DNA from: an uncultured Flavobacteriales bacterium
GTDB taxonomy: Bacteria; Bacteroidota; Bacteroidia; Flavobacteriales_E; Vicingaceae
Assembly (NCBI GenBank): GCA_905479995.1
Contig: CAJQON010000038.1
Coordinates: 1-42,616 of the forward strand
Direction: 5' to 3'
DNA: 42,616 nt
The notes under the pieces were generated by a model. It did not search any database and was not told where the DNA came from. It saw only the letters and a program-made list of their open reading frames with translations. Both the position numbers and the translations under genes were made by a program. Below, piece by piece: positions 1 through 42,616 of this stretch; positions within the stretch are counted from its first letter, which is position 1, and every line of letters starts with the position of its first letter.

Positions 1-599
1 GGCGTTGTTTCAGCAGGTTTTAGCACCACTGTATTTCCAGTGGCTAAAGCTGGAGCAATTTTCCAAGCAGCCATTAATAACGGAAAATTCCATGGAGTTA
101 TTTGTCCTGCAACACCTAATGACGTTGGTTTTCTGTTGGGAAAAGCATAGTCTAACTTATCTGCCCAACCAGCATAGTAAAAAAAGTGAGCAGCTGCTAA
201 TGGAACGTCAATGTCTCGTGATTCACGGATTGGTTTTCCTCCATCAAGTGTTTCTATAACTGCAAATTCTCTGGCTTTTTCTTGTATTAAACGGGCTATG
301 CGATATATGTATTTTCCACGTTCTTTAGCAGGCATTTTACTCCAAACTGTACCGTAAGCTTTTCGTGCTGCCTTAACTGCTTTGTCAACATCTTTTTCGT
401 TGGCTTCAGCAATCATGGCTAACTTTTTCTCATCAGCCGGATTGGTTGTTGCAAAGTATTTTCCGGAAGAAGGTTTTTCCCATTTTCCACCAATAAACAA
501 TTCATATTGGTTATGGAGTTGAATGTGACTGGTGTTTTCCATTGCAGGAGAAAGATCCCAGCCCGTATCAAAATTTATTTTAATTGTTTTCTTCGCCAT
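1..599 (-). CDS. Aldehyde dehydrogenase, NAD(P)-dependent family, N-terminal part (cut by window edge)
   Basis: The frame opens with ATG at 599 and runs off the window without a stop, giving about 199 N-terminal residues. The readable protein begins MAKKTIKINFDTGWD and carries the usual aldehyde dehydrogenase N-terminal landmarks: ELFIGGKW near the start, TTNPADEKK, the PWNFPLLMAAWKIAPAL segment that lines the cofactor pocket, and NTVVLKPAE at the truncated end. The catalytic cysteine and glutamate lie outside the window. It starts 3 bases after the deoC stop and is surely co-transcribed with it. DeoC releases acetaldehyde, so oxidation of acetaldehyde to acetate is a likely role; this is inference from context, since substrate cannot be read from the N-terminus. 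Confidence 0.9.
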   Translation of the reverse strand, partial: MAKKTIKINFDTGWDLSPAMENTSHIQLHNQYELFIGGKWEKPSSGKYFATTNPADEKKLAMIAEANEKDVDKAVKAARKAYGTVWSKMPAKERGKYIYRIARLIQEKAREFAVIETLDGGKPIRESRDIDVPLAAAHFFYYAGWADKLDYAFPNRKPTSLGVAGQITPWNFPLLMAAWKIAPALATGNTVVLKPAETT

Positions 600-602
600 T
601 TT

Positions 603-1514
603 TTAATCTTTTGAAAAGTAATCTTTGGATTGGTAAACTCCTGAATCTTGTTTTACCAATTGCATGATGAGGTCATTGGCTAAACTACTTGCTCCAAACC
701 TAAACCATTGATTGGTGAGCCAATCTTTTCCTAATGTTTCTTTTACCAGCATTAAATATTGTAATGCTAATTTTGAGTTGGATATTCCTCCAGCTGGTTT
801 CATTCCCACCTGAATGCCTGTTTTGTAATAATGATCTTTAATTGCTTCAAGCATAACAAGTGTAACTGGCAAAGTAGCTGCTGGACTAATTTTTCCGGTA
901 GACGTTTTAATAAAATCTGCTCCAGCATCAATGGCAATGTCACTGGCTTTTCTAACCCGATCAAACGTACCAAGTTCGCCTGTTTCTAATATTACTTTAA
1001 GTCTCGAATCTCCACAAGCAGCTTTAATTGCCGCAATTTCATCAAATACAAAGTTGTAATCTCCTTCATGAAATTTGCCTCTACTAATAACCATATCAAC
1101 TTCTTCTGCTCCAGCATCAATGGCAATTTTAGTGTCTAATAATTTTACTTTTAAACTAGACTGACCACTTGGAAATGCTGTGGCAACTGAAGCTACATTT
1201 ATTCCAGAACCCACTAAGGACTCTTTTGCAATTTTTACAAAATTGGGGTAAACACATACGGCAGCTACGTTTGGTAAGTTAGGATAAGCATCATGTAAAT
1301 GTTGTGCTTTATTACACAACTGGATTACTTTTTTATCTGTATCGGCTCCTTCCAGTGTGGTTAAATCAACCATATTTAAGGCCATTTTTAATCCTTCAAT
1401 TTTAGTTGTGCCTTTAATACTTCTGCTCGTAATTCGATCAATTCGATCAAAAATTCCAACTTGATCTATGGTAGGAGAAGGGTTGTTTTGGTAAATTAAT
1501 TTTGATTTGGTCAT
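603..1514 (-). CDS. deoC: Deoxyribose-phosphate aldolase
   Basis: Class I aldolase that splits 2-deoxyribose 5-phosphate into glyceraldehyde 3-phosphate and acetaldehyde in deoxynucleoside catabolism. The protein has 303 residues from ATG 1514, the longer form of the family. Visible signatures are EEVDMVIS, KVILETGEL, ADFIKTSTGK with the Schiff-base lysine at about residue 203, and GMKPAGGIS near the phosphate site. A longer frame starts at a TTG at 1535, but that codon lies inside a TAnnTTTG promoter box (1533-1540), so ATG 1514 is preferred. The aldehyde dehydrogenase follows 3 bases downstream, forming a deoxyribose-to-acetate unit. Function is confident; only the start is debatable. Confidence 0.94.
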   Translation of the reverse strand: MTKSKLIYQNNPSPTIDQVGIFDRIDRITSRSIKGTTKIEGLKMALNMVDLTTLEGADTDKKVIQLCNKAQHLHDAYPNLPNVAAVCVYPNFVKIAKESLVGSGINVASVATAFPSGQSSLKVKLLDTKIAIDAGAEEVDMVISRGKFHEGDYNFVFDEIAAIKAACGDSRLKVILETGELGTFDRVRKASDIAIDAGADFIKTSTGKISPAATLPVTLVMLEAIKDHYYKTGIQVGMKPAGGISNSKLALQYLMLVKETLGKDWLTNQWFRFGASSLANDLIMQLVKQDSGVYQSKDYFSKD

Positions 1515-1532
1515 GCTAGTAAGGGTGTTGCC

Positions 1533-1540
1533 CAAAGTTA
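1533..1540 (-). promoter_or_regulatory. Candidate -7 promoter box of the deoC operon
   Basis: Minus-strand TAACTTTG matches the Bacteroidota -7 consensus TAnnTTTG exactly and ends 18 bases before ATG 1514. No clear -33 TTG lies at 17-23 bases upstream. It overlaps the TTG codon at 1535, which argues against translation from there. Confidence 0.45.
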
Positions 1541-1583
1541 ATAAAACATAAAGGAGTAAGGATTATTAGTTCCCATAAAAGGG

Positions 1584-1591
1584 TATTTTTG
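1584..1591 (+). promoter_or_regulatory. Candidate -7 promoter box of cysC
   Basis: TATTTTTG is an exact TAnnTTTG match ending 5 bases before the cysC ATG. If used, the mRNA would be leaderless or nearly so. No good -33 TTG was found, so this rests on the -7 match alone. Confidence 0.35.
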
Positions 1592-1596
1592 TAGTT

Positions 1597-2205
1597 ATGA
1601 GTGCAAATTCAAATAATATACACCCTACTTTCGATAGAATTTTGGGTAGAGAAGACAAAGAGTCGTTTTTAAATCAGAAAGCTAAGGTTATATGGATGAC
1701 TGGCTTATCTGGTTCAGGGAAAACCACTGTTGCTATTGCTTTGGAACAAAAGTTAAAAGAAAAAGGAGTTTTAACTCAAGTGTTAGATGGTGATAATGTG
1801 CGTGTAGGTATTAATAATAACCTAGGGTTTACTGTAGAAGATAGAACTGAAAACATTCGAAGAATTGCTGAGGTTTCTAAACTATTTTTAAACTGTGGAG
1901 TGGTTACTATAAACTGTTTTGTGAGCCCAACAATTGAGATACGAGATCAAGCAAAAACCATTATTGGTTCGGATGATTTTGTTGAGGTTTTTATTAATAC
2001 TCCAATAGAAGTTTGTGAGCAAAGAGATGTGAAAGGACTCTACAAAAAAGCGAGAGCTGGAGAGATTAAAAACTTTACAGGAATAGACTCTCCTTTTGAA
2101 GCACCAGAATCCCCTTTGATAGATGTAAAAACCGCTAGTCAATCAATTGATGAATCAGCTGAACAAATTTTGCAAGTAATACTTCCTCAAATTACAAAAG
2201 GATAA
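1597..2205 (+). CDS. cysC: Adenylylsulfate (APS) kinase
   Basis: Phosphorylates adenosine 5'-phosphosulfate with ATP to give PAPS, the sulfate donor for reduction or sulfotransfer. The 202-residue length is typical of a stand-alone APS kinase. The P-loop GLSGSGKTT lies at residues 36-44, followed by LDGDNVRVGINNNLGF and EDRTENIRRIAEV, both typical of substrate binding, and a conserved DVKGLYKKARAGEI segment. No cysD, cysN, cysH or sulfotransferase gene is visible in the window, so whether PAPS serves assimilation or sulfation of surface molecules cannot be told. The stop codon is directly followed by the ATG of a TM2-domain gene, so the two are likely one transcript. Confidence 0.95.
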   Translation: MSANSNNIHPTFDRILGREDKESFLNQKAKVIWMTGLSGSGKTTVAIALEQKLKEKGVLTQVLDGDNVRVGINNNLGFTVEDRTENIRRIAEVSKLFLNCGVVTINCFVSPTIEIRDQAKTIIGSDDFVEVFINTPIEVCEQRDVKGLYKKARAGEIKNFTGIDSPFEAPESPLIDVKTASQSIDESAEQILQVILPQITKG

Positions 2206-2586
2206 ATGAAATTAGTCGGGGTAATTTTTTTGATGCTATTTGGGTTGTTTGTAAAAGCGAATGAAAACGAATTGTCTAAAAACCAACTAACAGTATTGAT
2301 TCAACTGGATGAAAAATTGAGTTTGAATGCTACAATTTATGATGAGATTTATGCGCCTGAACCAGTAAAATTTAAACGAGGAAAAGCAATTTTGTTTACG
2401 CTGTTAACAGGTCTTTTTGGAGGACACAGAATCTACTTAGGAACACATCATCGCACCCCAATTATTTACTCGATAACTCTGGGAGGTTTAGGAATACTGC
2501 CATTTGTAGATCTAATTAACATTATTTTTACAAAGGATTTATCTAAGTTTGAACATAAAACCCAAATAATTATGTGGGGGAATTAA
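2206..2586 (+). CDS. TM2-domain membrane protein
   Basis: Small protein of 126 residues that starts with no gap after the cysC stop. Residues 1-18 form a signal-peptide-like hydrophobic stretch (MKLVGVIFLMLFGLFVKA). Residues about 53-115 match the TM2 domain pattern: a basic KFKRGKA lead-in, a first membrane segment, the turn GLFGGHRIYLG, then a second membrane segment GGLGILPFVDLINII. TM2 proteins are widespread and poorly characterised, and no enzymatic role is implied. The middle part (residues 20-50) has no recognisable motif. A small secreted protein gene follows 10 bases downstream. Family assignment is confident, function unknown. Confidence 0.75.
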   Translation: MKLVGVIFLMLFGLFVKANENELSKNQLTVLIQLDEKLSLNATIYDEIYAPEPVKFKRGKAILFTLLTGLFGGHRIYLGTHHRTPIIYSITLGGLGILPFVDLINIIFTKDLSKFEHKTQIIMWGN

Positions 2587-2596
2587 ATTAAAAAAA

Positions 2597-3073
2597 ATGA
2601 AAAATTTTTTATTGATAAGTGTCATCTTTCTGTCAACTACAATTGTAACTGCACAAGAAATTACAAAAAGTGTTTTATTTGACTCTATTGTTCAGGTAAT
2701 TGAAAAGGCTCATTCTAGCTTAGGACAAGAGGCTTTATATACAATAGGTGGAGTGAATAAAGAAAGCTTAACGATAGGTTTGTCTAGTAAAACTGATCCA
2801 ACAACTGCTCAAACTATTGAGACTTTTGAATTGGATTTAAACGAATTGAGTGATGTTTATGCTGTTCCTAATCCTGAAGGAGGAACTACATTAATTGTAA
2901 ATTTAAAAACCGAAGTTTTAATACAAAAAAAGGTGGTAGAATTTAAAAATATGTTTCATGAAGAAATAGTCACTGAAGATTTCAGGGAAATTGCGGATTT
3001 ATGGTTCATTTTTAAGAATGAAAATGATGCCAGTAACCTGGAAAGCTGTTTGATGAAACTGAAAAAGAAGTAA
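2597..3073 (+). CDS. Secreted hypothetical protein with signal peptide
   Basis: A 158-residue protein I do not recognise. MKNFLLISVIFLSTTIVTAQ at the N-terminus is a clear Sec signal peptide ending in the TAQ-E cleavage pattern common in Bacteroidota. The mature part is acidic and hydrophilic, with predicted alternating strand and helix character and no cysteine until SNLESCLMKL near the end. It has no T9SS tail and no lipobox, so a periplasmic location is likely. It follows the TM2 gene by 10 bases and may be the last gene of the cysC transcript. It converges on glmS with only 3 bases between the stop codons. Confidence 0.6.
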   Translation: MKNFLLISVIFLSTTIVTAQEITKSVLFDSIVQVIEKAHSSLGQEALYTIGGVNKESLTIGLSSKTDPTTAQTIETFELDLNELSDVYAVPNPEGGTTLIVNLKTEVLIQKKVVEFKNMFHEEIVTEDFREIADLWFIFKNENDASNLESCLMKLKKK

Positions 3074-3076
3074 GCT

Positions 3077-4921
3077 CTATTCTACCGTTACCGATTTAGC
3101 TAAGTTTCTAGGCTGATCTACATGGCAACCTCTCATTACTGCTATATGATAAGACAACAATTGTAAAGGAATAGATGTTAAAAGTGGGCTTAAACAATCA
3201 TCAGTAGCAGGTACTTCAATAACATGATCTGCAATGGCCTTTACTTCTGTATCACCTTCGGTAACAATGGCTATAATTTTTCCATTTCGTGCTTTTACTT
3301 CTTCAATGTTGCTAACTACTTTTTCATAGTTACCGTGTTTTGTAGCAATTACAACAATTGGCATTTCTTCGTCAATTAAAGCAATAGGTCCGTGCTTCAT
3401 TTCTGCAGCAGGATAACCTTCGGCATGAATGTAAGAGATTTCTTTTAGTTTTAAAGCACCTTCTAACGCCACTGGGAAATTGTACCCACGACCTAAGTAT
3501 AAAAAGTTTGTCGCACCCTTAAATAAGTCAGAAATATGCGTTATCTGGCTATCAGACTTTAACATTTCTTCCACTTTAGTAGGAATTGCATCTAACTCTG
3601 CCAATATTTGTCTGTATTTAGAATCAGAAACGGTTCCTTTTTTATGGGCAATAGATAATGCCATTAATGACAATACGGTTACTTGAGAGGTAAATGCTTT
3701 TGTTGAAGCAACACCTATTTCAGGACCTGCATGCGTATAAGATCCACAATGTGTTTCTCTAGAAATTGTAGAACCAACCACATTACAAATTCCAATAATT
3801 GTAGCTCCTTTATCTTTGGCTAATTTAATAGCTGCTAACGTATCTGCTGTTTCTCCGGATTGTGAAATAGCAATTACTACATCGTTTTCATTAATAATAG
3901 GGTTTCTATATCTAAATTCAGAAGCATATTCCACTTCAACAGGAATTCGCGTTAAATCTTCAAAAAGGTATTCTCCAACTAAGCCGGCATGCCAAGATGT
4001 TCCACAAGCAACAATAATGATGCGGTTTGCGTTTATTATTTTTTGCTCATAATCTCTTATCCCACCTAAAGAAACAACGCCTTTATTAACGTCTATTCGG
4101 CCTCTCATACTATTTTTAATAGAAGTAGGTTGCTCGTATATTTCTTTGAGCATAAAGTGATCGTAACCACCTTTTTCAATTGCCTCTAACTGAACTTCTA
4201 ATTCTTGAATGTAAGGAGTGACTTCTTGATTTTTGATGTCCATCATTCTGAGTGGATCACCTTTTTTTATTACCGCTATTTGCTCATCGTCTAAATAAAC
4301 AACATCTTTGGTATATTCTACAATTGGCGTAGCATCAGAGGCCACAAAATAGTCATCGTCTTTACCAACACCAATAACTAATGGGCTACTTTTTTTAGCA
4401 GCGATCATGGTGTTAGGGTCATCTTTTGATAAGATGACAATGGCATAAGCACCAATTACTTCATTTAAAGCAATTCTTACGGCTTCAACCAATTCAACTT
4501 TGGTGTTATTTTGAATGTCTTCAATTAAATGGATTAACACTTCTGTATCTGTATCACTAGTAAATGAGTGACCACGTTGCGTTAATTCAGCTTTTAAACT
4601 GGCATAGTTTTCAATAATTCCGTTGTGTATTATTGCCAACTCTTCTGACCCAGAATAATGAGGATGTGCATTTTTGTCATTAGGTGGTCCGTGAGTTGCC
4701 CAACGAGTGTGACCAATACCTATTGTACTTGAAATATTTTTCCCTTCAGCAAACTTTTCTAACTCAATTACTTTTCCTTGTTTTTTGTACAAGTTTAAGT
4801 TTCCGCTATTAATTAAAGCAACACCAGAGCTGTCGTAACCCCTATATTCTAAGCGCTTTAATCCTTTTATTAAAATTGGGTAAGCCTCTCTGTTTCCTAC
4901 ATAGGCAACAATTCCACACAT
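3077..4921 (-). CDS. glmS: Glutamine--fructose-6-phosphate aminotransferase (isomerizing)
   Basis: Makes glucosamine 6-phosphate from fructose 6-phosphate and glutamine, the entry step to UDP-GlcNAc for peptidoglycan and lipopolysaccharide. At 614 residues it is full length. Cys2 after the initiator methionine is the glutaminase nucleophile (MCGIVAYVG), with GYDSSG and HTRWATHG following. The C-terminal half carries two SIS sugar-isomerase domains (ACGTSWHAG, SQSGETADT, ASTKAFTSQ, AEGYPAAEMKHGP), and the C-terminus PRNLAKSVTVE is diagnostic. It lies 3 bases after a DUF4270 lipoprotein gene, in an order I remember as recurrent in Flavobacteriia. Very confident. Confidence 0.98.
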   Translation of the reverse strand: MCGIVAYVGNREAYPILIKGLKRLEYRGYDSSGVALINSGNLNLYKKQGKVIELEKFAEGKNISSTIGIGHTRWATHGPPNDKNAHPHYSGSEELAIIHNGIIENYASLKAELTQRGHSFTSDTDTEVLIHLIEDIQNNTKVELVEAVRIALNEVIGAYAIVILSKDDPNTMIAAKKSSPLVIGVGKDDDYFVASDATPIVEYTKDVVYLDDEQIAVIKKGDPLRMMDIKNQEVTPYIQELEVQLEAIEKGGYDHFMLKEIYEQPTSIKNSMRGRIDVNKGVVSLGGIRDYEQKIINANRIIIVACGTSWHAGLVGEYLFEDLTRIPVEVEYASEFRYRNPIINENDVVIAISQSGETADTLAAIKLAKDKGATIIGICNVVGSTISRETHCGSYTHAGPEIGVASTKAFTSQVTVLSLMALSIAHKKGTVSDSKYRQILAELDAIPTKVEEMLKSDSQITHISDLFKGATNFLYLGRGYNFPVALEGALKLKEISYIHAEGYPAAEMKHGPIALIDEEMPIVVIATKHGNYEKVVSNIEEVKARNGKIIAIVTEGDTEVKAIADHVIEVPATDDCLSPLLTSIPLQLLSYHIAVMRGCHVDQPRNLAKSVTVE

Positions 4922-4924
4922 AAG

Positions 4925-6247
4925 TTAAAGTTTAGAGTAAGTGATGTTCAATTTTATTTTAGAAGTAGTATTTTTTTCTGATCCAAATACTGATCTATTG
5001 GCTCTAATGGAAGAGCCGTTGGCTACAATATACATTCCGTAACTTGGAGTGTTGTATAGTAAATCATTTAAATGTCGAGCAATATTAAAACTGTAAGATT
5101 TTGTAGTTTCATCATAGTCTCCACCAAAAAAGTCTAATGGTTCAAATGCATCTGGCAAGAAAAAGTCATCTCCATTTTCGTCAATTCCAACAAGCGAAAT
5201 AGATTCAAGTGGGTCATCAAAAAGGCCTTCAGTACCATTTTCTAAAGTCACTACTAATTCGGCTTTATTTATAACTACATTTCCATTGCTAATTAAATTT
5301 CTAATGTGTGGAAAGTCAATTTTTGTTTTTACTCCAGCCATAGTAGATGCGTATATTACAGTAGAATCTTTTAATGCAGAATTGGCTAAATGAGCTTCAA
5401 TATCTGTTCCATCATATTTGTGCTTATAACGGGAATATTTAATTCCTGAGCTACTTATTGTAAAGTCGTATTTAGAGGTGTCGTTGTAGTAAATAGTTAC
5501 TGTAGATAATGAAGAGTTTAGATCTAATGAGAGCATTGACCCTTGACCAGCAGAAAAGCTAGTGTTGTCAACCGAGTCATTCGTAGTAATATATAACCCA
5601 TGCATAAAGGCTGTAAATGTTTCGTTGTCTTTCATGTCGTTAGATCCTTGAGCATCAGCATTTATTAACTTTTGGCCAAAAGTATTGCTTAGTTTAACTC
5701 TAATATGAGGAGCTTTGTTAAGGCCATCAAATCCAACGTTTACGCTATCGGTTAAGTTAGGCACAAAAGACAATGTTCCGATAGCTGAAGGCATAAAAGG
5801 ATTGTACATGTTAGAAAAATAATCTCCATCTAATTGAGACGACAATTCATAAACGCTAATGTCCATTTGAGCAGCAGTATCACCATGAAGGCTATTATAA
5901 GCTAAAGTAAGCACTACCGAATCGAGAGTTGATATTGGCGAATTTAAATCCACATCTACACCAGAAAGCACTACTTCAGAATAAATAGAAGAGGAAACAG
6001 GACCGAAAATTGGGTCGTTGTATAAGCCTAATAAGTTTCTAATGGATAAATCTGACCTCAAAGAGTCTTCTTCTACTACCTGTGTAGAAATAGAAAAAGT
6101 GTCAACAAAGCTAACAGCTAAACCGCCATCGTCAAAATCTGGAGATAATTCACCATCTTTTTTACATGAAACTAATCCGATTAAAAATAATACAGCAAAA
6201 GCAAGTGTTGCTTTCTGCAAGAGAGTTGTTAAATTATAATTTTGCAT
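4925..6247 (-). CDS. DUF4270 family lipoprotein
   Basis: A 440-residue exported protein of the DUF4270 family, common in Bacteroidota and without a defined function. The N-terminus holds a hydrophobic segment ending in the lipobox LVSC at about residues 25-28, followed by KKDGELSPDF. Family landmarks are the early DTFSISTQVVEEDSL stretch and LLGLYNDPIFGPVSSSIYSEV, and a beta-strand-rich body ending in ITYSKL. It is likely anchored to the outer membrane. The ATG lies immediately after the stop of the GT5-like gene, and glmS follows 3 bases downstream, so all three share a transcript. A role in envelope biogenesis is suggested only by that linkage. Confidence 0.85.
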   Translation of the reverse strand: MQNYNLTTLLQKATLAFAVLFLIGLVSCKKDGELSPDFDDGGLAVSFVDTFSISTQVVEEDSLRSDLSIRNLLGLYNDPIFGPVSSSIYSEVVLSGVDVDLNSPISTLDSVVLTLAYNSLHGDTAAQMDISVYELSSQLDGDYFSNMYNPFMPSAIGTLSFVPNLTDSVNVGFDGLNKAPHIRVKLSNTFGQKLINADAQGSNDMKDNETFTAFMHGLYITTNDSVDNTSFSAGQGSMLSLDLNSSLSTVTIYYNDTSKYDFTISSSGIKYSRYKHKYDGTDIEAHLANSALKDSTVIYASTMAGVKTKIDFPHIRNLISNGNVVINKAELVVTLENGTEGLFDDPLESISLVGIDENGDDFFLPDAFEPLDFFGGDYDETTKSYSFNIARHLNDLLYNTPSYGMYIVANGSSIRANRSVFGSEKNTTSKIKLNITYSKL

Positions 6248-7078
6248 TTAGTCTACTAATACTTCTTCTTGTTCTAAAACATCGTCATAAAGCTTGTCGT
6301 AAGCTTGAACGTATTCTTCTAGCGAATGAAAATCCAATGTAGGCTTACTTAAACCTTTAAAATGGCTTTCTAAGTCAGGGTGAATACTTTCACTACCTTT
6401 TATAACAGCATCAGAAAGATCCATTGCAGCTTTATTTAAGCCAACAAAAGAAGTGTCGTTATAACCAGCAATATCTTCTTCAGAAATATTATCCATCATG
6501 GCCTTTTTCGCAAAGTTTTTATCAAACGCTGGTTTAAACTCATTATTGTATAAAGAGAATACCACCTTTGAATTTTCAAAAATTGGCTCTTTGCTGTAAG
6601 ATGTTTTAATGTACAAAGGAACTAAGCTAGTTAGCCAACCATGACAGTGAATAACGTCTGGCACCCAACCTAATTTTTTAACCGTTTCTAAAACTCCTCT
6701 TGCAAAAAATATTGCACGTTCATCGTTGTCTTTAAAGAATTTTCCAGTTTCCTTGTCTTCAAAAACTGCTTTTCGTTGAAAATAATCTTCACTATCAATA
6801 AAATAAACTTGCATTCGGGCTGCCTGAATAGAGCCAACTTTAATAATTAAAGGATGGTCGTTTTCATCGATGATTAAATTCATTCCTGATAAACGGATTA
6901 CTTCATGTAACTGATTTCTTCGTTCATTAATACACCCAAACTTTGGCATAAAAGTTCTAATTTCTTTACCTGCTTCTTGAATGCCTTGCGGTAAGTACCT
7001 ACTAATGTGGCCAACCTCGTTTTCTTCTAAGTATGGAGTAATTTCTTGGGAAATAAATAAAATCTTCTTCTTTTTCAT
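6248..7078 (-). CDS. Half-length glycogen/starch synthase-like (GT5 N-terminal domain) protein
   Basis: A 276-residue protein matching only the N-terminal Rossmann domain of GT5 glycogen synthases: KKKILFISQEITPY at the start, ISRYLPQGIQEAG, MQVYFIDSEDYF, DNDERAIFFARGVLETVKKLGWVPD in pieces, and IHCHGWLTSLVPLYIK. The C-terminal glycosyltransferase domain is missing altogether; full enzymes have about 470-490 residues. The KTGGL motif expected near residue 15 reads ENEVG, so ordinary ADP-glucose glucosyl transfer is unlikely. Databases usually label such proteins glycogen synthase. The first gene of the unit with DUF4270 and glmS, it may be a regulatory or binding protein for the envelope pathway (inference). 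A TTG at 7102 extends the frame but lies in the promoter box, so ATG 7078 is used. Confidence 0.8.
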   Translation of the reverse strand: MKKKKILFISQEITPYLEENEVGHISRYLPQGIQEAGKEIRTFMPKFGCINERRNQLHEVIRLSGMNLIIDENDHPLIIKVGSIQAARMQVYFIDSEDYFQRKAVFEDKETGKFFKDNDERAIFFARGVLETVKKLGWVPDVIHCHGWLTSLVPLYIKTSYSKEPIFENSKVVFSLYNNEFKPAFDKNFAKKAMMDNISEEDIAGYNDTSFVGLNKAAMDLSDAVIKGSESIHPDLESHFKGLSKPTLDFHSLEEYVQAYDKLYDDVLEQEEVLVD

Positions 7079-7099
7079 AATCCTGCCTTTAATTTTGTG

Positions 7100-7130
7100 C
7101 AAAGATACTATATTTTAAGGTTGTTGTCAA
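7100..7130 (-). promoter_or_regulatory. Promoter of the GT5-like / DUF4270 / glmS operon
   Basis: Minus-strand TTG at 7130-7128, 20 bases, then TATCTTTG at 7107-7100. This fits the Bacteroidota -33/-7 consensus (TTG, 17-23 bases, TAnnTTTG) at both elements. The -7 box ends 21 bases before ATG 7078 and covers the upstream TTG codon at 7102, fixing the start. Confidence 0.7.
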
Positions 7131-7170
7131 GTTTATTGACCGCTTTCCTTTGAATTTTGGGCGGTTATGA

Positions 7171-7192
7171 GCAAATAATTTACTTTATTTGC
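7171..7192. repeat. Perfect inverted repeat upstream of panC
   Basis: GCAAATAA (7171-7178) and TTATTTGC (7185-7192) are exact inverse copies separated by 6 bases, 22 bases before the panC ATG. The right arm overlaps a near-match to the -7 box (TTTATTTG, 7184-7191). It could be an operator or an mRNA hairpin. An outer pair, CCGCTTT (7139-7145) and AAAGCGG (7203-7209), flanks it. Confidence 0.4.
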
Positions 7193-7214
7193 GGTAAAAT
7201 TAAAAAGCGGCTAA

Positions 7215-8054
7215 ATGCTTGTAGTTGAAGATATAAAAGCGTTACAAGATTGTTTAAAGCAAAGCAATGGTAAAACAATTGGCTTTGTTCCAACAATGGG
7301 AGCATTACATCGAGGGCATGTGAGGTTAGTTGAATTGGCTAAACAAAAATGCGACATAGTTGTTTGCAGTATTTTTGTAAATCCTGTTCAATTTAACAAA
7401 GAAAGTGATTTTGTTAATTACCCAAATACGTTTAATGAGGACATTAAAATGCTTGAAGATGCTCAATGTGACTTAGTATTTTCCCCCTCTGCTAAGGAAA
7501 TGTACCCATCAGAACCTAAAACAGGAATTGATTTTGGCAGTTTGGGAGAAGTGATGGAGGGAGAACATCGTCCTGGTCACTTTAGAGGAGTAGGTATTGT
7601 AATTGAACGATTTTTTGAGCTTATTAATCCTGATTTTGCCTATTTTGGAGAAAAGGATTTTCAACAACTGGCTGTAATTAAGTTTTTGACAAAAAAATTA
7701 AATTTAAAGACCAAAATAGTTGGTGTTCCTACAGTTAGAGAGAAATCGGGGTTGGCAATGAGCTCTAGAAATTTAAGGCTTTCTGAAGCGGAAAAAGCAG
7801 CGGCAGCAGCAATAAGTGAAGCGTTAAAATATGTAAGTGAAAATAAAAAGAATCATTCTATTGAGGAGTTAGCGGAATATTTTAAACTAACAATTAATCA
7901 AAAAGAACATTTGGAGCTGGAGTATTTTGAAATAGCAGATATGACTACGCTAAAACCAATTAAAAATTGGACGGATTCGGTGAGTGCGGTGGCATGTACT
8001 GCAGTAATTGTTGGGCCAGTTAGACTAATCGATAATATGACAATTATTAATTAA
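7215..8054 (+). CDS. panC: Pantothenate synthetase (pantoate--beta-alanine ligase)
   Basis: Joins pantoate and beta-alanine with ATP to make pantothenate (vitamin B5) for coenzyme A. The 279-residue protein has the nucleotidyltransferase signature [12 protein letters not shown] with HRGH at residues 32-35, [20 protein letters not shown] and the KMSKS-like loop SGLAMSSRN. The panD coding region begins 14 bases after the panC stop, so both enzymes that handle beta-alanine are encoded together. It is transcribed divergently from the GT5-like operon. Start ATG 7215 has no competing upstream codon. Confidence 0.97.
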
Positions 8055-8059
8055 CTTTG
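8052..8059 (+). promoter_or_regulatory. Candidate internal -7 box for panD
   Basis: TAACTTTG overlaps the panC stop codon (8052-8054) and ends 9 bases before the panD ATG at 8069. The match to TAnnTTTG is exact, but no TTG lies at the right distance. It also contains the TTG codon at 8057 that would extend panD, which argues against that longer start. Confidence 0.3.
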
Positions 8060-8068
8060 CCGCTCGAT

Positions 8069-8419
8069 ATGCAAGTACAAGTAGTAAAATCTAAAATACA
8101 CCGTGTTAAGGTTACTGAAGCCGATTTAAATTATATTGGCAGCATTACCATTGACGAACTTTTGATGGATGCATCGAATATTATTGAAGGAGAGAAAGTG
8201 CAGATTGTTAACATTAACAATGGTGAAAGAATAGAAACTTATGTTATTAAAGGAGCTAAAGGTTCGGGAGAAGTTTGTTTGAATGGGCCAGCCGCAAGAA
8301 GAGTTGCTGTGAATGATATTGTAATAATTATTTCTTACGGAATTATGGATTTTGAAGTGGCTAAGAGCTTTAAGCCAACCCTTGTTTTTCCTGATGAAAC
8401 TACCAATCAACTAAAATAG
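8069..8419 (+). CDS. panD: Aspartate 1-decarboxylase (pyruvoyl-dependent proenzyme)
   Basis: Decarboxylates aspartate to beta-alanine for pantothenate synthesis. The proenzyme cuts itself between Gly24 and Ser25 to create the pyruvoyl group, and here the sequence reads YIGSITID with Gly24-Ser25 exactly in register when translation starts at ATG 8069. That register, plus the [12 protein letters not shown] opening, supports this start over the TTG at 8057. The rest shows the conserved [24 protein letters not shown] and [10 protein letters not shown]. The protein has 116 residues, near normal. It shares a transcript with panC upstream and a YbhN-like membrane gene 5 bases downstream. Confidence 0.97.
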
Positions 8420-8424
8420 ATTTT

Positions 8425-9396
8425 TTGAAAAAAGTTGTAATATCTGCCTTAAAAATTATCATTCCCCTTGGATTAGGGCTCTATTTGACGTGGTTTTTTA
8501 TTCACAATCTTTCTGATGCAAAACTAGAAAATCTTAAGCAAGCTTTTTTTAATGCGGATTATACTTACATGTTTTTGGGCATGCTAATTATGTTGTCTAG
8601 CCACGTTAGTCGTGCTTATAGGTGGAAATATATGCTAGAACCTCTTGGGACTAAGCCTAATTTTTGGATAATGTATCACAGTATTATGATTGGTTATTTA
8701 ATCAATTTAACAATACCAAGATCAGGAGAATTAGCTAGGGCTGGATACTATACGAAGTACGAAAAAGATGCTGCTGTTGGAAAAGTGTTTGGAACCATTA
8801 TCGTTGAACGTGTTATTGATATGATAATGCTTGGAATTGTTTTTGGCATCACACTTTATTTACAAAAAGATGTAGATGCATTTAATGCAATTACTGAAGC
8901 TGGCGAAACTAAATCAACATTCCCGATTTGGGGTTATTTTATAATTATTGGAATAATAACTATAGTTACTATCGTTGTTTTTAAAGTAAAAAAAATAAAA
9001 GAGAAAGTATTTTCCTTAATAAAAGGAGTTCTTGAAGGAGTTAAAACAATTTTTAAGCTCAAGCAAAGAGTTGCTTACATTCTTCATACCCTATTTATTT
9101 GGTTATGTTACCTCGGAATTATTTGGGTGTATTCTTATGCGCTACCAGAAACTTCTAACTTGAGTATTAATGCGGTGTTCGCTGCCTTTTTTGTTGGTGC
9201 AGTTGCAATTTCTGCCACCCCTGGAGGAATAGGGCTTTACCCTTTTATGGTTGCGGCTGTTTTAACAGAGTTATACGCTATTGAAAATGCTGGTTCTTTT
9301 AGCATGTTAGCATGGGCAACACTTACTGTGTTTACTATTGTTTTCGGACTTATTTCGCTCTTTATTCTTCCTTTTATCGGTAAAAAACAAGAATAG
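8425..9396 (+). CDS. YbhN/UPF0104-type flippase-like membrane protein (lysylphosphatidylglycerol synthase TM family)
   Basis: An integral membrane protein of 323 residues with about seven or eight hydrophobic segments spread over the full length. The family motif PRSGELARAGYYTKYE, followed by GKVFGTIIVERVIDMI, is well preserved, as is SATPGGIGLYPF in the second half. Members share the transmembrane fold of the MprF flippase domain; for this stand-alone form the substrate is unknown, though a lipid or lipid-linked sugar is likely. Translation appears to begin at TTG 8425 (MKKVVISALKII), since the next ATG falls after the first membrane segment. It sits 5 bases after panD and 3 bases before rfaE2. 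Confidence 0.8.
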   Translation: MKKVVISALKIIIPLGLGLYLTWFFIHNLSDAKLENLKQAFFNADYTYMFLGMLIMLSSHVSRAYRWKYMLEPLGTKPNFWIMYHSIMIGYLINLTIPRSGELARAGYYTKYEKDAAVGKVFGTIIVERVIDMIMLGIVFGITLYLQKDVDAFNAITEAGETKSTFPIWGYFIIIGIITIVTIVVFKVKKIKEKVFSLIKGVLEGVKTIFKLKQRVAYILHTLFIWLCYLGIIWVYSYALPETSNLSINAVFAAFFVGAVAISATPGGIGLYPFMVAAVLTELYAIENAGSFSMLAWATLTVFTIVFGLISLFILPFIGKKQE

Positions 9397-9399
9397 ATT

Positions 9400-9918
9400 A
9401 TGTCTAAATTTAATTTGGTTAAAAATAAAGTACAATCCGAAAAACAACTTTTCTCTTCACTTAATACTTGGAGAAAAGAAAATCAAAAAATTGTTTTTAC
9501 CAATGGTGTTTTCGATTTGTTGCATAGAGGTCATGTTGAGTATTTAGCTCAAACCGCAGACTTGTCAGACAAATTAATTGTTGGAATAAATTCGGATGAT
9601 TCGGTTAAACAATTAAATAAAGGAGACAGTCGTCCATTACAAGATGAAAAATCTAGAGCATTAATTATAGCTGCACTTGAATTTGTTGATGCGGTTGTTA
9701 TTTTTAATGGAGAGACACCACTTTCTTTAATTGAACAAATTTTACCCAATGTACTGGTAAAAGGTGGTGATTATGATTCCAATATTGACGATGCTTCAAA
9801 CAAAAAATACATAGTAGGATCTGATGTTGTTAAAGCCAACGGAGGAAAGGTTGAGGTGATCCAATTTGTGGAAGGATATTCTACTACTTCAATAGAACAG
9901 AAGATAAAGAAGGCTTAA
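9400..9918 (+). CDS. rfaE2: D-glycero-beta-D-manno-heptose 1-phosphate adenylyltransferase
   Basis: Cytidylyltransferase-fold enzyme that activates heptose 1-phosphate with ATP to ADP-heptose, for the lipopolysaccharide core. The 172-residue protein corresponds to the C-terminal domain of bifunctional HldE, as a separate gene. It shows TNGVFDLLHRGHVEYL with HRGH at residues 42-45, GINSDDSVKQL, RALIIAALEFVDAV and LVKGGDYD. The kinase partner (RfaE1/HldE N-terminal domain) is not in the window. It follows the YbhN-like gene by 3 bases, so a shared role in envelope building is plausible. The gene is convergent with the carbonic-anhydrase-like gene. Confidence 0.9.
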   Translation: MSKFNLVKNKVQSEKQLFSSLNTWRKENQKIVFTNGVFDLLHRGHVEYLAQTADLSDKLIVGINSDDSVKQLNKGDSRPLQDEKSRALIIAALEFVDAVVIFNGETPLSLIEQILPNVLVKGGDYDSNIDDASNKKYIVGSDVVKANGGKVEVIQFVEGYSTTSIEQKIKKA

Positions 9919-9919
9919 T

Positions 9920-10444
9920 TTACTCTTCAGCATCTTTATACCAACCAGAATACATCACGTAACTTTCGGCAATTCTATTAATTTCTCCTTCTAATAGTTC
10001 GGGACTAATCTCTTTTACTTTTTTGGCAGGAATTCCTGCATAAATGCAACCGCCTTCAACCTTTGTTCCTTGTAAAACAACTGCTCCAGCAGCAATAATG
10101 GTGTTACTTTCAATGGTTACATCGTCCATAACAATAGCGCCCATTCCAACCAAAACATTATCTTTTATGGTGCAACCATGTACCATAGCATTGTGACCTA
10201 CCGAGACATTGTTTCCAATATTAGTTGGGTGCTTTTTGTAGGTAGCATGTACCACCGCCCCATCCTGAATGTTAACTTTATTGCCCATTTTTATATAATG
10301 TACATCTCCTCTAATTACAGCATTAAACCAAATGCTGCAATCATTTCCCATTTCTACATCTCCAACAATTGTAGCGTTTTCAGCTAAGTAACAATTTTTA
10401 CCAAAAGCAGGGGTTTTACCCAACAGTGTTTTTATTAAGGCCAT
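9920..10444 (-). CDS. Gamma-carbonic anhydrase family protein (left-handed beta-helix)
   Basis: A 174-residue hexapeptide-repeat protein of the YrdA/PaaY/Cam type. Repeated [IV]-G-x-x units fold as a left-handed beta-helix and form trimers. The three presumed metal-binding histidines are His66 (VVHATY), His84 and His89 (VGHNAMVHGC), and the IWFNAVIRGDVHYI segment is characteristic. The proton-shuttle loop of the archaeal Cam enzyme is not visible, so catalytic activity as a carbonic anhydrase is uncertain, as for most bacterial members. It is a single-gene unit convergent with rfaE2, with one base between the stop codons. Confidence 0.88.
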   Translation of the reverse strand: MALIKTLLGKTPAFGKNCYLAENATIVGDVEMGNDCSIWFNAVIRGDVHYIKMGNKVNIQDGAVVHATYKKHPTNIGNNVSVGHNAMVHGCTIKDNVLVGMGAIVMDDVTIESNTIIAAGAVVLQGTKVEGGCIYAGIPAKKVKEISPELLEGEINRIAESYVMYSGWYKDAEE

Positions 10445-10461
10445 ATCAATTTAGTTTGTTG

Positions 10462-10469
10462 CAAAAATA
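10462..10469 (-). promoter_or_regulatory. Candidate -7 box of the gamma-carbonic anhydrase gene
   Basis: Minus-strand TATTTTTG matches TAnnTTTG exactly and ends 17 bases before ATG 10444. A -33 TTG at the expected spacing is not evident. Confidence 0.4.
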
Positions 10470-10594
10470 TGCAACTTAAAGGCTTAATAATTCATCTTAG
10501 GAAAGGAATTGTTTGCTTAAAAGAATCTCTTTTGATTTTGATTTGTAATTAGTTTCTCCTAAATTGTTACGCACTTAACAAACCTATCAAACGT

Positions 10595-13477
10595 ATGACT
10601 CGAATAACTACTGCTTTTATTGCTGTATTGTTTTTATTATTATCTGTTGCTCAAGGAGCAACAATTGTAGTTGGTACGGGAACAGCAACTAACACCTCTA
10701 ATTCCTACCCAGCACCTTATGGAAACTTCTTTTTTGGAGCTAAGCATCAGTTTTTAATTACTGTAGCAGAGTTAAATGCAGCTGGAATGACAGCTGGAAA
10801 CATTAATAATTTATCTTTTGTTGTTGATCAAGTTAATGGAACAGCATTGCAAGACTTTACCATTGCGTTAAAAAATACACCAACAACAAACCTAACAACC
10901 TTCGAAACAGGATTAACAACAGTTTTAACTCCTGTTTCCTATACTGAGGTTACAGGAATGAATACGCATGCTTTTAGTTCTCCATTTTATTGGGATGGAA
11001 TATCAAATTTATTGGTTGAAACGTGTTTTAATAATAGTGCATGGGCTCAAAATGCAAGAACATTTATGTCAACCACAACACACACTAGTAGTGTTTATTT
11101 TAGACAAGATGCTGCTGGAGTTTGCGGGTCTAATTTTATCACAGCTTCTTCTAACAATAGACCAAATATGGTTTTTGATTGGAATTCTGCCGCTGTTCCT
11201 CCAGTTCCAAACTTTATAGCTGACGCTTTGTTTAGCTGTTCTGGAATTATCAATTTTACAGACTTATCAACTAATATTCCAACTTCATGGAAATGGGATT
11301 TTGGCGATGGTTCACCAATTGTTACTTCTCAAAACCCTAGCCATACTTATGCGGTAGGTGGCACTTATAATGTTGAATTAGTGGCGTGTAATGCTTTTGG
11401 ATGTGATAGTATAACCTTTAATAGCTATGTAACGGTAAATCTTTCTGCAGCAACTCCGGTAGCACCATCATGTACGCCAGCAACTTTAACCAATTGTTGT
11501 GGTTTTGGAATTACCAATGTAACCTTTAATACAATTAACAATAATTCTGGTGATGGAGTGGAAGGCTACAGTGATTTTACATGTTCGCAAACGACCCTTT
11601 TAGAAGGGCAAAACTATTTGCTTTCTATACAAACATTGGCTTCTTCAACACAAGACTATGCTGCATGGATAGATTTTAATAACGATGGAATTTTGAATGA
11701 TGTAACCGAAAGAGTATTTACAGCAAGTAGTCAATTAAACACATCAGGAACTGTCAATATTCCAGTTGGAGTTGTGTTAGGACAACCTTTAAGAATGCGT
11801 GTTTCTGCAGAATATGATTTTAGTGCATCACCAACGCCTTGTACCGATTTAGATTATGGACAGGCAGAAGATTATACCATTACAATAATTGCAAATCCAA
11901 ACCCACCAACGCCTTTGTTTTCGGCATCACCAACCACATCATGTAGTGGAACGGTTTGTTTTACAGACTTATCTTTAAATGCTCCAACAGGATGGTTTTG
12001 GGAATTTGGCGATGGAAACACTTCTTTCCAGAAAAATCCTTGCCATACTTATTTAGCTAACGGAACTTATACAATAAAACTTACAGCAACCAATGTAAAT
12101 GGATCTGTTATCGATTCTATTGTAAATTACATTACCATTAATACAGCAGGCCAATTAACTGCAGCTTCTTGTACCCCTGCAACATCAGCATATTGTTGTG
12201 ATTACGGAATTTATCAGGTTGACTTTAATACGATTAGTAATCCAACTTTAGATGGAATTGATGGTTACCAGGATTATTCTTGTACTCAGAACACAACCGT
12301 TACCGAAGGCTCTATATACAGTTTAACAGTTAAAACTGGAGTTAATAACCCACAAGATACAAGAGTGTGGATAGACTTTGATAATGATGGGTCGTTTAAC
12401 AATACCAATGAATTAATTTTAGATGCTCCAAACGCTTATAATCCTACGGTAAATTATTTAGTGCCTAATGGATCTGTGCTATCTACAGCCTTAAGAATGC
12501 GTATTTCTTCTGATGTAGTTGGAACAGCTCAATCAGCTTGTGATGCCAATAATTTTGGTCAAACAGAAGATTATGGAGTAACAATTTTACCAAATACGGC
12601 TCCACCTGTTTCAGCTTTTACTTCAAACATTACAGTTACTTGTACCGACACGGTTTGTTTTAGCGATCTTTCTACCAACCTTCCAAATACATGGAAATGG
12701 TATTTTGGAGATGGAGATACCAGTTCATTGCAAAACCCATGTCATTATTATGCAACCCCTGGTTTGTATAGTGTAAGTTTAGTTGCTACCAACACTTTTG
12801 GTCAAGACTCTTCTGTAAAACTGAATTACATTAATGTAACCTGTACCAACCTTACTATGCCAACTAGTGGTTCTTCTGTAAGTGTTATTGCATGTAGCGG
12901 AACATTGTATGATGATGGAGGTCCTACCAACAATTATTCTAGTAGAACAGATGGAAGTTTAACCATTAGTCCAGTAGGAGCAACACAAGTTACCTTAGAC
13001 TTTGTGATGTTCAATTTTAGAACCAACCAAGGAGATTCCTTATTAATTTATGATGGGCCGAACACTTCTAGTCCTTTAATTGGAGCATTCCAAGGAAATG
13101 CCTTGCCACCTCAAGTAAACTCATCTGGAGCAAGCATAACAATAAGGCAGGTTACGGATTTTTTCGGCACTGACCCAGGATTTCAGTTAAACTGGTCTTG
13201 TCAAGCTACAGATATTGATGAGTTTTCGGATAATGCGGATGATTACGTGGTTTACCCAAATCCAACTTCAGAAATGATCAATATTCGAACACTTAGCAAT
13301 GCAGTAATAAACGAGTTAATACTGTTTAATGCAATGGGTCAAACGGTTTATTCTCAAACAGTATTTGATCAGCATACAACAACAAAAATTAACGTATCGT
13401 CTTTACCAAAAGGCTTATACTTTTTAAACATACACAGTGACAAAGGGGTGACTACTAAAAAAATTAATGTTCAATGA
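10595..13477 (+). CDS. Large secreted multidomain protein: PKD and GEVED domains, CUB-like domain, T9SS type A tail
   Basis: A 960-residue exported protein. Domain order by eye: signal peptide (1-21); an N-terminal beta domain (22-200); PKD 1 (about 202-283, WKWDFGDGS); GEVED 1 (289-432, AAWIDFNNDGILN and GQAEDYTITI); PKD 2 (435-515); GEVED 2 (519-667, VWIDFDNDGSFN); PKD 3 (669-748, WKWYFGDGD); a CUB-like module (755-870, LLIYDGPNTSSPLIG); and a T9SS type A sorting domain (883-960, VYPNPTSEMINI to KGLYFLNI). No catalytic residues are visible. It probably acts on the cell surface as an adhesin or binding protein. The stop overlaps the next start by 4 bases (ATGA), so the two products are likely made together. 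Confidence 0.88.
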   Translation: MTRITTAFIAVLFLLLSVAQGATIVVGTGTATNTSNSYPAPYGNFFFGAKHQFLITVAELNAAGMTAGNINNLSFVVDQVNGTALQDFTIALKNTPTTNLTTFETGLTTVLTPVSYTEVTGMNTHAFSSPFYWDGISNLLVETCFNNSAWAQNARTFMSTTTHTSSVYFRQDAAGVCGSNFITASSNNRPNMVFDWNSAAVPPVPNFIADALFSCSGIINFTDLSTNIPTSWKWDFGDGSPIVTSQNPSHTYAVGGTYNVELVACNAFGCDSITFNSYVTVNLSAATPVAPSCTPATLTNCCGFGITNVTFNTINNNSGDGVEGYSDFTCSQTTLLEGQNYLLSIQTLASSTQDYAAWIDFNNDGILNDVTERVFTASSQLNTSGTVNIPVGVVLGQPLRMRVSAEYDFSASPTPCTDLDYGQAEDYTITIIANPNPPTPLFSASPTTSCSGTVCFTDLSLNAPTGWFWEFGDGNTSFQKNPCHTYLANGTYTIKLTATNVNGSVIDSIVNYITINTAGQLTAASCTPATSAYCCDYGIYQVDFNTISNPTLDGIDGYQDYSCTQNTTVTEGSIYSLTVKTGVNNPQDTRVWIDFDNDGSFNNTNELILDAPNAYNPTVNYLVPNGSVLSTALRMRISSDVVGTAQSACDANNFGQTEDYGVTILPNTAPPVSAFTSNITVTCTDTVCFSDLSTNLPNTWKWYFGDGDTSSLQNPCHYYATPGLYSVSLVATNTFGQDSSVKLNYINVTCTNLTMPTSGSSVSVIACSGTLYDDGGPTNNYSSRTDGSLTISPVGATQVTLDFVMFNFRTNQGDSLLIYDGPNTSSPLIGAFQGNALPPQVNSSGASITIRQVTDFFGTDPGFQLNWSCQATDIDEFSDNADDYVVYPNPTSEMINIRTLSNAVINELILFNAMGQTVYSQTVFDQHTTTKINVSSLPKGLYFLNIHSDKGVTTKKINVQ

Positions 13478-16400
13478 TAAAAAAGCTACTATTTCTTCTT
13501 GTAATTTGTTTTATAGGAAGTAATCTATTTGGGTCTCATTTAGTTGGGGGAAGTTTAGGTTACGAGTACCTTGGACTTTTTGGAGGAAACTATCGTTATA
13601 AAATAATTTTAACGGTATATAATAATTGTGATGTAAACTCTAATGTTCCTTTACCTGTCGCAACCCAACCCGTAGCAATATATGACCATGATGTATCGGC
13701 AACAACTCCGATGTTAGGGAATAACAAAAATTACGTTACAGATCTTAATTTAGTTTTAGTGGATTCGCAGAGGGTAGACCCTCCTGCAACAATTGGATGT
13801 CCAATTGGACAAGCAGTATGTATTTATAAAGCAACCTATGAAGCTACGGTAGATTTACCCTTAAGTTTTACAGGGTACCATCTTTATTTTACCAATTTTG
13901 CGCGAAACGCCTCCATTACGAACTTGTTTGATCCTGGTGCAACAGCCATGTCTTTTCATGCTTATATACCATCAACATTAGTAGACAATAGTTCGCCAGT
14001 TTTTTCGGATGATCCTGTTCCTTTTTTATGTATAAACGATACGGTTTCAATATTAAACACAGCAATAGATCCAGATGGAGATCAATTGGTTTTTAGTTTT
14101 GTAACACCAATGGCAGATCCAGGAGGGCCATTTCCTCCAACGCCTTTACTTTGGCCAATTACTGATGTTACCTATACAGGAGTTTATAATGTGGCACAAC
14201 CATTTGGTCCAACCGGTTATTCTTTTATTAATGGAGCTACCGGATTAACAGAGTATATGTCGCCAACTTTAGGAAATTTTGTTGTTGCAGTTGAGATAAA
14301 GGAAATTCGAAATGGGAATGTAATAGGAATTACCAGGAGAGATTTACAACTTTTGGTAATAAATTGTCCACCAAACCCAGCGCCAAATTTATCGGCAACA
14401 GGAGGTAGTGGTACAACCAGTTATACTATACAAGAGTGCGACACCCTAACCTTTCCAATTACTTTTGTAGATGCCAATGGTGATAGTTTGGAGCTAACTA
14501 CTTCAGGTCAAATTTTTGATAGTTCTTTTGTAACCCCGCCAGCAATATTAGATTCTTTGGTTATTGGAGATTCTACCGTAACGGCAAACTTTTTTTGGCA
14601 AACATCATGTGGGACTGCACAAACACTGCCCTATTTATTTAGCGTTTCGGTTACCGATAACGGATGTCCGCCTAAAACAACAAATGTTGTTTATGAGGTT
14701 ACAGTAGATCCGGCTACCCCACCAGACTCTATAATTGGACCGCCATTAGTATGTCAAAACACATTAGTTAATTATACAACTGCACCAATTTCGGGTTACA
14801 CCTTTAATTGGACTGTTACCAATGGCGCTATTATTTCTGGTCAAGGAACCAATACTGTTGGAGTAAATTGGGCAACAGTAGGAGCAGGAACGGTAACAGT
14901 AAATGCGATAAGCAATTGTGGGTGTCCTTCCATATCAATAGATACATCCATTACTATAATTGCTAGCCCAGTTGCTAGTGCAGGAAACGATACCAATATT
15001 TGTGCAGGAGACAGTGTTCAAATTGGGGGAAGTCCTACTGGACCTATAGGAACAACTTTTACATGGTCACCAATTACCAATATAAACGACACAGCACTTG
15101 CCAATCCTAATGTATGGCCAACCTCCACAACATCTTACATTGTTGAGGTTGATAATGGTGTTTGTCAAGATCTAGATACTGTTGTCGTTTCGGTTGGTTC
15201 TGCTACAATTAGTGTTGGAAATGACACGGCTATTTGTTTTGGAGATTCTGTGCAATTGAATGCTACAGGAGGAGGAAGTTATTTGTGGACACCAAATACA
15301 GGGTTGTCTGATGACACTCTATCTAATCCTATGGCTACACCAACTTTAACAACAGTTTATACTGTTACTATTACTGATTCTCTAAATTGTACAGGAACAG
15401 ATAGTATTATGGTTACAGTTAATCCTTTACCAGTAATTACCATAACTCCCGACTCAATTATTTGTGCTGGAGACTGTGTTCAGCTATTGGTAACGGGAGG
15501 AAATTCTTATGTTTGGACTCCTTCAACCGGACTTTCAAATGATACCATTGCTAATCCAATTGCTTGTCCAACTGTCACTACAAATTATATTGTAAACATT
15601 AGCGACACCAATAGTTGTGCTGGAATTGATAGTGTTGAAATATCGGTAAATCCTTTGCCTGTGATTATTACCAATAATGATACTGCGGTTTGTACCGGAA
15701 ATTGTGTTCAATTAAATACAACTGGAGGAATTTCTTATGTTTGGAGTCCTTCAACAGGACTTTCAAACGATACCATTGCTAATCCATTGGCTTGCCCATT
15801 GGTAACGACAACTTATGTTGTAACAGGAACTGATGCCAATGGCTGTTTTAGTACAGATACAGTTATCATTATTGTAAATGCATTGCCAACTGTTGATCCA
15901 GGAAGTGATCAAGGCATTTGTGTAGTAGGTTCTGTGGTAATAGGAGGAACACCAACAGGGCCAGTAGGAGCAACATATCTTTGGTCACCATCGGCAACGA
16001 TAAATGATGATACTTTAGCGAACCCTACTGCTACACCAATTATAACAACAACTTATACTGTTACTGTAACAGACACTAATGGCTGTGTAGATTTTGACGT
16101 GATAACTGTAGCAATAAACCCATTGCCAGCTATTGATGCTGGTCGTGATACAGCCATTTGTGCAGGAGATACTATTGTATTAGGTGGCACACCAACCGGT
16201 TCTTTTAACGCAAGCTTTTTGTGGACTCCTGGAGTATCTTTAAATGACGATACGTTGCTAAACCCTACGGCAACTCCGCTTATAACAACTCAGTATATTG
16301 TTGTTGTAACAGATTCTAACAATTGTGTCAATCAAGACACCGTTGATGTTGATGTTAACCCACTACCTGTTATTGTTACAAGTAATGATACCGCAATTTG

Positions 16401-18261
16401 TATTGGCGATTGTGCTCAATTGACTGCTTCTGGAGGAACAAATTATATATGGGAACCAGGCGCTTCACTTTCAGATTCTACCATATTTAACCCTATTGCT
16501 TGTCCGCAAGTTGCAACAACTTATATGGTTACTGTAACAGATGGAAATAACTGTAGTGATACTGCAAGTGTAGCAATTACAATAAACCCTCTTCCCGTTA
16601 TTGGAGCAGGTTCAGATGTGTGGGTTTGTTCTGGAGATTCCATTCAGTTGAACGCTACAGGAGGAGTAAGTTATTTATGGACACCATCTTTAGGGTTAAA
16701 TGATACAACAATTGCTAACCCTCAAGCTTTTCCATTAGATACTACAGATTATATTGTTACTGGATTTGATATAAATGGGTGTTTTAGTACCGATACGGTT
16801 AGAGTAATTGTAGACGATGAAGTGCCTATTGAACCAGGAGTTGATACAACAATTTGTTCTGGAGATAGTATTCAATTGGGAGGAGCTCCTACTTCGCCTA
16901 CAGGAACAACGTATTCTTGGTTTCCAAATGCTACACTAGACAATGATACTTTGGCCAACCCAACAGCATTTCCTACTGTTACAACTACCTATTATGTGGT
17001 TGCTACAAATGATACGTGTACTGCAATAGATTCAATTACCATAACGGTAAACCAACCACCACCTGCTTTTGCTGGTTTGGATGTTGATATTTGTATTGGC
17101 GATTCATTACAACTTAGCGCATCCGGAGGAGTGAGTTATTTGTGGAACCAAGGTCAATTTCTTTCAGATTCCACCATTTTTAATCCTATTAGTTTTCCAA
17201 CTGATACTACAGAATTTATAGTGCTGGTTACAGATGGCAATAATTGTACAGCCTTTGATTCGGTAATTGTTAATGTAAATCCGCTTCCAACTATTTCGGC
17301 TGGAGCCGCAACCAGTGTTTGTTTAGGAGATTCTATACAATTGAACGCTTCAGGAGGAGTAAGCTATGTTTGGACACCATCTTCGGGATTATCTAACAAC
17401 ACTATTGCTAATCCAATGGCAAGTCCTTCAGAGACTATTACCTATATTGTTACAGGAACAGATGCGCAAAGTTGTTCTAATATTGATAGCGTTGTTGTTA
17501 CAATCAACCAACTTACTGTTCCAGATTTGACCGACACCATTATTTGTATAGGAGATGCCATGCAATTGACAGTTAATGGCCCTACTGGAGCAACGTATTT
17601 ATGGACTCCACCAACCGATTTATCAAACGATACTATCTTTAATCCAATTACAGTTACTCCCGTTACCATTACTTATTTAGTAACAATAACCGATACAAAT
17701 GGGTGTGTTGATACCACTTCTATATTAGTTACGGCAGAGGCAGCACCAACCGCTGATTTTAGCACAGAAACAATGCCTGTTTGTGAAGGTATTTCAGCAG
17801 ACTTTACCAACTTAAGTATTGGTGCTGTTACCTACAATTGGAATTTTGGTGATGGAACACAATCAACCGATGTTAACCCTTCTCATATTTTTGCTTACGG
17901 AACAAATTCCACTGTAATTTTAACAGCATATACCGCAGGAATTTGTCCTGATACAGCTAGTTACACTGTTGTTAGCGGAAACTTTGAGAACTATTTTAAC
18001 ATTGTAGCTCCAACGGTATTTTCACCAAATAGAGACGGAATTAATGACTTGTTTAAACTCGATTTACCTGATGAAGTGAGTAATTGTGTAAACATTGAGG
18101 TATTTAATAGGTGGGGAATGAAGATGTATGAATCTTATGGGCAAAATAGTGGTTGGGATGGAAGAACCACTGCCGGTAAAGAGGTTCCTCCAGGAACATA
18201 CTTTTACATTATTGAAGTAAATGGAATTACCAAAAAAGGATCGTTAACCTTGCTGGATTAA
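13474..18261 (+). CDS. Giant repeat adhesin-like protein with type B (gliding motility-associated) T9SS C-terminal domain
   Basis: A 1595-residue surface protein. After a signal peptide it has an N-terminal module beginning GSHLVGGSLGYEYLGLFGG, typical of large Bacteroidota surface proteins. From about residue 500 to 1424 there are 12 tandem Ig-like repeats of roughly 75-84 residues, each opening with a [IV]C-x-GD[SC][VI]QL core and closing with D-x-NxC then VNPLP. A PKD domain (about 1426-1501, YNWNFGDGTQS) precedes the type B C-terminal domain (1514-1595, VFSPNRDGINDLF to GTYFYIIEV). Type B substrates include the SprB adhesin of Flavobacterium, so adhesion or gliding is a fair guess. The start overlaps the preceding gene by 4 bases. 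Confidence 0.88.
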   Translation: MIKKLLFLLVICFIGSNLFGSHLVGGSLGYEYLGLFGGNYRYKIILTVYNNCDVNSNVPLPVATQPVAIYDHDVSATTPMLGNNKNYVTDLNLVLVDSQRVDPPATIGCPIGQAVCIYKATYEATVDLPLSFTGYHLYFTNFARNASITNLFDPGATAMSFHAYIPSTLVDNSSPVFSDDPVPFLCINDTVSILNTAIDPDGDQLVFSFVTPMADPGGPFPPTPLLWPITDVTYTGVYNVAQPFGPTGYSFINGATGLTEYMSPTLGNFVVAVEIKEIRNGNVIGITRRDLQLLVINCPPNPAPNLSATGGSGTTSYTIQECDTLTFPITFVDANGDSLELTTSGQIFDSSFVTPPAILDSLVIGDSTVTANFFWQTSCGTAQTLPYLFSVSVTDNGCPPKTTNVVYEVTVDPATPPDSIIGPPLVCQNTLVNYTTAPISGYTFNWTVTNGAIISGQGTNTVGVNWATVGAGTVTVNAISNCGCPSISIDTSITIIASPVASAGNDTNICAGDSVQIGGSPTGPIGTTFTWSPITNINDTALANPNVWPTSTTSYIVEVDNGVCQDLDTVVVSVGSATISVGNDTAICFGDSVQLNATGGGSYLWTPNTGLSDDTLSNPMATPTLTTVYTVTITDSLNCTGTDSIMVTVNPLPVITITPDSIICAGDCVQLLVTGGNSYVWTPSTGLSNDTIANPIACPTVTTNYIVNISDTNSCAGIDSVEISVNPLPVIITNNDTAVCTGNCVQLNTTGGISYVWSPSTGLSNDTIANPLACPLVTTTYVVTGTDANGCFSTDTVIIIVNALPTVDPGSDQGICVVGSVVIGGTPTGPVGATYLWSPSATINDDTLANPTATPIITTTYTVTVTDTNGCVDFDVITVAINPLPAIDAGRDTAICAGDTIVLGGTPTGSFNASFLWTPGVSLNDDTLLNPTATPLITTQYIVVVTDSNNCVNQDTVDVDVNPLPVIVTSNDTAICIGDCAQLTASGGTNYIWEPGASLSDSTIFNPIACPQVATTYMVTVTDGNNCSDTASVAITINPLPVIGAGSDVWVCSGDSIQLNATGGVSYLWTPSLGLNDTTIANPQAFPLDTTDYIVTGFDINGCFSTDTVRVIVDDEVPIEPGVDTTICSGDSIQLGGAPTSPTGTTYSWFPNATLDNDTLANPTAFPTVTTTYYVVATNDTCTAIDSITITVNQPPPAFAGLDVDICIGDSLQLSASGGVSYLWNQGQFLSDSTIFNPISFPTDTTEFIVLVTDGNNCTAFDSVIVNVNPLPTISAGAATSVCLGDSIQLNASGGVSYVWTPSSGLSNNTIANPMASPSETITYIVTGTDAQSCSNIDSVVVTINQLTVPDLTDTIICIGDAMQLTVNGPTGATYLWTPPTDLSNDTIFNPITVTPVTITYLVTITDTNGCVDTTSILVTAEAAPTADFSTETMPVCEGISADFTNLSIGAVTYNWNFGDGTQSTDVNPSHIFAYGTNSTVILTAYTAGICPDTASYTVVSGNFENYFNIVAPTVFSPNRDGINDLFKLDLPDEVSNCVNIEVFNRWGMKMYESYGQNSGWDGRTTAGKEVPPGTYFYIIEVNGITKKGSLTLLD
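14970..17745 (+). repeat. Twelve in-frame Ig-like tandem repeats within the type B T9SS protein
   Basis: Units are about 225-250 bases each. Most are diverged, but neighbouring units 3 and 4 are close: 15511-15570 and 15739-15798 differ at 6 of 60 bases at an offset of 228 bases. Two sub-types alternate irregularly, one with ATGGxSY and one with GGxPTGPxGATY after the QL core. Confidence 0.85.
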
Positions 18262-18423
18262 AAATAGGAATCCAAGTTTAGTAGGTCAAATTTGGTCTCA
18301 ATTACTCCATTTGTTACAAAATTGTTTCTAATCAATTAGTTAGCAATTACATAATAGTAGTATTGACAATCACATATTCTTGTTAATGTGTTTATATTGC
18401 GCTAACTAACTAAACTATCAATC

Positions 18424-20463
18424 ATGAAAAAATTATTACTAATGGGAATTGGTATCATTGCCGCTTCCTCATTATTTGCTCAAACATTTACAGATGATTT
18501 TGAGACTTATACACCTGGAAACATGCTTGTAGCCAGTAATCCTACAGACTGGGATACATGGACACCTGCAACACCAGCTGAAGATGCTCCAATTTCTAGC
18601 GCTCAAGCAAGTAGCGGAACAAACTCAGTGTACTTTTCTTCTGCAGTTACTGGAGGAGGACCTCAAGATGTCATTTTAAGATTTAACCAAGTTTATTCTT
18701 CAGGAAATTTTACTTATGAATCTAATTATTATGTTGAAACCGGAAAAGGAGCATACTTTAACATGCAAGAAACTTTTACAGTTGGAAACGTTTGGGCTGT
18801 ACATTGTTTTATGTTAGAAGATGGGACATTAAAATTGAATAATGGATCTACAACTTACTTAACAACAACTTACCCTGTTGGGCAATGGTTTAACTTAAGA
18901 ATAGAAATTGATTTAACCGCTAACGTTTGGGAGTTGTACATCAATAATGTAAGTCAAGGAACTTTTGCCAACCCAACAGGATCAATAGCTATTTTAGATT
19001 TATATCCAACAAACCCTGCATCTGAAGGTGGAAATGAACAGTCTGGATTTTATGTGGATGATGTAAGTTACAATCATATTCCAGCTAGTTTGCCTGCAGT
19101 TAATGGAGGCGTTACTTTTGTAAATCAGTTGGGAGGTATTGCTGGTCAAAATTCTAATGTTCAAGCAACTTTTAGAAACTTAGGATCTAGCGCTGTTACT
19201 TCATTTGATATTGAATATTCTTACAATGGAAATCCTGCAGTAGTTGAAAGTGTTGGGCCAGTTAACATAGCTTCATTAGCTAATTACAACCATACTTTTG
19301 CTACGCCAGTAATCTTGGCTGCAGGATTCAATCTATTAACGGTTACTGTTTCTAATGTAAATGGAGCCGGTGTAGATGCAAATGCTAGTGATGATGCAAA
19401 ATCGATAGTAATTTATTCTGTTGCCCCTGCAGCAGGAAAAATAGTAGTAGGAGAAGAAGCTACAGGAACATTGTGCGGATGGTGCCCTAGAGGAGCTGTT
19501 TACATGGACTATATGGATAGTAAGTACTCAGGGTTTTGGGCTGGAGTATCTGTACATATCAACGATCCTATGATGGATGCTGTTTATGATGTTGGCTTAA
19601 GAACTCGTATCACTAGTTACCCAAGCTCATTAGTAAATAGAGGTCCACATAATGACCCCTCTACAATGGAACGATCATTTTTACAACAAATTATTATTCC
19701 ACCGACTGCAACGGTTTTAAATGGAGCAACTTATAATTCTACGACAAGAGAGTTAGATGTATCTTTAACTTTCGACTTTAAAATAGCAGGATCAGGGAGT
19801 TGGAAAGTAGCTTGTGTATTAACTGAAGATAGTGTTACAGGGACTACTGCTCAATACAACCAAACTAACGCTTATGCTGGTGGAGGAAATGGAGTAATGG
19901 GAGGTTACGAATTATTGCCTAGTCCAGTACCAGCTTCACAAATGGTTTATGATCATGTAGGAAGAGCAATTAGTCCATCTTTTGCTGGACAAGCCAACTT
20001 ATTGCCTACAAGCTTTGCTGTGAACGATCAATTTACAGCTTGTTTTAGCTACACGTTACCAGCTGCTTGGGATGATACCAAGATGCACATTATTGGCATG
20101 TTAATTAGCCCTACTGGAGCAGTAGATAATGCTGGTTATACAACTATTAATGGTGCTGTTGCCAATGGATTGGCAACTTGTTCAGCTGTTGGAATTACGG
20201 AAGATTATTCGGATGATGACAACTTTAAATTATTTCCAAACCCAACCAATGGAACTACTTTTGTTGACGTGATTAATACGGACAATGAGACCATTAACAT
20301 GACCATTATGGACATGACAGGAAAATTAGTTGCCACTAGAGATTACCAAATTGATGGTGCTGCTAAATTGCCAATTGTTACCAACTCATTTGATAAAGGG
20401 ATTTATTTGGTTACGTTGACAATTGGAACTAAAGTTCAACAACAAAAATTAATTGTTCAATAA
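18424..20463 (+). CDS. Secreted Omp28-related protein with LamG-like N-terminal domain and T9SS type A tail
   Basis: A 679-residue exported protein. The signal peptide is MKKLLLMGIGIIAASSLFAQ. Residues about 21-220 look like a concanavalin/LamG-type beta-sandwich. Residues 340-580 resemble the Omp28-related family: VVGEEATGTLCGWCPRGA has a thioredoxin-like CxxC at Cys351 and Cys354, followed by VSVHINDPM and YPSSLVNR. Residues 602-679 form a type A sorting domain (LFPNPTNGTTFVDV to KGIYLVTL). The Omp28 fold suggests a surface thiol-disulfide or binding role, unproven. The gene has its own 160-base leader, and a strong intrinsic terminator follows the stop. Confidence 0.85.
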   Translation: MKKLLLMGIGIIAASSLFAQTFTDDFETYTPGNMLVASNPTDWDTWTPATPAEDAPISSAQASSGTNSVYFSSAVTGGGPQDVILRFNQVYSSGNFTYESNYYVETGKGAYFNMQETFTVGNVWAVHCFMLEDGTLKLNNGSTTYLTTTYPVGQWFNLRIEIDLTANVWELYINNVSQGTFANPTGSIAILDLYPTNPASEGGNEQSGFYVDDVSYNHIPASLPAVNGGVTFVNQLGGIAGQNSNVQATFRNLGSSAVTSFDIEYSYNGNPAVVESVGPVNIASLANYNHTFATPVILAAGFNLLTVTVSNVNGAGVDANASDDAKSIVIYSVAPAAGKIVVGEEATGTLCGWCPRGAVYMDYMDSKYSGFWAGVSVHINDPMMDAVYDVGLRTRITSYPSSLVNRGPHNDPSTMERSFLQQIIIPPTATVLNGATYNSTTRELDVSLTFDFKIAGSGSWKVACVLTEDSVTGTTAQYNQTNAYAGGGNGVMGGYELLPSPVPASQMVYDHVGRAISPSFAGQANLLPTSFAVNDQFTACFSYTLPAAWDDTKMHIIGMLISPTGAVDNAGYTTINGAVANGLATCSAVGITEDYSDDDNFKLFPNPTNGTTFVDVINTDNETINMTIMDMTGKLVATRDYQIDGAAKLPIVTNSFDKGIYLVTLTIGTKVQQQKLIVQ

Positions 20464-20483
20464 GCTTAAATTATTGGAATTGA

Positions 20484-20509
20484 AGCCCCGCACTGCGGGG
20501 CTTTTTTTT
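20484..20509 (+). terminator. Rho-independent terminator after the Omp28-related gene
   Basis: Stem AGCCCCGC / GCGGGGCT (20484-20491 with 20495-20502), a 3-base loop ACT and a run of eight T (20502-20509). This is a textbook intrinsic terminator 20 bases past the stop, and it separates this gene from the esterase gene. Confidence 0.92.
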
Positions 20510-20593
20510 AACTAATTTGTTATAAATACGACATTTTGTGACAAAATAGTTGGTTAATATTGAGTTAGCTTATAAACCATAAAATGAGAAACA

Positions 20594-21607
20594 ATGAAAT
20601 CATTACTTACACTAATTTTAATAGCCGCTTTTGCCCTATCTACAATGGCACAACAGCGCATTGATGGGAGTTTTGCTTTTCAAACTAATCCAGCAAAAAA
20701 ATACTCAATTTACGTTCCTTCAGGATATAATGCTGCTAATCCGCATAAACTAATGTTGGGTTTGCATCCATTTAATACAACTCGTTGGAATGCTATTTCT
20801 TGGTGCGATACTTTAATTGATTTTGCAGAAGAGAATAATCTAATTCTTATTTGTCCAGATGGAGGAGTTGATGGGAAAGTGGATGATGCCATTGATACTG
20901 CTTTTACTTCGGCAATATTAGACTCTATGAATACGTGGTATAACATTGATAACGACAAAGTATATGCCATGGGTTTTTCTTGGGGAGCAAGAACTACCTA
21001 TACTTATGGTTTGAACAACGTGAACAAGTTCGGTGGGTTTTTACCAATTGGTGCTGCTATTACCAATACAACTGAGGTTACAGTACCTTTACAACAAAAT
21101 AGTTATAACAAAGCGTTTTACATCATTCATGGAACTTCAGATAGCCCAACAGTTCGGCTTTATCCAGTTAGAGATTCGTTAATTGCAAAAGGAGCAATCG
21201 TAAATACCAACTTGCTTTCGGGAGTTGGGCATACTATAGATTTTGCCAACAGAAATGACATTTTAAAAACAGGTTTTAATTGGATAGATTCGGTAAACTG
21301 CTACCAACTAGCACTTAGTGTTAAGGAAGCCCCAATTACAAGCAATTCCGTTAATGTATATCCAAATCCACAAACTCAAGGAGGAGCATTAAATCTTTCA
21401 TTTCCAATAAGAAAAAATGATATTGAAGTAGATGTTTATTTGTTTAGCTTAGAAGGAAAGAAGGTATTAAATGTTAAAAAAACATTAAAGAGAGGAACAG
21501 CAAACATCAGTTTAAATACTACTGAGGTTAGTGTAGGAACCTATATTTTAACTGCAAGAGTTAAAGGAGAACGAGCACTAATTAATAAAAAAGTTTCTAT
21601 TGAATAA
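20594..21607 (+). CDS. Secreted alpha/beta-hydrolase (esterase-like) with T9SS type A tail
   Basis: A 337-residue exported hydrolase. The signal peptide ends at STMAQ. The alpha/beta-hydrolase core contains the nucleophile elbow GFSWG with Ser129, a candidate acid Asp183 in HGTSDSPT, and His213 in GVGHTID, giving a complete catalytic triad. The fold and HGTSD motif resemble LpqC/feruloyl esterase and polyhydroxybutyrate depolymerase-like proteins; the substrate cannot be read. Residues about 252-337 are a type A T9SS domain (VYPNPQTQGGALNL to GTYILTA). Located after a terminator, it should have its own promoter. A weak candidate is TTG at 20536-20538 with TAATATTG at 20555-20562. Confidence 0.85.
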   Translation: MKSLLTLILIAAFALSTMAQQRIDGSFAFQTNPAKKYSIYVPSGYNAANPHKLMLGLHPFNTTRWNAISWCDTLIDFAEENNLILICPDGGVDGKVDDAIDTAFTSAILDSMNTWYNIDNDKVYAMGFSWGARTTYTYGLNNVNKFGGFLPIGAAITNTTEVTVPLQQNSYNKAFYIIHGTSDSPTVRLYPVRDSLIAKGAIVNTNLLSGVGHTIDFANRNDILKTGFNWIDSVNCYQLALSVKEAPITSNSVNVYPNPQTQGGALNLSFPIRKNDIEVDVYLFSLEGKKVLNVKKTLKRGTANISLNTTEVSVGTYILTARVKGERALINKKVSIE

Positions 21608-21672
21608 AGTTTAAAATTGAAGTTTTTTAGAATTAGAACCGGGTTTTAGCTCCGAATCTGGATTTTAGTGGT

Positions 21673-22125
21673 TTAAATTCTGTTTTTAGAATCTATAGAA
21701 ATGGTAACTGGACCATCATTAATTAAGGCTACTTTCATATCAGCACCAAACGATCCAGATTGAATTACTTTACCCAGTTCCTTTTCCAATTGAGTTAAAA
21801 ATTGTTGGTACAAAGGAATGGCAATTTCGGGTTTAGCAGCATGGATAAATGAAGGCCTGTTTCCTTTTTTTGTACTTGCGTGCAAGGTAAATTGACTCAC
21901 TACTATAATGTTTCCATCAACGTCTTTAACAGACAAATTCATGGCGCCCAACTCATCATTAAAAATGCGCAATCGGGTAATTTTACCGCAAAGCCATTCA
22001 ATGTCCGTAACATCATCACTATCTTCAATTCCTAAAAGAATTAAGAGTCCTACGCCAATTTTACTTTTGCATATTCCATCAATAGTTACAGAAGCTTCAC
22101 TAACACGTTGTAATATCACCCTCAT
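21673..22125 (-). CDS. dtd: D-aminoacyl-tRNA deacylase
   Basis: Hydrolyses D-aminoacyl-tRNAs (and Gly-tRNA-Ala), keeping D-amino acids out of proteins. The 150-residue protein has both family motifs: SQFTL (within IVVSQFTLHA) and the NxGPVT loop (LINDGPVTISID), together with the start MRVILQRVSEASVTIDG. It follows rsgA on the same strand with a 2-base gap, so the two are co-transcribed. A short TTTTAG-spaced repeat lies at its 3' end. Confidence 0.97.
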   Translation of the reverse strand: MRVILQRVSEASVTIDGICKSKIGVGLLILLGIEDSDDVTDIEWLCGKITRLRIFNDELGAMNLSVKDVDGNIIVVSQFTLHASTKKGNRPSFIHAAKPEIAIPLYQQFLTQLEKELGKVIQSGSFGADMKVALINDGPVTISIDSKNRI

Positions 22126-22127
22126 GC

Positions 22128-23063
22128 TTAATAGCCTTTATCTCGATAAGTTTCGGTTTCATCATCGTTAAACATACTCACGTAATTTTTATATCTAAAC
22201 TCGGCAATTGCTCCATTTTTTACAGCTTCCTTAACCGAACACTTCGGTTCGTTAATGTGTACACAGTTGTTAAACTGACATTGGTCTAAGAGAGATCTCA
22301 TATCCAAATAATAATGAGACAATTCGTTTTTATCAAAATCTATTAAACCAAAAGCTTTAATGCCAGGAGTATCTATAATGTCTCCACCAAAACTTAAAGG
22401 AAACATTTCGGCAAAAGTGGTGGTATGTTTTCCCAATTTATGACTGTCTGTAATTTCGCTGGTTTTTAAGTCTAAACTACTTTCAACGGTATTGAGCAAA
22501 GTTGATTTTCCTACACCAGAATGACCAGAAATAACACTGGTTTTATCCTTCATCAAATCTTTAAATTGCTCAATATTAATATTTTCGGTAGCTGAGGTTT
22601 CAATACATTGGTACCCTATTTTGGTATACTCTCTTTTTAAATCTTCAAGTTCTTCTAATTCCTTGGTGGAATAAATATCGAGTTTATTAAAAACAATAAT
22701 TGTAGGAATATGATAGGCTTCGGCAGAAACCAAAAATCGATCAATAAAAGCTGTATAGGTTTTGGGTTGAGAAAGCGTAACAATTAATAAGGCCTGATCT
22801 ATGTTTGCAGCAATAATGTGAGATCGTTTAGAAAGGTTAATGGACTTACGAATAATGTAATTTTTTCGATCTTCTATATTAGAAATAACAGCAGTTCCAT
22901 CTTCTTCTAAAGCCATTATAACTTGGTCTCCAACGGCAATAGGGTTGGTCGTTTTAATGCCTTGAATTCTAAACTTTCCTTTAATACGAGCATTAATCAA
23001 TTCACCATCCGTTAAACGGACGATGTACCAACTTCCTGTAGATTTAATGACAACTCCTTTCAT
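22128..23063 (-). CDS. rsgA: Small ribosomal subunit biogenesis GTPase RsgA
   Basis: Circularly permuted GTPase that assists late maturation of the 30S ribosomal subunit. From ATG 23063 it has 311 residues: an OB-fold start (MKGVVIKSTGSWYIVR), the GTPase motifs in permuted order (FNKLD, then the P-loop GHSGVGKST at 180-188, then DTPGIKAFGL) and the zinc site Cys262, Cys267, His269, Cys275. A longer frame starts at ATG 23105, adding 14 residues that do not look like the family. A TATTTTTG box (23072-23079) lies within that extension, so 23063 is preferred. It is followed by dtd. Confidence 0.95.
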   Translation of the reverse strand: MKGVVIKSTGSWYIVRLTDGELINARIKGKFRIQGIKTTNPIAVGDQVIMALEEDGTAVISNIEDRKNYIIRKSINLSKRSHIIAANIDQALLIVTLSQPKTYTAFIDRFLVSAEAYHIPTIIVFNKLDIYSTKELEELEDLKREYTKIGYQCIETSATENINIEQFKDLMKDKTSVISGHSGVGKSTLLNTVESSLDLKTSEITDSHKLGKHTTTFAEMFPLSFGGDIIDTPGIKAFGLIDFDKNELSHYYLDMRSLLDQCQFNNCVHINEPKCSVKEAVKNGAIAEFRYKNYVSMFNDDETETYRDKGY

Positions 23064-23071
23064 ATAGCAAT

Positions 23072-23079
23072 CAAAAATA
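23072..23079 (-). promoter_or_regulatory. Candidate -7 box of the rsgA-dtd operon
   Basis: Minus-strand TATTTTTG matches TAnnTTTG exactly and ends 8 bases before ATG 23063. If used, the ATG at 23105 lies upstream of transcription. A -33 TTG at the usual spacing was not seen. Confidence 0.35.
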
Positions 23080-23151
23080 TATAAATCATTTGTTTTAGCA
23101 GACATGTATCACTAAGTAGATTTCAGTATCTTCGTAAATTAATTCTACAAT

Positions 23152-24054
23152 ATGTCAATTGAAGTAAAAAATATCACTAAAATTTATGGTAAACAAAAGG
23201 CATTAGACGATGTGTCTTTTTCTATTGAACCAGGAAACATAGTTGGTTTTTTGGGGCCAAACGGAGCTGGAAAATCTACCATGATGAAAATTATAACCTG
23301 CTATATTCCCCAATCGTTTGGAGAAGTAAAAGTATGTGGGTTTGATGTAGTTGAAAACCCAATTGAAGTGAAACGACAAGTGGGTTATTTACCAGAGCAT
23401 AATCCACTTTATTTAGACATGTACGTAAAAGAATACCTCGATTTTATTGGGGGTGTTCATAAAATAGACAACCGGCAGAATAGAGTGAAGGAAATGATTG
23501 ACATGGTGGGCTTAGGGATTGAACAGAACAAAAAAATTGGCGCACTCTCTAAAGGATATCGACAAAGAGTTGGACTGGCTCAGGCCATGATTCACGATCC
23601 AAAAGTGCTCATTTTGGATGAACCTACTACCGGATTAGATCCCAACCAATTAGAAGAAATTAGAACGTTGATTAAAAATATTGGAAAGGAAAAAACCATC
23701 ATGCTTTCAACACATATTATGCAAGAAGTAGAAGCAATATGTGATAGAACCATCATTATTAATCATGGTAAAATTGTAGCCAACGACAGTACTGAATCTT
23801 TAGGAAAACAAGGTAAAGTGAACCTTGTTTTAACAGTAGAATTTGATAAAGTAGTAACTCAGGATCAATTAAAGAGCATTGCAGGTGTTTTTCAAGTGGT
23901 TAAACACAAAGACAATAATTGGGCTTTTGAAGTAGAGAATGACAAGGTTAGAAATAACATTTTTCAATATGCAATGGACAATGATTTAGTAGTATTGACT
24001 ATGCAAAAAGAAACGGAAAACTTAGAAGCCGTATTTAAGAAATTAACGACCTAG
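23152..24054 (+). CDS. gldA: Gliding motility-associated ABC transporter ATP-binding subunit GldA
   Basis: ATPase subunit of the GldA-GldF-GldG ABC transporter linked to gliding in Flavobacteriia. The 300-residue protein has Walker A GPNGAGKST (35-43), signature LSKGYRQRVGLAQAM, Walker B VLILDEPTTGLDP and the switch histidine in STHIMQEVEAI. The stretches MSIEVKNITKIYGKQKAL and YLPEHNPLYLDMYVKEYL are, from memory, very close to GldA. The gldF and gldG genes do not lie next to it. A diverged -7 box (TATCTTCG, 23127-23134) is upstream. Some other ABC-2 type exporter ATPase is the alternative. Confidence 0.85.
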   Translation: MSIEVKNITKIYGKQKALDDVSFSIEPGNIVGFLGPNGAGKSTMMKIITCYIPQSFGEVKVCGFDVVENPIEVKRQVGYLPEHNPLYLDMYVKEYLDFIGGVHKIDNRQNRVKEMIDMVGLGIEQNKKIGALSKGYRQRVGLAQAMIHDPKVLILDEPTTGLDPNQLEEIRTLIKNIGKEKTIMLSTHIMQEVEAICDRTIIINHGKIVANDSTESLGKQGKVNLVLTVEFDKVVTQDQLKSIAGVFQVVKHKDNNWAFEVENDKVRNNIFQYAMDNDLVVLTMQKETENLEAVFKKLTT

Positions 24055-24084
24055 CTTTAAGTACTCATTTTTTTTGCAATCTGG

Positions 24085-24115
24085 TTGTATGAGTTAAAAA
24101 AAAATACGATTTTTG
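24085..24115 (+). promoter_or_regulatory. Candidate metK promoter
   Basis: TTG at 24085-24087, 20 bases, then GATTTTTG at 24108-24115, seven of eight positions of TAnnTTTG. Transcription would start just before the riboswitch-like element at 24128. Confidence 0.45.
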
Positions 24116-24125
24116 AGGTCTTATA

Positions 24126-24176
24126 AATGTGGAATGATTTGGCTGCTTGCGACCACAGAAAAAAATGCTAAAAAGT
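24126..24176 (+). ncRNA. SAM-II-like riboswitch in the metK leader
   Basis: Stem P1 pairs TGTGG (24128-24132) with CCACA (24153-24157). The loop reads AATGATTTGGCTGCTTGCGA, which keeps the GATTT and TTGC elements of SAM-II loop 1. After an A-rich joiner comes GCTAAAAAG (24167-24175), the hallmark 3' element that forms the pseudoknot. Order, spacing and downstream gene (S-adenosylmethionine synthetase) all fit. A second pairing, TTGGC (24139-24143) with GCCAA (24197-24201), could act as an alternative structure (inference). The comparison is from memory of the consensus. Confidence 0.72.
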
Positions 24177-24235
24177 ATATCTTTCTACCCGCACAGGCCA
24201 ACTTTCTTTTTACTTAAATTTTAATATAAAAATAT

Positions 24236-25489
24236 ATGTCGTATTTATTTACCTCAGAATCTGTGTCAGAAGGACATCCAGACAAAGTAGCCGATCAAAT
24301 TTCGGATGCATTAATAGACAATTTTTTAGCTTTTGATAAAGAATCTAAAGTAGCATGTGAAACTTTAGTGACCACTGGACAAGTTGTTTTGGCAGGAGAA
24401 GTAAAATCGAAAACGTATTTAGACGTTCAAAAAATTGCACGAGAAGTAATCAACAAAATTGGATATACAAAGAGTGAGTATATGTTTGATGGAAATTCTT
24501 GTGGTGTATTTTCTGCAATTCACGAACAATCGCCAGACATTAATCAAGGAGTTGAGCGTAAGAAAAAAGAAGATCAAGGAGCAGGAGATCAAGGAATGAT
24601 GTTTGGTTATGCAACTAACGAAACTGAAAGCTACATGCCTTTGCCGTTAGAAATTTCTCACTTGCTATTGAAAGAATTGGCAGCATTGAGAAGAGAAGAC
24701 AAGAAAGTAAAATATTTGCGACCAGATTCTAAATCTCAAGTAACCATTGAGTACGATGACAATAATAATCCAATTAGAATTGATGCCATTGTAGTATCTA
24801 CACAACATGATGATTTCGATACAGAAACAAAAATGTTGAAGAAGATTAAAGAAGATGTGATCAATATTTTGGTACCTAGAGTTAAGAAACAATTACCTAA
24901 GCACATTCAAAAATTGTTTAACGATAAAATTAAGTACCATGTAAACCCAACAGGAATTTTTGTTATTGGTGGGCCGCACGGAGATACTGGTTTAACAGGG
25001 CGTAAAATTATTGTAGATACTTACGGAGGAAAAGGAGCACACGGAGGTGGAGCATTTTCTGGTAAAGATCCAAGTAAAGTAGATCGATCTGCTGCTTATG
25101 CAACTCGACACATTGCCAAAAACTTAGTAGCTGCAGGTTTATGTAGCGAAGTGTTAGTTCAAGTTGCTTATGCAATTGGAGTAGCTAAACCAATGGGAAT
25201 TTTTATTGATACTTATGGAACATCAAAGGTGAAATTAACAGATGGACAGATCGCTAAAAAAGTAGAAAAATTGTTTGATATGCGTCCTTACGCTATCGAA
25301 ACAAGGTTTAAACTAAGAACTCCAATTTATTCTGAAACTGCTGCTTACGGTCATATGGGAAGAACATGTGAAGTAGTAGAAAAAGAATTTACAGATGGAT
25401 CTGGAAAAACAAAAAAAGTAAAAGTGAAACTATTCCCTTGGGAAGAGTTGAATTATGTTGCTAAAGTGAAAAAAGAATTTTCATTATAA
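24236..25489 (+). CDS. metK: S-adenosylmethionine synthetase
   Basis: Makes S-adenosylmethionine from methionine and ATP. The 417-residue protein shows [15 protein letters not shown] at the start, [25 protein letters not shown], and the [16 protein letters not shown] signature. Length is slightly above the 380-400 of many bacteria and typical for this phylum. The 180-base upstream region holds a SAM-II-like element, so feedback by its own product is likely. A strong terminator follows the stop, so it is probably monocistronic. Confidence 0.98.
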
Positions 25490-25510
25490 TCAACAACATA
25501 ACATTATAAT

Positions 25511-25545
25511 AAATGCCCATTCAATTTATTGAATGGGCATTTTTA
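25511..25545 (+). terminator. Intrinsic terminator after metK
   Basis: A 14-base-pair perfect stem: AAATGCCCATTCAA (25511-25524) pairs with TTGAATGGGCATTT (25529-25542), loop TTTA, followed by T residues. Symmetry lets it work on both strands. An ATG at 25533 within the stem begins the longest frame of the next gene but is clearly not its start. Confidence 0.9.
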
Positions 25546-25583
25546 GTATAGCTTTAGTATTTTTACGTTTTAAAATTAGCACT

Positions 25584-26390
25584 ATGAAAAAGAAAATAGG
25601 ACTTGGATTATTAGCAATTATTGTAATTATCCAATTTATTAGAATAGACAAAGAAAACCCTGCATATGTTGAAGAGAATGATTTCATATATCAAATGAAT
25701 CCTCCTGAGCACATTGAAAAAATACTGAGAACGTCTTGTTATGATTGTCACTCTAGCCAAACAAAATACCCTTGGTACAGCAATGTTGCACCAATTTCTT
25801 GGTGGTTAAGCGACCACATAGAAGAAGCAAGAGGTCACCTTAACTTTTCAGATTGGGAGACGTATGAATTGAAGCGAAAAGAACATAAACTAGAAGAGTG
25901 TGTGGATATGTTGGAAGCAAAAGAAATGCCTTTATCAAGTTATTTAATTACTCATGGCGATGCAGAATTGAGCGCTGAAGAATTAGAAGAGTTGGTAGAT
26001 TGGTTTAAATCAATTGACTTTATACCGAAAGAAACTCCTAAAAAAACACTACAATTAAACAATGGTGAAAAATGGGAGGCAAATGCAGAAACGACTGCTG
26101 GCATTGCAAAAATGAAAGACATTGTTGTGGAAGATATTGAAGACGGAAGAATTTCTCATTATGCAGCAATGGGGCAACGCTTAAACATAGAATTGCAGCA
26201 AATTTTTAATTCGTGCAACATGACCGGGCCAGCACACGATCAGCTACACATTTTTATTATGCCTTTGGTAAACATTTGTAATGAATTAGAAGTGGTAGAA
26301 GAAGAAGAAGAAGCTATGATTTTGCAAAAAAATATCTTAAAGCAGATTAACAAATACACTGAATTTTTTCAAACATCAATTCCAGCATAA
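25584..26390 (+). CDS. Membrane-anchored haem-binding-domain protein with C-terminal CxMxGxAHDxLH domain
   Basis: A 268-residue protein with an N-terminal anchor or uncleaved signal (residues 5-19), then a Haem_bd-type domain with one CxxCH motif (CYDCH, residues 52-56) followed by KYPWYSNVAPISWWLSDHIEEAR. This is the pattern of the Bacteroidota periplasmic family that binds one haem c. The C-terminal third (about 170-268) is a second domain with a compact Cys-Met-His set, CNMTGPAHDQLH at 211-222, which I remember as a separate small periplasmic protein in other flavobacteria. Start ATG 25584 is chosen because the longer frame begins inside the metK terminator. It leads a tight run with trmB (2-base gap). 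Confidence 0.78.
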   Translation: MKKKIGLGLLAIIVIIQFIRIDKENPAYVEENDFIYQMNPPEHIEKILRTSCYDCHSSQTKYPWYSNVAPISWWLSDHIEEARGHLNFSDWETYELKRKEHKLEECVDMLEAKEMPLSSYLITHGDAELSAEELEELVDWFKSIDFIPKETPKKTLQLNNGEKWEANAETTAGIAKMKDIVVEDIEDGRISHYAAMGQRLNIELQQIFNSCNMTGPAHDQLHIFIMPLVNICNELEVVEEEEEAMILQKNILKQINKYTEFFQTSIPA

Positions 26391-26392
26391 CA

Positions 26393-27085
26393 ATGGGAAA
26401 AGGAAAAGGAAAACTCCAAAAATGGGCAGAAATGGCAACGTTTAACAACGTTTTTCAACCAACTTTAGAAGATGTATTGAGAAAAGATTATGAACTGAAA
26501 GGCAAGTGGAGCAAACAAGTTACCAAAAACGACAATCCCATTGTGTTGGAGTTGGGTTGCGGTAAAGGAGAATACTCTGTTGGTATGGGAGAACACTTTC
26601 CTAACAAAAATTTTATTGGAGTAGACATTAAAGGTAATCGGATTTGGAGAGGAGCTAAAACGGCTATTGAAAACCAAATGAAAAACGTTTTTTTTCTACG
26701 AACACGTATAGATCATATCGACTCATCTTTTGCAGAAAATGAAGTAGATGAAATATGGATTACTTTTCCAGATCCACAACCAAAAGATAGATTGGAACGA
26801 AAACGACTAACCTCACCAATGTTTATAGAGCGTTACCGCAAGTTCTTAAAACCTGGAGGAATTATACACCTTAAAACGGATCACGAAGGGTTTTTTACCT
26901 ACACCCTAGAAGAAATAGAGCGCTGCGGATTTACTCTATTAGAAAGCACCTACAACTTGTATGGTGAAGTAATTGAAAAATTAGATCCAACCACTCAAGA
27001 AATTCTTTCTATAAAAACATTTTACGAAGAATTATTTACTGCGAAAGGGCATAGCATTCATTATTGCAAGTTTCAGTTAACGTGA
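26393..27085 (+). CDS. trmB: tRNA (guanine-N7-)-methyltransferase
   Basis: Methylates G46 in the variable loop of tRNAs, using S-adenosylmethionine. The 230-residue protein has the SAM-binding motif LELGCGKGEYSVGM, FIGVDIKGNRIWRGAK, ITFPDPQPKDRLERKRL with the catalytic-region DPQPK, and HLKTDHEGFF. Length is normal. It starts 2 bases after the haem-binding gene, and its TGA overlaps the GTG start of the alkyltransferase-like gene (GTGA), so three genes appear translationally linked. Confidence 0.96.
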   Translation: MGKGKGKLQKWAEMATFNNVFQPTLEDVLRKDYELKGKWSKQVTKNDNPIVLELGCGKGEYSVGMGEHFPNKNFIGVDIKGNRIWRGAKTAIENQMKNVFFLRTRIDHIDSSFAENEVDEIWITFPDPQPKDRLERKRLTSPMFIERYRKFLKPGGIIHLKTDHEGFFTYTLEEIERCGFTLLESTYNLYGEVIEKLDPTTQEILSIKTFYEELFTAKGHSIHYCKFQLT

Positions 27086-27435
27086 ATTATTCCGAAAATA
27101 GCAAAGACTTTTTTCAACTCGTGTATCAAGTTTGTAGAGAAATTCCTTACGGGAGAGCAACATCTTACGGAACAATAGCTAAATATTTAGGTTCAGGAAG
27201 AAGTTCTCGAATGGTTGGATGGGCCATGAATAATGCGCATCAGCAAAATCCTCCTGTTCCTGCACATCGTGTAGTTAACCGTAACGGACAACTTACCGGT
27301 AAAATGCATTTTGCCAATCCCATGGAAATGGAAACCTTACTTAAAATGGAAGGAATAACAGTTGAGAAAGATCAAATAACTAATTTTAAAAAAGTGTTCT
27401 GGGATCCGAGTATAGAACTCGATTTGGAAGCCTAA
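27082..27435 (+). CDS. Alkyltransferase-like protein (MGMT DNA-binding domain without the active-site cysteine)
   Basis: A 117-residue protein equal to the DNA-binding domain of O6-alkylguanine-DNA alkyltransferase. It has IPYGRATSYGTIAKYLG, the Arg-finger region SSRMVGWAM (Arg43) and VPAHRVVNRNGQLTG. The PCHR active site of true alkyltransferases reads PAHR, with Ala61 in place of cysteine, so it cannot accept alkyl groups and should be an ATL protein that flags damaged bases for nucleotide excision repair. The start is placed at GTG 27082, which overlaps the trmB stop by 4 bases. The frame is open further to a TTG at 27064, but the added residues lie inside trmB. Confidence 0.87.
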   Translation: MNYSENSKDFFQLVYQVCREIPYGRATSYGTIAKYLGSGRSSRMVGWAMNNAHQQNPPVPAHRVVNRNGQLTGKMHFANPMEMETLLKMEGITVEKDQITNFKKVFWDPSIELDLEA

Positions 27436-27467
27436 TTATTGCGTAATTTTACCAAAAATAGAATGAC

Positions 27468-28592
27468 ATGAGTTTTGAAGAGAAAGATATATTAGCAGCC
27501 TTAAGTTTTGTAGTAGAACCGGACTTAAAAAAGGATGTTGTGGAATTGAATTTGGTGTCTAACATCAAATCGGAAGGAACTAAAATTAGTTTTGACTTGC
27601 AGATTAATAATCCTGCAATGCATAATAAAAAAAGGGTGTTAGAAGCCTGTGAAATGCACTTAAATAGAGTGTTGAAAGCAGAAGTTACATTAGATGTAAA
27701 CATTACACCAATTCCAAAAGAAGCAGAAACGCCAAAAGAAAATAAGATATTACCTCAGGTAAAAAATATTATCGCCATTGCTTCTGGTAAAGGTGGCGTT
27801 GGAAAATCTACTGTTACGGCAAATTTAGCGGTTGCTTTGGCACAAAAAGGATATAAAGTAGGATTAGTAGATGCCGATATTTACGGACCATCTATGCCGT
27901 TAATGTTTAATGTAGAGGATGAAAAACCAATGCCAATTGAGGTAAATGGACGCAACATGATTAAGCCAGTAGAAAGTTATGGTGTTAAAATGCTTTCCAT
28001 AGGATTTTTTGCAGATACCGATCAAGCGGTGGTATGGAGAGGCCCAATGGCAACTAGAGCTTTAACACAACTTTTTACAGAAGCGCATTGGGGAGAATTG
28101 GATTACATGCTAATTGATTTGCCTCCAGGAACGGGAGACATTCATTTAACGTTGGTTCAAACAGTTCCTGTAACGGCTTCAATTATTGTAAGTACTCCAC
28201 AAAAAGTGGCGTTAATAGATGCCCGAAAAGCAATAGGCATGTTTAAACTAGAACAAATTAATGTGCCAGTTATTGGTATGATAGAGAATATGGCTTACTT
28301 TACACCAGCTGAATTGCCTGACAATAAATATTATATTTTTGGAAAAGAAGGAGTAAAAGATTTAGCAGAAGAACACAACTTGCCTTTGTTGGGAGAAATT
28401 CCTTTGGTACAAAGTGTGCGTGAAGCAGGAGATGCTGGAAGACCAGCTGTATTGCAAGAAACTACACCTCAAGCCATTGCATTTATGGACTTTGCAGACA
28501 ATGTAATAAAAGAAGTTGCTGCTAGAAATGAAGCAATGGATCCAACCAAGAAAGTAGAGATAACAAACATGGATGGATGCTCAACCGATTAA
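27468..28592 (+). CDS. mrp: Mrp/ApbC-family iron-sulfur cluster carrier ATPase
   Basis: P-loop ATPase of the Mrp/NBP35 family that carries [4Fe-4S] clusters to target proteins. The 374-residue protein has an N-terminal MIP18/DUF59 domain (1-95), then the deviant Walker A GKGGVGKST (107-115), VGLVDADIYGPSMPL, IDLPPGTGDIHLTL and an NMAYFTP segment. The CxxC found in many relatives between NM and IFG is missing here; the stretch reads YFTPAELPDNKYYIFG. I remember this as usual for Bacteroidota. A nfu gene follows 33 bases downstream, consistent with cluster delivery. Confidence 0.93.
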   Translation: MSFEEKDILAALSFVVEPDLKKDVVELNLVSNIKSEGTKISFDLQINNPAMHNKKRVLEACEMHLNRVLKAEVTLDVNITPIPKEAETPKENKILPQVKNIIAIASGKGGVGKSTVTANLAVALAQKGYKVGLVDADIYGPSMPLMFNVEDEKPMPIEVNGRNMIKPVESYGVKMLSIGFFADTDQAVVWRGPMATRALTQLFTEAHWGELDYMLIDLPPGTGDIHLTLVQTVPVTASIIVSTPQKVALIDARKAIGMFKLEQINVPVIGMIENMAYFTPAELPDNKYYIFGKEGVKDLAEEHNLPLLGEIPLVQSVREAGDAGRPAVLQETTPQAIAFMDFADNVIKEVAARNEAMDPTKKVEITNMDGCSTD

Positions 28593-28625
28593 TTTGTATA
28601 AATTGCATTGAATTTTAGCTTTAAA

Positions 28626-28880
28626 ATGAATAAAGAACAAGTAATCGATAAAATTAATGAAGCCTTGGCTCAGATTCGTCCATTTTTAAATGATGATGGA
28701 GGAGATATTGAGTTAATGGAAGTAACAGAAGATTACACGGTTAAAGTGAAATTTACAGGAGCTTGTAAAGAATGTTCTATGAGCCCAATGACGTTAAAAG
28801 GTGGTGTAGAAGAAGCCATCAAAAAAGTATTACCAGAAGTAAAAGAGGTTATCGCAATAGAAGAAACCTTGCCCGCCTAG
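28626..28880 (+). CDS. NifU C-terminal domain (Nfu-type) iron-sulfur scaffold protein
   Basis: An 84-residue protein consisting only of the NifU C-terminal domain. RPFLNDDGGDIELMEV is the family opening, and Cys47-x-x-Cys50 in GACKECSMSPMT is the cluster site shared across a dimer. It can hold a [4Fe-4S] cluster and hand it on. ATG 28626 is chosen over a TTG at 28608, since MNKEQVIDKINEALAQIRPF matches the usual start. It lies downstream of mrp, and its stop overlaps the stop of the convergent gpsA by 3 bases. Confidence 0.93.
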   Translation: MNKEQVIDKINEALAQIRPFLNDDGGDIELMEVTEDYTVKVKFTGACKECSMSPMTLKGGVEEAIKKVLPEVKEVIAIEETLPA

Positions 28881-29878
28881 CTTAACTTAGCAGTTAATAA
28901 TTTCATTTCCATAATAGGAGAAATTTTCTCATATAAAATATGGTAAACGGCATCAACGATAGGTAAATCTACATTAAACTTTTTGTTAATTTCATAAATT
29001 CCTTTCGCAGCATAATACCCTTCAGCCACCATGTTCATTTCTATTTGAGCCGAACGAACCGAGTAACCTTTTCCTACCATACTACCAAAATTTCTATTTC
29101 TAGAAAATTGAGAATAGGCAGTTACCAATAAATCTCCTAAATAAGCCGATGATTTTACATCTCTATGAATTGGATGAACAGCATCTATAAATGCTTTGGT
29201 CTCTCTAACAGCAGCAGCAATTAATACCGCCTGGAAATTATCTCCATAACCTAAACCATGACAAATACCACTTGCTACAGCATATACATTTTTTAAAATG
29301 GCAGACAGCTCTGTTCCAAATAAGTCATCGGAAGTTGAGGTGTTAATATACCTACAGCTCATTGCTGCGGCTAAATATTCAGCAATTTCTTGATTTTCGC
29401 AAGCCATTGTTAAATAAGATAAGCGCTCTAAAGCAACTTCTTCGGCATGACAAGGCCCAGCAATCATTCCTATTTTTTCATAAGGCACATTATATTCCTT
29501 GTGGAAAAATCGTGCTGGAATTCGGTTTGTTTCTGCTGGTACAACCCCTTTGGTAGCAGAAATAATAAACTTTTTATCCAAGCCTTTCACATTCATTTCT
29601 TCAAATGCTTGCGACAAGTAAGGCGAAGGAATAGCAACAATAATAATGTCACAATCATCTACAACCTCTTGAATGTTGGTACTTAACTTTAGCCTGTTTA
29701 CATCAAATTGAATAGATTGTATGTAGCGTGGATTGTGCTTAAACTTCATAATGTAATCGGCACATTCCTTGTCTCTCATCCACCAAGTAACGTTGTCTAA
29801 GTTTTCGGTAAGAATTTTAACGATTGCCGTTGCCCAACTACCGCCTCCTAATACCGCTATCTTTTTGTTAAATTCCAT
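28877..29878 (-). CDS. gpsA: Glycerol-3-phosphate dehydrogenase [NAD(P)+]
   Basis: Reduces dihydroxyacetone phosphate to sn-glycerol 3-phosphate for phospholipid synthesis. The 333-residue protein begins MEFNKKIAVLGGGSWATAI, the Rossmann nucleotide loop, followed by ISATKGVVP, IAGPCHAEEVA, ELSAILKNVYAVASG with the catalytic lysine, and LLVTAYSQFSRNR. Start ATG 29878 is preferred over a TTG at 29896 because a TATATTTG box lies between the two. It stands alone, convergent with nfu. Confidence 0.96.
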   Translation of the reverse strand: MEFNKKIAVLGGGSWATAIVKILTENLDNVTWWMRDKECADYIMKFKHNPRYIQSIQFDVNRLKLSTNIQEVVDDCDIIIVAIPSPYLSQAFEEMNVKGLDKKFIISATKGVVPAETNRIPARFFHKEYNVPYEKIGMIAGPCHAEEVALERLSYLTMACENQEIAEYLAAAMSCRYINTSTSDDLFGTELSAILKNVYAVASGICHGLGYGDNFQAVLIAAAVRETKAFIDAVHPIHRDVKSSAYLGDLLVTAYSQFSRNRNFGSMVGKGYSVRSAQIEMNMVAEGYYAAKGIYEINKKFNVDLPIVDAVYHILYEKISPIMEMKLLTAKLS

Positions 29879-29883
29879 GCTTA

Positions 29884-29891
29884 CAAATATA
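29884..29891 (-). promoter_or_regulatory. Candidate -7 box of gpsA
   Basis: Minus-strand TATATTTG, exact TAnnTTTG match, ends 5 bases before ATG 29878. The nearest upstream TTG is 28 bases away, beyond the usual spacing. Confidence 0.4.
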
Positions 29892-30017
29892 GTCAATCTA
29901 TTGAAGAAATAATAGGAATCAATGTCTTCACAAATAAGGCTCTTAAACTGGTTATTTTAATTTAAATTGAGTGGAAACAAGTACTTACTTTTTGCTGAAT
30001 TAGATTTAACCGTTAAT

Positions 30018-32531
30018 TTATTCAGGATATAAGTTATCATAAACCTTAAATCTGTCACCCAATACCTCTTTACCATTAATTAAAAGGAGGCTTCTTTTCT
30101 CAATATAATTTTTGGGAGAATTGATGTTTGAATTGACAACTTCAATTTTGGCCTTGTTATATTGAGCTTTTTTCTGGTAAGCAGTAAAATCAATTTTAGC
30201 AGAAGTAATAGATAATTGATCAATTTTAATAAAAGAAGCATCTTTAGAAGCCACACCTATAAAGGTGTTAGATATATTAACACTGTTACAGGTTATTGTC
30301 GATTTTTCACCTGCGCTAATGGCTTTGTCGCCTATATTTTTTAAAGTAACTTTTTCAAGATGAATGGTGGATCCAGAAAAATCTAACCCGTCATTTTTAG
30401 CTTTATCAACAGTAATATCGGTGATAGTTCCATTTCCAAAATCAATATCTAAAGCATCCGAATAGCAATTAATAATATTAATATCCTTTAGCTTAAATGT
30501 ACAATTTACTAGATTTAAGGCATCTTCAGATCGAGCGTCATTAAATGAACATGACTTTAATTCAACTTGAGTATTGTAAAAGCTTACAGCTCCAGTAAGA
30601 GACCAATTGCCTTGTGAAGGAGCAGTCATGTTGGAAAAAATAGTATAGCTAAAAGAACTAACAGCCGAATTATTTTTAAGTAGTATTCCACCATTATTTA
30701 TAGCTGAAAAATTGATCTTATTTTCAGCTAAACCATTTGCTTTTACGTTGCTTTCACAAATAATATTAGCATTGTTGAGCTCAATTTTTGTTCCAGGTTC
30801 AATAATCCAAGTCATACCCAAATCCGGAATATAAAGATTTTTGTTTAGCTGAAGCGTTTTGGATTTTAAAGTGAAAGTTTTTTCTTTTTCATTGAAATTG
30901 AAATACGATCGATCAAACTTTTCTGTAAAAACAGAACTAGAAGCCAAGTCCTTTTGTGAAAACACTTTTGCCTTGTAATTATGCAATACTGAGGTACTTA
31001 AAATTCGAGAATAGATTTTTAATTTTTTTCGAGCAATTGTAATAGAATCAAAAGGCACTATCTTATCTACTTGGTTGTTTGGAGCTATTATCCAGTTTAG
31101 CTTATGCACTTGACCTCTGTAACTAACACTGTCGATAATGATTGGCAAATTGCTAATTGAACGGACTGATAGCGCTTGTTCATTGATGTAGTAATTACCG
31201 TAGAGTAATTGCTCTTGATTAAAATCTTGATGAATTTTTGATAGGTTGCTGATAATTTTTTTAGCATCATATCTTTCTTGAAAATTCTGTCTGAATAAAT
31301 CTCCTTCAGTTGAAGCGATAACTTCAGCATATTTATTAATCTTTTTTAGGATTAAACTATCTTGAGAATAGGTGTTTAAATGAGCACTATAAGCGCTTAA
31401 GAAGGCATTGTTTTTGGATAAAATGTGATGAAGTGGATAAGTCGACATGTCGTTACAAATTTCTCCGAAACGTTGAGTATGGCCTTTTTCTATGTCTAGA
31501 GGAACCTCATAACGATCAAAATTATTAGGGTCCCAAGCAATTGGCTCAAACTTATCATTAATAGGATTAAAATATAATTTAATGTTTTGACATTTGTTGG
31601 TATGGTGCGATAAGAAAATATCCGATAATGCATAAAACCTAGCAAATTCCTGTACATTAAAACAAGCCGTAATTTCAATGTTCCCTTTTATGAATTCATT
31701 GTACTTATTTAATGCTCTAGCATATGTAGCAGATAAAGCGGGATCTTTTAAAGTCTTCTTCTCACCGTAAGCTACCATTTCAGGAAAACCTTGAGGGTTG
31801 TATCTATTTTGTTCGTCTACACAATCATTTTTAAAACGTACTATTGGTCCTGCTCTTCGTTCAGATGATTCTAATAATTCTTTTGAAAACCCTTCTTGTA
31901 GAAACCTTAGTCCAGCATATTTACCATTAAAGTAAAGCTTAACAAAATCGATGTCATTTGCAAGAAACCCGAAATCGTTAAAGCATTTATAAAAAAGATA
32001 GCCATAATAGCCACTTTCAAGGGCTGGACGAATTATAGAGAGTTTCTTTTTGCCTGCAAGTGCTTTGCCTTTTTTAATATTTAATCGCATTGTAGATTCC
32101 TCTAAGCTTCGATTGTAATTACTTGGCATATCCCCTCGCAATCGAATTTCAATTTTAAAGGTATCAAGTTCATAAATTGCTTTACCCTTAACGTAATCCC
32201 ATTGTCCAGATCCCATCACATGAGACTTTCCGTTTAGTAACGATGAAATACGAAGGTCTCTTTGTTCCGCTAAATCAGCTAATGCACTATCAGAAAGTTC
32301 AATATAGATAGATGGAAGAACTGTATTGGTTTGAGGAGTTGTTGCACTAAAAAGAGACATGTCGTCCATTAATTGGCCAATAAATTTCTCTTTTACATAT
32401 TCCCTTAAAGGGTAGTCTTTACTTACACGATTTAAAAAAATGTATCCTGGATAAATTAAAGCTAAAACAATTAAAATAATTACAGCTTTTAGAAAGCTTC
32501 TAAGGGTAAATTTTTTACGTAAAAGTTTCAT
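30018..32531 (-). CDS. Membrane-anchored CotH-like protein with C-terminal right-handed beta-helix
   Basis: An 837-residue protein. Residues about 13-33 are a single membrane anchor. Residues 60-370 resemble the CotH kinase-like family: IEIRLRGDM, MRLNIKK, VKLYFNGKYAGLRFLQEGF, then IKLYFNPINDKFEPIAWDPNNFDR. Residues about 590-800 carry short repeated turns (DALNLVNC, DALDIDFGNG, NDGLDFSGS, KAISAGEKS) that read as a right-handed beta-helix. CotH proteins of Bacillus phosphorylate coat proteins; in this Bacteroidota-type branch the catalytic Asp is not where I expect it, so kinase activity is doubtful. It lies 94 bases after the response regulator, with its own -7 box. Confidence 0.7.
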   Translation of the reverse strand: MKLLRKKFTLRSFLKAVIILIVLALIYPGYIFLNRVSKDYPLREYVKEKFIGQLMDDMSLFSATTPQTNTVLPSIYIELSDSALADLAEQRDLRISSLLNGKSHVMGSGQWDYVKGKAIYELDTFKIEIRLRGDMPSNYNRSLEESTMRLNIKKGKALAGKKKLSIIRPALESGYYGYLFYKCFNDFGFLANDIDFVKLYFNGKYAGLRFLQEGFSKELLESSERRAGPIVRFKNDCVDEQNRYNPQGFPEMVAYGEKKTLKDPALSATYARALNKYNEFIKGNIEITACFNVQEFARFYALSDIFLSHHTNKCQNIKLYFNPINDKFEPIAWDPNNFDRYEVPLDIEKGHTQRFGEICNDMSTYPLHHILSKNNAFLSAYSAHLNTYSQDSLILKKINKYAEVIASTEGDLFRQNFQERYDAKKIISNLSKIHQDFNQEQLLYGNYYINEQALSVRSISNLPIIIDSVSYRGQVHKLNWIIAPNNQVDKIVPFDSITIARKKLKIYSRILSTSVLHNYKAKVFSQKDLASSSVFTEKFDRSYFNFNEKEKTFTLKSKTLQLNKNLYIPDLGMTWIIEPGTKIELNNANIICESNVKANGLAENKINFSAINNGGILLKNNSAVSSFSYTIFSNMTAPSQGNWSLTGAVSFYNTQVELKSCSFNDARSEDALNLVNCTFKLKDINIINCYSDALDIDFGNGTITDITVDKAKNDGLDFSGSTIHLEKVTLKNIGDKAISAGEKSTITCNSVNISNTFIGVASKDASFIKIDQLSITSAKIDFTAYQKKAQYNKAKIEVVNSNINSPKNYIEKRSLLLINGKEVLGDRFKVYDNLYPE

Positions 32532-32575
32532 CTGTTTGATAAGTGCAAGTAAGATTTGACTAAATATTTAAAGTA

Positions 32576-32583
32576 CAAAGCTA
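32576..32583 (-). promoter_or_regulatory. Candidate -7 box of the CotH-like gene
   Basis: Minus-strand TAGCTTTG, exact TAnnTTTG match, 44 bases before the start codon and within the 94-base spacer after the response regulator gene. It allows separate transcription. Confidence 0.4.
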
Positions 32584-32625
32584 GCACTTAATTTTAATTT
32601 TTTTGTGGAGGTCTAATTTATAGCA

Positions 32626-33363
32626 TTAGTTTTTATTTGCCAACCGCTGAATTATATCTTTTTTTCGAGTTCTAGCTACACTAATTTTGTCACCATTATG
32701 CATTTCTAAAGATCCTCCACGGCCATTATTGTAGGCTTTTACGAAATCAATATTAATAATATGAGACTGGTGCACCCTTAAAAAAGTCTCCTTAGGCAAA
32801 AGCTCTTCAAACTCTTTCAAGTTTTTAGAAACAAACAGCATGGTCTCATCTTTAAAAAACACTTTGGAATAGTTTCCATCGGATTGACATCGAATTATTT
32901 CTGCTTCATAAGCATAACGGATGCCCTTAGCGTGCTTAATGACTATTTTTTTTGCACTTGTTGGATTGTTTAGGTTCTCCAAAAACACAGAAACATTTTC
33001 TGTTTTCCCTTCAATTTTCGCAATAGCCATTTGGAGGTCGGCAATATTAACGGGTTTAATTAAGTAGTCTAAAGCACTGTATTTTATAGCCTTTAAGGCA
33101 TATTTATCATAACTTGTTACAAAAATTACATGAAAATCAACATCTTTCATTTCTCGCAACATATCAAAACCAGATTTTTCGGGCATTTGAACATCTAAAA
33201 AAACTAAGCTAGGGTTAGTATCTTTTATTAATTGAATGCCTTGGTCGGCAGAATTGGCAAGGCCTAAAATGTTAATTTCGGTACAATACTTTTTTAAAAT
33301 ACCATAAAGGGCTTCTCTTACTTTTTTCTCATCATCAATAATTACAGCAGTAATAGGTGCCAT
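32626..33363 (-). CDS. LytTR-family response regulator
   Basis: A 245-residue transcription regulator. Residues 1-120 are a receiver domain: acidic pocket Asp10, Asp11; phospho-acceptor Asp57 in VFLDVQMPEKSG; Thr/Ser-containing VTSYDKYALKA; and Lys in YLIKPVN. Residues about 140-245 are a LytTR DNA-binding domain (IIRCQSDGNYSKVFF, LRVHQSHIINIDFV, SVARTRKKDI). The gene follows its probable kinase by 4 bases. Members bind paired direct repeats at promoters; targets are unknown here, and the adjacent CotH-like gene is a natural candidate. Confidence 0.93.
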   Translation of the reverse strand: MAPITAVIIDDEKKVREALYGILKKYCTEINILGLANSADQGIQLIKDTNPSLVFLDVQMPEKSGFDMLREMKDVDFHVIFVTSYDKYALKAIKYSALDYLIKPVNIADLQMAIAKIEGKTENVSVFLENLNNPTSAKKIVIKHAKGIRYAYEAEIIRCQSDGNYSKVFFKDETMLFVSKNLKEFEELLPKETFLRVHQSHIINIDFVKAYNNGRGGSLEMHNGDKISVARTRKKDIIQRLANKN

Positions 33364-33367
33364 TGGT

Positions 33368-34477
33368 TTAAAAATTTATAGGGATGTATAATTCTACCCG
33401 TGTTCCTGTGGGGGCATTTGTTTTAGTTAATAAATCGGTATATATAATTTTATACTTTTTTTTATGCTCCTTCCATAAAATATCTAAGCGTTTATTGGTA
33501 ACATTTAAACTATGCAGCGGCTGTTTTTTCTTTTCCGTTATAGGTTGTTTTTCCTTATGTTTTCTACCAACTCCATTATCTTCAATGGTACATTTAAGCG
33601 TTATATCATCTATCAAGTCAAGTTTTAAAAGAATTTTCCCTCCCTTTATTTTGTTAATTCCATGCCATATAGAATTTTCAAGAAAAGGCTGTATGAGCAG
33701 CGGAGGAATTGTAGCATTACCTACGTTTAAGTCCTCGTCAATTTCAATTATTAAATCCCAAGGGTTGTCCATTCGCATTTTTTCAATAGAAACATACGTG
33801 TTTAGTAAAGTAATAATTTCTTCAATAGAAACATAGTCGTTATATGACTGCTCGAAACTTAAGCGCATAAGTCTGCCAAAATCAGCTAAGTAATTTACAG
33901 CTTCTTCAGTGTTCTTATCTACTATAAATCCTTGTATAGAAGACAAACAGTTGGAAACAAAATGAGGGTTTATAACCGCTTGAAGTGCCCTTAATTCAAT
34001 GTTGTTCCGCTCTCTTTCTAAAGCAGCATTGGTAATAAGAAGTTCTTCTTTTTGCGCTTTTATAATTTCCAAAGATTTTTCTAGTGCCTTTCGGTTTTTC
34101 TCGGCCATCTTTGCGTAAGAGTCGAGTAAATAATCTTTCTCTTTTTCTTTGGAGTAATCGGTTACTGTTATAATAAACTCAGTGAGGGGAGACCCGGTGA
34201 ATTGGAGCTTTAATATTTTAGATCTTTTATTCTCTTTTATTTCACACTCAATACTGTAAGGTTTATTTTGCCCTAATTTTTTCTTTAGCCTTTCAAGGTT
34301 TACTTTACAAATTCGGTCAACAATTAAGTCCGTTTTAGTCTTTGCTGGAAACCAAGAAGTAAACATCTCATTCTCAAAAGTGGTCGTTAATTTGTCCCAA
34401 GAAACTATAGCAATTCCAATATTTCCATTTGAAATAAATTGATTGATTACTGCTATTTCGATAGTTTTATTAGACAA
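33368..34477 (-). CDS. Soluble LytS/YehU-type sensor histidine kinase with PAS-like N-terminus
   Basis: A 369-residue kinase without membrane segments. Residues 1-110 look like a PAS-type sensor domain. Residues 115-165 form a coiled coil (AEKNRKALEKSLEIIKAQKE). Then comes the His_kinase domain with the phospho-acceptor His172 in VINPHFVSNCLSS, the N box PPLLIQPFLENSIWHG and the G1 box IEDNGVGRKHKE. The start must be TTG 34477, 10 bases after the globin stop, because no ATG lies near. No haem-binding motif is visible in the kinase itself, so the co-encoded globin could supply the input. Phosphotransfer to the downstream LytTR regulator is expected. Confidence 0.88.
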   Translation of the reverse strand: MSNKTIEIAVINQFISNGNIGIAIVSWDKLTTTFENEMFTSWFPAKTKTDLIVDRICKVNLERLKKKLGQNKPYSIECEIKENKRSKILKLQFTGSPLTEFIITVTDYSKEKEKDYLLDSYAKMAEKNRKALEKSLEIIKAQKEELLITNAALERERNNIELRALQAVINPHFVSNCLSSIQGFIVDKNTEEAVNYLADFGRLMRLSFEQSYNDYVSIEEIITLLNTYVSIEKMRMDNPWDLIIEIDEDLNVGNATIPPLLIQPFLENSIWHGINKIKGGKILLKLDLIDDITLKCTIEDNGVGRKHKEKQPITEKKKQPLHSLNVTNKRLDILWKEHKKKYKIIYTDLLTKTNAPTGTRVELYIPINF

Positions 34478-34487
34478 GTTATACTTT

Positions 34488-34847
34488 TTAAGTAACTACA
34501 ATAAATTCACGTTTGCTTTCAAAGGCTTCAGATATGGTTACAACATGCTCTTCCGATAATTCGAAATCCTCTAGTGTTTCTTCCAAGCAACTTTTAGTTA
34601 AATTAAACTGAGAGTCGTTAATGTTTAGTCTTAAATGAACTCGCTTTAATTCTTCATCGGTATATGAAGCAGGGCCACCTAAAAGCATGGCAAAAAACTT
34701 TGTTTGATGATCAATGAGGCTTTCCATGTTAACCTTTTCAAAGAGGGTAGCTAATTCTTCTTCTTCTAATACGTTGTCGTAAAAAGAAGAAATTAATTTT
34801 CTGACAGAAGAGAACCCTCCTAATTGATCATAAATTGAAGTAGACAT
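34488..34847 (-). CDS. Group 1 truncated haemoglobin
   Basis: A 119-residue single-domain globin with the 2-over-2 fold pattern: SIYDQLGG at the start, Tyr23 at the B10 position (SSFYDNVL), HQTKFFAMLLGGPASY, and the proximal His71 (F8) in LKRVHLRLNI. Such proteins bind O2, NO or CO; many detoxify NO. It is the first gene of a three-gene unit with a histidine kinase 10 bases downstream and a LytTR regulator after that, which hints at a sensing rather than purely protective role (inference). A -7 box lies 57 bases upstream. Confidence 0.88.
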   Translation of the reverse strand: MSTSIYDQLGGFSSVRKLISSFYDNVLEEEELATLFEKVNMESLIDHQTKFFAMLLGGPASYTDEELKRVHLRLNINDSQFNLTKSCLEETLEDFELSEEHVVTISEAFESKREFIVVT

Positions 34848-34903
34848 AAAACTTAAAAAGTTAGTAATTTTTAGACATTTTTTAACAAGATAATTTAAAA
34901 ATT

Positions 34904-34911
34904 CAAATATA
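34904..34911 (-). promoter_or_regulatory. Candidate -7 box of the globin-kinase-regulator operon
   Basis: Minus-strand TATATTTG, exact TAnnTTTG match, 56 bases before ATG 34847. No -33 TTG at 17-23 bases. Confidence 0.4.
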
Positions 34912-34983
34912 GCTAATAAAGTTATTTGGCGCTTTTTGTGTTCTATAATTTGTTATTTGTGTCAAAATCGATGAGATATGGGT

Positions 34984-34999
34984 GTTTTACATGTAAAAC
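34984..34999. promoter_or_regulatory. Perfect 16-base palindrome in the divergent spacer
   Basis: GTTTTACATGTAAAAC equals its own reverse complement. It lies between the globin operon and the large T9SS gene (spacer 34848-35122) and looks like a dimeric-regulator site. By my estimate about one perfect 16-base palindrome is expected by chance in a window of this size and composition, so position is the main argument. Confidence 0.35.
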
Positions 35000-35122
35000 T
35001 GTTGATTATTCCCAAATTTACTCAAAAAGTACCCAATGGATAAGTGGATTGACATCTATTGTGCTCTGGCATTGGAAGAATCGTAATATTATTCATTATC
35101 AAAACTTACCAATACTACTATC

Positions 35123-38100
35123 ATGGAAAAAACAGGGATAATTTGGACGCTACTTTTACTCTTTTCAATTTCAACTACAAATGCTCAAACCACAATGTAC
35201 GCACGCTCTAATGGCAATTGGAACGATGCTGCTGCAGGCTCCGGAACATGGTCAACTGTGTCTCCAGGAGGTGTTGCTTGTGGATTAGTTCCAACGGCTG
35301 TGGATGTTGTTATAATAGATGGGTACACCGTTACAGTAGCAGTTCCTGGCGATTGTAAAGATTTAACTATAGAGTCGGGAAGTGCTTTAAGCATAGACAA
35401 TAATAGAGGGATTCGATTTAATAATAGCGGAACTATAACTTTAAAAAATGGAGGTTCAATTGCACATAGTGGAGCTGGATCTAATGCCTATTTTTATTTT
35501 GAGTCTGGAGCACCTTCAATGATTATTGAGTCTGGTTTTACGTTTAATATAGATGACATTGGAATAGCTGCCAATGATTCTTTAACAATAAGTGGAGCTG
35601 GAGATTTAACATTAACAGATGATTTTAGTTTTTATGCTGCAAATGCTTATGTAACGAATAATCTTACGGGAAATTTTAATCTAACTGGCCCTTCAGCATC
35701 TAGTTTATGGTATAAAAATAGCTCAAGTGGTTGCACATTTATAAACAATGGCCCAATGTTTTGTGACCGATACCTCTATTTTCAAGCTCCGAATTCGGTA
35801 TTTATTAATAGTAGTACAGTTAACTTAACTAGTGCAACTTATGGTATTGGAATGACCTCTGGAGATGCTACTGGAACAATAATAACCAATCAAGCATCAG
35901 GAACCATTGATATTGCTGGATCGTTTGCGGCATCCAACAATCAAATGACGTTTAATAATTACGGAACCTTAGATTTAGAAGGAGATTTAAATGGTTGGTC
36001 TGGCTCGGCACCGAGTGAGTTTCATAATTTTAGTGGAGCATCGTTTTATTTTGGAGGAACAGGCAATTTTTATGGTGATTTTTATGCCAATTATAACGGA
36101 AATTTAGTGGAATTTGACAATACAACCACCTTACAAAATGAATTGATTGATCCAGAAGACAATTATTGGAACATTACCTTTTCTGGTTTTCAAAAGCAAA
36201 TGAAAAGTAGCTTTTCTGTTAAAGGAGATTGTAATATAGAAACGAATGTTTATTTAACCGTTACTAGAAACATTACCATGGATAATGGCGGAACAATAAC
36301 TATTGGAAGCGGTGGCTCATTAACCACAAGTACAGGATCTGGAACGGTAAATTTTGCCAATGGATATACATATGAGATGGTAATTGATGATGCAACAACA
36401 GGTTATGAGTGGGATTACATTAAGGTGTATGATGATGTAACGCTTAACATAAGTGGTGCAGGAAAAATCTTATTGGATAATGATATAAGCTTTGAAGGAA
36501 ACAACAGTACTGTAACTAATAATCTAATAGGAAACCATACTATTAATAGAGATATTTGGTTTACACCTACAGTTTCAGGGAATGAATTTGTTAATAATGA
36601 GCCAATTACAATCAACGATGACATTACTTGGAATGGATCAAACAATACTGTTACTAATAATGATTCTATTATATTGGTTAATGATTTGTTATTTAATGAT
36701 ACCTCTGGATATTTAAACAACAATATTGGCGGGGTAATTCTTTGTGGAGATGATATTAATTTTAATGCGAGTACTAAAAATAAAGTAAACAATGCAGGAA
36801 CTTTAATTGCTAACGGAAACGGAACAGGAGGGATTTTTTATTCAGGATTATTTGACACAATTGTTAATTCAGGAACACTAACCACTTTAGAAAAATTAAA
36901 AGTTGATGGAGATACAAATGATGACAATGTGTTTATTAATAGTTCAGGAGGGCTGCTTAATGTTTCAGGAGATTTTCAATTAAACGATGCTGATTTTATA
37001 TTTGACAATTCAGGGACATTTAATTTAACAGGACGTTTTGATGATATGGGAGGTGTAGAAGCCTTTTATAATAGAGCAGGAGCAGTAGTAAATTATTATG
37101 GAACACACAATGTAAATATAAACACAGAGTTATCTTTATATGCCAACTATTCAGGCAACTCTTTTAATTATTTAGGGGCTGCAGCACAAGATGTAGTAGT
37201 GCCAAAAGATGCTTACTGGAATTTAACTTTAGGAGGGTCTGGAATTAAAGAAACACAAGGAAACTTAGATGTTAATGGAAATGTTTTAATAATAGGAACG
37301 GCCGATTTTGATGCCAATACGAACAATGATGCTATTACTATAGCTGGAAACTGGACCTCTACCGCTACTTTTAACGAAGGAACTGAATTGGTAACTTTTG
37401 ATGGTACTGCTGATCAAACAATTAATACAGCTGGTGGCGAAACCTTTTACAATTGGACCATAAATAAAGCTTCAGGTAAAGTAATAATGGATACGGATGT
37501 GGATTTAACAAATGTATTGACATTAACCGCTGGTGCCTGTGACCTTAATTCCAACACACTAACCTTAAACCTACAAAACACAGCGGCAATATTGCGTACA
37601 GCAGGATATGTCATCAGCGATCAAACAGACAACTCAAGCAAACTAGTTAGAAACATTGGATCCACCATGGATACTTTTCTGTATCCTTTTGGAAAGTCAG
37701 ATGGCGTATATATCCCATTTAGTTTAGTAGCTACCTCGGGGGATTTGGGATATGTTACGCTATCTACTTATGCAACAGGATCTAATAATTTGCCTTGGCC
37801 TACCGCACCAGATGTCGTGGCCAATTTAAATAGTGTAATCAATGCTTTGCCCGACAATAGAGACAACACGATAGATCGATTTTGGCAAATTGACAAATCT
37901 GGACCATCTGGAACGGCCAACCTTAACTTTAGCTATTCGCAAACTGAAGTAAGTGGGAATGTTTCGGCAAGTGAAAATTTGTTGGAAGCACAACGATACA
38001 ATACTTCTACCAATAAATGGGAGCAGGCAATTGCAGCACAAACTGCCAATGCCACCAACAACACTGTTCAGGTTCTTGGCGTAAGTTCATTTTCGCCATG

Positions 38101-38704
38101 GAGTTTGGCCATATCTAGCGCTCCACTACCAATTACATTAGTAGAATTTAATGCCATTTTAAGAGACAACGAAACAGAGTTAACTTGGGCCACTTCAGCA
38201 CAAATAAACAATGATTTCTTTACCTTAGAAAAAAGTACCGATGCCAAAACTTTTGTACCGTTTGCTACCATAGCAGGAGCAGGAACCAACAACAGTTTGT
38301 TGAGTTATTATGAACGAGATTATGAAGTAGCAGACGGAATAACTTATTACCGATTAAAACAAACCGATTTTAATGGAGATTATACTTACTCTAACATTGT
38401 TCCTGTAAATAAAACAGTAGAATTAATGGCTTTTAATGTTTTTCCAAACCCAGCCAAATGGGATAATTTACATGTGAAGATAGAGGGAGAATTAAAGGAA
38501 GACATCTTAATAATAATAAGAAATATACAAGGAAAAGAATGCTATTCTAAGCTATTGCCAGCTGAAGAAGGATTAAATGAATATGTGTTAAAACCACCTT
38601 ATGAACTGGCTCCTGGACCATACATTATAATTGGTTCTTCGAGTAATAAACTCTTTAATACCAAGCTTATTATTACAGGAAATAGTGAAGCAAATAACCG
38701 ATAA
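35123..38704 (+). CDS. Large secreted beta-rich surface protein with T9SS type A tail
   Basis: A 1193-residue exported protein. The signal peptide ends at ISTTNAQ. Residues 25-100 form the common opening YARSNGNWND to VDVVIIDGYTV seen in T9SS surface proteins. Residues 100-800 are a long series of short Asn/Gly/Asp-rich strands with NNTVTNN and ISGAGxLxLxxD motifs, probably a beta-helix or solenoid. Two regions resemble each other: about 301-355 (DFYANYNGN to YWNITFSG) and 648-705 (LYANYSGN to YWNLTLGG). Residues about 1000-1090 are a fibronectin-like LVEFNA to YYRLKQTDFNG module, and 1104-1193 a type A tail (VFPNPAKWDNL). No enzyme motif is seen. Confidence 0.85.
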   Translation: MEKTGIIWTLLLLFSISTTNAQTTMYARSNGNWNDAAAGSGTWSTVSPGGVACGLVPTAVDVVIIDGYTVTVAVPGDCKDLTIESGSALSIDNNRGIRFNNSGTITLKNGGSIAHSGAGSNAYFYFESGAPSMIIESGFTFNIDDIGIAANDSLTISGAGDLTLTDDFSFYAANAYVTNNLTGNFNLTGPSASSLWYKNSSSGCTFINNGPMFCDRYLYFQAPNSVFINSSTVNLTSATYGIGMTSGDATGTIITNQASGTIDIAGSFAASNNQMTFNNYGTLDLEGDLNGWSGSAPSEFHNFSGASFYFGGTGNFYGDFYANYNGNLVEFDNTTTLQNELIDPEDNYWNITFSGFQKQMKSSFSVKGDCNIETNVYLTVTRNITMDNGGTITIGSGGSLTTSTGSGTVNFANGYTYEMVIDDATTGYEWDYIKVYDDVTLNISGAGKILLDNDISFEGNNSTVTNNLIGNHTINRDIWFTPTVSGNEFVNNEPITINDDITWNGSNNTVTNNDSIILVNDLLFNDTSGYLNNNIGGVILCGDDINFNASTKNKVNNAGTLIANGNGTGGIFYSGLFDTIVNSGTLTTLEKLKVDGDTNDDNVFINSSGGLLNVSGDFQLNDADFIFDNSGTFNLTGRFDDMGGVEAFYNRAGAVVNYYGTHNVNINTELSLYANYSGNSFNYLGAAAQDVVVPKDAYWNLTLGGSGIKETQGNLDVNGNVLIIGTADFDANTNNDAITIAGNWTSTATFNEGTELVTFDGTADQTINTAGGETFYNWTINKASGKVIMDTDVDLTNVLTLTAGACDLNSNTLTLNLQNTAAILRTAGYVISDQTDNSSKLVRNIGSTMDTFLYPFGKSDGVYIPFSLVATSGDLGYVTLSTYATGSNNLPWPTAPDVVANLNSVINALPDNRDNTIDRFWQIDKSGPSGTANLNFSYSQTEVSGNVSASENLLEAQRYNTSTNKWEQAIAAQTANATNNTVQVLGVSSFSPWSLAISSAPLPITLVEFNAILRDNETELTWATSAQINNDFFTLEKSTDAKTFVPFATIAGAGTNNSLLSYYERDYEVADGITYYRLKQTDFNGDYTYSNIVPVNKTVELMAFNVFPNPAKWDNLHVKIEGELKEDILIIIRNIQGKECYSKLLPAEEGLNEYVLKPPYELAPGPYIIIGSSSNKLFNTKLIITGNSEANNR

Positions 38705-38720
38705 TTAGCACCTAAATTTT

Positions 38721-38757
38721 AAATGGGCTAGTTGTATAAAAAAGCCCGTTTATTTTA
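38721..38757 (+). terminator. Probable terminator after the large T9SS gene
   Basis: AAATGGGCT (38721-38729) pairs with AGCCCGTTT (38743-38751) with one G-T pair and a 13-base loop, followed by TTTATTTT-like sequence. It sits between convergent genes. Confidence 0.6.
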
Positions 38758-39174
38758 AGCGTTTTCGAGTTTTACAAAAGCAACTAACTGTCCTTTATCG
38801 CACGATTTTAATCCAAATGCTTCATAAAACCCCCTTGTTTCAGCGTTGTCATCAGTTAGCAGCACCTTTTGACGTACGTTATTAAACTGACTCATGGTTT
38901 TACGCATTAATTCCGACCCAATTTTATTTCTTTTATAAGCTTTTAGCACCAAAATATCTTGAATGTATGCTATTGTAACTCCATCGCCAACCACTCTTAT
39001 TAGCCCAACTAGTTTATCCTCATCATAAGCTGTTAAAACATACAAGGAATTTTTAATTGCTTCACATAAAGTTGTAGGATTATTAGTATAAGCCCCCCAA
39101 CCAGCATCATTGTATAAGTTTAACAACTGGTTTTGGTCAATACTTTTATCATTTAGCCAGGTAATCTCCATCAT
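38755..39174 (-). CDS. GNAT family N-acetyltransferase
   Basis: A 139-residue acyl-CoA-dependent acetyltransferase of the GNAT fold. DKLVGLIRVVGDG and TIAYIQDILVLKAYKRNKIGSELM give motif A with the RNKIGS pyrophosphate loop, and NAETRGFYEAFGL is motif B. The substrate cannot be read. Two adjacent ATG codons (39174 and 39171) are possible starts. It is a single-gene unit, convergent with the large T9SS gene. The G-rich tandem array begins about 140 bases upstream of it. Confidence 0.88.
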   Translation of the reverse strand: MMEITWLNDKSIDQNQLLNLYNDAGWGAYTNNPTTLCEAIKNSLYVLTAYDEDKLVGLIRVVGDGVTIAYIQDILVLKAYKRNKIGSELMRKTMSQFNNVRQKVLLTDDNAETRGFYEAFGLKSCDKGQLVAFVKLENA

Positions 39175-39196
39175 TGTTGTTGGGTTAAAGCGCGCT

Positions 39197-39204
39197 CAAA
39201 TGTA
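39197..39204 (-). promoter_or_regulatory. Candidate -7 box of the GNAT gene
   Basis: Minus-strand TACATTTG, exact TAnnTTTG match, 22 bases before ATG 39174. No clear -33 TTG. Confidence 0.4.
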
Positions 39205-39316
39205 ATAATTCAAGGAGACTTTAAATGATTTTATTGAGCTTAAACAATACATAGAGTTGCGAGTAAAAGCCTCTTGCTTTAGCTTAGTGTGGTTGTTTTA
39301 GCGCTATATAATGAAT

Positions 39317-39560
39317 GGTAATAGGTTCTAAACGGGCAGGTACCATATTGCAAACAGGGATATACCAGGCTTGGAACGGGGGTATACCAGGTTTGAAACC
39401 AGGGGTTAATAGGTTTAGAACGGGGGTATACCAGGTTCCGAAGGGGGGGGTTACCAGGTTTGGAACGGGGGTATATCAGGTTTGGAACGTGGGGTATACC
39501 AGGTTTAGAACCAGGGGTTAATAGGTTCCAAACGAGGGAATAGGTCGTGTAGAACGTGGA
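39317..39560. repeat. G-rich degenerate tandem array, about 11 copies of a 22-23 base unit
   Basis: Approximate unit GGTATACCAGGTTTGGAACG plus a G run. Two unit types occur: one with TATACCAGG, one with TTAATAGG. A longer block is duplicated: 39383-39422 and 39495-39534 match at 35 of 40 bases, offset 112 (five units). Eight runs of three or more G lie on the plus strand, the longest of eight G at 39443-39450. The array fills much of a 502-base spacer (39175-39676) without a convincing gene, and its composition is far richer in G than its surroundings. Confidence 0.85.
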
Positions 39561-39620
39561 TAAAGGTACTTGGAAGCTAACCCTTATAAAAATAGTGACA
39601 ATATTATATTATTGGATAGG

Positions 39621-39647
39621 CGTATAATTATACGGATAACTAGTTAT
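39621..39647. repeat. Two adjacent perfect palindromes
   Basis: CGTATAATTATACG (39621-39634) and ATAACTAGTTAT (39636-39647), each its own reverse complement, are separated by one base. They lie between the G-rich array and the 3' end of the metalloprotease gene. No T-run follows, so a terminator is unlikely. Confidence 0.5.
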
Positions 39648-39676
39648 GCCAATAGCTAAATAAGTTTAAGAAATAA

Positions 39677-41554
39677 TTACTTTTTAATTAATTTAAACCT
39701 TTCAGTAATCTCACCCGAAGTTAACTCAATAAAGTAAGTTCCATTGGCTTCATTTAACTCAAATTGGTAGTGTTTCTTTTTGATGTTAGTATTAAAATGA
39801 ACTACTTGACCAGCAATACTTAATACTTTTATACCTACGTTAGTTAAGTTGCCTAAATCTATATTAACAAGCCCTTTATTGGGGTTGGGATAAATGTAAA
39901 CTTGGTTTCCAAAAGAGTTTTCACCAATGCCAACAAAAGTCATGTTATTACATGCAGAAGTATCGATACAATTGTTTTGAGTAACCTCTACAGCATAATT
40001 TCCAGAAGTAGAAATGGCATATTGTTGGTTAATTTCTCCAGGAATTACAGCAAAATTATTAGCACAATCTAACCAACGGTAGGTAGCTACTGTTGCATTT
40101 GCAGCAATAGTATTTATGGTGGTATTGGTGCTAACGTCAACCGTATTTACAGTAAGGTTAAGTGTAACAATACTGTCGCATCCATTATTAGCACCACCAA
40201 CAAGATTATGAATTGCAGTGGTGTTGTTTGTATTGTAAGAATTGCCATCAATCCAAGTGTAAGAAATACACTCTGTTCTGGTATCAGTACCAGATAATGG
40301 TAAATATTGGCTAGAAACAGTAGTCGTATCGTTAGTTGTATTATTGTCAACAATAGTATTCGGGTTAGAAGTAAATGCTCTAAACGTAAAATTGATGTTT
40401 GCAGGAATGGTCAGCGTAGGAAGTGCAACCGTATCCAATCCTCCAGTTGCTAGAGAACCAGTCCATGCGAAAGTTGAAATAGGACCGTTGTCAATTTGAT
40501 AATTGATGGTAACAGCATTTAGCTTGTTTAAACTTAAATTTTCTATCACCACCTCCGGAATAAATGGAGTGGTACAAAAAGTACCATTGTCAACAGGATT
40601 TAAAATACCAGCAATTGCAGCATCTTCACTAACCGAAGCACACTTGTAGTTTTGTCTGTCAACATGGTTTAAAGCAGTCGCATTAATTCGAGCATATTGG
40701 CCAGCAGTAAACATGGTACGACAAGATTTACGCGAATAAGCCATAATGTTATTGGTATTGGGAGTGTAAGCCTGGTTGTTTGCATCAAGAGCCGATCCTG
40801 TATATACACAAGAACCATTTACTAAACCACTTAAATTAGGATCGGCAGGAGTGTCGCACAATTCATCACCCTCTGTAGTACAATTAGAACCATTAACCAA
40901 TTCATTGGAAGATCCTCCATGGGTGTGAATGATGGAATAAAAGTGGCCCATTTCATGACTTAGCGTACTGCCATTATTGGCACAAGAATTAGCCATAATA
41001 ATGGTATTAGGACCACCAGGGTAGTAGGCATATCCACAAACAGCAGAACTTCCAATACTCGCAGAGTTGGCAAAATAAATATTGATGTTATCTGAAACAT
41101 TGTGTGCAGCAGTCATGGCAGCTTCATCGTTAGAGTCAAAATCATAATAAGTAGAATTATCAATGTAGTTAACACCACCACATAAAAAGAATTGCATGTT
41201 TGCATTAGCGTAATACGTGTTCATTAGCGCAACAGCAGCATTTAGGTTGGCCATAGAATAGCCTCCAGTTCCAGCAGTAGTTCTAATAATGTGTGCCTTT
41301 ATAGGAATGTTCATTATTGGAGTGCTGGCTTCTGAATTAAAGCTGTTTAAGAATTGCGTTTCGGTGTGTTGATTATTTTGCCAATTACTACGCAAATTAG
41401 CCATGTCTGTTGCACTTGTTTTAGTGCCACATTCATGGTTGGCTACTGCAATAGTAGGAGTAGTTGAATTGGATGAGGTGTTTTGAGCAGTGCTTAATGT
41501 TGACAATAGTAAAGAAAAGCACATTACTAATAAAGTAGCAGTTGGAGTATTCAT
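39677..41554 (-). CDS. Secreted M43-type zinc metalloprotease with T9SS type A tail
   Basis: A 625-residue exported protease of the pappalysin/cytophagalysin family. Signal peptide MNTPTATLLVMCFSLLLSTL and following STAQ. The zinc site HEMGHFYSIIH gives His200, Glu201, His204 and His210, and the Met-turn is NIMAYSRKSCR. Cysteines around DELCDTPADP and GSCVYTG are typical of the catalytic domain. The middle part (about 320-540) is beta-rich with CARDB-like and DTRTECISYTWIDG repeats, and the C-terminus (about 555-625) is a type A sorting domain (IYPNPNKGLVNIDL to GTYFIELT). ATG 41554 is chosen over TTG 41593, because the signal peptide begins there. Confidence 0.9.
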   Translation of the reverse strand: MNTPTATLLVMCFSLLLSTLSTAQNTSSNSTTPTIAVANHECGTKTSATDMANLRSNWQNNQHTETQFLNSFNSEASTPIMNIPIKAHIIRTTAGTGGYSMANLNAAVALMNTYYANANMQFFLCGGVNYIDNSTYYDFDSNDEAAMTAAHNVSDNINIYFANSASIGSSAVCGYAYYPGGPNTIIMANSCANNGSTLSHEMGHFYSIIHTHGGSSNELVNGSNCTTEGDELCDTPADPNLSGLVNGSCVYTGSALDANNQAYTPNTNNIMAYSRKSCRTMFTAGQYARINATALNHVDRQNYKCASVSEDAAIAGILNPVDNGTFCTTPFIPEVVIENLSLNKLNAVTINYQIDNGPISTFAWTGSLATGGLDTVALPTLTIPANINFTFRAFTSNPNTIVDNNTTNDTTTVSSQYLPLSGTDTRTECISYTWIDGNSYNTNNTTAIHNLVGGANNGCDSIVTLNLTVNTVDVSTNTTINTIAANATVATYRWLDCANNFAVIPGEINQQYAISTSGNYAVEVTQNNCIDTSACNNMTFVGIGENSFGNQVYIYPNPNKGLVNIDLGNLTNVGIKVLSIAGQVVHFNTNIKKKHYQFELNEANGTYFIELTSGEITERFKLIKK

Positions 41555-41652
41555 GGTGTTGAGTTGATGGTTTAGTAGCTTAATAATAGTCAATTTATAT
41601 CAATAATACGAAAACTAGGTTAGATGGTTGTCTCTATAGCGGTTACAAATTG

Positions 41653-41913
41653 TTACATTTCTTTATTTATTCTTAAACTATAAATAACTCCAGTCTTTAA
41701 TTTAAAAATAGATTTGTTCGGAATCAAAAAATAATTAACTCCTGTTTGAAAATAATTAGTTTCTTCTTTATTAAATGGATGCAACCAATGAGGTCCTTTT
41801 TCTTCAATTTTAAAATTTCCATTTCCAATAGAAAATCCCAATTGATGTTGTTGAGCAACACTAGCAGAGGTTAAAATGACAAATGTTATAGTTATGAAGG
41901 TGGTTTTGAGCAT
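41653..41913 (-). CDS. Short secreted protein, possibly a truncated outer-membrane beta-barrel
   Basis: An 86-residue frame with a clear signal peptide (MLKTTFITITFVILTSASVAQ). The mature part, QHQLGFSIGNGNFKIEE followed by NYFQTGVNYFLIPNKSIFKLKTGVIYSL, has the alternating pattern of outer-membrane beta-strands, yet it ends after about three strands where such families run to 180-220 residues. No continuation is visible past the stop. It may be a degraded gene or a genuine small protein. It is 33 bases downstream of the T9SS gene on the same strand. Confidence 0.5.
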   Translation of the reverse strand: MLKTTFITITFVILTSASVAQQHQLGFSIGNGNFKIEEKGPHWLHPFNKEETNYFQTGVNYFLIPNKSIFKLKTGVIYSLRINKEM

Positions 41914-41946
41914 GTTTAGTTAGTGTTTTCAAACGGGTTAACTTTT

Positions 41947-42615
41947 CTATTTTTTTATGATTTTAGTGGTCATGTAATTATTGTGGCTAGCTATAGTAAT
42001 AAAATAGATGCCTGTTGTTAGGTTGGATAAATCAAGTTTAGGAGGAATAAAATCTCGGAAAAAGTATTTTTTTTCTCCTAAAATGGATGTGACGGTTAGG
42101 TTTATTTTTTTGTTTTGCTCATTTATAACAAAGAGTTTGTTCTCAACAAGGGTTGGATAAATTTTTATTCCGTCTAACTCCTTTTTTGTTTCATCAACTC
42201 CAGTAATAACATAATTGCAATTAGCTATTGCACCCGGGTTATACAATCCTAATGAATCATCTTGATAGCATCTTAATGGGCCTGTTAGTCCATCTTGAAT
42301 AGTTGGAAACAGAAAAGTAAGATTTCCTACATCTTCAATTACCCAACCGAAGAGTCTATAACCAGGCAGATTATCTTCCGTTCGGTAATATTGCATTTTC
42401 CTTATTTTTCCATTAATACTTATCTGTTTAACAGAGTCAACATAAACAATAAGATTTTTAAGTAGATTATTGGGGTCAGCAATACAGTCTAATTCAAAAC
42501 TATCACCAGGGAGTAAATTGAAATCATACAATAAGCAAAACCGATTAGAATCGGAGCTAAAATAAAAGACCTTTTCAAGATTATCTTTAAACAGGTATAA
42601 ACTATCTTGTATTGA
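41947..42615 (-). CDS. T9SS type A secreted protein, C-terminal part (cut by window edge)
   Basis: The frame is open to the window end without a start, giving at least 223 residues of a longer protein. An earlier in-frame TTG at 42531 is not a real start, as the reading SLYLFKDNLEKVFYFSSD upstream looks like protein. The body contains DFNLLPGDSFELDC, YRLFGWVIEDVGNLTFLFP and a few cysteines; I do not recognise it beyond this. The last 75 residues form a type A sorting domain (IKIYPTLVENKLFV to GIYFITIASHNNY), with the usual PNP replaced by PTL. Confidence 0.72.
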   Translation of the reverse strand, partial: SIQDSLYLFKDNLEKVFYFSSDSNRFCLLYDFNLLPGDSFELDCIADPNNLLKNLIVYVDSVKQISINGKIRKMQYYRTEDNLPGYRLFGWVIEDVGNLTFLFPTIQDGLTGPLRCYQDDSLGLYNPGAIANCNYVITGVDETKKELDGIKIYPTLVENKLFVINEQNKKINLTVTSILGEKKYFFRDFIPPKLDLSNLTTGIYFITIASHNNYMTTKIIKK

Positions 42616-42616
42616 A

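Follow-up and report, generated by a model that had tools for sequence, protein, structure and literature searches.

Truncated haemoglobins (trHbs) occur widely, and in most cases they are interpreted as proteins that detoxify NO or bind O2. NosP represents a two-protein haem sensing system. In stand-alone H-NOX systems, as described in passages of PMC8846402 and PMC8738867, a separate haem protein feeds a kinase or a diguanylate cyclase (e.g. HnoX/HnoK of Shewanella oneidensis and H-NOX/Dgc1 of Dinoroseobacter). In globin-coupled sensors, such as DgcO/YddV and the protoglobin-domain protein NmpU of Myxococcus, a histidine kinase or a diguanylate cyclase is under the control of a globin-bound haem, according to passages of PMC6211767 and PMC8846402.

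The locus described here lies in a window of 42,616 nucleotides (the whole stretch of DNA that was analysed) from an uncultured Flavobacteriales bacterium, and comprises genes for a trHb, a soluble histidine kinase and a LytTR-type regulator. As in the H-NOX partner systems, to the extent that the cited passages cover them, the gene of a free haem protein stands beside a kinase or cyclase gene, here in all 18 trHb-PAS pairs recovered. Unlike in those systems, the haem protein is a 2/2 truncated haemoglobin (PF01152) with no H-NOX (HNOB) domain; a further difference from the H-NOX systems in those passages is that the partner carries a characteristic PAS domain, with class III cyclase and LytS outputs also occurring. 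By analogy, the best reading is that the split trHb-PAS sensor would work like a stand-alone H-NOX. The globin-coupled sensors in the passages cited are 3/3 globins fused to their output, whereas the truncated globin is a separate protein in each of the 18 pairs. Units of a trHb with a Fer2-FAD-NAD reductase (NO-dioxygenase-like) are also multi-gene and contain a group I trHb, but the partner there is a reductase, not a PAS protein. The PF06580 kinase and LytTR regulator form one unit, as in the LytS/LytTR and BtsS/BtsR systems; unlike these, the trio has no membrane sensor; its PAS input is soluble and is preceded by a globin gene.

Gene organization of the locus

The three genes are separated by gaps of 10 nt (globin-kinase) and 4 nt (kinase-regulator), and the identities, placement, coordinates and gaps given for them in the first-pass annotation proved exact (Table 1). 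In a Pfam scan (E<=0.01) the globin scored 67.5 bits against the Bac_globin curated cut-off of 21 and gave no other match; it is not a 3/3 protoglobin-type globin, and its paired relatives match Protoglobin only below the cut-off of that profile. The kinase gave no second match in the same scan, and contains the motifs NPHF at 170 (including His172), ENSIWHG at 267 and EDNGVG at 299. It had been described as having neither a membrane segment nor a visible haem site. Its highest 19-residue Kyte-Doolittle mean, 1.34, agrees with the former, and the latter holds because the first 151 residues are histidine-free. The NCBIfam model closest to the regulator was BtsR, under its cut-off.

Table 1. Features of the trHb-kinase-regulator locus, in window coordinates.
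Feature	Position	Strand	Evidence and proposed role
Group I truncated haemoglobin, 119 aa	34488..34847	-	PF01152 (Bac_globin) 1.6e-18; nearest solved structures are group I trHbs; proposed gas-sensing subunit
Soluble histidine kinase, 369 aa, TTG start	33368..34477	-	PF06580 (His_kinase) 2.9e-18; PAS-like domain, signalling helix and HPK-type kinase; AlphaFold2 (AF2) models
LytTR-type response regulator, receiver (Asp57) and LytTR DNA-binding domain	32626..33363	-	PF00072 (Response_reg) 1.5e-19; PF04397 (LytTR) 1.7e-14
PAS-like N-terminal domain of the kinase, residues about 19-108	34154..34423	-	AF2, Foldseek/VIA-align; proposed globin docking site
Continuous helix from PAS to kinase, residues 109-168	33974..34153	-	AF2 model of the full kinase
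Divergent intergenic region	34848..35122	.	Candidate promoter and regulator target, from its position
Large secreted-looking protein, divergent from the trio	35123..38704	+	Candidate target gene; both other trios have a homologue at the equivalent divergent position

If the globin were usually missing beside orthologous kinase-regulator pairs, the link would be incidental, as the first-pass annotation had itself noted. The opposite was found, with globin and regulator accompanying the kinase in all three copies recovered. Gene order was the same in both orthologous loci, where the kinase starts with TTG or GTG 6 nt past the globin stop and the regulator is 77-79% identical to that of the window. 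A species-wide scan relied on two short peptide patterns, by which relatives may be missed. The divergent protein, which had no Pfam match at E<=0.01, has homologues in the other trios with 71% identity over 1177 aa and 43% over 812 aa, and is a candidate target of the LytTR regulator. When the divergent intergenic regions of all three trios were compared for shared LytTR sites or repeats, no clear conserved repeat emerged.

The first-pass annotation had also proposed a search for conserved adjacency of trHb and LytS-type kinases across Bacteroidota, and as a general habit such pairing did not stand. A kinase orthologue was present in only 2 of 46 genomes of the order, and the kinase N-terminal domain gave two clear matches, plus a weak one over 37 positions, among 395 genomes of the class. 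A class-wide trHb search (32 of the 395 genomes matched; loci taken from the best 30) likewise showed no partner with this PAS outside genomes G000 and G027. What is conserved beside the globin is thus not the LytS kinase but the PAS-like domain at its N-terminus.

Predicted fold of the kinase N-terminus

The AF2 model of the kinase N-terminus (mean pLDDT 81.7) has its predicted elements in PAS order, and comparison of this model by Foldseek and VIA-align matched PAS domains of WalK (an integrative model), NifL, LOV and FixL, with VIA-align Z scores of 9-10 over 104-145 residues. The domain is accordingly modelled as a divergent PAS domain, a predicted fold. PAS domains of soluble guanylate cyclase (sGC) were absent among the 50 VIA-align matches listed, which is not evidence either way. 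The model of the full kinase had a mean pLDDT of 72.9, with residues 163-177 below 50.

At the sequence level the domain is elusive. The window kinase matched no Pfam PAS profile, and among 15 partners scanned loosely enough, a PAS profile scored above its cut-off in only one, the Novosphingobium protein (L120; PAS_8, 24.4 bits vs 21.8). N-terminal domains attached to other output types are merely 13-23% identical to that of the window, with a pairwise BLAST E of 2e-5. The window, L108, L110 and L120 proteins have histidine-free N-terminal regions, and no histidine is conserved across the 15 regions aligned. The HNOBA profile gave no match in the window kinase and matched only the C-terminal linker part of two cyclases (L111, 1.6e-5; L120, 0.0012 and below cut-off); being confined to the linker before the cyclase, these matches were rejected as proof.

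Distribution of trHb-PAS pairs

A domain related to the PAS-like domain of the window kinase adjoins a trHb in 17 other loci, making 18 pairs from Flavobacteriales, Gammaproteobacteria, Novosphingobium and one further Pseudomonadota genome. In every pair the genes lie on one strand in separate reading frames, spaced -17 to +18 nt apart by first possible start codon. Searching 295 Colwellia-family genomes with an N-terminal profile (A7, E<=1e-4) yielded nine new loci, all with a trHb directly upstream. Near its limit of detection, the PAS profile cannot tell genuine pairs apart from common PAS proteins: at 24.4 bits, the new pair L117 fell within the 21.5-25.1 bits of four matches without a trHb, and a further search gave one more partial match of that kind.

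Pairs were also recovered from other directions. A tblastn search of 72,556 plasmid records (E<=0.01), using the window kinase N-terminus as the one query sequence, returned a single record, a trHb-linked Novosphingobium cyclase (E 1e-3, 20% identity); this pair is on plasmid pLA3 of N. pentaromativorans US6-1. In the reverse search of 151 Pseudomonadota genomes with a trHb profile (A12; 54 genomes matched, neighbourhoods taken from 20 loci), the top match outside the query was a new pair, L125, consisting of a trHb and a PAS-class III cyclase. Plasmid trHb searches gave 30 and 33 records, and one of the four opened was paired; a trHb search of phage records gave no match.

Five partner output types were observed, i.e. 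LytS kinase, hybrid HisKA kinase, HisKA kinase, GGDEF and class III cyclase, and their distribution requires four changes on either the globin or the PAS tree. The trHb-PAS pair is constant while the output is exchanged, with the four non-LytS output types in Pseudomonadota. The trio goes beyond chance, since gene order is the same in both orthologous loci and another 15 loci contain the globin-PAS pair joined to different outputs. Inspection by eye of the wider surroundings of five pairs found no shared denitrification or NO genes; among the surroundings compared, OsmC-like and flavoprotein genes were common only to the Novosphingobium locus and L125.

Haem pocket, phylogeny and co-divergence

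The best PDB matches of the window trHb are group I GlbN/HbN. With helix positions set by alignment to HbN, it has Tyr23 (B10), Phe36 (CD1), Leu44 (E7), His47 (E10), Gln48 (E11), Phe51 (E14) and His71 (F8). Tyr B10, Phe CD1, His E10, Gln E11 and His F8 occur in all 18 paired trHbs, whose haem pocket therefore appears intact, with haem and gas binding predicted from sequence. The combination of His E10 with Gln E11 was found in 18/18 paired vs 1/70 unpaired trHbs. His E10 alone is not exclusive, occurring in 15 of the 70 unpaired proteins (1 of 14 unpaired tree rows); among the 70, E10 is mostly Lys (47/70).

Against 14 unpaired rows chosen from the 70, the paired trHbs formed one clade with support of 99/97, although this tight clustering is partly built in because the set was gathered by similarity. 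The outgroup initially held 17 hand-picked unpaired rows, and in that first tree the long-branched L069 fell inside the paired clade; L069, L071 and L144 were dropped as long branches and the tree was rebuilt. Globin and PAS trees mirror each other, paralogues within one genome included. The two correlate with r=0.85 (0 of 5000 permutations as high) and, with eight rows at one per lineage, r=0.69 (14 of 5000 permutations), and in two genomes with two pairs each, every trHb accompanies its own PAS type.

Unpaired truncated haemoglobins

A trHb was termed paired when it has this PAS as a neighbour. That unpaired trHbs lack such a neighbour is therefore a matter of definition; their lack of neighbouring kinases and cyclases is not. 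Neighbours were scanned with Pfam at E<=1e-5 and E<=1e-3, first downstream and later, as a further control, upstream. Neither the 25 downstream nor the 28 upstream neighbours included a histidine kinase, GGDEF or class III cyclase. A Fer2-FAD-NAD reductase occurred downstream in 11 of 25 cases, and regulators upstream in 4 of 28 (sigma-54 activators L064 and L126, HTH protein L121 and below-cut-off receiver L151). Since some unpaired trHbs follow a regulator gene, a trHb can also come to lie beside signalling genes when it is probably their target.

Preferred reading and alternatives

Very likely, the trio combines a regulator with a haem-based gas sensor made of two pieces, in which the free trHb would report O2 or NO to the PAS domain. 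The partner seems to have no haem of its own, and unrelated bacteria carry this pair coupled to other signalling machinery; the trHb therefore probably serves as a detachable gas-sensing part rather than a detoxifying enzyme. The converse arrangement, in which the trHb scavenges O2 or acts as an NO dioxygenase while the signalling protein responds to another cue and merely controls or accompanies it, is unlikely. The HbN-like pocket is of a type associated with binding of O2 and dioxygenation of NO, and so an enzyme role keeps some plausibility; it plausibly applies to other trHbs, given the downstream reductases and upstream regulators above, and both the Novosphingobium locus and L125 have an upstream gene for a flavoprotein oxidoreductase. 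However, the partners share their input (PAS) domain and differ in outputs, nucleotide and diguanylate cyclases do not regulate transcription of a neighbour, and trHb and PAS co-diverge. Detoxification with a dedicated reductase next door was rejected for the window, where a Pfam scan of seven proteins around and including the trHb found no ferredoxin-type reductase.

It is quite improbable that the trHb acts as a gate, scavenging NO or O2 near the PAS, or passes haem to a PAS that is the true haem sensor. PAS is a known haem-sensor fold, with FixL among the structural matches, but the histidine-free N-termini and the lack of a conserved histidine in the alignment argue against this, with ligation by Cys or another residue possible. 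The chance that the genes are neighbours in an incidental operon with no functional link is slight indeed: the rarity of the trio in the order could reflect a recent local arrangement, yet the pair is kept in two phyla while outputs changed and surroundings are unlike.

Proposed mechanism and implications

The preferred reading, a split haem sensor, draws on the conserved pairing, output exchange, haem-pocket residues, predicted PAS fold, histidine-free window PAS and co-divergence. The first-pass suggestion of a free globin as a detachable sensor subunit thereby gains genetic support from the conserved pairing, while physical docking, the PAS dimer, the ligand, the direction of control and the target genes are proposed parts of the model. 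The trHb would bind O2, or react with NO, at its own haem and, in one ligand or redox state, dock on the partner PAS, which seems haem-free. The PAS dimer would relay the change via the long helix to the kinase, which would autophosphorylate on His172, with phosphotransfer to the LytTR regulator at Asp57. At other loci the trHb-PAS input may drive hybrid kinases, diguanylate cyclases or class III nucleotide cyclases.

More broadly, a single trHb clade, recognizable by the pairing of His E10 and Gln E11, is likely to supply plug-in gas-sensing subunits for a dedicated PAS domain with at least five outputs in Bacteroidota and Pseudomonadota, a split-sensor family undescribed in the literature searched. 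If true, H-NOX and NosP would be joined by a third system in which haem sensing is split between two proteins, and the E10/E11 combination together with a PAS neighbour would provide a rule separating sensor trHbs from enzymes. Such an input is easily overlooked by annotation, because globin and output are in separate genes and the PAS is mostly under Pfam cut-off. A signalling clade would give some truncated haemoglobins a direct job, and c-di-GMP, cyclic nucleotide and two-component signalling would each gain a further haem-based input.

Organization of the gene trio

The first-pass annotation described a truncated haemoglobin (trHb), a soluble histidine kinase and a LytTR regulator as one three-gene unit; its coordinates, strand and intergenic gaps (10 and 4 nt) were confirmed, and Pfam bears out the identity of all three genes. 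In a structure-database comparison, the best solved relatives of the window trHb were group I trHbs, and alignment to HbN placed Tyr, Phe, Leu, Gln, Phe and His at what we take to be helix positions B10, CD1, E7, E11, E14 and F8. The kinase was said to have neither a membrane segment nor a visible haem site; consistent with both points, it is soluble, with a 19-residue hydropathy maximum of 1.34, and residues 1-151 contain no histidine. Its NPHF, ENSIWHG and EDNGVG motifs are intact, as is the receiver aspartate of the regulator. A second trHb of the same genome (L001; G000:C16:15067-15381) belongs to the unpaired clade described below and has a methyltransferase upstream.

Features of the window at and around the trHb gene
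Feature	Position	Strand	Remarks
Group I trHb	34488-34847	minus	Pfam-confirmed
Histidine kinase	33368-34477	minus	Pfam-confirmed
LytTR response regulator	32626-33363	minus	Pfam-confirmed
Large protein	35123-38704	plus	No Pfam match; divergent from trio; kept in all three trios
CotH-like kinase protein (PF08757)	30018-32531	minus	Directly 3' of regulator

Orthologous trios in Flavobacteriales

Kinase orthologues were sought in 46 genomes of the window's family, the order-level search comprising the same 46. A related kinase domain was present in all of them, but outside the window's genome G027 alone carries a full-length orthologue (66% identical), and there the trio has identical gene order. 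A scan of 84,980 species (one genome per species) with two peptide patterns from the trHb alignment, which may omit the window's own record, gave five loci: G027's contig, three Colwellia MAGs and L094, a second Flavobacteriales MAG with the same trio. As to whether orthologous kinases lack the globin, both globin and regulator were kept in 3/3 known orthologues. A two-row N-terminal profile matched the window, G027 and otherwise one weak stretch of 37 positions across 395 genomes from the same class as the window. A separate search of 120 genomes of L094's family turned up the locus of L094 itself and a single weak, partial match that has no trHb.

Kinase start codons in the three trios (TTG, TTG and GTG) lie 6-10 nt past the globin stop, which suggests that globin and kinase are translationally coupled. 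Against its counterparts in the other two trios the divergent large protein shows 71% (1177 aa) and 43% (812 aa) identity, and it is a possible target of the regulator. The 3' neighbour of the regulator in G027 and L094 differs from the window's CotH-like gene.

trHb-PAS pairs with other outputs

The trHb of the three Colwellia loci shares 38-39% identity with that of the window and overlaps the start of a soluble HisKA-HATPase-receiver hybrid kinase, unlike the window's kinase in type. The N-terminal parts of the two kinases aligned over ~120 residues at 18% identity (BLASTP E 2e-5). A six-row profile (A7) of this PAS-like N-terminal part only, run on 295 Colwellia-family genomes at E<=1e-4, found 11 loci in 10 genomes, two being query loci and nine new, and a trHb lay directly upstream on the same strand in 9/9 of the new loci. 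As output, three of them encode a hybrid HisKA kinase (L103-L105), two a receiver-less HisKA kinase (L106, L107), three a GGDEF cyclase (L108-L110) and one a class III nucleotide cyclase (L111).

A 14-row N-terminal profile returned six loci from 350 Gammaproteobacteria (E<=1e-3), including the Colwellia query locus and, in the same genome, a second pair of the trHb-PAS-GGDEF type (L117; 24.4 bits). The other four (L113-L116; 21.5-25.1 bits) were ordinary-looking PAS proteins with no trHb, so that at this level the profile fails to separate pairs from ordinary PAS proteins. Among 72,556 plasmid records, tblastn with the window kinase N-terminus (E<=0.01) matched a single one (E 1e-3, 20% identity), pLA3 of Novosphingobium pentaromativorans US6-1. 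On it, a PAS-class III cyclase begins 4 nt beyond a gene annotated as 'group 1 truncated hemoglobin', with a hybrid kinase and a regulator next in line. Three other plasmid trHbs, examined from 30 and 33 matching records, had no such PAS partner; one precedes a 2Fe-2S reductase.

In the reverse search, 151 Pseudomonadota genomes were screened with a 17-row paired-trHb profile, and the top match outside the query (G1260, 8.5e-38; runner-up 1.9e-25) was a new trHb-PAS-cyclase pair, L125, a member of neither profile. The same profile matched 7 of 149 Bacteroidota genomes, with no new paired trHb. Upstream, the Novosphingobium locus (L120:636-4357) and L125 (L152:2883-5712) have in common an OsmC-like gene (42%) and one for a flavoprotein oxidoreductase (41%), which might supply the trHb with electrons. 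In total, 18 distinct pairs were obtained, all 18 on the same strand and spaced by -17 to +18 nt, as counted to the first possible start codon.

Haem pocket and predicted structure

Tyr B10, Phe CD1, Gln E11, His F8 and His E10 each occur in 18/18 paired trHbs, and Leu E7 in 16/18. At E10 the unpaired trHbs have Lys in 47/70 and His in 15/70, and His E10 is combined with Gln E11 in 1/70, the haloarchaeal L121. An AlphaFold2 model of the window kinase N-terminus (six-row alignment; mean pLDDT 81.7) has the PAS order of elements with a long helix at its end, which extends to residue 168 in the full-kinase model (pLDDT 72.9). Foldseek and VIA-align related the N-terminal model to PAS domains of WalK, NifL, LOV proteins and FixL (Z ~9-10). 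A histidine-free PAS core, next to a trHb whose haem pocket is complete, fits a division of labour in which the globin binds gas and the PAS domain relays.

Phylogeny and co-divergence

A branch of the globin tree (support 99/97) separates the 18 paired trHbs from 14 others, which were hand-picked unpaired rows; three long-branched rows had been removed beforehand, and prior to removal one of them, L069, fell within the paired clade. Output type changes four times on the globin tree and also four times, the minimum, on the PAS tree. A deep split between {hybrid HisKA, HisKA} and {GGDEF, cyclase, LytS} is supported at 97/94 by the globin tree and at 87/91 by the PAS tree, the internal support of which is modest (GGDEF group 66/23), with several long branches. 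Globin and PAS distances were correlated (r=0.85; 0/5000 permutations as high), also when each of 8 lineages was represented by a single row (r=0.69; 14/5000). In each of the genomes G429 and G458, two pairs of unlike type occur, with every globin accompanying its own PAS type, and the globin-PAS match is thus not explained by shared species history alone.

Neighbours of unpaired trHbs

As a control, 70 distinct trHb frames without the PAS neighbour that defines a pair were taken from all collected loci. Downstream, 38/70 had a qualifying frame (same strand, >=100 aa, beginning at -80 to +150 nt); 13 of these were themselves trHbs, which left 25 for a Pfam scan (E<=1e-5). Fer2-FAD-NAD reductases made up 11 of the 25, which fits NO dioxygenase chemistry; a TetR regulator and a CdaA-like c-di-AMP synthase were present once each. 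Upstream, 41/70 had a qualifying frame, 13 of them trHbs, and 28 were scanned (E<=1e-3). Neither the 25 downstream nor the 28 upstream neighbours included a histidine kinase, GGDEF, class III cyclase or Pfam PAS domain at these thresholds. Four of the 28 were regulators: sigma-54 activators (L064, L126), an HTH protein (L121) and a receiver (L151), the last matching below its cut-off. At the two activator loci (L064:1480-3339, L126:1-1869) the activator gene lies 3 and 36 nt, respectively, directly ahead of the trHb on the same strand.

Many of the Pseudomonadota loci L127-L143 carry tandem trHbs followed by a Fer2-FAD-NAD reductase, the second trHb often having, by eye, a hydrophobic N-terminal stretch. 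In L066 (1462-2634; G143:C35) the trHb is C-terminal in a 390-aa frame with an N-terminal part that looks unlike globins. L068 (394-1995; G398:C1667) joins, by eye, ferredoxin-/reductase-like sequence to a trHb-like part in one frame, looking like a self-contained NO dioxygenase. L067 (1-858; G149:C136), cut by the contig end and adjoining a ParA-family gene, has a trHb of another clade sharing one frame with sequence that, by eye, resembles a PAS domain; it is a possible natural trHb-PAS fusion, and trHb-PAS linkage may therefore have arisen more than once.

Interpretation

A constant trHb and PAS input with a variable output is the pattern of a sensor module. The four upstream regulators agree with the rival reading of a trHb as a target of control, which may hold at the two sigma-54 loci, but the trHbs they adjoin are unpaired. 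Constancy of trHb and PAS while outputs are swapped is hard to explain with the trHb as mere target or bystander.

As a sensor, the trHb would most likely dock on the partner PAS when in a particular ligand or redox state, switching the output via the long helix. In HbN, Tyr B10 and Gln E11 stabilise bound O2 and serve NO dioxygenation; by analogy, the likeliest ligand would be O2, or NO read via oxy-trHb. Such a module may be likened in working to stand-alone H-NOX, yet it belongs neither to the H-NOX family nor to the globin-coupled sensors, which are fused. PMC1457004 splits globins into single-domain (trHbs included) and chimeric forms (flavohaemoglobins, globin-coupled sensors). Among the matches listed for an open-access library, no title or abstract opening describes a stand-alone trHb that has a signalling protein as its partner. 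The earlier proposal of a free globin as detachable sensor subunit gains support at the genetic level, and deserves widening: the data support a view of the window trio as one member of a putative output-swapping trHb-PAS sensor module.
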